From the NCBI GenBank assembly GCA_021442155.1, contig CM038229.1:72560443-72624442 (forward strand): a stretch of DNA of 64,000 nucleotides. The letters are read 5' to 3'. Position numbers and translations under genes: made by a program. Positions 1 to 64,000 of the stretch are shown here, piece by piece (the stretch's first letter is position 1; every line of letters starts with the position of its first letter). Source of the stretch: Cymbidium sinense. Its lineage: Eukaryota; Streptophyta; Magnoliopsida; Asparagales; Orchidaceae. The notes beneath the pieces are model-generated. The model did no database searches and had not been told where the DNA came from. It worked only from the letters and a program-made list of their open reading frames with translations.

Positions 1-3000
1 CTCTTTCTTATTAGATGAATAGCAAATTTCAATTCCTTGTGGGTTTTATGTCATCTCATTGGCTCATAATTATTTGGTTAAATCTTCTAAGGTGGTGTAG
101 GTAAGGGTTAATTAAGTTACTTAATTCATACCTTAACCTAATTAACACATAAAGATGGATCTAAATATCTAAAAATTAAACATAAATATCAAACACATGT
201 GGGAATGGGTTAGAAATAGTAAACTCATCTAACCTTTTCAAAATTAAATCAAACTTCAAACTAAACAAAAATCACTTTGAATTCACTTTGATTTATTTTA
301 AACTTTCTTATTCCATAAGTATGTCTTTAGGATTTAAGTAAAGTGAGCTTGTTTACATGCTTTCATTACTTTGAATCTTTTCCCAACATGTTAAGTTGTA
401 TGCCATGTGATTTTCATGCATTCATAATTTTAAAATTCAAATTTTAAAATGAAATTGTTTACTTTATGTCAAATTTACATGTGTTGGCTATAGTAGAAAT
501 ATGAGTGGCTATTTTCACTACTAAATCCAAATTATTTTAAAAACATATAAATCAAATACCAAATCTAAAAGTATGCTACTTATACTTTAATTATGAGTTT
601 GCATGTGATAGAATATAAAGGTATGCTTAGCATAGGTTTCCTTTCTTTCTTATGTTGGTATAGTTTTGAATAGGAGTTGGTAAGATGTAGGGTTCATTTG
701 AAAGAACCCAACACTTAATTAATTCTATACCCTATTCCATATGCTATCACTTAAGAAGGGTTACCTATACTTGCATACATAAATTGCATAAATGAAATGA
801 ATCCATTAAATAACTTTTGCATTCTCTTTTTCTATTTCATTTCTTTCATACACATGTTTGTATTTAAGAAAAGTGGTATATTAGTACGGACAACCCTGAG
901 GTTGCGAGGCTTTAAGTAGCCCTAAGTAGGTCTTGCACCTTACACCTCTGGTTAATAATGGCGCTGTACTGACTTATGAAAATTTAGATAAGGAAAACCC
1001 TTTCTACTTAAGAAAAATCATGCATATTCAACTTCTAAATTTTCTTAAATGGATTACTTAGCATGCATCATAAAGTGTGTTGAATACTCTCATTTGCATG
1101 CATTGATATGCTTAGGGCCCATCCATATGCATGTTATATATGCTGGGAAAAAGAAGAAGTAATGTGTGTTATGTGAATTTTGATTCATTTTATTTAATCT
1201 TAAAAATGCCTTTCTTTTTTAATAGGTTTGTTTAGAGTTCATCTAAACTTAGGATTAATTAAAAAATTTAATCAAAACATTCACCTAAATGAAATTAAAA
1301 AGTGAATCTACTTTAAAAATTGCTTAGGTTAGGGAAGGAAGGAGAAGTTCTCTTCTCTTTCCCTCTCTTCAGAACCTAGTAATTAATTGTAAGGTCCACT
1401 TAAACCAAATCAAAACATGAAATAAAATCATACCAAAATAATTAAACAACTTAAATGAAACCATCCTCTAAGTTAAACATATTCTTCACACTTAGAAAAT
1501 TTAAACCTAAAGCCATCGCTAAGCTCACCACACATCCTTCAAAGCACCCACATTAGCTTAAGTCACCACTTCTAGCCTTAGGTTAAGTTGGTGCATGGTT
1601 TGATGTTTATTTTGTTTTGTGATATATGTTTAAGACTTGATGTTAAGGTGTATGCTTGTAGAATTAATGGTAAGACATTCTTAGCCTAACTATTCTTTTC
1701 TATAGGGGATTATGCTTAAGGGCCACTATCATAAATAAAAATATAAATGCTTTTGCTTGCAGGTGCTTTATACCCCTAAGAATAATCCATAGGCCAGGTG
1801 GACTTAGTCACCCATGTGTGAGGTGATAAGTCTAATATACATGCTTGGGATTTATGTGATTTATTTTAGCTAACCTTTATTTCATAGGTGTTAGTTAGAT
1901 TTCAACTTTTTCCTTTCATGTAAATTTGTGCAATTAGGATTTTAAAATAATTGTTATGGGGATTAGGATGCGCATTGGTCGTAAGATCCTATCTTATGCA
2001 CTATGTGAAGCCTTAGAGCATCTACCTTCTATCCATACAAAAAAGGAACCAAAAGAACAAAGAAGAAAAGAAAAGAAGAAAGAAGAAAAGAAGAAAGAAG
2101 AATAAATCTTGAAGACCAGCATAATAATGAATTCCTTGCTTAATTATAATTTAATTTATTTATAATCCGGGTTGAATAAGGGTAGAGCTCAGCTACCCAC
2201 ATTTGATATGTTCGAGTTTATGCGGTGGAGCCCGACTACAATGGCCTTTTATTCTTTTTGCAATTAGCTTTATAAATTAACTAATGATTTGCTTAGCTTT
2301 TTCATTAAGTGGCATGCTTTTCCTAGTTTATTCCTTGCTTTATGTATGGCCTGGATGTGGATTAGGCTCTTTAGAGAAAAATAAATCTTTTACCTGACTT
2401 AAAAACACAAATTAAAATTAAACAACTCATAACCTCACCTAAAGCTTAGGTTTCAAATCAAGATAAAAGAATTAGCAACCCCTTAGCTTGATAAGCATTT
2501 ATTTTATAATATCATGCACAAATGCATCTTATTTCACTCTTGATTGGCTTCCTTTGAGAAATTTGGAGAGCCATGGTGGAAACTCACCCTTCTCTGATTT
2601 TGGCCAATAACCTTATTTCTCATGCATTAGTCATATGAATCCTATTAGCGTGTCAAAATAATTATCCAAAATGAAAATAAAAATGAATTTTGAATTGCAT
2701 TAGATTTAGGTCATTTGAAGCATGTCCCTTTACATGATTTAGTCTCTTTTAGGAGTGAGCTTAAGGACTTAATCTCTTTCTAAATAAGTAATAGCCCATC
2801 TATCTTGCATAAGCATAAAGACTTGCCTATATGTATTTAAAATTATAGGAGGAGTTAGTTGGTGGCCACCTCTAGGAGGTTGTAAGTCAAAGTTGTTGGG
2901 TGGTCTGTCCTTTCTTGTGAAGACAAACTAATTACCCATTTTTGCCTTAGATTTAGGTTGTGCTTTCGGCCCTCATAGAAGCTCCCTAGATTTACGTTTT

Positions 3001-3723
3001 GAGGTTGGTTCTCCCTCTTTGGGACCTAAGTTTAATTCCTCACCTCTTAAGCATTTCCTTAATCTTATATTAAGGAATTATAAGTCCAAAATTTTTAATG
3101 AAAAATTCAACTCAAACAAACTAAATCAATTTCAAAAATAAAAAGCATAATTATATGATAGTTTGAGATTTCTTGTTAGGTTTCCTAGCATCATGGGCAT
3201 CTCCTACTTATCTTCCATTTTGGCTTTGATAATAACTCCCTCTTTTGATCAATCCCATTTGATCTTCACAAATAAACTAGTTGATTGATAGTCTTTCTTA
3301 TTAAAATCTTCAAAGGCAACGATTATTTACCTTACTCAAGAGTTTTCCTCAAGAATCCCCATTCCTTAGGATGTAATTAACTATGAGGACTTGCCCCTAT
3401 AGGGAACTTAAAGAACTCAGTTTAAAATAAATCTTGCTTTACTTTTCCATGTAAAGTAGGGTTAAAATATCTGGTACATATGGAAAACCATCATCTTTAG
3501 GAGTCCTTATTGAGGTGATTAGGTCCATTAAAGGGTAGTGACTTCTATCTCTCGAGATAGTACATTATTTCTTTGATGACATACTCGATCACCTGAATAA
3601 GTACATCTGCAGATCTGTGTAGCATCTTAACTAGACAAATTTCTATAAGGGTCTTATCCTCTTTCATTTCTCAGCAACAGATTTGAAAGGCGACTCCGAT
3701 CCCCTCATAAAATGTTTTCTCCA
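1..3723 (+). mobile_element. Giant LTR copy E, 3' half (Tat/Ogre-type element)
   Basis: No gene is visible. The stretch aligns by eye with 50440-53508 of LTR F in the same orientation (the shared text starting at the ATGTCATCTCATTGG motif near 48 and 50464), and with the reverse complement of 3760-6650 of LTR D. It ends near CTCCACA at 3717-3723, which I take as the counterpart of the CACCACA end of LTR F. It keeps about 450-500 bp (around 2800-3300) that LTR F lacks. The LTR start lies outside the window. Confidence 0.85.
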
Positions 3724-4532
3724 CAAGGATAAATCACCCGATTGCTTGGACTTACAACCGCCTGGGGGTGGCAGCCAACTAACTTCTCCTGCAATTTTAA
3801 ATTCATGTTGGCAAGTCATATGCTTTATGTAAGATTGCTAGGCAGCTATTTATTTAGAAAGAGACTAAGTCCTTAAACTCACTCTGTAAGAGACCAGATC
3901 ATGTAAGGGCATGAGAAATGACCTAGATCTAATGCAAAATATATTACATATTATTTTGATTTTTGGACAATCATTTAACTCAGGCTTATAGGATTCATAT
4001 GCCTAATGCATGAGAAGTAAGATTATGGGCCAAAATCAATGAGAGGGGTTGAGGTGTGTTTACACCATATCTCTCAAATGTCAAACCAAGTTTCTCTGGC
4101 AAAGGTAAAAGCCCTCTAATCAAGAGTGAAACAAGATGCTTTATGCATGAGGTTATAAAAGAAATACTCATCTAGCTAAGGGGTTGCTAATTCTTTTATC
4201 TTGATTTTAACTTAGGCTTTAAGTGAGGTAATGAGCTCTTTATTTTTAATTTTAAGTTGATTAATTTGGTAGAAGATTTTTTAAGAGCCTAATCGTCATC
4301 CAGACCATACATCAAAGTGAGGATAAAACTAGAAAAACATGTCATCTTAATGCACAAGCTAAACAAAAGACCACTCATTTTATAAAGCTAATGCAAAATA
4401 ACAAAAGGCTATTTGTGGTGGGGCACCACCACATAAACCCAAAAACAAATTGGGTAGCCATGCTCTACCCTTATACAACTTAGATTGCAAATGAATTAAT
4501 TTACATTTAAGCAAGAAAATTCATGTTATGGG

Positions 4533-4580
4533 GGTCTTCTCTCTTCTTTTCTTCTTTATTCTTTTCTTCCTTCTTTTTGG
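4533..4580 (-). repeat. Pyrimidine tract (AAG-rich on the LTR sense strand)
   Basis: A CTT/TTC-rich run. Its counterparts lie at 2040-2105 and 52415-52460 (purine strand shown) and at 21464-21515 and 33935-34000. It is the same LTR position in every copy, with variable length. Function unknown. Confidence 0.7.
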
Positions 4581-7341
4581 TTCCTTCTTTTGGATGGTTG
4601 GAAGGTGATTGCTCCAAAGGCTCCACATGGTATATAAGATATAATCTTCTGACCAATGCTCATCCTAATCCCCCATAATAATCATTCCAAAATCCTAATT
4701 ACAAAAATATATGAAAAGGAAAAGTAAATCTAACTAACACCTATAAAATATAGATTAGCTAAACAAACCATACAAATCCCAAGCATGTATATTGGATTTA
4801 GTACCCCACACATGGGTAACTGAGTCCACCTGGCCTATTAGATTATACTTAGGGGTATGTGCACCTACACAACAAAAGCAGTTATTATTTTATTACAACA
4901 CCCCTTAAGCACAATCCCCTGCAGAAAATAATGATTAGACTAAATCATCCTACCAGTCATTCTATGTGCATTCACCCTAACATCTAGACTAAAACAAAAT
5001 ATCACAAAATAAAAGCAAACAACAAGCAATGCATTGCCCTAACCTAAAGCTAGAAGTGTGACTTAGCCTAATGTATGTGCTTTAGAAAGTTTGTGTGGTA
5101 CGCTTAGCTATGGTTTTAAGGTTTGGATTTTCTAAGTGTGAAGATGTTCATCTTAGATGGGTAGTTTCATTTAAGTGTTTAGTTGATTTGGGTTGATTTT
5201 ATTTTTTATTTTGATTTAGTTTAATTGAATCCTACAATTAATTACAAGGTTTTAAAGAGAGGGCAAAGAGAAGAGAACTTCTCTTTCCTTCCTTACCTTA
5301 AGTAATTTCTAAATTGGATTATGTTTTGTTTTGTTTAGTGAATGTTTTATTATGCATTTTAATTAATCCTAAGTTTTGATCAACTTTGAACAAACCTATT
5401 CAAAAAGATAGACATTTTAAGATTAAGTAAAGTGAACTAATTTCACAAAACACACATCACTTCATTTCTTTCCCAATATGTATAACATGCATGTGGATGT
5501 ATCCTAAGCATACCTATACATACAAATGAGAATTGTTTGGCACACTTTATGATGGATGCTAAGTGAGTCACTTAAGAAAGTTTGAATGCTTTATGATGCA
5601 TGATTTTCATTAAGTTGAAAAGAGGTTTTCTTATCCACTTTTCACATGCACACATATATGTATGAAAGGCATAAGTGAGTATGACATCATTGTTAACCAG
5701 GGGGTGTAAGGTATAAGACCTACTTAGGGCTACTTAAAGCCTCGCAACCTCGGGATTATCCAGACTAATATACTACTTTCCTTAAATACAAGTATATGCA
5801 TTGAAGAAATGAAGGAAAATAAAGATGCAAAAGTTTGCACTTATGTTTGGACTTGGTTATGCAATTTATATGTGTAAGTGTAAGGATCTTTCTTAAGACA
5901 TAACATGTAAGAGGATAATAATAGATTTAAGCAAGTGTTATGTTCATTTAAAAGTATTATACTCTTTGCAAATCTTATTCAAATCCAAATTAAGAAGAAA
6001 GAAAGGAAGCAAATATAAGACAAATTTTTATATTCACAAGCAAGCTTATAAATAAACCAATAGTAGAACACTTTCAGTTTTAGGTATTTGATTTATATAT
6101 TTTGAAACTAGTTTTGAATTTAATAATGATAATAGCCATTCATATTTTACTTTAACAAAAACATGCATTTTGACATAAAGAAAATATTTCTTTTTTGAAT
6201 TTGATTTTTGAAAAGCATGAATGTATGAAATTCATATGACATACACATTTATCATGTTAGGAAAGAACTAAAGTGATGAAAGCATGTAAACACCTCTGCC
6301 CTAATTAATTCTTAAAGACAATTCTATGAAATAAGAATGCTTATAGTAAATCAAATTATTTTTTGAAGAAGGTTTGATTTTGTTTTGAGTTTGATTTAAT
6401 TTGAAAAATGTAAAGTGAGTTTGCTATTCCTAACTCATTCCCTCATATGTTGGTTATTTTAGTTTAATTTTTAGGTGATTAGATGATTTTTTATGTGTTA
6501 CTTAGGTTAAGGTATGAATTGAGCATATTAATTACGCCTTACCTATATAATCTTAGCATAGCTAATCAAATAATTATTAGCCAATGAGATGATATAAAAA
6601 CACACAAGGAATTTAAATCAGTAATGCACTTAGTAAGAAAAGGGCCTAATGCATTTAGCTCATGATTAATGATTAATTAAACTAAGGGGTTTAACTTAAG
6701 TAACTTCATAACCCCCCTCACACATGTGGGTTGGATTTTGATTTCCTTAATTATACTTAGGCTATTAAATACCTAAGCACCCAAGATAGATTGATTGAGT
6801 TCTGGAAAGTTTTAGAATTTTATGAAATTTATTAAGGGGGTAATTAGTGAATTAACCCTTAATTAAGGTTCAATTAAGAAAGAAAAGAGGGTTTAGGGAA
6901 TATCTTAAGGAAAACATCAAAAAATTATTCCTTAAACCTCACATTCACTCAATCAAAACTTAATTGACTCAATTAGAGGGCTAACACACTAATTATGCCC
7001 TTAATTAAGCCTAATTATATTAAGGTAGTGAGTAAAGAATGAATTAGCAATTCCCTTATTTAAGTGCCCAATAAATCTCAAGAAAATGAGGAGATGTAGG
7101 GGTCATCCCACTAATTAAGCACAAGAAGTTTAGGATTAATCAGTGGAGTAATTGGAGGGTAATTAGCAAAATAACATTCCCAATAAAACCCAAATTCAAA
7201 AAATAATACTAATTAAAATTCATTAAAATTATTTTTAGAATATTCTACATTTAATTATCTATCCAATGCAATTTATTTCATATTTTTCTGATTTTTCTAG
7301 GCTTAGATATGAATTTTAGAAGTTTTCATGATTAATTAGAA

Positions 7342-7351
7342 TATTTAAATA
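7342..7351 (-). promoter_or_regulatory. Candidate TATA box of LTR D
   Basis: TATTTAAATA lies just downstream (LTR sense) of the G-box inverted repeat at 7369-7431. The comparable spot in LTR A holds TTATATAA (24298-24305). It is one of three candidate core promoters in this LTR, and which one is used is unknown. Confidence 0.4.
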
Positions 7352-7368
7352 GCCTAATTAAGTATTTA

Positions 7369-7431
7369 ATCCCATCGGCGCCACGTGGGTCGTTGACGTG
7401 GCATGCACTTTCCACATGGTGCGATGGGATT
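7369..7431 (-). promoter_or_regulatory. G-box-bearing inverted repeat, LTR D
   Basis: Arms AATCCCATCG and CGATGGGATT enclose a GC-rich core. The inner arms CCACGTGG and CCACATGG also pair, giving a stem of about 20 pairs. CCACGTGG at 7381-7388 is a perfect G-box, and TGACGTGGC at 7394-7402 is a second ACGT-core site. Counterparts are at 24308-24371, 36697-36760 and roughly 49604-49678, with stem bases changed on both arms. Confidence 0.65.
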
Positions 7432-7489
7432 GGGTCTTTAACTTGTTACATCGTAGCACCGCATCAGCGATGGTGCTATGCGCATTCTC

Positions 7490-7522
7490 CTCAGCCATCC
7501 GATCAAGGATCGAACGGCTGAG
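7490..7522 (-). promoter_or_regulatory. Conserved LTR hairpin 2, LTR D
   Basis: Arms CTCAGCCATCCGATC and GATCGAACGGCTGAG around AAG. The same hairpin with different but still pairing arms is at 24434-24460, 36822-36848 and 49526-49550 (GTCGTCCGATC/GATCGGACGAT). Confidence 0.6.
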
Positions 7523-7574
7523 ATTAAAGTCACAATTCTAAAGGGTAAATCCGTGGGTGATATGTGTTTTAATC

Positions 7575-7611
7575 ATGGTCGTCCAACCAAAATTTGCGGA
7601 TGGACGACCAT
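7575..7611 (-). promoter_or_regulatory. Conserved LTR hairpin 3, LTR D
   Basis: Perfect 11-bp arms ATGGTCGTCCA and TGGACGACCAT. Counterparts are at 24516-24551 (13-bp perfect arms GGACCATCCATCC/GGATGGATGGTCC), 36905-36940 and 49430-49468. Confidence 0.65.
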
Positions 7612-8237
7612 AGATTCATCCTTGTATTTCCCTGTGAGAGATGGCTACCGTCCACCTTCTAGGCTATGATCTGAGCTCGATTGATCTCAGATTGGGCGAA
7701 AATTTAGTCCACACCATCATCATACAATGTAGATCACATCCAACAGCTAGTTTATCATGCAATGAAAATTGCTTTCACGAAGCTCCACGCTATGGCTAGA
7801 TTAAGCTCAAAAAAATGGTTTACCTCATCGAAGGTGATCACCAGCACTCGATTCCCTTGGAGAAGCTTTTATCTAGTGGAGACAAAGCTTTATTGAGAGT
7901 TTGAGGCCTTGAGATTGGGTGGTTGCTTTTAGAGGCCAACTCCACCTTGAACTCCTTGCGGCTTTGATCGAACTAGCACCCTTTTTGCCTTTGGAGCTTG
8001 GGAAAGAGCTTGAGCAAGTTTGATTGGGGTCCCTGAGGGAGCTTGCAAAGGGAATTGACTTGATTTTAGGTGTGGAGTAAATTGGATTTTGAGTGGAGCT
8101 CCCCTATTTTCAAGCTATGAAAACCGAGAAGATGAGATTTGAAACTCTCTCTAGGAAGCTTAGGAAGAGTAGCTAGGGCTTGCTCTGTGTTCTTATGCTT
8201 TAATCGAATTAGGGAGAGTAAAGATTCAGTTGAATTA

Positions 8238-8256
8238 GGGGGAGTATATCTTCCCC
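8238..8256 (-). promoter_or_regulatory. GATATAC palindrome, LTR D
   Basis: GGGGGAG TATAT CTTCCCC on the plus strand. It is a near-palindrome conserved in the other LTR copies and is a candidate core promoter or protein-binding site. Confidence 0.45.
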
Positions 8257-8718
8257 TTGAAGGATCAGATGGCCGTAAGTCTCCTTGCCATTTTGATCCA
8301 AATGTGCTTATGCCGTGAGTTTGTTAGGCTATTTTGGATGTCCTTGCTTTCAGTTTGGCCTAAGGAGTGGAATGGTGAACTTCCCATGTGCTTAACTCAA
8401 GTGGAAGGAGGATCCCATGTGCTCTATTTCAAGGCATGCGGTCAGTTTTGAGTTTGGATTGGGTGTGGCTGACCCAAACCCAATGGGTCATGTGCACTAG
8501 GTCCATTAGTGACCATTTGGTCCACTAAGAGGATGCCAAGTGTACATGAAAAGGAATTGACCAAATTCCAAGTGGTTTTGATTTTGGGTTACCCTATGGC
8601 TTAGGGGTAAAATGGTCATTTGACCTTGATTTCAATTTGGACATATTTGGTATATTGAGAATATAGGTTTGGCCAAGTTTCATTGAATTTGGAGTTGGTT
8701 TGATGTGATTCAGCTCAT

Positions 8719-9660
8719 GTTGACCCATTTAGGTTAAAATGGGTCAACTTAGGTCGAGTTGACCAATTGGTCAAATTGGGTCAAACCAAGGGTTGGGTCA
8801 AGTTCATATGACATTTGAAATGTTTTGGTGGCTCGGTTTGATTCAATTTGATTTAGGTTTGAATTTGGTTCAATTGAGTTCATTTAGGTCAAATGGGTCA
8901 AGTTGACCAATTTGACCAATTTGACCTATTTGGGTTAGGACATGGGTTGGTTTAGGTTTAGTTGGTTATATGAAGTAGATTGATATCTTTATTTCCAAAC
9001 AATTTTGGTTAAGTTTGAATTTGGCTCAATATGACCATTAGGTCAAGTTGGGTTCAAGGTCAATTGGGCTAGGTTAGGTCTAAATGGTCAATTGAGGCTT
9101 TGGTCAAGTTCAACAATCATTTTGGGATGAACTTGACCCATTGGTTTCAATCAATTGGCTTAGATCAAGTTTTGACACATTTTGACTTTTTAGGTCAAGT
9201 TGGGTCAACTTGGGTCAAGTGGCCAATTGGGCTAAGTAAGGCTCAAATGTTGACTTGGTCAAGTTCAAACATTGATCATGAATGAACTTAGATCATTAGT
9301 TTCAATCAATTTGGCCTATGGTGGATTTTGGCTATGTTGGATTTCATTTTGGCTAAGTGTTAACTTGGTCAATTCTTAAGTTTGACTTGGTTGGACTCAA
9401 TTTGAGTGATTGATCATCTCATGAAGATTATTGATCATGATGAGAGGCTTAGGTGGGCTTAGTTCAATCCAATTTGGTTAGGATTAGATTTTGGCTCATA
9501 AGTGTACTTTAGGTCACTTTGGGTCAAGTGAGCCTAAGTAGGTCAAATGGCTTGGTCAAAGCATGATTTGAGTTTAATTGAACTCATATATGGACTTATG
9601 ATTGAAATATAAATCCATTTGCAAGTGGTTTGAAGTCAAATGAGTTTTGACTCATTTGAC
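8719..9660 (-). promoter_or_regulatory. W-box-dense block of LTR D
   Basis: I count about 29 TTGAC(C/T) cores on the two strands in 940 bp, mostly inside GGGTCAAGTTGACC-like text. About one would be expected by chance. WRKY factors bind TTGAC(C/T). The block recurs at 25623-26420, 38050-38880 and 47500-48360. Whether it is bound or is just a degraded simple repeat is unknown. Confidence 0.6.
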
Positions 9661-9905
9661 AATTTCAAGTTGAAAGGGTGAACATGAAATGGATTTTGGC
9701 TTGATTTTTGAATTGAGTTTTGATTTGATGATTGAAGTTTATGTTTATATTTGGATTCATGATTGAAGAATTGATTGAATTATGAAGAAAAATCAAGGGT
9801 TTGGCTTGATTTGAAATTGATTTGGCTAAGTTCAAGATTTTGACTTGAAAGGCTTAGGTTGGATTTTGATTGAATTTGAGTTTGATTTTTGGAATTAGTT
9901 CAATT

Positions 9906-10215
9906 GATTTGAATTTATATTTTATTTATATATGTGGATATAAATGAGTTATGAGAAAATTTCATAAATTTGAATTGATTTAGATTTGATTTAGGCTAAG
10001 TCCATGAAGAGAAATGAAAGGACTTAGGCAAGATATGGAATTTGGAATTTCAACTTGAAATTTGATTTGATTGATTTGAATTTATATTTCATTTATATAT
10101 GTAAATATGAATGAGAATATATATGAGTTGTGAGAAAATTTCATGAGTTTGAATTGATTTGAACATGATTTAGGCTAAGTCCTTAAGAGAGAGTCAAAGG
10201 ACTTAGGCAAGATTA
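9906..10215 (-). repeat. Two copies of the ~175 bp LTR repeat
   Basis: Two imperfect units, each with a TTTATATTTCATTTATATATG-like core followed by GGACTTAGGC. LTR F carries five units (46320-47200). Confidence 0.6.
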
Positions 10216-10579
10216 GGAATTTCAATCATGGGCTTCAATCATAAGTTTCAATCATTGGTTTCAATCATGTGGCATTGATTTGAGTTTGGGAAAAAATGAT
10301 TAAGCTAGAATTGATTTAAGATTGATGTTGATTTGATTTGGAGTTTGACTTGAAGGAAGGAAGTAAGGAATATGGTTCAAGCTATAGGGTAGTCAAATTT
10401 TCTTAACACCTTTAAGGCATGACCTACTCTTATGGCTAACTCTTCTAAGTCTCTAGGGCTAGGTTGAGTGTCCACCTAATCACTAGATGTGACTTAAGAC
10501 AAAGGATCTCTTAATGTCTAAGAAGAGTCCTATGTCTAAGATGGAGGGTTGAGAGCTCATTCTAAAAATGAGGTCAATA

Positions 10580-11400
10580 GGGTAATAGATGGTCGAGTAT
10601 CTCCAATCAATTTTATGTCTTGCCATAAAGTGATTTATTTTTGTGGATCTGAAGGACGTACCATTGTCGGATATGATTCGACGAGGGATGCCAAATTGAT
10701 ACATGATATTTTTCTGAAAGAACTTTAGCACATGATATGCCTTTACTTCTTTCAGTGGTACTGCTTAAGCCCATTAAAAAAATAATTCATTGCAGCTAAA
10801 ATGAAACGACATCCTTTTGATGAAGGAGGATCAATAGACTCTATGATGTCGGTACCCCAACTCTCAAAAGTCCAGGAGGAAACTGTAGGGTGTAATACAT
10901 TGGGTGGTTGATGTAATATCACACCATGTACTTGGCACTGATGACAACAATGTGCAACCTTCATGCAGTCATTTAGTATCAATGGCCAATAATACCCAAC
11001 TCTCTTGATTTTAATTTCATTTTGGGCTTAGATTGGTGTGCTCCACACAATCTAGAGTGTATCTCAGTCACAACCTTGTGGGCTTCCGATTTGTCTAAAC
11101 AACAAAGCCACATTTGGTTGAATGACCTATGATATAAAGCATTATTAATTAATGCATAAGATAAAGCACATTTCTTTATTTGATTTGCTAATGATTTATT
11201 TTCAAGAAGCCTCCCCTTACTTAAATAGTCAATAAACGGTTGCCTCCAATCGCATTCTATTTGACCTTCAGTAAGAGTGGCTATTCTTTGCATTTCTTCT
11301 TGCCTAGTAATGTAGTCTAAATCTATAGGAGACAAAACTTGTTGATTTTGAACTTCTATAGAAATTGATTCTTTTTATAGGCATGTGATTTCTTTGGCTA
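10580..11400 (-). pseudogene. pol: Integrase fragment of pol fragment C
   Basis: Reading on the minus strand, the zinc-binding part comes first: histidines in EAHKVVTEIHSRLCGAH, then the cysteine pair in HCCHQC. The catalytic core follows, with the first Asp in WGTDIIE and the second in ISDNGTSF. The text stops at RYSTIYYP exactly where LTR D begins, so the third catalytic residue (Glu of the usual NGLAEAFNK segment) and the C-terminal domain are gone. The enzyme would join retrotransposon cDNA to chromosomal DNA; this copy cannot. Frames break near 10750 and 10980. It lies directly downstream of the second RNase H in the normal pol order. Confidence 0.88.
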
Positions 11401-11429
11401 GCTTAGCCAAAGCATCTGCTATTGAATTC

Positions 11430-11800
11430 TCTTGGTGAGATATTCTGTATAGCGTTACATATGGAATCTTTTCAAGTAATTTCACTGTATATTGGTGATA
11501 ATTGAAGAACTTTGGATCAAAACCTTATAGATTCCACTTACTTGGTTTATAGTTAGTTGAGAATTTCTGAATTTTTTTATATTTTTAATTTCCATAAGGA
11601 TTGCCAACTCTAAACTAGTAATAAGAGCTTCATATTCAGCTTCATTGTTTGTACAAGACTCAGCTAAATGATATGAATATCTCATCATTCCTTTTTCTGG
11701 GGTTATAAAGATTAACCTAATTCCTGCCTTCCCTGGGATAGATGAGTTTGATTCTTTATGTCTTCTTGATGATGATGCACCATCAAAGCATAATTCCTAG
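11430..11800 (-). pseudogene. pol: Second (arch-type) RNase H domain, fragment C
   Basis: The motif SCTNNEAEYEALI keeps the catalytic Glu, and NSQLTINQ follows. The latter is usually DSQLVINQ, so one catalytic Asp has become Asn here. An additional RNase H between the ordinary RNase H and integrase is known as a mark of the Tat lineage, including Ogre. The region just upstream holds the degraded start of the domain (CFDGAS-like text near 11780). It is bracketed by RNase H 1 on the right and integrase on the left. Confidence 0.8.
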
Positions 11801-11839
11801 GTGGCATTAGGTTCACCTTCCAATGCTATGATCTGTTCA

Positions 11840-12300
11840 TCTGGGAGATAATCATTTAAAGGAGACCATTCAAGCATAGGGTGTGCTGCTAGGAAATCTG
11901 CCACTATTTGTCCTTTTACAGCATGAAGAGGAATATAAGTGATCTCAAATTATAATAAAATCATTGACCATCATGCTAAACACCCAGACAATGTTGGTTG
12001 GGTCATGAGATATTACAATGGATTCACCCTTGAAATCATGCTACCCTTATGAGAAAGCATATAATGCCTCAGTTTCTGAGCAGCAAAAACTAAAGCTAAG
12101 CAATGTATCTCAATAGGAGGATAATTCTTTTTCGTTGGCATAAGCCTGCGACTTAGAAAATAAAGGGTATTTTCCTTCCTTTCTTTATTTGTTTGAGCTA
12201 ATAAAGCCCCAAGAGATTCATCTATAGCCACAGTATAGAGAATTAATGGCTTTCCCAAAATCGGGGAAGCTAAAATGGGAGGATTCATTAAATATTACTT
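11840..12300 (-). pseudogene. pol: First RNase H domain and tether, fragment C
   Basis: The reading frame at 12013-12288 shows LYTVAIDESLGALLAQ, then LYFLSRRL and NYPPIEIHCLALVFAAQKLRHY. These are the usual RNase H blocks of Ty3/gypsy pol, with the Glu of YPPIE present. Downstream text to about 11840 continues the domain with stops. It normally degrades the RNA strand of RNA:DNA hybrids during reverse transcription. It directly follows RT with a small frame break at about 12290. Confidence 0.82.
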
Positions 12301-13230
12301 TAGGTTTTTGAAGGTACCCTGGCATATTTCATCCCAAATAAATTTGGAATCTTTCTTCAGTAATGTTGCAAAGGGTTGGCACCTTCTAGATAAATTTGAT
12401 ATGAATCTCCTTAGGTATGCAAGCCTTCCCTGGAATGATCTTAGCTGTGCAAGACTTCTAGGTGGAAAAATTTCTATAATAGCTTTTATCTTTTCTAGAT
12501 CAATTTCAATCCCACGATGCCGCACTATGAACCCTAAGAATTTCCCTAAAGTAACTCCAAAGGCACACTTCAGAGGATTTATCTTTGAGTTATAGTGGCG
12601 TAATCGCTGAAAAATGACCCTTAAATCATAGAAATGATCTTGTTTTATCTTACTTTTAATTACTAGATCATCAATATAGCATTCAACTTGATTACAAATC
12701 AAGTCATCGAATATGCTAGTCATAGCTCTTTGATAAGTTGCTCTAGCATTTTTGAGACCAAATGGCATGACGTGTAACAAAAAATCCCTATTGGAGTTCT
12801 GAATGCTATATGCTTTTTATTTTCTGGGGACATCTTAATTTGATTATAACCAGATGATCCATCCATAAATGAAAAGACCTCATGGGAGGAGGCTATGACG
12901 ACCATGAGTTCGGGTATAGGCAAAGGGAACTCATCTTTGGGACAAGCCTTATTTAAGTCTCTAAAGTCAACGCAGATGCATATTTGACCATTCTTTTTTT
13001 TTACTGGAACTAAGCTAGCTACCCAATAAGGGTATTGTTCCTCTCATATAAAGCCAGCTTCAATTAGTTTCTTTATTTCAATGATCACTTGTTGTTCTAT
13101 GTCTAGGCGCATTCACCTAGGAGCCTGCTTCACTAGGATGACATCAGGTTTAATTCCTTGTTTGTGCACAACCACATCCTAGGATAAACCTGACATTTCA
13201 CCATAACTCCAGGGAAAGCAATCTTTATAC
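12295..13230 (-). pseudogene. pol: Reverse transcriptase, fragment C
   Basis: Motifs in order on the minus strand are: KDCFPWSYGEM entry region, VPVKKKNGQICICVDFRDLN, FMDGSSGYNQIKM, FRTPIGIF and CYIDDLVIKSK with the YIDD catalytic pair, then LKCAFGV and KFLGFIVRHRGIEID. The thumb/connection text RSLAQLRSFQGRLAYLRRF follows. The main frame runs 12295-12780, with a shifted frame for 12720-12923 and stops further upstream. It would copy element RNA into DNA from the PBS-bound tRNA. Frameshifts make it inactive. At amino-acid level it differs clearly from the RTs at 45200-45957 and 61884-62626, so C is a separate subfamily. Confidence 0.9.
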
Positions 13231-14080
13231 TCAAAGAGTAAAGTGATTAGCTCTTCAGAATCTTCTGGACCCAATAAAGAGCTAATAAAAGTCAATTTTG
13301 GGTTTTCAGGAGTTCCTAGGTTAACCTCCTTTAATTCATCTATAGTAGATTTTATCTCTTCCTCATATTCAGGAGGTGCGCTCTAAAGTGAATCATCTTT
13401 GGATTCCTTCATTATTTTTATTAATGAGTCTTCTAGAAGAGTAGAAGAGACTTCAAAGAGTTGATCTACTTGATGATTACTTATCATTAAACAATGCTCT
13501 ATGTCGTCAAATGATTCAATAGTACCAAACCCAATGCCTGCTTTGGAATGGAAATTTCTATGTTTTTCATTCTATAAGCTCTCCATGCATTGGGCTTTAT
13601 CTTTGGGCCAAACATTTGTGATAAAACCATGTTTCACATAATTCTTTACACAAGTCGAATACCAATCAAATGGAAGTTCTATTATTTCATTGAAATATGG
13701 TTCTTGAAGATTTACATCTCCTTTTGAGCTTGCAGAACCGGGTACAGATTAAAATTTTGCTGACCTCCCCACTTCTCTTGATAGGTTGGGGGCTACTTTG
13801 ACCTCTAATTGAGATATTTTATTTTGATTTAGAAGAGTCAAAGTTAAAGTATCCACATAAATTTTTAATTTTTCATATGTGGATAGCTCAGATTCTTCCT
13901 TTAATGTTTTGATTTCTTCCTTATCAGTGTCTGATTCTAAGGAAATCTCAAACTTTATTGAAGCATTTCTACGATGGGATTCCTCATCTGAGCTAGATTC
14001 CAAATTTATATGAATTATTGGAGATTCTTTTATTTTTCTTTTTCCTCCTTTTCTTTCTTTTCATCTTTCTTGATTATTGT
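13231..14080 (-). pseudogene. Protease-RT linker region, fragment C
   Basis: This is coding text between protease and RT. It contains the run ELPFDWYSTCVKNYVKHG near 13610-13690, a GIGFGT motif near 13530, and the acidic, helical run at 13749-14003. Element F has the matching EFPFDFYLHCVQNFIQKG and GLGFGT at 61400-61570, so the segment is conserved between two diverged subfamilies. Its function is unknown to me. Ogre elements are reported to carry an intron between PRO and RT; I cannot place splice sites with confidence. Confidence 0.65.
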
Positions 14081-15000
14081 ACTTTATGCTTCAACAATAA
14101 TGGATTTCATAGAATCTAATCTAGGTTTCTTAGGCATGCAGCAAATAACATCTTCATAGAGCTCATTCTCATGAATAGAGAATGGTTTTATATCTCCTTT
14201 TATAACATATTCCACTCCATCCCTAGTGTACTTATTACACTGGTGGAGTGAAGATGGAACCATTCTATACTCATAGATCCAAGGTCTACCTAAGAGAGCA
14301 GTAAAGGAAGTTTCTGAATCTATAATGTGAAATTTAGCTTTAGTTTTCAATCCTTTTATTTCTAATAATAGAGTGATTAAACCTAAAGATTTTTCACATA
14401 TTTCGTTAAAGCCCCTTAACATCATCTTATCAGAGCTAAGTCTTATACTATCAATTTTTAAGAATGCCAATGTTCTAGAGTTCATGATGTTAACCGATGC
14501 ATCAGGATCTGCTAGAACTCTTGACAATCTTGTATTTTTAATTTTTATAGTAATATATAAAGGATGGTTATGGTCACTTGTTCCCAAAAGTAGATCCTCA
14601 TCAGAGAAAGTAACTACTGGGATCTCCTTAAAGTAGCAGGCCTCTTCTGAGGAAGTAGCTGCTAGTTGAGTCAGACATATCTCTAGATCAAGTAATGCCT
14701 ACACTAGTGATTCTCTCATTTCTTTTGAAAGAATGAGAGTGTCATAAATTCTTAATCTAGCAGGGAGCTTCCTAAGATGGTCTAGAACATTACAATCTAC
14801 TTTAGGAACCTTTATTTTTGCTGGTATTTCTTTAAGTAAGGAAAATGAACTCCCGTTTTCATCCATGATTTGCTTCCCTTTTTCTTGAGGAGTAGGAGGT
14901 AAACGAGGCGGTAAGACTCTTCCATTATGGAGATTTGCTTCAGTAATATCTCCAAGGTTCGAATCAGCTGTTCCTAATTTGACCATTCTCTTCTGATGAA
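14081..15000 (-). pseudogene. Aspartic protease, fragment C, catalytic motif lost
   Basis: Two frames (14699-14986 and 14084-14587) together match the 59944-60750 protease of element F. Shared text includes LSKEMRESL, DEDLLLG, NHPLYITI and LLGRPWI followed by VPSSLHQC. The catalytic D-S-G-A-S of F reads D-P-D-A-S here (residues ~29-33 of the 14084-14587 frame), so proteolysis would be lost. The enzyme normally cuts the gag-pol polyprotein. The region sits upstream of the linker and RT in the normal order. Confidence 0.82.
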
Positions 15001-15465
15001 TGATCAGAGTCTGACACTTCTATATCTATGATAAGTGGGTCACCATGCAAATCTTCCATGCAAGTTTCTAACCCTAAGTCATGTAAGAAATCATGTGATT
15101 CTTCTTTTTGATATTTAGTTTTTCAATATTTTTATTCTCATTTTCATTAGAAATAGCATGAATGTAAGAAATTTCATCAGAGATAGACTTTTTATTCATT
15201 CTTTTGGAATAAGTACAAAAAGATAAAGGCTTATATGGTACCGCCTTTCTATCTTTATCATACAAAGTTCTATCACTAGATACAAATGCCCCTCCCTCAC
15301 CACACTTTTTGATCTTCTTTGTAGTTGAAAATGCTGAACTGGGCTATGGTGGAACTCATATTCTAGACTCCAGTGGATCAACCAAGGTGATCACCTCCCG
15401 AGTCTGACTCCGATCCTGCATGGCAAGTTTTAAAATTTTCATCATATGTTTCTTCATAGAATGAG
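15001..15465 (-). pseudogene. Gag-protease junction remnant, fragment C
   Basis: Short broken frames (15074-15265 and 15196-15381) are rich in Lys, Asn and Ser, with KRMNKKSISDEISYIHAIS-like text. This is the position of the gag tail/PRO spacer of Tat elements, and the 59600-59940 segment of F is its counterpart by location. There are no domain motifs. It is cut at 15465 by the start of a + LTR. Confidence 0.5.
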
Positions 15466-15865
15466 TGTTTTTCTCAATTTTAGAATGAGCTCTCAACCCC
15501 CTCCATCTTGGACATAGTACTTCTCTTAGACTTTAAGAGTTCCTTAGTCTTAAGACACTTCTAGTGAGGTGAACACTCAACCTAGCCCTAGAGACTTAGA
15601 AGAGTTAGCCATAGGAATATGTCATGCCTTAGGGGTGTTAGGAAAATTCGCCTACCTTATAGCTTGAAACAAATTCCTTACTTCCTCCCTTCAAGCCAAA
15701 CTCATATCAACTCCAACTCTAACTCAAACCTTGAACCAATTCAATGGATTTTCTCAAATCATGAATCAATTCCAAATAATTGAAACTTATGATTGAAGCC
15801 CATGATTGAATTCCAAACTCCAAAATATTTCCTAAGTCCTTTAATTCTATCTTTAGTATTCTGAC
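15466..15865 (+). mobile_element. Giant LTR 5' end fragment
   Basis: It starts TGTTTTTCTCAATTTTAG, a degraded version of the LTR start TGTTGACCTCATTTTTAG. It continues with ATGAGCTCTCAACC, then the leader text shared with 45975-46330 of LTR F. Homology stops near 15865, where the unrelated insert begins. The other ~7 kb of this LTR is missing. Confidence 0.75.
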
Positions 15866-16043
15866 TTGTGGAACTTAACACCAAAGTTGGAGAAGTACTT
15901 AATAAAAGATGGCTAAATTATCAACTGCATAATTTGGTAATTGATCTCAAGAGAATTATAAAATGACGAATATCAACATAAAAAAAGAAAGAAAAAAAAA
16001 TAGTCAAAGAATGTAAAACACATTTTCTTCTTTAATAATAAAG

Positions 16044-16095
16044 CTGGAATATGAATTGTGGGAGCTCCACCAAAGTAATTTGAAAACATTTCAGC
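16044..16095 (-). pseudogene. Exon fragment like DExH-box RNA helicase
   Basis: The minus strand encodes AEMFSNYFGGAPTIHIP. From memory, this closely resembles the segment after the SAT motif of plant DExH helicases of the DHX36 type (DExH3/DExH5), where the text reads like NAELFSNYFGGAPTIHIPG. The preceding SATLN is absent and the following GFTHPV is absent. The fragment is flanked by T-rich, stop-rich, intron-like sequence, although consensus splice dinucleotides at its edges are not clear. It is a short dead piece of a host gene. The assignment rests on one 17-residue match. Confidence 0.6.
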
Positions 16096-17099
16096 ACAAG
16101 GTATAAAATAAATCCATTAAACCGATAGATAAAACTAGCTTTGAAGGATTAGGGAAGAGAAGATGGGGACCTCAGCCAGATAGAAGTTGATGGAAAGAAT
16201 TTGTGAAGAATAGGCTTAGCACCTCTAAAAATTGAAATGGTCAATAAAATTTCCTTCCATGAGCCATTGTTTCACCTCTGACTGAAAAATTCAATAATTA
16301 AAAACTAAAACAATATAAAGGCAATATAGCAATTTTGCTCATTCTTCCTTATCATGCATTGATAAGAGCAAGATAATTACAGGAAAACAAGTAGCAGCCA
16401 GCCACCATTAGGCCAAAATCGAGACATAAGGAAAAAACTGAGACATAATTATAGGAAAAATAGTAAGCATTACAATCGATTTCAATAGAGCCAACAATAT
16501 AATTACAGGAAAAATAGTAAGCATCCAGCCACCATAAGGCAAAAACCGAGACAAAGAATTCATTTAGAGTCCACTAATGCTTGCTCAACAAGTGCTTCAA
16601 TTCCACCTACTCCAACAAAACATATAATCAGCCAACCATCAATATGAATTTAGAAAACAACATAATTACAGGACATCAAAACCAAACATCAAAACCAAAG
16701 AACATATGATTTTAGGTGACTGAAGTCCATCACAAATCCTACCTAAAATAGTTGGAAGAACTGAGATAATGACCATAAATGATAAAACTACTTAATAACT
16801 ATTTCTTGGCACAAATTTTAAAGTTCACACATATTTACCATCATCCAACAACCCAGCCGAACAATAATTGAACCATAAACCATCAGAAAAACTATAAATA
16901 ACAGAGGATAAGCTGCACATTGAACCGAAGTTACTGAACCCTAAACAAGTGAGGATAATCAACACAAGTTACACAACCGAACATAGCCGTTACTCATTAA
17001 ACACATAATCCAAAAGAACATCACAAGTTGATTCACAACCGAACATCAAAACCAAAGAACAACAAAACCTAATTTTGAATGGCTTCACACACCTAATCG

Positions 17100-17335
17100 G
17101 AAGCATCATCAAATCGAAATACCAGATGTGAGCATAAAGAAAATGAACCTGGCCAACCAAGATCAAGTCGATCTCATCGAAAGAGAAAAAATTAAAGCCA
17201 GGAAGATGAGGGAACTCAAACCGAGAACCGAGAAGTGGCTCAGAGCGAGGAGAGAAAGGAGAGAGTCGAGACTGAGAACGAGTGGCGAAGGCGATTGACG
17301 ATGAGACAGAGGCCACACTCGAAGCTTACTTTAGG
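17100..17335 (-). pseudogene. CT-rich 5' exon-like segment
   Basis: The minus strand is rich in CTCTCTCC and TCGC, and is followed at GGCCAG/GTTCAT (about 17155) by T-rich sequence. This resembles a first exon or 5' UTR and donor of a plant gene. The open frame here starts at GTG rather than ATG (stop TAA just upstream), so I do not call it a protein. It may or may not come from the same gene as the helicase-like exon. Confidence 0.35.
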
Positions 17336-17439
17336 CGTGAGTCCGACTCAAGACTGCGAGAGCGATATAAGTTAGGGTAGAATACTAGAATGCAAAATGT
17401 TGAATCGATGATCGCTCTGCTAGTTAATATTCTCATATC

Positions 17440-17596
17440 CCCCTGAGCGGCTCAACGAACACACGAACTGAGCTTATGCTAAATCGAGCTCGAGCTCGTT
17501 TAATCTATGAGCTGCTTGAGCAGCTTGAGCTCGACACTGAAATGAGTTAATGAGCGATTCAAGTCGAGCTTGAGCGACAGTAGGTTTGACTCGACA
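17440..17596. repeat. CGAGCT-rich palindromic stretch
   Basis: It contains a perfect 14-bp palindrome CGAGCTCGAGCTCG (about 17485-17498) and AGCTGC TTGA GCAGCT, plus repeated GAGCTTGAGC. Such CGAGCT-rich text is common in plant noncoding DNA. Here it forms one end of the 1.7-kb insert. Confidence 0.6.
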
Positions 17597-17814
17597 CCTC
17601 GTGATGGCATCTCAACCTAGATGACCAGCTTCTGCCCAATCACCACACTACTGCTGACTGTTGTGAGGGAGGTCCCCTCACAAATGTTCCTAGCCCCCTC
17701 AAAACCTCACCCAAAATAAATGAGGTGGGCGAAGTTAGATTGTGGGAGGCTGGCCCGATCCAAGGCCAAATCCATCCTGAAAGGAAATGTGGACAAGTAC
17801 TTTTGGGCTGCCAT
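17597..17814 (-). pseudogene. ORF1/gag start of element A, truncated
   Basis: The ATG at 17814 opens MAAQKYLSTFPFRMDL, then HLIYFG, FEGARNICEG and VVIGQKLVI. The same text stands at the start of the reading frames at 29265 (element B, minus) and 56273 (element F, plus), where HLIHFGQ and ITCEG are seen. Two in-frame stops lie near residues 43 and 70. The frame ends at EMPS, where the 1.7-kb insert begins. This is the N-terminus of the first element protein downstream of the hairpin leader. I do not recognise a named domain. It may be the extra ORF1 of Ogre elements or the gag N-terminus. Confidence 0.65.
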
Positions 17815-17899
17815 TAGACTTAACTGAACTAAACTGAAACTGACTGAAATTGACTAAAAGTCTGCAATGTTGGAAAACAAATCTAAATTAGATTTCTGC

Positions 17900-19860
17900 T
17901 TTAATTTATTTTTAGAATTTTGAACCCACACTCAATAATATGAATATGTTAAGTGGGGCTCTTTGGATTTTAAGAGAGATTTTGAGTTTAGAATTGGAAA
18001 AGAGATTTTTGAATGTAGAATCCATTTTCAGTAAATTTGTGTATGTTGAAAATGGGTTCAAATATTTTTGGAGAGATTGATGCTTCCACAGGTTCATATT
18101 TGAATTTGATTTTTGAATGTGTTTGAGGACCCTTTATTTAACAAATTTGAGTATGTTAAAGTAAAGGGTCAATTGATTTTGTTTGGATTTGTGATTTTGG
18201 AATTTACTTAGCAACTTTGGGTATGCTAAGTGAGGTGTTTGAAAAAAATTTTCTTCTTTTGTTTGCCTGTTTGTGAATTATGTGTGAAATTGAAAATGAA
18301 ATCTTTACTTAGCAAATTTGGATATGCTAAATGAAGAATCCAAATATTTTATTATTTTTGAAAAGAGATTCTTTACTTAGCAAATTTGTGTATGCTAAAT
18401 AAATAATCCTAATGTGTTTTGTTTTTGATGATTTTGAAAAAAAGGATCCTTAGAAAATTTAGGCATGCTAAAGAAATCCAAATGTGTTTTATTTTTGATA
18501 ATTTTTGAAAATGGAAGTCTTTACTTAGCAAATTTAGGTATGCTAAAAAAAAAGAAATCCAAATGTGTTTTGTTTTGATTTTTGTTAAAGAGGATTCTTT
18601 ACTTAGCAAATTTAGGTATGCTAAATGAAATATCCAAATGTGTTTTGATTTTTTTTGATGATTTTGGAAAAGGGAATTCTTAGCAAATTTAGGTATGCTA
18701 AAGAAATCCAAATGAGTTTTGTTTTAATTTTTTGAAAAGAGGATTCTTTACTTAGCAAATTTAGGTATGCTAAATAAAAGATCCATGTGTGTTTTGGTTT
18801 TTGATGATTTTAAAAAGAGGATTCTTAGCAAATTTATGTATGCTAAAGAAATTCAAATATGTTCTGTTTTAATTTTTGAAGATAGGATTCTTTACTTAGC
18901 AAATTTGGGTATGCTAAATAAAGGATCCATGTGTGTTTTGATTTTTGATGATTTTGAAAAGAGGACTCTTAGCAAATTTAGGCATGCTAAAGGAATCCAA
19001 ATGTGTTTTGTTTTGATTTTTGAAGATAGGATTCTTTACATAGTAAAATTGGGTATGCTAAATAAAGGATCCATGTGTTGTTTTGATTTTTTGATGGTTT
19101 TGAAAAGAGGATTCTTAGCAAATTTAGGTATGTTAAAGAAATCCAAATGTGTTTTGTTTTGATTTTTGAAAAGAGAATTCTTTACTTAAGCAAATTTAGG
19201 TATGCTAAATAAATGATCCAAATGTTGTTTGATTTTTTATTTTGAAAAGAGGACCTTCATTTAGCAAATTTTGGTATGCTAAATGAAGAATCCAAATGTT
19301 TCGTAATTTTTTTGAAAAGGTGATTGTTGATTTTATTTTTGAAAAGATGATTGTTGATTTTATTTTTGAAAAGATGATTATTGAAAATGAAATCTTCATT
19401 CAATAAATTAAATGAAGATGTTCATTTCTACTTTTGAAAATATGATTGTTGATTTTGTTTTTGAAAATGAAATCTTCATCAAAATAAATTGAGTGAAGAT
19501 GTTTATTTGTGCTTTTTGAAAATATGATTTTAGATTTTATTTTTGAAAAGATGATTGTTGATTTTATTTTGAAATTAAAACCTTCATTTAATAAATTGAA
19601 TGAGGAAATTCATTTATGCTTTTGAAAAATATGATTGTTGATTTTATTTTTGAAAATGAAATCTTCATCAAAATAAATTGAGTGAAGATGTTCATTGTGC
19701 TTTTCGAAAAATATGATTGTTGATTTTGTTTTTGTTTTTTTTTTGAAAATGAAATCTTCATCAAAATGGATTGAGTGAAGATGTTCATTTGTGCTTTTTC
19801 AAAATATGATTTTGGAATTTATTTTTGAAAATATCCTACATATAACAATCATGAAGATTG
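17900..19860 (-). repeat. Hairpin minisatellite array, element A leader
   Basis: About 20 imperfect units, ~75-85 bp apart, sit in the untranslated leader. Plus-strand unit: arm GGATTCTTTACTTAGCA, loop AAATTTGGGTA-like, arm TGCTAAATAAAGAATCC, then a T/A-rich spacer. Examples are 18018-18059, 18128-18170 (GACCCTTTA/TAAAGGGTC arms) and 19255-19288 (perfect CTTCATTTAGCA/TGCTAAATGAAG). Units at the PBS end (19380-19800) become degraded. The repeats create long but meaningless frames on both strands. Confidence 0.85.
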
Positions 19861-20252
19861 TTAGATGAGGTTGATTTATGAAAATTTTTGTGCAAACATT
19901 TTATTATGTGCATTTGAAAAAGTGCTTTTTGGATATTATTATTTTTATAAAGGATTTATTTTTCCTTATTTATGGAATGAACCCTACCTTACCATAGAAA
20001 TGGTAAGAAGGAAGTCTTTAATTATTATTTTTGTTAAATTTTTACTTTCACCTATTGGGAAACCTAACACAGGTTTTAAAACCTTCATGGATTGAAGTCT
20101 TAAAACCTAAAAGATGTTGGCTAGCTTAGCTTAAGCATGAAATAAACTAAGTGACAACATAAAGAAAGATAGTCTCAGACTTATACAAACTACAAATCCA
20201 CTATCGATACTTGGAGACAACGATCATTTACCAAAGGTGGAGAGAGGAACCA
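19861..20252 (-). other. Element A leader next to the PBS
   Basis: Noncoding. It contains the 8-bp hairpin CTTACCAT AGAA ATGGTAAG at 19988-20007 and the palindrome GGTTTTAAAACC near 20072. Both have counterparts in element B (32061-32079 and near 32148). The rest is conserved leader text without an ORF. Confidence 0.6.
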
Positions 20253-20269
20253 TCCCAGCGGAGTCACCA
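20253..20269 (-). promoter_or_regulatory. Primer-binding site, element A
   Basis: The minus strand reads TGGTGACTCCGCTGGGA, eight bases after the LTR end CACCACA. It begins with TGG as a tRNA 3' CCA complement should. The full motif in F (TGGCGACTCTGCTGGGGA) resembles the complement of a plant tRNA-Arg 3' end. One C is missing here. Confidence 0.75.
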
Positions 20270-23200
20270 GGAAAATATGTGGTGAAATTTTCATTCTTCA
20301 TCTATCTTTTGAGAAAAATAAATGAAGAACAAAATAACAACTTTCTTGTGTTGGAAACTATGTAGATTCACAGTTGTTCTTATTAGGGTGATTGGGTACG
20401 ATATTGAGGAATGATGTACTATCTAGAGAGACAGAAGTCACCATCCTACAATGGACCTAATCATCTTAATAAGCACTCCTACGGACTATGGGTCTTCAGA
20501 TGTAGCAGAGATTCTTCCCCTATTTTACATAGAAAAGTAAAGCAGAGTTTATCTTAAATCAGGTTCATTATGTTTTCTATGGACACAAGCCCCCATAGTT
20601 AATTACATCTTAAGGAATGGGATTCCTTAGAAATACTCTCGATTAAGATAAATGATCGTTGTCTCTAAAGATTTCAAAGATAGGACTATCAATCAATTGG
20701 TTTATTTTTAGAAGATCAAGTGGGATTGATCAAGAGGAGGGAGTTATTATCAAAACTGAAGGAAGATAACTAGGGGATGCTTATGATACCAGGAAGCCTA
20801 ATAAGCATCCTAAACAATCCTATGGTTAGGCTTTATATTTTTGAAATTGAAGTGATTTATTTGTTTGAGTTGACTTTTTATTAGAAATATCAGGATTACA
20901 ATTCCACAACACAAGATCATGTAAATGCCTAAGAGGTGAGGATTTATTCTTGTAGCCCACAAAGGGAAGTAGCAACCTCTGAACTTAAATCTAGGGAGCT
21001 TTGGCGAGACCCAAGGCACGACCTAAATCTAAAGCAAAAATGAGTATTTGATTTACCTCCACAAGAGAGAATAAACCACCTCACTATTGGAATTAAAACT
21101 GCCTGGGGGTGGCCGTCAACTAACTCCTCCTACGATTTTAAATACATGTAGGCAAGTCATATGCTTTTGTAAGATAACTAGGCTGTTGTTTATTTAGAAA
21201 GAGACTAATTCTTTAAACACACTCGCTAAGAGACTAGATCATGTAGGGTATGATTACTGACTTAAATCTAATGTAAATTTTGGTTATGTTTTATTTTTAT
21301 TTTTAGATAACTGATAAGGCTAGCAAAAAAGAATAAGAGGCCTTTTGTGGTCAGGCTCCATCACATAAACCTAAAAGTAAATTGGGTAGCCTAGTTCTAC
21401 CCTTATACAACTCAGATTACAAATGAATTGATTATAATCAAAAAGGAATTCCTATTATGGGGGTCTTCATTCTTCATTTTTTATTTCTTCATTTCTTATT
21501 TTCTTTCTTCTTTCATCTTTTGGTTGGTTGGAATGTTGTTGCTCCAAATATTTCACATGGAGCATAAGATATAGTCTTATGACCAATGTTCATCCTAATC
21601 ACCCATAACATTCATCCCAAATCTTAATTGCAAAAATTACACAAAAATGGGAAAAGTAAATCTAACTAAAACCTGCAAAACAAAGATCAGCTAAACAAAC
21701 CACACAATCCCAAGCTTGTATTTAAATAAATTGGACATAGCACCCCACACATGGGTAACCAAGTCCACCTGGCTTATTTTGATTACGCTTAGGTGTATAA
21801 GCAACCTGCACAGCAAAAGCATTTATAGTTTTATTATAGCACCCCTTAAGCACAATCTCCTGTAGAAGATAATGGTTAGACTAAGATCGCCCTACCATTC
21901 AGTCTACGCACATACACCCTAATATCTAGACTGAAACATCACATCATAAAATAAAATCAAGCATTAAACCATGCACCGCCCTAACATAGAGCTAGAAATT
22001 ATGACTTACCCTAATGTGTGTGCCATTTAAGACTTGTGTGGTATGTCTTAGTTAGGCTTTAAGGTTAGAATTTTCTAAGTGTGAAAGGGTTCAACTTAGA
22101 GGGTGGTATCATTTAAGTGATTTATTTAATTTATTAATTTTATTTAATGATTTGATTTAGTTTGAATGAACCTACACTTTAATTACTAAGTGTTGTAAAG
22201 AGAGGAAAAGAAAATAAAACTTCTCTTTCCTCCCTACCTTAAGTAATTTATAAGATAGATTCATTAGTAATTTTTGTTTAGTGAATATTTTATTATGTGT
22301 TTTAATTAATCTTAAGTTTATATTTGCTCTAAATAAACCTATTCAAATAAGAAAGGCATTTTAGGATTAATTAAAGTGAATTACTATCACAAAACACACA
22401 ACACTTTATTTCTTTCTAACATGTGTATCATGCATATGAATGTATCCTAAGCATAGCTAGACATACAAATGTAACTATTTAGCATACCTTAATGATGAAT
22501 GCTAAGGGATGTTGCTTAAGAAAATTTAGATGCTTCATGATGCATGATTTTATTATGTAGAAAGAGAGGGATTCTTTTATCCATTAATCAAACACATTTA
22601 CGTGTATGAAAGACATAAGTGAGTACGGTGCCATTATTTTCTACACCAAGGGTATAAGGTACAAGACCTTATTAGGGCTACTTAAAGCGTCGCAGCCCAT
22701 AGATGTCTAGATTAATATACCACTTTTCTTAAATATATATGCATGTACAAAAAGAGATGAATGGAATGAGAGTCATGCAAAAGATTTTTATGTTTAATTT
22801 GGTTATGCAATTTACATGTGTAAATGTGAAGATCCTTCTTAAATGATAACATATGAATGAATAGGAATAGATTCAAGCAAGTGTTGTGTTCTTTTCAAAT
22901 GAACTATACACTTTGCAAATCCTATTCAAAACTATGTTAAAAGAGAAAAGAAGGAAAAGTCACATAATGCACAACTTATGTTATACTCACATGCAAGCTT
23001 ATAAGTAATCATAAGTAGCTTACCTTTCATTTGTAATCTTTGATTCATAGGTTTTGAAAATAATTTTGGATTTAATAGTGATAATATCCATCATATTCTT
23101 ACTTTAGCCAAAACATGCAATTTGACATAAAGGAAATATTTCATGTTAATTTGACTTTTTTTAAAAGTATGAATGCATGATTTCATATGACATACAATAT

Positions 23201-24297
23201 TTAGCATGTTAGGAAAGAAATATAGTGATGTAAGCATGTAATTTCATTCACCCTAATTAATTCCTAAAGGCAATCCTATGGAATAAGATCATTTAAAGTG
23301 AAGCAAAAGTTGTTTAAGGAAATTTTTTGACTTTGATTTGATTTTAGGAAGTGTGAAAAGGTGTGCTAGCACTAACCCATTTCCAGTATGTGTGTATTAT
23401 TTTAGTTTAATTTTTAGAGCCATTAGAATGATTTTATGTTTTGCTTAGGTTAAGGTGTACATTAAGTTCATTAATTACACCTTACCTACACCTCTTTAAC
23501 AAAATTCACCTAACAATTATGAGACAATACATGATATGCAACCACATTGAATTTAAATCAGCAATGCACCTAGGAAAGAAAAGAGCCTAATATAATTGGC
23601 TCACAATTATTGATTAGTTAAGCTAAAGGGTTTAATTTAGTACTTTTGTAACCTTCCCACACATATGGGTTAGAAATGATTTCCTTAAATTTACTTTAAG
23701 GTTTTGAACACCTAAGGATCTACCCAGCAAAGGATTGATTAGGCTCAGATTGATTAAAATTTTATTAAGCTAATTAAAAAGATCATTAGTGGATTATTCA
23801 TTAATTAGGTTTGGATTAAGGAAGAAAGGGGTTTAGGGAATAGCTTGAGAAAAATATCCCAAAATTATTCCATAAACATCCTAATCACTTAAACAATATT
23901 TAATTACCTTAATTAAATGATTAAACCACTATTCATATGATTAATTACCCTTAATTATATTAAGAGAGTGATTAGGGATTCATTAATTGATTTCTCTAAT
24001 TAACTCATTAATAAATTCTAAGAAAATTAGGGGGGGGGCAAAGGTCATCTCACTAAATATGCCTGGGAAGTTTGGAATTAATTAATGAAATAATTAGAGA
24101 GTAATTAGGGTTATTAAGATTTTAAATAAACCATAATTAAGGAATAATCACTGTTCAAAATAAACTAGAAATAATTTTATATTATTCCTCACTGAATTAT
24201 CTTTAAAATGAGCCATCATTTCTATTTTTTTTATTTTTCTACATTTAGTTATGAATATTTAAAGTTTCAGTGATTATTAAGTAATTAAATCATGAAA

Positions 24298-24371
24298 TTA
24301 TATAATTAATCTCATCGGCGCCACGTGGACCGCTGACGCGGCACGCGCTTTCAATGTGGCACGGTGGGATT
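24298..24371 (-). promoter_or_regulatory. G-box inverted repeat and TATA, LTR A
   Basis: TTATATAA at 24298-24305 adjoins the inverted repeat 24308-24371. Its arms are AATCTCATCGG and CGGTGGGATT, with CCACGTGG at 24321-24328. The order on the LTR sense strand is inverted repeat, then TATA. Confidence 0.55.
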
Positions 24372-24433
24372 GGTTATTTAAGTAATCAAATTAAATGTCG
24401 CATCAATCGGTGGCGCTATGCGCTTTCTCCTTG

Positions 24434-24551
24434 GACTATGCAATCAAAGATCGGATGGTCAGAATTAAACCTTGGTTTTTAAAAGATTAATCATCAGATC
24501 TAATCAGATTAATCAGGACCATCCATCCAAAAGATGAGGGATGGATGGTCC
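24434..24551 (-). promoter_or_regulatory. Conserved LTR hairpins 2 and 3, LTR A
   Basis: Hairpin 2 is at 24434-24460 (GACTATGCAATC/GATCGGATGGTC). Hairpin 3 is at 24516-24551, with perfect 13-bp arms GGACCATCCATCC/GGATGGATGGTCC. Positions match hairpins 2 and 3 of LTR D but with different arm sequences. Confidence 0.6.
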
Positions 24552-25176
24552 ATGATTCATCCTTGCCCTCACCTACGGGAGATGGAGGTCGTCCATCCTC
24601 CATGGCTTGATCTGAGCTCATTTGAGCTGGGATTGAGCTAGGATTTAACCCACACCATCAAGAGGTGTGGGGAAGAACATCCAATGGTCAATTTCAATTG
24701 GGATGACACTTCCCTTCATAAAGGACCAAAGAAAATTCTCCCTAAGCTCAGTTTTGAAGCATACCTCGTCGGAGGCTATCACCGGTGCTCCCAACCATCA
24801 AGATAGCTTCATCTAGTGTAGATGAAGCCCTGTTGAAGGTTTGAATGCTTGAGATGGAGTGGATCTTCCTATTAGCCAAAGCTGCTATCAATGGCTTTCG
24901 ACTTTGGTCTAGCTCCTCCATCCCATGGCTTGGTTATTTGGGAATTGCTTTGGATGAACTCGACTTGATGCCTTGATGGTGCTTGTAAGAGGAATTAGAC
25001 TTCTATGGAGAATTGAGCAAGTTGACACTCTCACTCACCTCCCCTGTGTTCGGCATAGGCAAACTGAGAAATGGAGAATTCAATAGAGCTTAGAAATGCT
25101 TGAGAGAGCTTGGGGAGAATCCTTTGAGTTCATAGGGTTTAATCGACAACAAGTGCTCTAAATTAGAATGAAATTA

Positions 25177-25195
25177 GGGGGAGTATATCTCCCCC
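25177..25195 (-). promoter_or_regulatory. GATATAC palindrome, LTR A
   Basis: GGGGGAGTATATCTCCCCC on the plus strand. It is the best-preserved copy, palindromic except for the central TATAT. Confidence 0.5.
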
Positions 25196-25622
25196 TACTT
25201 GGATCGGATGGCCATCAGCTCCTTAGCCATTTTAATCAATTTGATCCTATTGAATGGGTTTGTTAGGCTATTAGGAGCTTCACATGGTTTGGTTTTGGTA
25301 GGGGAGTGTAGTGGAGGAGTTTCCCATGTGCTAAAATGAGTGTGGGAGTGATTCCATGTGGAGAATTTTCCATTGGGTGGTCAATTTTGGCCTTGGGTTG
25401 GGCTTGGCTGACCCAAACCCATTGGGTCATGTGCACCACACTCATTAGTGTCCATTTGGTCCACTAATAGGGTGCCAAGTGGCCATGAAAAGGATTTGAC
25501 CAAATTTACCCAACCCTTGACCTAGGGGTAAAATGGTCATTTAGTTTTGATTTGGAATAGTTTGAAATAGGGTTGGGCCAAATTTTAAAGAATTTGGAGT
25601 TGATTTGATATCATTTGGCTCA

Positions 25623-26420
25623 TGTTGACCCATTTAGGTCAAAATGGGTGAACTTGGGTCAAGTTGACCAATTGGTTAAATTGGGTCAAACCAAGGGATG
25701 GGTCAAGTTCATATGACCATTTGAAATGTTTTGGTATCATTGGATTGGTACAATTTGATTTGTATTTGGTTTTGGTTCATTTGAGTTCACTTAGGTCAAA
25801 TGGGTCAAGTTGACCAATTTGACCCATTTAACCCAATTGGGTTAGGTCATCGGTTGGTTTAGGTTTGGTTGGTCATTTGAAATATTTTTCAAGCTTTGGT
25901 TTCAATCAATTTTGGTTTGGTTTGATTTTCTCTTGATTTGACCTTTTAGGTCAAGTTGGGTTCAAGGTCAATTGGACTAGGTTGGGTCTAGTTGGCCAAT
26001 TGAGGCTTTGGTCAAGTTAGAATGAATTTGACCCATTGGTCACAATGAATTTGTCTTAGATCAAGATTTGACACATTTTGACTTTTTAGGTCAACTTGGG
26101 TCAAGTGGCCAATTGGGGCTCAAATGATGACTTGGTCAAATTCAAACGTTGATCTTAAATTTGTTTTAATCAATGGTTTCAATCAATTTGGCCTAGGGTG
26201 GATTTTGGCTAGTTTAGGTTTCATTTGGGTCAAATGTTGACTTGGTCAAAGGCTAGGTTTGACTTAGTTTGACCAATTTGAGTGATTGATCATCTTATGA
26301 TGATTTTTGCTCATAATGTGAGGCTTAGATAGGCTTAGTTCAATCCAATTTGGGTAGGATTAGAATTTGGCTCAAAAAGGTGCTTTAGGTCACTTTGGGT
26401 CAAGTGAGCCTAAGTGGGTC
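25623..26420 (-). promoter_or_regulatory. W-box-dense block, LTR A
   Basis: Many TTGACC/GGTCAA cores, as in LTR D, are embedded in GGGTCAAGTTGACC-like text. Confidence 0.55.
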
Positions 26421-27349
26421 AAGTGACCCTATCAAGGCTTTATTCAAGTTTGGTTGAACTCACATATAGACTTATGATTGAAATATAAATATATTTGCAA
26501 GTGATTTGGAGTCAAACGAGTTTTGATTCATTTGATAATTTCAAGTTCAAAGGATGAACATGGGTTTGATTTGGGTTTGTATTTTTGAATTTAGTTTTGG
26601 TTTGATGATTGAAGTTTATGATTGAATTTGGTCTGTGATTGAAGGATTGATTGTTTGGAGAGAAAATCCAAAGGTTTGAATTGATTTGAGGTTGATTTGA
26701 CTAAGTTCAAGAATTTGACTTGAAAGGGTTTATGTTAGATTTTGTTTAGAATTGGGTTTGAGTTTTGAATTGATTTTTTGGATATTTAAATTTATATTTC
26801 ATTTATATTTGTGAATATAAATGAGAATATAAATGGGTTATTAGGAAATCTCTTGAATTTGAATTGACTTGAATTTAATTTGAGCTAAGTCGATAAGATG
26901 AAATCAAAGTGACTTACGAAAGATTTTAGATTTGGACATGATCATGGATTTAATCATTTGGAATTGATTCATGATTTGAGAAAATCTATTAGAATTGATT
27001 CATGATTTGAGAAAACCCATTAGAATTGATTTGAATTTGAGAAAAATCAATTAAGTTGGAATTGATTTGAGTTTGAAGTTGGTTTGGAGTTGAAGTTGAT
27101 TTGAATTTTGAAATCTGGCTTGAAAGAAGGAAGTGAGGATTTGGTTCAAGCTATAGGGTAGGCAAATTTTCCTAACATCCCTAAGGCCTGACCTATTCCT
27201 ATAGTTAACTATTGTAAGTCTCTAGGATTAGATTGAGTGTTCACCTAATCACTAGATATGTCTTAATACTAAGGAACTCTTAGTGCTTAAGAGGAGTTCT
27301 ATGTCTAAGATGGAGAGGTTGAGAGCTCATTCCAAAAATGAGGTCAACA

Positions 27350-29265
27350 ATTTAATATCCTTTTCTTGTATGGAGGTACTATCCACTACCTTCCTATATA
27401 AGCTAGTGCTGGCCTGCTTTACTGGAAGTGAAGTCTTGGCTTGATCCAATTCATGCAACAACTCAGGCTGATCAGTCTCTGTAATAGTAAGATGCACTAC
27501 TGGGGCTTGGTTCTGAAATGTCAAAACTACTGCTAGCAAATCTTCAAGCCTCTTTCCCATCCTATCTATCTGTTCATCCTTTTGTTTGAGTTATTGAAGG
27601 AGGTGTTGGGTCAAATGAGTTGTGTCATCCTGTTCGGCCATAACACCTTCCAAACTCTGCTGATCCCAAAGGAGGGACTCCCTAGTGTCTACCATATGCA
27701 CCTCGAATGAATCTTCCAATAAATCATCTTTGTTGGGATCAAAATTAACCTTGTCTTCCTCTAGGTCAGACCAGGCATACCCTAGAATCTCCTTCTTCTC
27801 AACTAGATACTTTGCTACAATATCATCTAGGGAGCAGTCCAACTGCACAGGCACAAATGATCGTGGTTGACTTGTAAGATCGTGCTCATAGATAGAAATA
27901 CATCTAACCTCCTCTGCTACTGGAGAGCTAATCTTATGAGGACTACACTCACTGGAGGATAGATGCTCATGGCTATCATCTGTCATGGGTAGAGTACTAC
28001 TCCTAGGAGGATCTATCACTTGGTGGAAACTAAACTGTCTCCTTCTCCCTCTACTGCTGCTATCTCCATGCTCTATTGTGGTGGTGGTGGTGATGGCATG
28101 ACTACAATGTTACGTGGTCACCATTGCCTCTTCACCATAACTGAAGCAAGAGGTTAAGCAGGAGAGCTCGGCCTCTCCTCAATTGGCGATGTAGATGGAA
28201 TGGGATCTCTTGGCTATAACCGGATCACCAGTGGGGTTGTCTTTTCACCGGATGCTGCCCTCATGGATTTTGATGGAACTGTGGAAGATGGAACTTGTAC
28301 TGGAGATGGTGGATATGGGGTAGAGCGGTGTGGCAGAGGCACCACCAACTCTCTCTCTGTGCAGGATCTCCTCTCTGTGATGGGTAGTACCCATCAATAC
28401 AATGTTGTCAGTATGACTGATGCGGGTAGCACGCCAATCGGGAAATCCATGAGGGCAAAGGTAGTTGATTGTCTAGAAGATCTTTATCTCTCTCAGCTGG
28501 TCACATGTATTGATACATAGGCCTCCCTGGCACTCTCCTGCTTGATGTGCTCACCTACACTATGAGGGATGACTTACCGTAAATCAAATTGGGCCCCAGA
28601 CTCTGACCATCCAGAAGCCCTGCTAACTTGGCATAGGACTGTCTTAAGGCCAGCATAGGACCTCCTCCTATCTCTAGTAGTAGCCTCAAAGTGAACTGCA
28701 GGTGGAGGTGACATTGAGATCCTCCTAATATCTTCCTCTCCATCAGATCCAGAGAGGGGGTAAAACTTATTCTATGTAAACGGAACCGCCGGTGTCTCCT
28801 CATAAATTGAGAAACTACCTCCATCTCCTTATGCACATGATGCCGCTGATCTTGGCATCTGCAAAGACTGAGTCCATGGGAGGAGCAAGAGGAACTAGAC
28901 CCTGAGGTAGGGAGACTATCCATGAAGATAGGGAGCCCCTTGGAAGAAGCCAATGAAAGCAGCCGCACTAGGGAAAAATGGGAATCGACCGCACCTAAAC
29001 CAGAATCGCTATGACGCCACGCCTTCCTCTTCAGTGAGGGAAACTCTGAATCTGATGGCATCTCAACATGGATAACCAACTTCTTTCCAGTCACAACACT
29101 CCTGCTAATGGTTGTGAGAGTGGTCCCCTCACAAGTGATCCTAGCCCCCTAGAAACCTTGACCAAAATGAATGAGGTGGGCAAAGTCAGTCAATGAGAGG
29201 CTGGCCCGATCCAAGGCCAAATCCATTCGAAAAGGAAAAGTAAACACGTACCTCTAAGCTTCCAT
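27350..29265 (-). pseudogene. gag: ORF1/gag 5' part of element B, cut by LTR A
   Basis: The ATG at 29265 opens a degraded frame with ALDRASLSLTDFAHLIHFGQ, then ITCEG, and VVTGKKLVIHVEMPSDSEF from 28555-29094. The frames at 27591-28019 (acidic, with SLDDIVAKYLVEKKEILGY) and 27327-27560 (QKDEQIDRMGKRLEDLLAVV, SLYRKVVDSTSIQEKD) complete it. Element F has the same order (ESTYIQEK at 58090, ahead of the gag core). The text stops at QEKDIK where LTR A starts, so gag core, PRO and pol of this element are not attached. The QKDEQIDRM stretch looks like a coiled coil. Several stops and frame shifts are present. Confidence 0.75.
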
Positions 29266-29339
29266 TCGAACTAAACTAAACTTGAGAGAAACTGACTGAA
29301 ACGGAGGTGAAATTCTTTAATTTTTGAAAATAAACTCAT

Positions 29340-31920
29340 ATTAGATTTCTGCTTTAATTTGTTTTTTAGAATTTTAACCCACACTCAATAATTTGAATAT
29401 GTTAAGTGGGGCTCTTTGAATTTAGGAGAGAGATTTTGAGTTTAGAATTGGAGAAGATATTTTTGAATTTAGAATCCATTTTCAATAAATTTGTGTATGT
29501 TGGAAATAAGTTCAAATATTTTGAAGAGATTTTTGATGCTTCCATTGGTTCATATTTGAATTTGATTTTGTGTGTTTGAGGACCCTTCATTTAACAAATT
29601 TGGGTATGTTAAAATAAAGGGTTAATTGATTTTGTTTGGAATTACTCATTTAGCAAATTTATGTATGTTAAATTAGTTATTTGAAAATAATTTTCTTCTT
29701 CTTTTGCTTGTTTGTGCATCATGTGAATTTAGAAATGGAATCTTTACTTAGCAAATTTTTGTATGCTAAATAAAGTCCAAATGTTTACTTTTGTTTTGAT
29801 TTTTTTTGAAAAGAGGATCTTTACTTAGCAAATTTGGGTATGTTAAATAAAATGTCCAAATGTGTTTAATTTTTGTGTTTTTTTTTTATTTTGAAAAGAG
29901 GATTTTTACTTAGCAAATTTGAGCATACTAAATAAAGAATCCAAATGTGTTTGATTTTTGTATTTTTTTTTTATTTCGAAAAGAGGATTTTTACTTAGAA
30001 AATTTGGGTATGCTAAATAAAGAATCCAAATGTGTTTGATTTTTGTGTTTTTTATTTATTTTGAAAAGGAAATTTTTACTTAACAAATTTGGGTATGCTA
30101 AATAAAGAATCCACATATGTTTGATTTTTGTGAGTTTTGATAAGAGGATCTTCACTTAGTAAATTTGGATATTCTAAATAAAAGATCCAAATGTGTTTTG
30201 ATTTTTGATTTTTAAAAAGAGGGTCTTTACTTAGCAAATTTGAGTATGCAACATGAAAGATCCAAATGTGTTTTGATTTTTTGATTTCTTGAAAAAAAGA
30301 TCTTCACTTAGCAAATTTGGGTATGCTAAATCAATATCCAAATGTTGCTTTGATTTTGATTTTTGAAAAGTGGATTTTTACTTAGCAAATTTGGGTATGC
30401 TAAATAAAAGATCCAAATGTGTTTTATTTTGATTTATTTTGAAAAGAGGATCTTTACTTAGCAAGTTTGAGTATGCTAAATGAAAGATCCAAATGTGTTT
30501 TGATTTTTTATTTTTGAAAGGAGGATCTTCACTTAGCAAATTTGGGTATGCTAAATGAAAGATCCAAATGTGTTTGATTTTTGAGATTTTGATTTTGAAA
30601 AGAGGATTTTTACTTAGCAATTTTGGGTAAGCTAAATAACGAATCCACATGTGTTTGATTTTTGTAATTTTTCAAAAGAGGATCTTTACTTAGCAAATTT
30701 GGATATGCTAAATGAAAGATCCAAATGTATTTTGATTTTTGATTTTTGAAAAGAGGGACCTTTATTTAGCAAATTTGGGTATGCTAAAGAAAGTTACAAA
30801 TTTATTTTGAAAAATGAAAGTCTCATTTGAAAATTTTGGGTTTGTCAAATGGGAGTCAATTATGTTTTATTTTTCAAAGATGAAATTTTATTTTGTGTGT
30901 GATTATTGCTTTTTGAAAAGAAGGAAATTCTAACTTAACAGATGTGGGCTGTGTTGAGTGGAATTTCAAATGGTGTAATTTTATTTGAAAATAAAGCCTC
31001 CATCCAACATATTTGGATACATTAAATGAAGAGACTTATCTTCAAATTTGTACTTTTTGAAAAGAAAGAAATTTCAACTTCAACATATGTCGGATATGTT
31101 GAAATGGAATTTCAATGTGATGATTTGATTTTATTTGGGAATAAAATCTTCATTCAATAAATTTAGATATATTGAATGAGGGTGTTCATTTTCAAATATG
31201 TCCATTTTGAAAAGGTGGTTTTTTATTTTGTTTTTGAAAAGATGATTATTTTGTTTTTGAAAATATGATTATTGATTTTGTTTTTGAAATGAAATATTCA
31301 TTCGATAAATTTGGGTATATTTAATGAGAATGTTCATTTGTGTTTTTTGAATAGATGATTTTTTATTTTGTTTTTAAAAAGATGATTGTTGGTTTTATTT
31401 TTAAAATAAAATCTTCATTCAATAAATTGAGTGAACATGTTCATTTGTGCTTTTTGAAAAGATGATTGTTGATTTTTTTTTTTTGAAAAGATGATTGTTG
31501 ATGTTATTTTTTGAATGAAATTTTCATTCAATAAATTTGGGTATATTGAATGAGGATGTTCATATGTTCTTTTTGAAAAAGTGATTTTTTTTTGTAGAGA
31601 TAATTGTTGATTTTATTTATTATTATTATTATTTTTTGAAATGAAATCTTCATTCAATAAATTTAGGTATATTAAATGAGGATGTTCATATGTCCTTTTT
31701 GAAAAGATGATTGTTTATTTTTTGTTTGAAATGAAATCTTCACTCAATAAATTTAGGTATATTAAATGAGGATGTTCATTTGTGCTTTTTTTTTTGAAAA
31801 GATGATTGTTGATTTTATTTTTGAAATGAAATTTTCATTCAATAAATTTGGGTATATTAAATGAGGATGTTCATTTATGCTTTTTTAAAAGATAATTGTT
31901 AACTTTGAGTTTTTAAAAGA
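29340..31920 (-). repeat. Hairpin minisatellite array, element B leader
   Basis: About 25 units of ~75-85 bp. Clear ones recur from 29740 to 30790 with TTAGCA/TGCTAA arms. From 30817 to 31900 the arms change together: CTCATTTGA/TCAAATGGGAG (about 30818-30855), AACTTAACA/TGTTGAGT (about 30932-30960), and TTCATTCAATA/TATTGAATGAG (about 31150, 31530). The loop text AAATTTGGGTA persists. No real coding is present. Confidence 0.85.
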
Positions 31921-32328
31921 CCCTACATGTAATAATCTTGAAGATTGTTATATGAGGTTGAGATATTTTATTATGTGCATTTTGGAAAAGTGCTTTTTTT
32001 TTTGGAAATTATTGTTTTTATAAAGGATTTATTTTTCTTTTTTTTTGGAATGAACCTTTTCTTACCATAGAAATGGTAAAGCAGAAGGTCTTTAATAATC
32101 TCTTTGTATTAAATTTTTATTTTCACCTATTGGGGAACCCAACAAGGGTTTTAAGACCTACACAGAGTGAGGTCCTAAAACTTAAAGGATGTTGGCTAGC
32201 TTAGCTTAAGGATGAAATAAACTAAGTGCCAATGGAAATGAAGGATAGTCTCAGACTCATATAAAGTACAAATCCACTATCGATACTTGGAGACAATGAT
32301 CATTTACCAAAGATAAAGAGAGTAACCA
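31921..32328 (-). other. Element B leader next to the PBS
   Basis: Noncoding, homologous to 19861-20252. It holds the hairpin CTTACCAT AGAA ATGGTAAA at 32061-32079 and the GGGTTTTAAGACC segment. No ORF. Confidence 0.6.
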
Positions 32329-32346
32329 TCCCCAGCGAAGTCGCCA
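32329..32346 (-). promoter_or_regulatory. Primer-binding site, element B
   Basis: The minus strand reads TGGCGACTTCGCTGGGGA, eight bases downstream of the LTR end at 32355. It differs from the F site by two bases. tRNA-Arg type by comparison with what I know of Ogre elements. Confidence 0.8.
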
Positions 32347-35300
32347 AAAAAATTTGTGGTGTTTATTTTTTATTTTTATCTTCATCTATATTTAAAATTA
32401 TAAATGAAAACAAAATATACAAGCCAGTTGGACACCACGTAATTCCGCAAATGTTCTTATTAAGGTGATCAAGTACGACATTGAGGAATGATGCACTATC
32501 TCGAGAGATAAAAGTCATCATCTTACAATGGACCTAATCACCTAATAAGGACTCCTAAAGATAATAGGTCTTCAGATGTACCAAAGATTCTTCCCCTACT
32601 TTACATGAAAAAGTAAATTAAGGTTTATTTTAAACTGGGTTTGTTAAGTTCCCTATGGAGACAAGCCCCCATAGTTAACTATATCTTAAGGAATGAGATT
32701 CCTTAAGAATACTCTCGATTAAGGTAAATGATCATTGTCTCCAAAGATTTCAAAGATAGGACTATTAACAAATTGGTTATTTTCTGAAGATCAAATGGGA
32801 TTCATCAAAAAGAGGGAGTTATTATAGAAACCAAAGGGAGATAAGTAGGGGATGCTCACGATGCTAGGAAACCTAGAGAGCATCCTAAACTATCTTATGG
32901 TTGGGCTTTATATTTTTAAAATTTGAAGAGAGTTAACTTTTGGAGTTGAATTTTTATAAAAATCTATGGCTTACAATTACATAACACAAGATCATGAAAA
33001 TGCTTAAGAAGTGAGGATTTATGCTTGTAGCCTGCAAAGAGAATTAACAACCTCAGAACTTAAATCTAGGGAGCTTTGGTGAGGGCCAAGGAATGACCTA
33101 AATCTAAGGCAAAAATAGGTATATGATTTACCTCCACAAGAAAGGATAAACCACCCAACTTTGGGACTTACAACTGCCTGGGGGTGGCTGCCAACTAACT
33201 CCTCCTATGATTTTAAATACATGTAGGCTAGTCATCTACTTTTGCAAGATAGCTAAGTTGTTGTTTATTTAAAAAGAGACTAAGTCTTTAAACACACTCC
33301 CTTAGAGACTAGATCATGTAGGGCATGAATAATGACATAAATCTAATGCAAAATTTGTTAAGTTTTCTTTTCATTTTTGGACAATTTATTTGACACAAGC
33401 AATGGGATTTCATCTGCCTAATGCATGAGAAATTGGTTATGGGCCAAAATCAGCAAGAAAGAGATGTGTTTCCACCATGTCTCTCAAAGGTCAAGCCAAG
33501 TTCTCTGGCAAAGGTGAAAGTCCTCCATAAGCAAGAGTGCAACAAGATGCTTTTTATACATGATGTGAAACATATAACATCCAGCTAAGGTTTATTATCT
33601 TGATTTATGTCCTAGGATTTAGGTGAGATTATGAGTTGTTTAATTCTGATTTTGAATTGATTAATTGGATAGAAAATTTATTTTTCTCTAAGAGCCTAAT
33701 AGCATCCAGGCCATTCATCAAAGTAATGGTAAAACAAGGAAAAGCTTGCCATCTTAATGCATAAGCTAAACAAACATCAACCAATTTTATAAAGCTAGTG
33801 CAAAAGAATAAAAGGCTGATGTGGTCGAGCTCCACTGCGCAACCTAAAAAGAAATGTGGGTAGTCGAGCTCTACCCTTATACAACTTAGATTATAAATGA
33901 ATAATTACAATTTAGAAAGAATTCATGTTATGGGGGTCTTCATTCTTCATTCTTCTTTTCTTCTTTTCTTCTTTCTTTCTTTTTTTCTTTTTTCATTTCT
34001 TCTTTGATTTGCTTGGTTGGGATGTGGTTTGCTCCAAGGCTTCACATGGTGCATAAAACTTGGTCTTATGACCAATTTTCATCCTAATCCCCCATAACAT
34101 TCATTCCAAATCTTAATTATAAAATTACATCAAAATGGGAAAAGTAAATCTAACTAAACCTGTAAAACAGAGATTAGCTAAACATACCAAACAACCTAAG
34201 CATGTATACGAATAAGTTGGACTTAGCACCCCACTTATGGGTAACCAAATCTACCTATCCTAATGTGGATTAAGCTTAGAGGTATAAGCAACCTGCACAA
34301 CAAAAGCATTTATATTTTTATTATAGTGCCCCTTAAGCACAATCCCCTACAGAAGATAATGATTAGACTAAGATCACCCTATCATCTAGTCTATGCACAT
34401 ACACCCTAACATCTAGACTAAAATATTACAATCCAAAATAAAATCAGGCATCAAACCATGCACCGCCCTAAAATAGAGCTAGAAATGATGACTTAGCCTA
34501 ATGTGTGTGCCATTTAAGGCTTGTGTGGCATGTCATAACTAGGCTTTAAAGTCAAAATTTTCTAAGTGTGAATGATTCAACTTAGAGGGTGGTTTCATTT
34601 AAGTGATTTATTTCATTTGTTAATTTAATTTAATGATTTAATTTGGTTTGAATGAACCTACACTTAATTACTAAGTGTTGTAAAGAGAGTAAAAGAGAAA
34701 AGAACTTCTCTTTCCTCCCTACCTCAAGTAATTTCTAAGGTAGATTCATTAGTAATTTTTGTTTAGTGAATGTTTTATTATGTGTTTTAATTAATCCTAA
34801 GTTTAGATTTGCTCCAATTAAACCTATTCAAATAATAAAGGCATTTTAAGATTAATTAAAGTGAATTACTATCACAAAATACACAACACTTTATTTCTTT
34901 CTAACATGTGTATCATGCATATAAATGTATCCTAAGCATAACTATACATACAAATGTAACTATTTAGCATACCTTAATGATGAATGTTAAGGGATGTTGC
35001 TTAAAAAATTTAGATGCTTCATTTATGCCATTATTTTCTACACCAGGGGTATAAGGTACAATTCCTTCTTAGGGTTACTTAAAGATTCACAACCCTGGGA
35101 TGTCCAGACCACTTTTCTTAAATACATGTGTGTGTACAAAAAGAAAATGAATGGAAGAAGAGTCATGCAAAAGAATTTTTCTTGTGTTTGATTTGGTTAT
35201 GCAATTTACATGTATAAATGTAAAGATCCCTCTTAAGTCATAACATAGAAGTGCATAGGAATAGATTGAAGCAAGTGTTATGTTCTTTTCAAATGAACTA

Positions 35301-36696
35301 TACACTTTGCAAATCCTATACAAACCCATGTTTAGAAAAGAGAAGAAGATCACATAACACATTTTATGTTATAATCACATGCAAGATTATAAGTACTTAT
35401 AATAGCATACCTTCATTTATAATCTTTGATTTATAAGTTTTGAAAATAATTTTTGATTTAATAGTGATAATAGCCACTCATATTCTTACTTTAGCCAAAA
35501 TATGCAATTTGACATAAAGGAAACATTTCATTTATTTTGATTTTTCAAAAGATATGAATGCTTGGTTTCATATGGCCTACAATATTTAGCATGCTTGGAA
35601 AGAAATAAGGTGATGTAAGCATGTAACTTCATTCACCCTAATTAATTCGTAAAGACAATTCTATGAAATAAGATCATTTAAAGTGAATCAATATTCTTTA
35701 AAGAGATTTTTATTTTTTGTTTTGAATTTGATTTGATTTAGGAAATGATTTATGACAAAGAGTGTTTATTGGTCCTAACCCATTTCCCCCATGTGTGAAT
35801 TGATTTAGTTTAATTTTAAGAACAATTAGATTGGTTTTATGTTTTATTTAGGTGAAGGTGTGAATTAAGTCCATTAATTACCCCTTACCTACACTATCAT
35901 AACATAATTAACCAAACAATTATGAGCCAACATATGGTATGCAACCACTTGGAATTTAAATCAGTAATGCACCTAAGAAAGAAAGGGGCCTAATGCAATT
36001 GGCTCACAACTATTGATTAATTAAGCTAAAGGGTTTTCATTAAGTACTTTTATTACCCTCCCACACATGTGGGTTGGAAATGATTTTCTCAATTTTACCT
36101 TAGGCTTTTGAACACCTAAGGATCTACCCAGCAAGAGATTGATTAAGTTTAGATTGATTTTAAAAGTTTGATTAAACTAATTAAGTAGATCATTAGTGAA
36201 TTAATCCTAAATTATGTTTGGATTAAGGAAGATAGGGGGTTGAGGGAATAACTTAGGGAAAATACCCTAAACCCATTCCATAGACCTCCTCCTCACTTAA
36301 ACAATATTTAATTATCTCAATTAAGGGACTAAACCACTGTTCACATGCTTAATTTATCTTAATTACATTAAAGGGTGATTAATTTCTCTAATTAACTCAT
36401 TAATAAATTTCAAGAAAATTAGGGGAGGCACAAGTCATCCCCCTAAACATGTTTATGAAATTTGGAATCAATTAATCAAGTAATCAAGAAGTAATTAAGG
36501 TAATTCAATTTTTAATTAAATCCTAATTAAGGAAAATCACTATTCAAAATCAATTAGATATAATTTTATTGGATTCCCCTTTGAATTATCGTTAAAATGA
36601 GCCCTTATTTATATTTTCTTGATTTTTCTATATTTAATTCTGAATTTATAAAATTTTTATGATTAAAGGATAATTAAATACACTAATTAATTAACT

Positions 36697-36940
36697 AATC
36701 TCGTCGGCACCATTTGGACCGCTGATGTGGTGCATGCTTTCCATGTGGCGTGACTGGATTGATTATTTAAATTGTCACATCGCATGTCGTGTCAGCCGGT
36801 GGCATTACGCGCTTTCCCCAGGGCCGTTCGATCAAGGATCGAATGGTCAGGAATAAGCCTATGGTTATGAAGTATTAAATCAAAGGATCTAAGCGATTTA
36901 ATCAGGATTGTCCATCCAAAACACATGGGATGGATGGCCC
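36697..36940 (-). promoter_or_regulatory. Three conserved LTR hairpins, LTR B
   Basis: 36697-36760 is the G-box position, with arms AATCTCGTCGG and its partner ending CTGGATT; the G-box itself is mutated to CCATTTGG. 36822-36848 is hairpin 2 (GGCCGTTCGATC/GATCGAATGGTC). 36905-36940 is hairpin 3 (GGATTGTCCATCC/GGATGGATGGCCC). Confidence 0.55.
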
Positions 36941-37561
36941 ATGATTTATCCCTGCCTAAGCTATGGGAGATGGAGATCGTACGTCCTCCATGGCTTTATC
37001 CGAGCTCACTTGAGCTTGGATTAGACAGAGATTCAACCCACACCATCAAGAAGCATAGGGAAGAACATCCAATGGTCAAATTTTAATGGGATTACAATTC
37101 CCTTCACAAAAGACCAAGCAATTTTCAATGGAGGCTCGATTTTGAGTCATACCTCGCCAGAGGTTATCACCGGTGCTTCCAACAGAGGAGGTAGCTTCGT
37201 CTAGTGGAGATGAATCTCTGTTGAAAGTTTCAAGCTTCATTTTGAAATTGATCTCTCAATTGACCAAGGCTCCCTCCAATGGCATGCGGCTTTGGTCTAG
37301 GTCTACCTTCTCATGGCTTGTGCTTAGAAAAAGCTTTTGGTGAGCTCGACTTGCCTCCTTGATGGTGCTTGCCAAGTGAATTGAGTTTGATTGAGTATTG
37401 AGTGACTTTGAAATTTCCCTCACCTCCCCTATTCTATCTTTGAAGAAATCTGAGAAGGGGAAATTCAAATGAGCTTGGGAATCCTTGGAGAAGCTTGGAG
37501 AAGCTTGCCTTTGATCCTCTGAGCTCAATCGAAAGCCAAGAAAGTGGATTGAGTGAGAATT

Positions 37562-37589
37562 GGGGGGGGGGGGGGTGTATATCTCCCCC
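37562..37589 (-). promoter_or_regulatory. GATATAC palindrome with G14 expansion, LTR B
   Basis: The G arm of the palindrome seen in LTRs A and D has grown to 14 G, followed by TGTATATCTCCCCC. Confidence 0.5.
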
Positions 37590-38049
37590 TACTTGGATCA
37601 GATGGTCGAGGCTTGCTCTTCTATTTTCATCAAATTGAGGAGATTGAATTGGTTGTTTTGGTTGTTAGGAGTGCCATGTGCTTCAATTTTGGCAAAGGAG
37701 TGGAATGGAGGAGGTGTACATGTGTTAAATGAGTGTGGGAGGTGATCCAAGTGGAGCATTTTGATTGGAGGGGTCAGTTTGGCCTTGGGTTGGGTCATGG
37801 CTAGCCCAAACCCATTGGGTCATGTTCACCACCCTCCTTAGTGTCCATGTGGTCCACTAGGAGGATGTTAACTGGCCATGAGAAGGAATTGACCAAATTC
37901 CATGTAAATTTGGCCATAGGTTACCCTTTGACCTAAGGGTAAAATGGTCATTTAGCTTTAATTTTGATTTCGGTAGATTTGAGATGTTTCAAAAATAGGT
38001 TGGGCCAAATTTCAAGGAATTTGGAGTTGATTTGATATGATTTGGCTCA

Positions 38050-38880
38050 AGTTGACCCATATAGGTCAAAATGGGCCAACTTGGGTCTAGTTGACAATTG
38101 GTCAAATTAGGTCAAACCATGGGTTAGGTAGGTCAAGTTCAAATGAACATTTGGAGTGATTTGGTATCATTGGTTTGATTCAATTTGATTTATATTTGGT
38201 TTTGGTTCATTTAAGTTCACTTAGGTCAAATGGGTCAAGTTGACCAATTTGACCCATTTGACCCAATTGGGTTAAGTCATGGGTTGGTTTAGGCTTGGTT
38301 GATCATTTGAAATATTTTTCAAGCTTTGGTTTCAATCAATTTTGGTTTGGTTAAGTCTCACATTGATTTGACCTTTTAGGTCAAGTTGGGTCATCGGTCA
38401 ATTGGGCTAAGTTGGGTCTAGTTGGTCAGTTAGAGCTTTGGTCAAGTTCAGCAAGTGATTTAGAATGAATTTCACTCATTGGTTGCAATCAATTTGGCTT
38501 AGATCAAGATTTGACTCATTTTAACTTTTTAGGTCAACTAGGGTCAACTTGGACTGGCCAAGGGCTAGCTTAAATTGATGGCTTGATCATGTTCAATCAT
38601 TGATTAAGAACTGGTTTAGATCAATAGTTTCAATCAATTTGGCCTATGGTGTATTTTGGCTTGTTTAGGTTTCATTTGGGTTAAGTGTTGACTTGGTCAA
38701 AGGCTGGGTTTAACTTGGTTTGACCCAATTTGAGTGATTAACCATCCTATGATGATTGTTGCTCACAAAATGAGGCATAGATGGGCTTAGTTCAATCCAA
38801 TTTGGGTAGGATTAGAATTTGGCTCAAAAAGGTGATTTAGGTCACTTTGGGTCTAGTGAGCCTAAGTGGGCAATTGGTTT
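38050..38880 (-). promoter_or_regulatory. W-box-dense block, LTR B
   Basis: Same block of TTGACC/GGTCAA cores as in LTRs A, D and F. Confidence 0.55.
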
Positions 38881-39949
38881 GATCAAGGCTTGATTCAAGT
38901 TTGGATGAACTAACATATGGACTTATGTTGAAATAGAAATCCAATTACAAGTAATTTGGACTCAAATGGGTTTTGATTCATTTGACAATTTCAAGTTCAA
39001 AGGATGAACATGGGTTTGATTTGGGTTGGTTTGATTTTTGTTTGATGATCGAAGTTTATGTTTATATTTGGTTTGTGATTAAAGGATTGATTATTTGGAG
39101 AAAAAATCCAAAGGTTTGAATTTATTTGAGTGTGATTTGGCTAAGTTCAAGATTTGACTTGAAAGGGTTTAGGTTGGATTTAGGTTTGATTTGGATTTGA
39201 GTTTTGAATTTGGTTTTGGGTATTTGAATTTATATTTCATTTATATTTATGAATATAAATAAGAACATAAATGGGTTATGAGAAAATCTTTTGAATTTGG
39301 GGAGATTTGAATTTGGTTTGATCAAGTTCAAGGATTTGGCTTGAAAGAGTTTAGGTTGGATTTAGGTTGGGTTTGGAATTGAGTATTGGATTTAGTTTTG
39401 GTTGTTTGAATTTTAATTTCATTTATATTTATGAATATAAATGAGAATATAAATGGGTTATGAGAAAATCTTTTGAATTTGAAGTGATTTGAGATTGATT
39501 TGAGCTAAGTCCATAAGATGAAATCATAATGGCTAAGGAAAGATTTTTGGATTTAGAATTCAATCATGGGTTTCAATCATTTGATTTGGAATTGATTCAT
39601 GATTTGAGAAAATCCATTGGAAATGATTTGAATTTGAGAAAATCAATTAGGTTGGAATTGATTTAAGGTTTGATTTGGAATTGATTTGAATTTGAAGTTG
39701 GTTTGAATTTGAAGTTTGACTTGAAAGGTGGGAGTAAGGATTTGGTTCAAGCTATAAAGTAGGCAAGTTTTCCTAACACCCCTAAGGCATAACCTACTCC
39801 TATGTACAACTCTTCTAAGTCTTTAGGGTTAGGTTGAGTGTTCACCTAATCACTAGAAGTATCTTAAGACTAAAGAACTCTTAATTTCTAAAGGAGTCCT
39901 ATGTCTAAGATGAAGAAGTTGAAAGCTCACTCCAAAAGTGAGGTCAACA

Positions 39950-42900
39950 AAGAGCGCCCAATAGGTTTCATGTGATTGATAAGGCATATCGCATGTATTG
40001 ATGTTAACCGAGATGATCAACAACATCTGAACGATCACAAACATAAATAGAAATGATCTACTCCTAACCCAAGGTGTAGAAAGAATCAAGATCTTAGTGC
40101 AATGTGACTCTACTCATGTCAAAACACATAAGAGAGTGAAGGAGGAATCCACTAGGGATTGAGTATGTGAACCTTCACTAGGGAAGTAGGTTCAAGTCAT
40201 CCATAGGGGGATGAGAAGTTTGATTTAATTTCCATCTCACTAGGGAGAAATTTGATTTGATTTATTGATTTGTGATTTGGTGCTCCACCCGGGTTGAAAA
40301 TGTGAACTCTCCACTAGGGGAGCAAGTTCAAGTCATCCACTGGGGATAAGTGGTTGTGAAATTCGTTGGGGGATTAGAATTCGAGATCCACTAAAGATGA
40401 AATTGTGAACTCTCCATTAGGAGAGCAAGTTCAAGTTGGATTGAATTAGTTCCACTGAGGGAACTGGAAATATTTGCATCTCACTGAGGAGAGTTTTGAC
40501 TGTTGGATTGTTTGATTTGACTCCACTATGGGAGGAGGGTTGAATTTGTTTCATATTTTAATTTTGAAATTTGAAATGGACCCTGTTGGTTTGCGATGGA
40601 TCGCACTGAGTAGAGGCCATGATGGCCTTGGCCTACTTTAGATTCACCAATCCAAAAGGGTAGTATACCAACCACTTTGTAGGATTATCCAACCAAATGG
40701 GTTGCCTTTCAGTGTGCATCAGTTGTACTAGGAAGAAAGATTGAGTCAATGCCACTGGGGGACTTAAATCAGCTCAAAGATAGTCAAGATTAATTTCATT
40801 TCTTAATTATTTTTGATGGATCCTATCAGTTTGTGATGGACTGCACTAAGTAGTGGCCATGTTGGCCTTAATCTACTTCAAATTTACTAATCCAAAGGGG
40901 TAGTCTACCAACTACATAGTAGGACTATCCAACCAAAGGGATTGCCTTTCAGTTTGCAATGGTCAAATTAAGAAGAAAGGGCAGAGACTCACATCTTCCA
41001 AAATAAAGAACCAATAGGGTGATCGGTTGCTTGTGCAATAAATCAAACCCGACCTATGGTCGACTATTGAGTGAATGACTCTGGGGGACTTAAATCAGCT
41101 CAAAGATAGTCAAAGTCAACTTCATTTTTAATTATTTTTGATGGATCCTAGTGGTTTGTGATGGATTGCATTGAGTAGGGGTCATGTAGGCCTTGGTCTA
41201 GCTCAGATTTACCAATCCAAAGGGAGTAGCTTCCCGGCCGAGGAGAGAACTATCCAACCAAAGGGGTGCTTTTTGATTTGCAGTGATTAATTCAAGGAAT
41301 AAAGCACGGGACTCACATCTTTCCTGAATAAGAGACTATTGAGGTGACACATTAGCAAGGTAACATGTCAACCTAACTTAGGGTTGTCCGTCGATTTGCG
41401 ACAGTCATGCTAGAAAAAATGCGTAGTAAAATTACATCTTCCAAAGCGAGATGACTGTTGGTGTAACCTGTTTGTGGTAAAATAGATTGAACCTGACCTA
41501 AGGGCGACTACGGAGAGAGTGTCGACTTGGGGACTTATCTCAACTCAAGCGTAGTCAGGCAATTCCTATAGGTAGTTCTGCTGACATTGCTCTAAAGATA
41601 AGATGCTTGCTTGGGAAAGGGGCCGCTGGGGGGCTTGAATTCCTAATCCACAAGAGAATAATTTGTTTATTTTGTTTTGTGTGCTTATTTATCATGAACC
41701 CTTTTAGTTTGCAAGAGATCATACTGAGATGGAGCTTAAATTAGCTTAGACCTATCTCAGATTTACTAAAACAATAGAGAATTTGTGCATCTACTAAACA
41801 AATTGTCCAACCACAGGGATGGCTATTAGGAAAGAGGGAATGTCCAATCCAAGAGTAACCCGGGTAGTGTCTAAATGGGGTCACAAAGGATGTGATCTAA
41901 GTAAAATTCCCATAGAGAGAGGGGCCGCCAAGGGTTTTATTCAAAACCCTGAAGAAGATAATGTCTTTAGGTATTCAGTGGCCAACTCAAGGAGAAAGTG
42001 CGGAGACTCACATCTGCCAAGAGTAGTGTATCCACCAAGTGAGTTGCTGTCAACATAGCGAACATCAACCAACCTAAGGTGCCTGTTAGTTTGTAACAAC
42101 TAGCCTAGGAAGAAAGCATCGGGGACTCACATCCTCCTATAGCGGAACTAATTATCAGGATAGTCTATCTTCGGCTCTATAGGTACTATTCAACCTAGGG
42201 TGACTACTAAGTGGATGCCATTGGGGACTTATATCAACTCAAAGTAGTCGAGAGGAAAGGAGCCACTGGGGGACTTATCCTAAGCCTCATATATACTCGA
42301 CCTAGTCAGTGCAAGATGGTTAGTTCAAGAAGAAAGTAAGAAGACTCACATCTTCTTAAACAAAGTCAACATAAGATAGCTTACTGGCTGTGCAGTGAGG
42401 TCTACCAAACTAACAAGGTGCTCGTTGATTTGCAATGGTCAAGTTAGGAAGAAAGCGTGAGGACTCACATCCTCTAAACAAATGATCACTCGGGTGACAT
42501 ACTAGCAAGGTACCATGTCAGCCCAACCTAGAGTAGCTAATAAGTGAGTGCCATAAGGGGCTTGCTCCCACATCAAAATACCCTGAGATAAAAGATATGT
42601 ATTTTTCTTTTTTGTTTGTGTTTTTTTTAGAAGGAATAGGATGCCTCTCAAGTTCTGTTACACCTATCCTAAAACACACTGGGGAATTAATGAAATGATT
42701 CCATGAATTGCAGTTATGATCCCACTAAGAAAGGATGCCGCTTGGGTTCTCTTACACCTAACTTAGTCGAGCTAGTCTAAATAGGGTGCCTCTTGGGTTC
42801 TCTCACATCTATTCTAGTAGCATTGGGAACTTTTGTTTGATTTGTGTTCATGTTGTGAAATAAGGATGGAATGCCTTTTGGGTTCTCTTACACCTACCCT

Positions 42901-42986
42901 AAACACCCCTTCAAATGATGAGAAGATTTTAATGAATTGGAATTAAATTTTATTCTTTTGATGATAATTATTTTCAAACATATTGT
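39950..42986 (-). repeat. Long repeat-rich 3' UTR of pol fragment P
   Basis: Three kilobases downstream of the integrase stop without a credible gene. Four kinds of imperfect repeat follow each other. 40130-40560 repeats a CCACTAGGGGAGCAAGTTCA theme. 40560-41300 has three modules 240-345 bp apart, each with GATGGATCCT then GTGATGGA and GGCCTTGG. 41300-42500 repeats AGGAAGAAAGC followed by GGACTCACATC. 42640-42900 has four ~60-90 bp units with GGGTTCTCTTACACCTA. Repeat-rich 3' UTRs are known in Tat and Ogre elements. Confidence 0.7.
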
Positions 42987-44300
42987 TTATGGGTAATATT
43001 TCTTCAAATAGATCTCATTAATTGGAAGCATAGGGTGTTCCCCTTTACAATCAATAAGCTGATAAGATCTTCCTTAGTAGGCCTTCTCTATGATAAAAGG
43101 GTCTTCCAAAGTGGGTTCAAACTTGCCTCCCATCTTTTGAAGGGCAACAATTGGTCTCCTTAGAACTAGGACAAACTCTCCTACTTGAAATGCTCTAGGC
43201 AGACCAGCTTGTTGTGAGCTTGAATCATTTTGGCCTTGTACAGCTCAAGGTTTTGGCATGCCCGTAGGCGTCTCTCCTCCAAACCTTCAAGATCTGTCAA
43301 CCACAATTTTGCATTTTTCTCTATAGTGATCCTACTACCCATTGCTATCCTTAATGATGGGAGTTAAACTTCTAATGGTAGAACGGCTTCGGACCCATGC
43401 ACTAAGGAGAACGTGGTAGATTGAGTTGGAGTTCTGTATATGGTGCGGTATGCCCACAAAGTTTAAACCAATTTCTCATGCCAATGTCATTTATTATCAT
43501 CAAGTGTCTACTTTAGTATTTGGATGAGAGTTTTGTTGAATGCCTTAGCTAGGCCATTTACCCTAAGATAGTAGATGGTGGTGTATCTCTAATCCATACC
43601 CGTGTCTCCTGGTGAAGCTGCTGATCTTAGTGATCTTGAATGCAATACCATTATTGGATATAATTCATTGAGGCACCCCGAACCTATATACAATATGGTT
43701 CCTGAAAAATTGGAGCACATGTTGAGTTGTGACCTCTCTGAGTGGGATTGCCTCCACCCACTTGGAAAAGTAGGCGCTAAGACACCGATGACCCTTGGAA
43801 GAAGGAAGATCGATCAGACCCACTATGTCGGTACCCCAACACTAAAATGGCCATGAAGCCAATGTAGGATGTAGAATGTTGGGTGGTTGATGTAGGACCA
43901 CACTGTATACCTAACATTGATGGCATCTCCTAGCCACATTCATGCAGTCTGTGATCATCGAAGGCCAGTAGTATCCTAGTCTCTTGATCTTTGCTTTCAT
44001 CTTCAAACCGGATTGATGCGCTCTACATAGACTTGAATGTACCTTAGTCATGATCTTATGAGCTTCGTGTTTATCCAAATAGCGTAACCATATTTTATTA
44101 AAAGACTGTCGGTACAAGGTGACATCCATGAGAGCATAGGAGAGAGCTCTCTGCTTCATCTGATGGGCTTGTGATTTCTCTTGAGGTAATTTGCCGATGT
44201 TTAAGTAATCTATGAATGGTTGCCTCCAGTCCAGCTCCTCATCTTTATTGGCTACAATAACCTCCCCTTCAAAAGAAAGTCTCTTGATGAGTTCAGCATC
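42987..44300 (-). pseudogene. pol: Integrase of fragment P, complete in extent
   Basis: The minus strand runs from the zinc-binding domain (EAHKIMTKVHSSLCRAH, then RRCHQC at 43911-44159) through the core. The C-terminal segments are YRTPTQST, GSEAVLPLEV, KMIQAHNK and KFEPT, then LIDCKGEHPMLPINE and IYLKKYYP, with stop TAA at 42987-42989. The second catalytic Asp reads ISNNG, not ISDNG. The Glu segment reads NGLAKAFNKTL, so that residue is Lys. Two of the three catalytic residues are therefore lost, besides stops and frame shifts. This copy defines the natural end of pol in this lineage. Confidence 0.85.
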
Positions 44301-44399
44301 AATAAGGGATAAGACTTGTCTATTTCAGACCCTTATTGGAATGAATTTATTTTTTGGACATGCAAATTCCTTAGCTAGCATGGACAAACCATCTGCTAC

Positions 44400-44760
44400 T
44401 ACATTTTATCCTTGAGGGACCTTGTAGATGGTGACCTCAAGGATTTAGGCCAATAGCTTCATAGTGTACTTGTAGTAGTGACGAAGCTTAGGTTTGAGAA
44501 CCTTATATGATCCAGCAATCTGGTTGATGACTAACTGAGAATCCTCGTAGATGTTGATGTGTTCGGCACACACTTTAATAGCTACCTCTAGGCCTACAAT
44601 TAAAGCCTTATACTTGGCTTCATTATTGGTGCATTGATTGGAGAGATAGTATGAGAATCTCATCACATCACAGTTTGGAGTTAAGAGAACTATTCCTACC
44701 CCTGGCTTTCCTGGAAGAGTAGATCATGGTTCTTCTCTTTTATGAAAGGAATCCGCACCA
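44400..44760 (-). pseudogene. pol: Second (arch-type) RNase H, fragment P
   Basis: It starts near MYFDGADSF, then GKPGVGIVLL, and MMRFSYYLSNQCTNNEAKYKALI and YEDSQLVINQIAGSYKV (44445-44666). The Asp of DSQLVINQ and the first Glu of NNEA are present. There is a frame break at about 44670-44720. It is a duplicated RNase H in the position that marks the Tat lineage. Confidence 0.83.
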
Positions 44761-45200
44761 TCAAAATACATCTCCCTATAGTGATTGTCAATCTCCCCTA
44801 AGTTCATGATTTGTTCGTCAGGGAGATCGTCACTAAGCGGGGAATCAATAAGAAGTGGGTGTGCTACTAAGAAATCCACTAGTGCTTGTCCTTTTACATC
44901 ATGGAGGGGTATGAATGTAATATCAAACTTTGAGAGAATCATGGACCGACATTCCAACCATCCGGATAACATCGATTGTGTCATGAGATACTGTAGTGGA
45001 TTGGTTCTTGAAATCAAGTTCACCTTATGAGAAAGCATATAGTATCGTAGCTTTTCGAATGCAAATAATAAAGCTAGGTAATGTTTCTCAATAGGTGGGT
45101 AGTTCACTTCAGTAGGGATCAGATGACGGCTGAGGTAGTTGAGAGCACTCTCCTTCCCTTCATCATTGGCTTAGGCCAACAAAGCGATGAGGGAGTCATC
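44724..45200 (-). pseudogene. pol: First RNase H, fragment P
   Basis: NYPPIEKHYLALLFAFEKLR and YYMLSHKVNLISRTNPLQYL lead into LECRSMILSKFDITFIP, then HDVKGQALVDFLVAHP, in one frame at 44724-45107. An upstream broken segment carries LNYLSRHLIPTEV-like text. It is a standard RNase H and tether between RT and the second RNase H. Confidence 0.82.
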
Positions 45201-45957
45201 CAATGCAGTAATGTAAAGAATGAATGGCCTACACGGGATAGGGGCTACTAGAACTGGCGGCTTCACCAAATACTGCTTGATATCTTCAAAGGCATGCTAG
45301 CACTTGTCATCCCACTTAAACTTGGTGTCCTTTTTGACAAGTGCTAAAAATAGTTTGCATCTTCCCGATATATTGGAGATAAAGCGTCTTAGATATGCCA
45401 ACCACCCTTGGAAAGATCTGAGTTGAGTTAAACTTTTGGGAGGTGGCATTTCTAAGATAGCTTTGATCTTCTCTGGGTCTATCTCTATTCCCTAATGTCG
45501 GACAACAAACCTAAGGAACTTCCCCGAAGCTACTCTGAATGCACACTTCAGGGGATTCATTTTGAGGTTATATTGCATTAACAGTTTGAAAACTACTCTC
45601 AAGTCAGAGAGATGGTCTTCCTTTTCTTTGCTTTTGACTACTAAATCATCAATATAACATTCAACTTGATGATGAATGAGTTTGTTGAAGATATGAGTCA
45701 CCACCCTTTGGTATGTAGCACCAGTATTTTTAAGGCCGAAAAGTATGACCTTATAATAATAGATTCTGATTGGGGTTTGAAAAGCAGTGTTTCATTCATC
45801 GTTGGGGGCCATCTTGATTTGGTTATAGCCAGATGACCCATCCATGAAGGATAATACTGCATGAGATGAGGCGATGTCCACCACTAATTCTGGTATAGGA
45901 AAAGGAAACCCATCCTTAGGACATGCCTTATTTAAGTCCTTGAAACTGATGCATATG
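45201..45957 (-). pseudogene. pol: Reverse transcriptase 3' part, fragment P
   Basis: Minus-strand text: FKDLNKACPKDGFPF, SFMDGSSGYNQIKM, then KLIHHQVECYIDDLVVKSK with the YIDD centre (45492-45704), LKMNPLKCAF, and ILEMPPPKSLTQLRSF. The RT is cut at 45957, in the CICVDFRDLN block, by the + LTR F. Upstream RT, PRO and gag are absent. By eye it is closer to the RT of element F (YVDD, shared HHQVEC and LKMNPLKC) than to fragment C. Confidence 0.88.
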
Positions 45958-46319
45958 TGTTGACCTTATTTTTAGAATGAACTCTCAACCCCTCCATCTT
46001 AAACATATGGCTCCTCTTAGACTTTAAGAGTTCCTTAGTCTTAAGACACATCTAGTGATTAGGTGGACACTCAACCTAGCCCTAGAGACTTAGAAGAGTT
46101 AGTCATAGGAATAGGTCATTCCCTAAGGGTGTTAGGAAAATTTCCTACCTTCAGCTTTAACCATTCCTCACTCTCCTTCTTTCAAGTCAAACTCTAAATC
46201 AATTCTATTTATCTCCTCTAAATCCAAATCAATTCTATGATTGACATCCATATGATTGAAATTCATGATTGAAATCTATGATTGAAACCCATGATCGAAA
46301 TATATCAAAATTCTAAGTC

Positions 46320-47200
46320 CTTCCTTTCCCTCCCTTAAGGACTTAACCAAAATTATGATCTAAACCTATTCAAATCTTTGAGATTTTCTTATGATCCATT
46401 TATATTCTCATTTATATTCACATATATAAATGAAATATAAATTCAAACCCATCAAATTAAATTCCAAATTTAAATCCTTGAAATTTTTCTAAGTCCCTTA
46501 GTTTTCCATTAAAGGACTTATCCAAAATCTTGATCAAACCTATTCAAATCCTTGATATTTTCTCAAAACTTATTTATATCCTCATTTATATTCACATATA
46601 TAAATGAAATATAAATATAAATCAATCAAATCAAGTTCTCAAATTAAATCTCCAATTTAAAAATTTCTTAAGTCATTAATTCTCCATTAATGGACTTAGC
46701 CTAAACCTTGATCAAATCAATTCAAACCCAAGGGATTTTCTCAAAACCAATTTATATTCTCATTTATATTCACAATATAAATGAAATATAAATATAAATC
46801 AATTAAAGCAAATCATCAAATTAAATTCCCAATTTAAAAATTCCCTAAGTTCATTAATTCTCCATTAATGGCCTTAGCTTAAATCTTGATCAAACCATAT
46901 CGAAGTCATGAGATTTTCTCATAATTCATTTATATCATCATTTATATTCACATATATAAATGAAATATAAGTATAAATCAATCAAACCAAATTCAATAAT
47001 TCAAACTCTAAACTCCAAAATTCGCCTAAGTCCCTTAAATCCTTCTTAATGGACTTAGCCCAAATCATGATTAAACCACTTCAAATCCTTGAAATTTTCT
47101 AATGATCCATTTATATTCTCATTTATATTCACATATATAAATGAAATATAAATTTAAACAATCAAAACCAATTCCAAAAATCAAACTCAAATCAACTCAA
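46320..47200 (+). repeat. Five-copy ~178 bp tandem repeat in LTR F
   Basis: The TTCACATATATAAATGAAAT core falls at about 46417, 46591, 46766, 46947 and 47127. Each unit also has CTAAGTCC...TTAATGGACTTA text. The core contains TATATAAA, a good plant TATA box, in LTR sense orientation. LTR D has two units, and LTRs A and B about one or two. Confidence 0.75.
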
Positions 47201-47499
47201 AATCTAACCTAAGCCTTTCAAGTCAAAATCTTGAACTTAGCCAAATCAATTTCAAATCAAGCCAAAATCTTAATTTTCTCTCATGATTCAATCAACCCTA
47301 CAATCATGAGCTCATATATAAATCCAAACTTCAATCACTCAATCAAAACCTAGTTCAAAAATCAAAGCCAAAACCCTTTCTTGTTCTTCCTTTAAATATA
47401 AAATTGTCGAATGGATCAAAACCCATTTGACTTCAAACCACTTGTAAATGTATTTATATTTTAATCATAAGTCCATATACAAGATCAATCAACTTCAAA

Positions 47500-48360
47500 T
47501 CAAGCTTTGATCAAGCCATTTGACCCACTTGGGCTCACTTGACCCAAAGTGACCTAAAGTACCCTTATGAGATAAATTTTGATCCTAACCAAAATGGATT
47601 GAACCAAACTCATATATCCCTCTCATCATGATCAACAATTATCATGGGATGATCAGTCAATCAAATTGGCTCAAACCAAGTCAAACCTAAGGGTTGACCA
47701 AGTCAACACTTAGCCCGAACCTAGCCAAATTCCACCATAGGCCAAATTGATTGAAACCATTGATCTAAGTTCAATCATGACTTATGTTTGAACTTGACCA
47801 AGCCAACATTTGAGCCTAACCTTGCCCAATTAGCCACTTGACCCAAGTTGACCCATTTTGACCTATAGGGCCAAAATGGGTCAAAACTTGATCTAAGTCA
47901 AATTGATTCAAACCAATGGGTCAAGTCCATTCCAAATCACTTGTGGAACTTGACCAAAGCCTCAATTGGCCAACTAGACCTAACCTAGCCCAATTGACCT
48001 TAGACCCAACATGACCTAAAGGGGTCATGTTGAGCCAAAATTGAACCTAACCCAAATTGATTGGAAACAAATATACCAATCCACTCCATATGACTAACCT
48101 AACCTAAACCTACCCTTGACCTACAACAAATAAAATAGGTCAACTTGACCATTTGACCTAAATGAAGTCAGATGAGCCAAATCCAAAACTATACCAAACT
48201 GAATCAACTAAAGCCACCAAAACATTTCAACTAGTCGTATGAACTTAACTCAACACTTGGTTTGACCCAATTTGACCTATTGGTCAACTTGGCCCAAGTT
48301 GACCCATTTTGACCTAAATGGGTCAACATGAACCAAACCCTGTCAAATGAATTCCAAATC
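47500..48360 (+). promoter_or_regulatory. W-box-dense block, LTR F
   Basis: Repeated TTGACC and GGTCAA cores, for example the group near 47815-47895 and 48160-48330. Confidence 0.55.
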
Positions 48361-48788
48361 TCATGAAACTTGACCAAACCTAGTTTCTCCACATACCCAA
48401 CATATCTAAAGTGAAAAATAGCTAAATGACCAACCTACCCCTAGGCCATAGAATGAATTTTGGCTTAATCCATGGGTAATTTGGCCATACCCTCTTCACA
48501 TTCACTTAAGGCTTTTCTAAAAGCTCAAGGGGACCTAGTGATGAGTGGTGCACCCAACCCAATGAGTTTGGGTCAGCCCATTTGGTCCCTAGACCAAACC
48601 CGACCCTATGGTCAAAAATTAAAAATTCAAACTCCCTCTCAAGCTCAAATTCAAGCACATGGGAGGTTGCAATCCACTCATTGGCTTAAACTGACCATGT
48701 GTACACTCTTAACTAATCAAAAAACCCTCAACCTATGATCAATTGGATCAAAAATGGCAAGAACATTGTCGGTCATCCTATCCTTTTA

Positions 48789-48806
48789 GGGGGAGATATA
48801 CTCTCC
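48789..48806 (+). promoter_or_regulatory. GATATAC palindrome, LTR F
   Basis: GGGGGAGATATACTCTCC, the sense-strand form, slightly decayed in the right arm. Confidence 0.45.
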
Positions 48807-49429
48807 TTAAATAAACTCAAATGCATCATTCCCTAATTCGATTGAGTGCTAGTGAGACCTAGGAGCCATCAGAGAGTGATAGCAAGCATCCTAGGGATCA
48901 TTCCATTCTTCAATTTCTCAGTTTTCAAATAGTGAAAATAGGGGAAGCCAATTGAATTGCCAAATTTTTTCACACTTCATTTCCTTCCAATTCCTTTTGC
49001 AAGCACACTTAGATGACCAAGTCGAGCTCACCTAAGTTGATTCACAAGTTCTAAAGGGAAGGGAGGATTGAATTGGATCAAAGCCGAGCTTAAGCATTGG
49101 AGGAGGTGACCCATAGGAGGATCCACTCAACCTCAAGTGCTCAAAACTTTAGCAAGGCTTCGTCTCAACTAGATGAAGCTTCTCCAAGGGAATCGAGCAT
49201 CGGTGATCACCTCCGATGATGTATGAGATATTTTGACCATTAAACTCAATGTGGTGTGGAGCTTTGTGAAAGAAATTTTCACCCCATCAATTTTTGACCA
49301 TTGGATTTACCGCTCTCTATCTTTTGATGGTCTGGGTTGAATTTGGTTTGATTTCATGCTATATCGAGCTTGGATCCTCCCCTTGATCATGGACGATCTC
49401 TATTGGTCAAGGGGAAGAACTTTTATAAT

Positions 49430-49678
49430 CTCAGCCTTCTATTCGCATGTTTTAGATGGATGACTGAGATAATTTGACACGTTTAGAAATCCTTTTATCT
49501 GATTTAAAATGCGGGGTGATCCTTAGTCGTCCGATCTTTGATCGGACGATAGAGGATTAAAGCATGTGCGTTGCCACCACCATTTGGGATGTGATGTTTA
49601 AGTGATCCCGTCACGGTACGATGCATGTAAAGCGCATTGACCGCCGCCGCCACACGTCATGTCGTGAGCCAGGGATTA
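49430..49678 (+). promoter_or_regulatory. Three conserved LTR hairpins, LTR F
   Basis: 49430-49468 has arms CTCAGCCTTCTAT/AGATGGATGACTGAG. 49526-49550 has arms GTCGTCCGATC/GATCGGACGAT. About 49604-49678 pairs ATCCCGTCACG with CGTGAGCCAGGGAT and keeps an ACGTCA core. The order is the same as in LTRs A, B and D. Confidence 0.55.
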
Positions 49679-52600
49679 GTTACGGATTAATAAAAATGCT
49701 TTAATTAATTCCTAATTCACTTAGAGATCTTCCAAAACTCATAACTCTTGCTAGCAAATTTAGAAAAATATGAAATAAAATTCTATGGATAGATAATTAA
49801 ACCTAGAAGATTTTAAAATTAATTTTGATGAGTTTTGAATTATGCTTTTCTCTAAATTTGTATTTTATTGGAAAGTTTATTTTGCTAATTACTTTTTAAT
49901 TATGCCATTGATTAATCCCAATTTTCTTGGGTAAGTTTTAGGGGATGACTTCTGCCTACCCTAATTTTTATGGGATTTATTGAAGGCTTGATTAAAAGAA
50001 TTGCATATAATTTTTTTAATTACCCTCCTTATGTAATTAAGCAAAATTATGGTATGATTAGTGATTTTAACCTATGATTAGGGTTGATTAAAGTTAGATC
50101 CAGTAAGTAGGAGGTTTATGAAATATTTTTAGGGCATTTCCCCTAAGCTATTCCTTAAACCCCTCTTCTTTCCTTAATCTCCTCTTAATTAAGGGTTTTT
50201 CTCATTAATTATCCCCTTAATCAATTTCTAAATATTCTAAAAAGTTTTAGAACTTAATTAATCTACTTTAGGTAGATACTTAGGTGTTTAATAGCCTAAG
50301 TTTAATTAAGGAAATCAAAATCCCATTCATAAATATGAAAGGGTGTTTTAAAATTACTTAAGTTAAACCCCTTAGCTTAATTAACTTTTAATTATGAGCC
50401 AAATTTCATTAGGCCTTTTCATTATTAGTTGCATTGAAAATTTAAATTCTTTATGGGTTTTATGTCATCTCATTGGCTCATAATTATTTAGTTTATTCTT
50501 CTAAGGTGGTGTAAGTAAGGGTTAATTAAGTTACTTAATTCATACTTTAACCTAATCAACACAAAAAAATGGATTTAATTATTTAAAAATTAAGCAAAAA
50601 TATCAAACATATGTGGGAATGGGCTAGGAACAACAAACTCATCTCACCTTTTCAAAATTAAATCAAACTTCAAACTAAATAAAAATCACTTTGAATTCAC
50701 TTTGATTTATTTTTAACTTTCTTATTCCATAAGAATGTCTTTAGGATTTAAGTGAAGTGAAGTTTACATGCTTTCATTACTTTGATCTTTCCCCAACAAG
50801 TTGTATACCATGTGATTTCATGCATTCATAATTTTGAAATTCAAATTTTAAAATGAAATTGTTTACTTTATGTCAAATTTGCATGGCTAAAAAGTAGAAA
50901 TATGAATGGCTATTATCACTACTAAATCCAAATTATTTTCAAAACATATAAATCCCATATCAAATCCAAAGTATGATATATATCTTAATTATAAGCTTGC
51001 ATGTGATAGATTATAAAGGTATGCTTAGCATAGGTTTCCTCTCTTTCTTATGTTAGCATAGTTTTGAATAGGAGTTGGTAAGATGTAGGGTTCATTTGAA
51101 AAGAACCCAACACTTACTTAATTCCATACTCTATTCATCCCTATGCTATCACCTAAGAAGGGTTGCCTATATTTGTATACATAAATTGCATAAACAAAAA
51201 AAATGAATCCATTAAATAACTTTTGTATTCTTTTTTTCCATTTTATTTCTTTTACACATATGTTTGTATTTAAGGAAAGTGGTATATTAGTCTAGACAAG
51301 CTCGAGGTTATGAGGCCTTAAGTAGCCCTAAGTAGGTCTTGTACCTTACACTGGTTAACAATGGTGTTGTACTCACTTATTCCTCTTACTTTCATCATGT
51401 GTGTGTATGTGAAATTTGGATAAAACCTTTCTACTTAAGAAAATCATGCATATTCAACTTCTAAATTTTCTTAAATGGATTACTTAGCATGCATCATAAA
51501 GTGTGTTAAATACTCTCATTTGTATGTATATATGCTTAGTGTCCATATGCATGTTATATGGGAAAGAAATGAAGTAATGTTGTTATGTGAATTTTGATTC
51601 ATTTTATTTAATCTTAAATGCCTTTCTTTTGAATAGTTTGTTTAGAGTTTATCTAAACTTAGGATTAATTAAAGATTAATCAAACATTCACTTAAATGAG
51701 ACTAAAATGTGAACCTACTTTAGAAATTACTTAGGTTAGGGAAGGAAATGAGAAGTTCTCTTCTCTTTCCCTCTCTTCATAACTTAGTAATTAATAGAAG
51801 GATCCACTTAAACCAAATCAAAATATGAAATAAAATCTACCCAAAATAACTAAACAACTTAAATGAAACTCTCCTCTAAGTTGAACATATTCCTCGCACT
51901 TAGAAAATTTGAACCTAAGCCATAGCTAAGCATACCACACATGCCTTCAAAGCACACACATTAGCCTAAGTCACCACTTCTAACCTTAGGTTAGGTCGGT
52001 GCATTGTTTGATGTTTGTTTTATTTTGTGATATATGTTTTATAGATGTTATGTTTGTAAAATGAATGGTAGAATTCTAGTCTAACTGTTCTTTTATGGGA
52101 TTGTGCTTTGTGCTATCATAAATAAAAAATATAAATACTTTTCTGTGTGTGTTTTATACCCCTAAGCATAATCCAAAGTCACCCATGTGGGTGATAAGTC
52201 TAATATACATGCTTGGTATTTATGTGATTTATTTTAGCTAACCTTTATTTTGCAGGTGTTAGTTAGATTTTCACTTTTTCTTTTCATGTAAAAATGTATA
52301 TAATTAGGATCTTGGAATAATTGTTATGGGGATTAGGATGTCCATTGGTCATAAGATCATATCTTATGCACCATGTGAAGCCTTGGAACATCCACCTTCC
52401 AACCATCCAAAGAAGGAACCAAAAGAAGAAAGAAGAAAAAGAAAAGAAGAAAGAAGAATAAAGTTTGAAGACCCCCATAACAATGAATTCCTTGCTTAAT
52501 TGTAATTTAATTCATTTATAAAATATTGGGTTGAGCTACCCAGATGATATTTTTGGTTTTTTTGGTGCTTACCTCACAATTATTTTATTCTTTTAGATTA

Positions 52601-53516
52601 GCTTTATAAAAATTGATGATTTATTATTTTGCATTAAAATGGCATTTTTCCTAGTTTCTTCCTTGTTTTATGTATGGCTCTGGATGTGGATTAGTTTAAA
52701 AAAATAAATCTTTACCCAACAACAACTCAAATTAAAATAAATAACTCATAACCTCACATGTTTAAAGTTTAAAATCAAGATAAAATAATTAGTCCAAGGA
52801 TGAGCATTTCTTTTCAACATCATGCACAAATGCATCTTTTTTTTTGATTGAGGCTTCCACCTTTGCAGAGAAACTTTGACCTTTGAGTCAGGTAAACTCA
52901 CCTCCTCCCTTTAGATTTTGGCCATATCTTTTCTCATGCTCTTAAGAAATTTTATAAGTCAAAAAAAAATAAAATAAATAAAATAAAATTTGAATTATAT
53001 TAGATTTGGTCATAAAGCCCCCTACATGATCTAGTTTTTTAGAGTGAGTTTATACTTATCTCTTTCTAAATCACTCCCTCTCTTGCATTTTAAAATTTGA
53101 CATTTTTTAAAATTAAATTATTCTCCCATATTTCAAGTCATCATTTACCTTAATCGAGAGTTTTCTTAAGAGATCCCCCCCTTAGAAGTAATTAACTATG
53201 GACTCTCAGAGAACTTAACTAACTCTTAAAATAAACCCCGCTTTACTTTTCATGTAAAGTAGGGAAGAATCTCCTACATATGTGAACTCCTTTTTTAGGA
53301 GTCCTTATTGAGGTGATTAGGTCCATTAAAGGGTAGTGATTTCTGTCTTTTGAGATAGTATACTATTTCCTTAATGATGTAACCGATCACTTGAATAAGT
53401 ACATCTATGGATCTGCGTGGCATCCTAAGATGATGAATTTTTATAGGTCTTACCTTTCTTCCTCCTCACAGATTTGAAGGTGACTCCCATAGGAATTTAT
53501 TCACCACAGATTTTTC

Positions 53517-53534
53517 TGGCGACTCTGCTGGGGA
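53517..53534 (+). promoter_or_regulatory. Primer-binding site, element F
   Basis: TGGCGACTCTGCTGGGGA, eight bases after the LTR. From memory, a plant tRNA-Arg ends ...CCCCAGTGGAGTCG plus CCA, which pairs with about 16 of 18 bases. Ogre elements are known to use tRNA-Arg. Confidence 0.8.
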
Positions 53535-53989
53535 TGGTTTCTCTCTCCATCTTTGGTAAATGATCATTGTCTTTGAATATCAATAATGGGTTTGTACTTT
53601 GGTATGAATCCAAGACTATCCTTCTTTTCATTGGCACTTAGCTCATTTCATTCTTGAGTCGAGTTAGCCAACCTCTTTAGGTTTTAGTACCGCATTCTTT
53701 GTTGGTCTTAAAACCCCCTTTGGGTTCTCCAATGGGTAAAATGAAAAGATCTAAATAAAAAGATAAAACAACTTAAAGACTTCCTCCTTATCATTTTCAT
53801 GATATAGAAAGGTTCACCCTAAAATAATTAATCTTCCATAAAGAACTTTGCTTTTTCAAAAGCACCCTTTCAAAAAATGCACTTAATAAAATATTTTCCA
53901 CAAAATTTTATCACCTTCATTTAACAATTCCCATAATTGTTACATGTACTAATTTTCAAAAATAAAACTAATAGAATTTTCCAATAGCA
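53535..53989 (+). other. Element F leader before the array
   Basis: Noncoding, homologous in reverse to 31921-32328 and 19861-20252: CATCTTTGGTAAATGATCATTG, then GTTGGTCTTAAAACCCCC and GGGTTCTCCAATGGGTAAA-type text. The CTTACCAT hairpin is decayed here. No ORF. Confidence 0.55.
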
Positions 53990-56160
53990 CAAATGAACAT
54001 CTTCTTTCAATTCATTTTGATGAAGATGTCATTTTCAAAATAAAAATGAAAAATCATCTTTTTCAAAAATCACAATAATAACCAAAAATTTTTTAAAAGC
54101 ACACATGATTCTTCCTATTCAATACACTCACACTTATTGAATAGAAAGTTTATTTGTAAACAAAATTAAAATTTTCAAAAGCACACATGAATACCTTAAT
54201 TTAATATACTTAAGTTTATTAAATGAAAATTTCATTCTCAACTAAAAATAAAATATCATTTAGGAAATCCCACTTAAACATATCTCACATATGTTTTAAG
54301 TTGGAATTCCCCCCTTTCAATAAGCAGCAATCACACAAAACAAAATTTTCATATTTTGAAAATAAAATTGATCTCTATTCTATGTACCTAAATTTGTTGA
54401 ATGGAAATCCTCTTCTCAAAACATTAAAACATCACAATCATATTTCAAAAAATTTTCAAACATAAACATATATTTAGAACTTCATTTAGCATAATCAAAT
54501 TTTCTAAGTGAAGTTTCCAAATCCAAAATCAAAATCAATAATCATATTTCAAAAATTTTCTAAATATAGTTTTGGAACCTCACTTAACATACCCAAATTT
54601 GTTAAGTAAAGTCTCCAAATCCAAAATCAAAATTTTCTAAATACATTTGGAACCTCACTTAACATACCCAAATTTGTTAAGTGAAGTCTCCAAATTCAAA
54701 ATTCAAAATTTTCAAAAGATACATTTGGAACATCATTTAGCAAATTCAAATTTTCTAAGTGAAGTTTCCAAATCCAAAATCAAAATCAACACTCATATTT
54801 CAAAATTTTTTAAACACATTTGGAACCTCACTTAACATACCCAAATTTGTTAAGTGAAGTCTCTAAATTCAAAATTCAAAATTTTCAAACAACATTTTGG
54901 AACTTCATTTAACATACCGAAATTTGTTAAGTTTCCAAATCCAAAATCCAAAAAATTTTTTGAACATACATTTGGAACTTCATTCAACATAATCAAACTT
55001 GCTAAGTGAAGTTTCCAAATCCAAAATCAAAATCAACAATCATATTTCAAAATTTTCTAAACACATTTGGAACCTCACTTAACATACCTAAATTTGTTAA
55101 GTGAAGTCTCCAAATTCAAAATTAAAAAAATTTTCAAACAATATTTTGGAACTTCATTTAACATACCCAAATTTGTTAAGTAAAGTTTCCAAATTCAAAA
55201 TCCAAAATTTCTCTAAGCACATTTTTGGAACCTCACTTAACATACCCAAATTTGTTAAGTAAAGTCTCCAAATCCAAAATCAAATATTTTTTAAAACACA
55301 TTTTGAAACCTCACCTAGCATACTCAAATTTGCTAAGTGAAGTTCCCAAAGTCAAAAAAAAAAAAAATTCTTTAACACCTTTGGGACTTCTTCCCTTAGC
55401 ATACCAAATTTGCTAAGGAGAAGTTTCCATTTTCAAAACCAAAATGAAATCAAAATTTGGAATTTCATTTAGCATACTCAAATTTGCTAAGTAAAATTTG
55501 CATTTCACAAAACCAAGTGGAACTTCATCTTTAGCATACCAAATTTGCTAAAGTTGAATCTCCACATACAAAAATACATCAACAACAAAATGAAGCACCT
55601 TAGGATTCCCTTAGCATACCAAATTTGCAAAGGATCCTACCCTTTTCAAAAATCAAAACTTTCCAAACAAATGAAACACTTAGGATTTTCTTAGCATACC
55701 TAAATTTGCTAAGAATTCTATTTTCAAAAATTATACAAAACACACTTAGGTTTTTCACTTAGCATACCTAAATTTGCTAAGTGAGAATGCCAAAATTTTC
55801 CAAAATCAAAACAAAATTCACAAAAGCAAACAATCATTCTCAAACACTTCACTTAGCATACCTAAATTTACTAAGTAAGTGAAATTCCAAATCAATCAAA
55901 CAAAATGAAATTATTTGACCCTTACTTTAACATACCTAAATTTGTTAAAGGAAAGGGTCCTCAAATCAAGAAAATTCAAAAACCACAATGAACCTATGGA
56001 AGCATCCTATCAAAAAATTTGAATCTATATTTTAACATACTTAAATTTGTTGAAGTTTGGATTCACATTCAAATTCCTCTTTCAATCAATTTCTTCAAAT
56101 CCATTTGAACCCCACTTAACACTTCCAAGTTGTTGGATGTGGATTCAAATTTTCAAAATT
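53990..56160 (+). repeat. Hairpin minisatellite array, element F leader
   Basis: About 27 units in sense orientation. The first is CTATTCAATA/TATTGAATAG near 54117-54146. From 54580 to 55260 the arms are CACTTAACA/TGTTAAGTG or ATTTAACA/TGTTAAGT with loop TACCCAAATT. After 55300 they become TTAGCA/TGCTAA. Near 55917-55965 they are GACCCTTACTTTAACA/TGTTAAAGGAAAGGGTC, and near 56108 CCCCACTTAACA/TGTTGGATGTGG. The last unit lies about 110 bp before the ORF1 ATG. Confidence 0.88.
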
Positions 56161-56272
56161 CAAAATTCAAAAAATCTATGGAGAAAGAAATCTGATACAA
56201 GTTCATTTCTCATTGCAGGTTCTTTACAATTAGTACAACACAGTTCAGTTTCAGTCTACTATAGTTTTGGAA

Positions 56273-57930
56273 ATGGCCAGTTCTCAAAAATTTGTCTTTG
56301 CCTTCCCTCATGGTATGGATCTAACTTTAGATTACACTGACTTCCCCAGTTTGGACCATACCCACTTGATTCACTTTGGCCAAGTTTTTGAGGGGGCCAT
56401 GATCACTTGTGAGGGCATTCCCCTCACCTCAGTTAGCAGGACGAAGGTGACCGAGTAGAAGCCGGTCATCAGGATAGACTTACCTTCTGATTTGGATGTT
56501 TCCTCACTGAATAGGAAAGTTGTCGCAGTACCATAGACTTCAGCTGTTACAATGTCAGTAGTACCGGCAGTTCCAGCTCTAGTTGCAATTTGTCCCAGAG
56601 TTTCCTATGTTGCCCCAGTGCAAGCAAGTACCCTACCATCTGTACCCTTCAAGGGTAAGGCTCCCCTGATTTTAGGGCTTGCCTCACTGACATTTTAGTA
56701 TGGTTCTAGCTCGCACTCCTCCTATCCTACCCGTACCCAGCGTAGGAACAAAAATTGTATGATCAAATAGTTCCATACTTGGATAGCAAGGGAATAAGAG
56801 CCAGCAGCTCGAACAACCATGGATGAGTTTCCCATCATCACTTCACCACTGGTTACAAAAAACTAATTTCATCCTCTCTCTAGATCAGAAAGAGCAGATG
56901 TTAGGAGGATCTGTTCATCACCTCCTCTAGTGCTACACTTACAACTAGCAATTTCTAAAAGTAGGAGGTCATACCGCACCCTCACATTTCCAGGTGGCAT
57001 ATAGGCCGAGTTTGGGACACAGTTTGACCTTTGATTTGTTATCCCCCGCAGCGTAGGGAGGCATATTCATTAGGAGAGGGCCCGTGAGGCCCATATATCA
57101 CATATTACAAGCGATGGAGGTTGGAGGTTTCGCTTTGATAGATTTTCAACTCGGTGCTACGCATAGCATCTTCTTCTCACTAAGACAAGCCACCACAAGA
57201 GGGTAGTTCCTGTGCATAGAGATTCAGTGGTGTCTCCACCCCACCGTTCTACCCCTTGTATGCCATCACCATTATAGGTTACAGTTTCTTCCATTCCATC
57301 TAAGGCCATGAAGGTCACATCCGAACCTCATTGGTGATCGATCACGACAAGGGATCTACCCCTCTACACCACCCATTGTGGTAAGGCCGAACTCTCCGCC
57401 GACCTTCAACAATGGTGGTGCGAAAGTGGCGATCCCAAAGCATCGTGGTCACCAACACCCATACACGGATGTGGAGATGGTGGTTATCAGATATTCTAGA
57501 TGAAAGTTCGATTAAAGAAGATCATCCTAAGATTGTTACCCCTATTACAGCTAGTAGTAGTCAAAAGTATCATTCTTCTAGTGATGAGTTCACAGATTGA
57601 CTCTCTGGGCGAGATCCTGCCTCGTTCATAATAGTAATCAAACCGTTCTAAACTATTTGTACCTCGAGTTAGATCATTAGATGAGATAGTTGCACATGGA
57701 GAAGAAGGAGATCTTAGGGTACACCTGTCATTGAAGAGAGAGTCAACATCCTAATGAAGATGACTTGATGGGGATTGATTATGCATATACATGTTCTTTT
57801 CTAGAAACAATAGGCCATGGAAGGTGATGAGGTTGATCAAGAAGACACCACAGAATCAGCACAACACCTCTGACATCAATTAAAGTAGAAGGACAAGTGA
57901 ATTGATAGGATGGTGCGTCAATTATAGGAC
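56273..57930 (+). pseudogene. ORF1/gag 5' part of element F
   Basis: The ATG at 56273 opens MASSQKFVFAFPHGMDLTLD, then HTHLIHFGQVFEGAMITCEG and LTSVSRTKVTE before a stop at 56456. Matching starts in elements A (17814) and B (29265) fix this ATG as the real one. The text continues degraded (VIRIDLPSDLDVSSLNRK) through Pro/Ser/Thr-rich sequence to SLDEIVAHGEE near 57680 and QLKQKDK near 57885. The last two match the B frame SLDDIVAKYL and QLKQKDEQ. No named domain is evident. It could be a separate ORF1, as in Ogre, or the extended N-terminus of gag; the B copy reads towards gag without an obvious gap. Confidence 0.7.
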
Positions 57931-59335
57931 TTGTTAGCGGTGTCGGTGCTTAAACCCCTTGATTCATCCTATTACATTGATGTCACCAACCCGAAGTTAG
58001 TGCATGTTTTTGACCTAGTCAAGACTCTACCTCCTGTTGAGCAAGGTAGCATTAGCCTGTATAGGAAGGTAGTGGAAAGTACCTACATACAAGAAAAATA
58101 TCTAAAATCCATGGTTGAGCAGCAGGTGAAGAAAGCCTTGGCTCAAGCCTGGGAAGGATCATTAGTTTCGAAGGGTAGACCCTACCCAAAGGAATTTGAT
58201 GCTATCCAGTATCCCAAGGGTTTCATGCCTCCTTCCTTCAAAAGATTTGATGGCAGTGGGAACCCGAGCTGGAATATAGCTCACTTCAGGGCTAATTATT
58301 GCAATGCAGGTGGTAGTGACGCTTTACTCTTTAGACTCTTTGTTAGTAGCCTAGCAGGTATTGCTTTGATTGGTATGCTGAACTGCCCAACAATTCAATA
58401 AAGACATTTGCTAAGTTAGAGCAACTCATCATCAAGAGATTTGTTGGTGCTCAGCAAAGGGTTACTATAGCTGATCTCATTGTAGCACAACAACACTCCA
58501 GTGAGTCACTTGTTGAATATATTCTCTGATGACGTAACCAAAGTATGAAGTGTGAACCGCATCTATTTGAACAGCATGCCGTTGAGATTCTCTTGAAGAA
58601 TATGCATGGCCCGATCGCCTTCATGCTTAAGGGCTTCACTATCAAGACATTTTAGAAGCTAATCAATAATACTGCTAGTCTACAAGTTGAGGCCAAACAA
58701 TTGCCTTTTCAAGATCAGTCGATGAAGCAGTAGTCCCAAAAGGTTTATGAAAAGAAACCTGGAGTAGTAGAAATGGTTGACTAGGAGAAGCAGCCAGATA
58801 GAGATCAGCCTGAGAGACCACAACCTCAGTAGCCTCCACCTCCTTTGCCACCACCGAGGTAGCCATACCGGCCTCGACCACAGCCTCCATGGCCAGCACA
58901 GCCATCACCTCACCCATACCACCACCAGCAGTGGCATGCATATCCGCCACAGGTAGCAATGATCCACCTACACTTTTAGATAAGTTAAACAAACCTTATT
59001 CTTTTAAAAGGGAGGTAATTAGAGAAATCTTTAAGAATCTTTTAAAGAAACCTAATTTTCAGCTACCCAGCTTAGGAGGCTAGAGGAAGTAGGCAAAATC
59101 CATGACCCAAACTTTTTCCCTTACCACCGTATGCTAGGCCACATTTTAGAGGATTGCTTCACATTCAAGGATTGGCTTGAGCACAGTTTCAAGATTGATG
59201 CTATAGTTATCTTGAAGAAATACCTTGTGGAACAATCTTCTAGTTCCATTAGGGTAATCCTTGGGGATGCAAGTGATCCTACCAAAAACCAAAGAAGGTT
59301 GGGACATTTCCTTGTCCAAAACCTCTAAGAAAATA
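57931..59335 (+). pseudogene. gag: Gag core of element F
   Basis: After SLYRKVVESTYIQEKYLK comes the Tat-type gag signature YPKGFMPPSFKRFDGSGNPS, then WNIAHFRANYCNAGGSDALL and LFRLFVSSLAGIAL. RVTIADLIVAQQHSSESLVE and HAVEILLKNMHGPIAF (after 58450) continue it. A Pro/Gln-rich stretch (58800-58940) and YAR/PHFRG plus MLGHILEDCFTFKDWLEHSF (59131-59328) close it; the last is the zinc-knuckle-like tail. Gag forms the particle that packages element RNA. At least six stops or shifts break it. The complementary-strand frames here are shadows. Confidence 0.85.
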
Positions 59336-59943
59336 ATCTAGAAGATCAAGAAGCTTTCCTTATAGGTGCCTGAGTTAGCTCAAACCTCCAACACCAAGAA
59401 AGATTTGCAAGTTGTCAGTGCCAACTCTAAGGAAAGTTGTAGCTCAGTAGAAACAGTAGCAGCAACATATGTCGACCTGGGATAGCCCTTTAACTGTACA
59501 CCATCATGTCCACCTTTAGTTAAACTTCCCTGGTAACTTTTACCATTTCAACTAGCTCTTCTATTTCTTCTTCTTGTAGAACTCTTGTATCAATAGATAA
59601 GGGCATCAAATCTATTACTCCACTCACTCTACTTGACTTCTACTTTATACCCCCAAATAATTCCAAGAAATTGAAGAATAAAGCTAGTTTGAATTACATG
59701 TGTTTCTCTTCTGATGCGTTGTCTTCTTCTATTCCTAACGATAACTCTTCAAGTCTAATTAACTATAACAATTTTGATCTTTCTCTTTTTGATTCAGAGT
59801 TGGATCTTCCAACTCTAAATACTTTGGGTTCAACTCTTTTGATAGATACGTATTGCTGATTACAGGGGTCCCTTAGAGGCATGGGTGAGCTTTGAAGTCT
59901 GGTAGAACTTCCACCACCTTGCCTCGAGATCAAGTCAACCTCT
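59336..59943 (+). pseudogene. Gag-protease spacer of element F
   Basis: Low-complexity Ser/Thr/Asn-rich text. The frame 59671-59859 (SSDALSSSIPNDNSSSLINY) corresponds by position to 15074-15265 of fragment C. No domain seen. Confidence 0.45.
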
Positions 59944-61068
59944 ATGGTGGCAGGTTCTACCTCCAAGGCACCTCAAGATAGAGGGAAACAAGTCATTGAT
60001 ACTGAAGATCGAGAATCCCTTCCACAAGATGCTCCACCCTTGGATATTCTTGTGGAAGACCAACTGAAGGTGGACTACAATGTCTTTTCTCATTTAGGAA
60101 AATTTCCATCTAAGCTAAGTATATATGATGTCCTTGTCTTATCTAAAGAGATGAGGGAGTCACTAATCAAGGCCATTTTTGATCCTGAGATATGCTTAGC
60201 TCAGTTGACCGCTATATGTGAGGAAGCATATTATGCAAAAGAAGCCCAAGGGATCACCTTCACAGATGAAGACCTTCTTCTAGGGGACTTGGAGTACAAT
60301 CATCCCCTATACATCACAGTCGACATGGACAGGTTCAGACTTGCCAAGGTTCTTGTGGATTCAGGTGCATCGATGAACATTATGAGTCTAAATACCCTTG
60401 CCTATTTGAAGATTGACATCTCTACACTCTAAGTAGATAGGATGATGTTGATAGGATTCAATGATCGAGGGGAGCAGGCTTTAGGTTCTATAGTGTTACC
60501 ATTGAAGTCAAGTGACTGGAAGACTGAAGCCAAGTTTTACATCATTGGTTTGAATACTTCATTCACTTCTTTGCTTGGTAGGCCTTGGATACACCAGAAC
60601 AAGATCGTTCCATCCTCCCTTCATCAGTGCGTCAAGTTCAGAAAAGATGGAATTGAGTACTGTATCAAGGGGGATGAAAAGCTATTTTTAGTTAGAGAGG
60701 TTGAGATTTATGAAGACGTGACCTACTTTCTTCCTCAAAACACCCTTTCTCATGAACTTGGAAAAAATTCAAATGCAAATACAAAAGCAAAAGAAAATGA
60801 AGCTAAAGAAAAGATAAAAGAAAATGAAAAGAAAAATAAAAATCCAAGTATACAAGAAAGAAGAATTGAAGAAGAAATAGATCTACATATCACATTCCAC
60901 TCACAGTTCTTTTCATCATATGAACATGTGGGCAGGATGGCTCAACCTCCACCAGGAAAAGGTAGAGGTACAAATAGAGGCAGTTCCAAAGGTGGGAGAC
61001 CCCCTAGTTGGTCTTCACCCAATAGAGGTCGTGTTCTAGTTCATAGGAGTAACCCTATGTTCACATAG
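59944..61068 (+). pseudogene. Aspartic protease of element F
   Basis: Two frames split by one stop at 60430-60432. The first has YDVLVLSKEMRESL, DEDLLLG, YNHPLYITVDMDRFRLAKVL and the catalytic VDSGASMNIM (Asp at about residue 139). The second has GSIVLPLKSSDWKTEAKFYI, TSLLGRPWIHQNKIVPSSLH and KDGIEYCIKGDEK. It is followed by a Lys/Glu coiled-coil-like run, then an Arg/Gly/Pro-rich tail, PPPGKGRGTNRGSSKGGRPP, that fragment C lacks. It matures gag-pol. Active-site residues are intact. The single stop and the broken neighbours make the copy dead. Confidence 0.87.
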
Positions 61069-61235
61069 ACTTGAAATCTAGCTCGGACGATGAGTCTAAT
61101 GTGATTAGTATACCAGCCAACCCCTCTTAACGGGTTCCATTAGACGTGACTTTTGATCCAGCCAAAGATGAAGATTAGGCCTCCAAGCAAAGTAAAGTCC
61201 TCGAATCTAGTTTATGTGAAACTATTAGGTAGCAG
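61069..61235 (+). other. Degraded spacer after protease
   Basis: Stop-rich text with SSSDDESNVISIPANPS-like residues. This is where Ogre elements carry an intron; no clear GT/AG pair can be asserted. Confidence 0.3.
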
Positions 61236-61883
61236 TTGGGAACCTTAGCTCTAACCTCACTTATATCTCAGAAAGTTGAAGTTTTAATAGTTAAGGAAGT
61301 CCCTAAGTCTTCCAGTGAAATGAAGCAGAAGAAGTTCTTTTTGGGATCATCCTCCTCAAGCCCTGAAGTTGATGTAGAGCTTGAGGAAGATACTTTTAAA
61401 GAATTAATGGAATTTCCTTTTGACTTTTACTTGCATTGTGTTCAAAATTTTATACAGAAAGGTTTAGTTCCTCACACATGGTCCAAGCACAGGTCAGAAT
61501 ACTTCAAAAATCTATGGAACAATACAGGTAGGGAAGCACAATCAAGAGTAGGACTAGGATTCGGTACAATGGGTCAGGTCGATGATGAAGATTATTGCCT
61601 AGTTATTACAAACCATTTGGAGTCTGATATGTTCTTCTCGTGCATCCCCAACTCTTATGAGAATGTGTGTTTAGAAACTTCATATGATCTAGATGATCTC
61701 CAAGTCAAAGATGCACCACTAGAATTTGAAGAGGAGATTCATTCAACAATCAACAAGTTTAAAGAAATCAACCTCAAGACAGAAGAAAATCCTTGCCTGA
61801 CATACATTAGTTTGTTGTTGAATAAAGAAGAAACCAATGACTTAGTTAGGTTGTTGACTAAGTTTAAAGACTGCTTCACATAG
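61236..61883 (+). pseudogene. Protease-RT linker, element F
   Basis: A 215-codon open frame, the longest intact linker in the window. It contains EFPFDFYLHCVQNFIQKG, GLGFGT, DDEDYCLVITNH, the acidic LEFEEEIHSTINKFKEINLK, and ends NDLVRLLTKFKDCFT at the RT boundary. Fragment C (13231-14080) keeps the same landmarks in the same order. That supports a real conserved domain rather than spacer. No catalytic motif is visible. The true start is probably further upstream in a fused pol frame. Confidence 0.65.
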
Positions 61884-62626
61884 AGTTATGAAGAGATGCC
61901 CAAATTATCTCTTGACGTAGCTATCCACAAGCTAGTAATAGCATTACCACTATTAAGCAAGTTCCTAGATGCATGCAATTAGAAATTAAATAATAGGTCA
62001 TTTCTGAAGTCAAGAAATTGATTGATGCTGGTTCCATTAGGGAAGAAAAATATCCTTCCTAGTTAGCTAATGCCATCCCAGTTAAGAAGAAGAATGACCA
62101 AACTTGCATTTGCATCGATTTTAGGAACTTAAACAAGGCATGTCCTAAGGATAAGTTTCCTCTTTCTATACCAGAGTTAATGTTGTACATTGCCTCATCT
62201 CATGCAGTCTTCTCTTTTATGGATGGGTCATCTGGCTATAACCAAATCAAGATGTCTCCTAAAGATGAAAGAAACACTGCTTTTCGAACCCCAATTGGAA
62301 TTTTTAGTTATAGGGTCATGCTTTTTTAAAATGCGGTGCTACATACCAGCATGACCCATCTTCAACGAACTCATCCATCATCAGGTTGAGTGCTATGTTG
62401 ATGATCTAGTATTCAAAAATAGAGAAAAGGAAGACCATCTCTTTGACTTGAGAGTAGTTTTCAAACGGTTAAGACAATATAACCTCAAGATGAATCCCCT
62501 GAAATGTACATTCGGAGTAGCTTCAGGAAAATTCCTTGGGTTTGTTGTTCAACATCGAGGAATAGTAATAAATCCTAAAAAGATTAAAGATATCTTAGAA
62601 ATGCCACCCCATTAAGAGTTTAACTC
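61884..62626 (+). pseudogene. pol: Reverse transcriptase 5' part, element F
   Basis: Text SYEEMPKLSLDVAIHKL, IPVKKKNDQTCICIDFRNLN, FMDGSSGYNQIKM, AFRTPIGIF, HHQVECYVDDLVF with the YVDD centre, LKMNPLKC and KFLGFVVQHRGIVINP. It stops at ILEMPP...KSLT, where LTR G begins at 62627. Frame shifts occur near 62330 and 62610. The rest of RT, RNase H and integrase would lie beyond the nested insertion, outside the window. Confidence 0.88.
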
Positions 62627-64000
62627 TGTTGACCTCATTTTTGGATGAGGTTAATTTGGCAATTAAGAGATTTTAATCTCAAATAGGATTTTCTTAATTC
62701 AATATTTAAGACACCTCACTTAGTGTCCTAGAAAATCTTTATGAGTTTATTCTAACTTATTTGATATAGGTAGACTCAATCCAAATTTTCAATTTGGATT
62801 AACTCAAATAAATCAAATTAAAACCAAATTAAATGAATGAAAGGATCCAAATCCATTCCATTTGAATCAAATTGATCATTTGAATTCACTTGAAATCATA
62901 CCTAACCCATTTAAGCTAAATGAGTTAAAATGAAATTAAATTTAAAATCAATTCAAATTAAATGGTTTAATAAAATCATAATGCAATTGATCATCAATTA
63001 CATTATGGTTTAATGAATAAACTAAACAAACTAAAAGGGTAAAGTTTACTCCAAATACTTTGCATCAAAGCATTTGGTTGGATTCAAATTCCCTAAGATA
63101 ATTCAAATGGAATTAAATCTAATCTCAAATCCATTTTGAGATTAATTTGGGCATATCATACTTTAATCCAAACTAAGATGATAATGCCATATTGCATGGA
63201 AATAATAAAAGCCAAACAAAAGAAAAAGAGGAATTAGAAAATGGGAAATTTAAAAAAAAAAATAGAGAAATGCTAATTTCCTTCTTCCATCTCTTCCCAA
63301 GCAAACTCCCTTCTTCTCACCTCATCCATTCCAAGACAAAAGCCACCTCTTAAAAGGTGGCTACCTTGAAGGAAATTAAGGCAAAGGCAAACCTCCAAGA
63401 GTTTGCCTTAATCATAGCCAACCAAGGGAAGAAGAAAGAGAAGTGGAAGAGGAAAAGGTGTGCTCGGCAAAGTATGGAAAATAAGCAAGGAAGCTCTAGA
63501 CTTCGGCTGTGAACACTCCAATGTATTCATAAGGCCAAGGGGAATTGATCTCACACCTTGACTGGCCTTGCTACCACCGGTGGCCGGAGTTCGACTTTTA
63601 AATTCCTCCTTATAGAGCTTTCGGCCAAGTGAGGAAATCAACCAAGGAAGCTCTAGACTTGGGCTTGGAACACTCTAATGTATTCACAAGGGCAAGGGGA
63701 GTAGATCTCACACTTTGACCAGCCTTGCCTCCGCCAGTTGCCGGAGTTTGATCTTCAAATTTCTTTCTTATGGAGCTCTCGGCCAACAATGGAAAGTAGG
63801 GATGGTAGGCCTATTCCTTCCCCATTTTCATTCTAAAAGCTTCACCAAGGCTAGGGAAGAAGATCCCAACCATGACCCAACCCCCTCACCACTGGCACGC
63901 CAGCAAACGGACGAAGGCCGAAAGCCTCTCCAATGGTAAAATCCAAGATAGGGAGTTTCACCTCAAATTGAAGCTACAAACACGTTCTAGACCTTGTGAT
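62627..64000 (+). mobile_element. LTR G start, different family, runs off window
   Basis: It begins TGTTGACCTCATTTTTGG exactly where the RT frame of element F is broken. It then diverges completely from the giant LTRs (GATGAGGTTAATTTGG). The first ~600 bp are AT-rich, followed by a more GC-rich part. No gene is credible; the frames at 63408-63641 and 63715-63939 fall in the duplicated block below. The 3' end is not in the window. Confidence 0.75.
63486..63795 (+). repeat. 157-bp tandem duplication in LTR G
   Basis: Copy 1 starts at 63486 and copy 2 at 63643. Both run CAAGGAAGCTCTAGACTT, AACACTC, AATGTATTCA, GATCTCACAC, CTTGAC and GCCGGAGTT with scattered differences. Confidence 0.85.

Follow-up and report, generated by a model that had tools for sequence, protein, structure and literature searches.

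Tandem hairpins with co-varying arms between the PBS and ORF1 of giant Ty3/gypsy retrotransposons in Cymbidium sinense

Little is known about how plant Ty3/gypsy retrotransposons select genomic RNA to be packaged. In retroviruses, the psi/DIS leaders hold a few distinct stem-loops, and some of these viruses carry packaging signals downstream of a splice donor. BARE has been described as separating translated from packaged RNA (PMC3735527). Tat elements (Ogre, Retand) are known to carry short tandem repeats, variable in number, in their 3' region, from pol to the 3' LTR. An origin of these repeats during replication has been proposed (PMC7004042, PMC11963269), with slippage or recombination in the course of reverse transcription as the suggested cause (PMC7004042). 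The word 'hairpin' is absent from the main texts of PMC7004042 and PMC11963269.

Here, a window of 64 kb (the whole stretch of DNA that was analysed) is described, in which hairpin arrays sit between the PBS and ORF1 of three related elements. The original prediction knew of no described equivalent, and this still holds: among the matches listed in literature searches, with most subscription papers outside their scope, no retrotransposon leader with a hairpin array appears. The co-changing arms suggest that the folded RNA once had a job, perhaps as a packaging mark.

The window and its retrotransposon copies

Nested copies belonging to a single giant Ty3/gypsy family fill the window, and three degraded copies were studied, elements A and B on the minus strand and element C on the plus strand (Table 1). 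These copies are old. Only two ORFs of at least 200 aa are present in the whole 64 kb, the frames being degraded, and the longest blocks common to A and B share 79-87% identity. The LTR-like repeats have about 7 kb, a size inferred from self-comparison of the window, and their blocks are nested and partly inverted. Self-comparison also places two LTR-like stretches head to head at 3560-3800, on the plus strand before about 3700 and on the minus strand after it.

Regarding the coding domains, element A possesses on its minus strand the Pfam order RVT_1, RT_RNaseH, RVT_3, H2C2 and rve, with weaker matches for RVT_3 (E 4e-4, slightly below the curated cut-off), H2C2 (0.007, weak) and rve (2e-6, below the cut-off). 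RVT_3 is taken here to stand for aRH, the archaeal-type second RNase H. The Ogre domains include aRH (PMC7004042). Judged by Pfam domain order alone, A, B and C would fit the Tat lineage (Ogre-like) of Ty3/gypsy. Tat/Ogre-like traits are an extra ORF1 ahead of gag and a very long element with very long LTRs; the window has LTR-like repeats with an inferred size of about 7 kb, and the start of ORF1 is conserved. When the early frames were tested against Pfam, no domain was named, and about 180 bp separate the open frames 61233-61880 and 62063-62326, both degraded. The PBS sequence, for which no match is expected by chance and which is degraded in A, presumably matches tRNA-Arg, as in Ogre elements.

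Table 1. Positions of the features discussed, numbered along the 64-kb window
Feature	Position	Strand	Remarks
PBS of element C (TGGCGACTCTGCTGGGGA)	53517-53534	+	exact match
PBS of element B	32329-32346	-	same sequence with 2 mismatches
Leader of element C	up to 56272	+
Candidate 5' splice site TTTG/GTAAATG	53556-53561	+	21 nt after PBS; identical in A, B, C
Two-hairpin module, element C	53637-53715	+	53637-53663 and 53680-53715; kept in A, B, C
Two-hairpin module, element B	32148-32226	-	kept in A, B, C
Two-hairpin module, element A	20071-20151	-	kept in A, B, C
Array of element C, 22 units by profile	54185-56069	+	loop spacing 62-105 nt, 5' part with larger gaps; TRF row 54463-55495
Array of element B, 25 units	29368-31876	-	profile and hairpin scan; TRF row 29792-31886 with gaps
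Array of element A, 17 units	18012-19298	-	profile, hairpin scan and TRF; TRF row 18290-19832
Candidate 3' splice site TTTCTCATTGCAG/G	56206-56218	+	preceded closely by a branch-point-like CTGAT; top score among 95 AG in C
ORF1 start of element C	56273-56320	+	ATG at 56273, immediately 3' of leader; homologous ATG in A, B; coding frame degraded
RT pieces of element C	62063-62612	+
Tandem repeats of ~178 bp near LTR start, copy of element C	46330-47188	+	hairpin-bearing, G-poor; TRF; local fold z -12.8
Further ~178-bp LTR-start repeats with hairpins	9903-10222, 39143-39503, 26700-27110	-	A/T-rich stem in all four places
Partial further copy just before start of 5' LTR of C	43914-45957	-	RVT_1, RT_RNaseH, RVT_3 (7e-11), H2C2 (integrase zinc domain) in 43914-45791

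Hairpin units and the co-variation of their arms

The original prediction had placed the array between the PBS and ORF1 and claimed its recurrence in A and B. The array is real and lies there, as confirmed by the sequence, TRF, a hairpin scan against shuffles and a unit profile, which also finds it in both other elements. The profile was built from 52 seeds picked by loop pattern, pairing not being used, and matches with E ≤0.01 were counted as units; matches above 0.01, including weak ones on the opposite strand, were excluded. The 64 units obtained (17 in A, 25 in B and 22 in C) are all sense-oriented in their element, and the best profile match in the rest of the 64 kb beyond the three leaders has an E of 0.84. 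The array comparison covers the three leaders of the window. In addition, a mechanical hairpin scan detects, at a score of at least 10, 12 (C), 8 (B) and 8 (A) hairpins per leader, some with other loops, versus 0-2 in five dinucleotide shuffles per leader.

The units share a near-constant 10-nt loop with the consensus TACCYAAATT, which reads TACCCAAATT in 17 of the 64 units, TACCTAAATT in 14 and close variants otherwise; the loop is thus almost constant, as first stated, a constancy partly built in because the 52 seeds were chosen by loop pattern. The stems have from 8 to about 16 pairs. The initial figure of up to about 16 pairs is true of the best units, many others having mismatches or bulges, and the stem pairs named at the outset, such as CTTAACA/TGTTAAG, are present in C. 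Considering units with 10-nt loops only, identity is highest in the loop (84-85%), followed by the inner stems (72-77%) and the outer stems (42-53%). The linkers between the hairpins are A/C-rich and G-poor, with G contents of 3.7-4.6% in linkers, 0.4-1.8% in loops, 9-12% in left arms and 17-23% in right arms (18/22 units of C, 25/25 of B and 17/17 of A).

Towards the 3' end, a number of units have recognisable counterparts across A, B and C that cluster together in the tree, and the mid-array unit types differ between C and A/B. Part of the array of element A (18290-19299, minus strand) shows long-stem and short-stem units alternating with a period of about 144 bp, both arms being shortened in the short-stem type. 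A protein-coding array was considered and rejected, as the distances between loops in C range from 62-105 nt to larger values without being consistently multiples of 3, and the open frames are short. Rfam yields no match at gathering score in the window, and a tRNA or tmRNA search yields none. The core pattern has no match in viral_contigs; its one exact match in genome_contigs, from Idiomarina, was taken as chance (21 fixed bases, 257 billion bases).

In aggregate, the tests support stem co-variation in excess of what tandem drift or a tree-based null would produce. The own arms of the units pair with a mean of -12.97 kcal/mol, versus -9.47 (sd 0.40) for arms swapped within the element (p ≤0.0003 in each of A, B and C), a contrast boosted by unit types that differ in stem length. 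In tree-aware simulations, whose p values, like all those for co-variation, are guides only, since tandem units recombine and their tree is uncertain in itself, 55 of the 64 units hold 113 alternative Watson-Crick cells over 16 pairs versus 41 (sd 10), the highest of 1000 simulations reaching 83. The nine remaining units, with shifted register, were dropped from the 55-unit runs (tree simulation, branch changes, paired-run count and pooled alifold). All 64 units hold 88 such cells over 12 pairs versus 50.9 (sd 12.7, p = 0.007), so the phylogeny-aware null is exceeded in both sets. By element, the excess is seen in B (34 versus 13.5) and C (31 versus 13.8; p = 0.002 each); element A alone has none (9 versus 8.1 simulated, p = 0.38), and its paired cells number 150 versus a null of 119.5 (p = 0.002).

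Changes from one Watson-Crick pair to another on the same branch amount to 9.4 versus 2.9 (sd 1.7, p = 0.004) in 55 units over 16 pairs, where slid pairings give 0.4-1.9; such paired changes amount to 4.35 versus 1.4 (p = 0.024) in 55 units over 10 pairs and 8.95 versus 1.7 (p = 0.002) in 64 units over 10 pairs. One-sided changes from the paired state are about ten times as many as paired ones (~97 versus ~9). Moreover, cells changed on both sides number 128 versus 64.7 (sd 7.2) in column shuffles, and the covariation score of 0.354 exceeds both the shuffled value of 0.216 and the range of 0.094-0.197 obtained when partners are slid. Column by column, a per-pair APC test with a simulated null, taken over all 1035 pairs, puts none below an E of 0.05 (lowest value 0.2, for stem pair 3); when only the 18 stem pairs are counted, E is 0.004 for stem pair 3, 0.025 for stem pair 13 and 0.068 for stem pair 8. 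Thus, the proposal that the arms change together stands for the aggregate tests; it does not extend to any single column pair over the 1035, or to the alternative pairs of element A taken by itself. RNAalifold, suggested as a check on the aligned units, predicts no pair and no consensus over all 64, and does give consensus energies within each element.

The alternative named along with the original prediction, a plain tandem expansion of one palindromic unit followed by random decay, is extremely unlikely. The arrays are indeed tandem, their units are related and one-sided changes predominate; however, own arms should then pair no better than swapped arms, and they do pair better, in addition to the excess over the tree-based simulations. 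The stems therefore go beyond ordinary tandem drift, as had been argued.

Besides the arrays, a module of two single-copy hairpins lies less than 200 nt after the PBS. Its pairing reaches 94.4% of 72 cells versus 23.6-56.9% when slid, and 11 of its 24 pairs vary, with 9 G.U versus 2 A.C cells. The column shuffles are weak, 51 of 500 being equally good, and the stem columns vary like the others (14/48 versus 14/43). As a conserved structure compared in three sequences only, the module may be regarded as suggestive. The first 220-230 nt 3' of the PBS fold with about -59 kcal/mol in sense versus -45 to -50 in antisense.

Hairpins are also seen in the tandem repeats near the LTR start, which served as a folding negative control and were not negative. 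A CTAAGTCC...GGACTTAG-like stem, whose inner pairs vary, is clearest in 46330-47188 and 9903-10222. Consequently, the leader is not the sole place of this kind in these elements, and a general hairpin-making process in them is possible.

Strand preference, possible function and rival explanations

The strand tests are mixed and lean towards sense RNA. In context, the mean inner-8 pair probability is 0.78 in sense versus 0.48 in antisense for C, 0.61 versus 0.29 for B and 0.62 versus 0.39 for A. The local fold z is -10 to -12 in sense for all three, and in antisense -2.6 for B, -2.8 for A and, for C, -10.5 and -7.3, array scores that are inflated because one hairpin recurs many times. Other stretches give -4.0 (LTR middle), -6.4 (5' part of the C leader) and -0.1 (57000-57900, downstream of the ORF1 start). 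Isolated hairpins are almost as stable in antisense (-12.65 kcal/mol versus -12.97 in sense). The alifold energies by element are -6.5 in sense and -4.9 in antisense for A, -8.3 and -4.1 for B, and -6.7 and -8.3 for C, and those of 55 pooled units, which were also required to have 10-nt loops, are 0 and -3.3. With G concentrated in the stems and scarce in linkers and loops, the sense linkers stay open.

Regarding wobble pairs, there is no overall preference for G.U, with 95 G.U versus 97 A.C cells over 16 pairs. On internal branches, changes from Watson-Crick to G.U versus A.C are 10.9 versus 14.0 (55 units, 14 pairs) and 8.2 versus 5.0 (64 units, 10 pairs), counts with no clear RNA signature. 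Stem pair 7 is standard in 64/64 units in the MAFFT alignment (U.G 33, U-A 18, C-G 13, never C.A), with one C.T cell in the gapless register, and C.A is found at stem pairs 9 and 11 in 13 units each.

The reading we prefer, tentatively, is that of a cis-acting platform of sense RNA for packaging or dimerisation. The array would be transcribed as part of the genomic RNA and act in cis as an RNA structure on the full-length sense transcript, about 20 hairpins of 8-16 pairs presenting nearly one 10-nt loop, with A/C-rich linkers open between them. The loop would be the recognised part, and the array together with the two-hairpin module would form a multivalent platform through which genomic RNA binds Gag, is packaged or dimerises. 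RNA-level selection, beyond mutation, would have preserved the pairing during the active life of the element, and differences in copy number would come from slippage or recombination during reverse transcription. The location of the hairpins, after the PBS and before ORF1, fits a packaging signal of retroviral type, and the packaging or dimerisation role first proposed may apply. A repeated hairpin with a near-constant loop also offers a concrete and testable packaging-signal candidate, with about 20 natural variants per element.

The main rival is mutational upkeep, where template switching, through a change of strand inside a hairpin during reverse transcription or replication, makes and re-perfects palindromic units, tandem duplication spreads them and the fold has no function; it is considered somewhat unlikely. 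Template switching is documented and yields compensatory changes (PMC8794818; PMC3820800), hairpins are present in the LTR repeats as well, and G.U is no commoner than A.C. Its clear footprint, a multi-base run, is not seen, the paired changes being isolated, with about 8.8 branches holding one, 0.16 holding two and none adjacent (55/64 units), a small sample of about nine branches. As described, isolated paired changes cannot separate template switching from selection (PMC8794818). Imperfect pairs persist (U.G at pair 7 in 33/64 units, C.A at pairs 9 and 11), so correction by template switching would need to be inefficient, and template switching alone leaves the constant loop and the G-poor linkers unexplained. 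From the initial claim of selection on folded RNA or DNA, then, the co-variation excess stands, but its attribution to selection is weakened, as template switching also keeps stems paired; the array is a test ground for whether paired changes in repeats come from the one or the other. A DNA-level function, with the repeated palindromes extruded as cruciforms or bound by a protein of the host or of the element, seems very unlikely. Palindromic motifs of Sirevirus LTRs have been likened to cis-acting transcriptional activators (PMC2829016), and the lack of an overall G.U preference would agree with such a function; however, the stem sequence varies while pairing persists, unlike a fixed binding motif, and in context the fold is better on one strand.

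It is decidedly improbable, in our estimation, that the array lies in a facultative leader intron (53556-56218 in C), whose splicing its folds would aid or impede, the spliced RNA placing ORF1 near the 5' end and the unspliced RNA serving as genome. By scores with rough, untrained weights, the candidate donor is joint top of 80 GT in C and third in A and B, and the C acceptor scores 12.0, with a runner-up at 7.8 among 95 AG sites. The ATTGCAG of this acceptor is kept in A, and CTAAT stands in A and B at the position of CTGAT in C, giving a branch-point-like CTRAT in all three elements. The leaders contain 27 (C), 39 (B) and 30 (A) ATGs, about the composition expectation, so that scanning could hardly reach ORF1, and Ogre is known to splice elsewhere, between its two main ORFs (PMC6317226). 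Conversely, the acceptor motif is altered and the site lost in B, the weaker acceptor of A is outside the six best, A and B have stronger donors and other higher-scoring sites, and plant introns are U-rich (PMC3735527), whereas this leader is A-rich. A strong acceptor-like site, TTRTTAYATGTAG/G, is also present before the array at 19836 (minus strand) in A and 31923 (minus strand) in B, where C differs. The retroviral logic of a packaging signal downstream of the donor would, by analogy, fit the candidate leader intron. Its combination with the preferred packaging platform, that is, a hairpin platform variable in copy number inside a facultative leader intron, with the donor 21 nt after the PBS and the acceptor just before ORF1, is improbable; if true, splicing would remove the platform from the mRNA, leaving it to unspliced genomes alone.

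Comparison with known systems

The array resembles hairpins of RNA maintained by template switching in that the stems stay paired via paired changes (PMC8794818); those hairpins are the product of a mutation process, whose multi-base footprint is not seen here. The Sirevirus motifs, like the hairpins here, are palindromes present in many copies in non-coding sequence of plant LTR retrotransposons (PMC2829016). The Sirevirus motifs, however, are short, mostly with a CGG-CCG core, and belong to Ty1/copia LTRs (PMC2829016), compared to the long hairpins of variable stem in a Ty3/gypsy leader described here. As in the psi/DIS leaders of retroviruses, a structured RNA would lie between the PBS and the first gene, with exposed loops and possibly downstream of a splice donor; the difference is that about 20 related hairpins are present here. 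The Tat 3' repeats are found in the lineage into which the present elements would fit, and both consist of short units repeated in tandem, differing in number, within internal sequence that is non-coding. Nevertheless, the Tat repeats follow pol, while the array described here precedes ORF1, and its unit is a hairpin with a near-constant loop.
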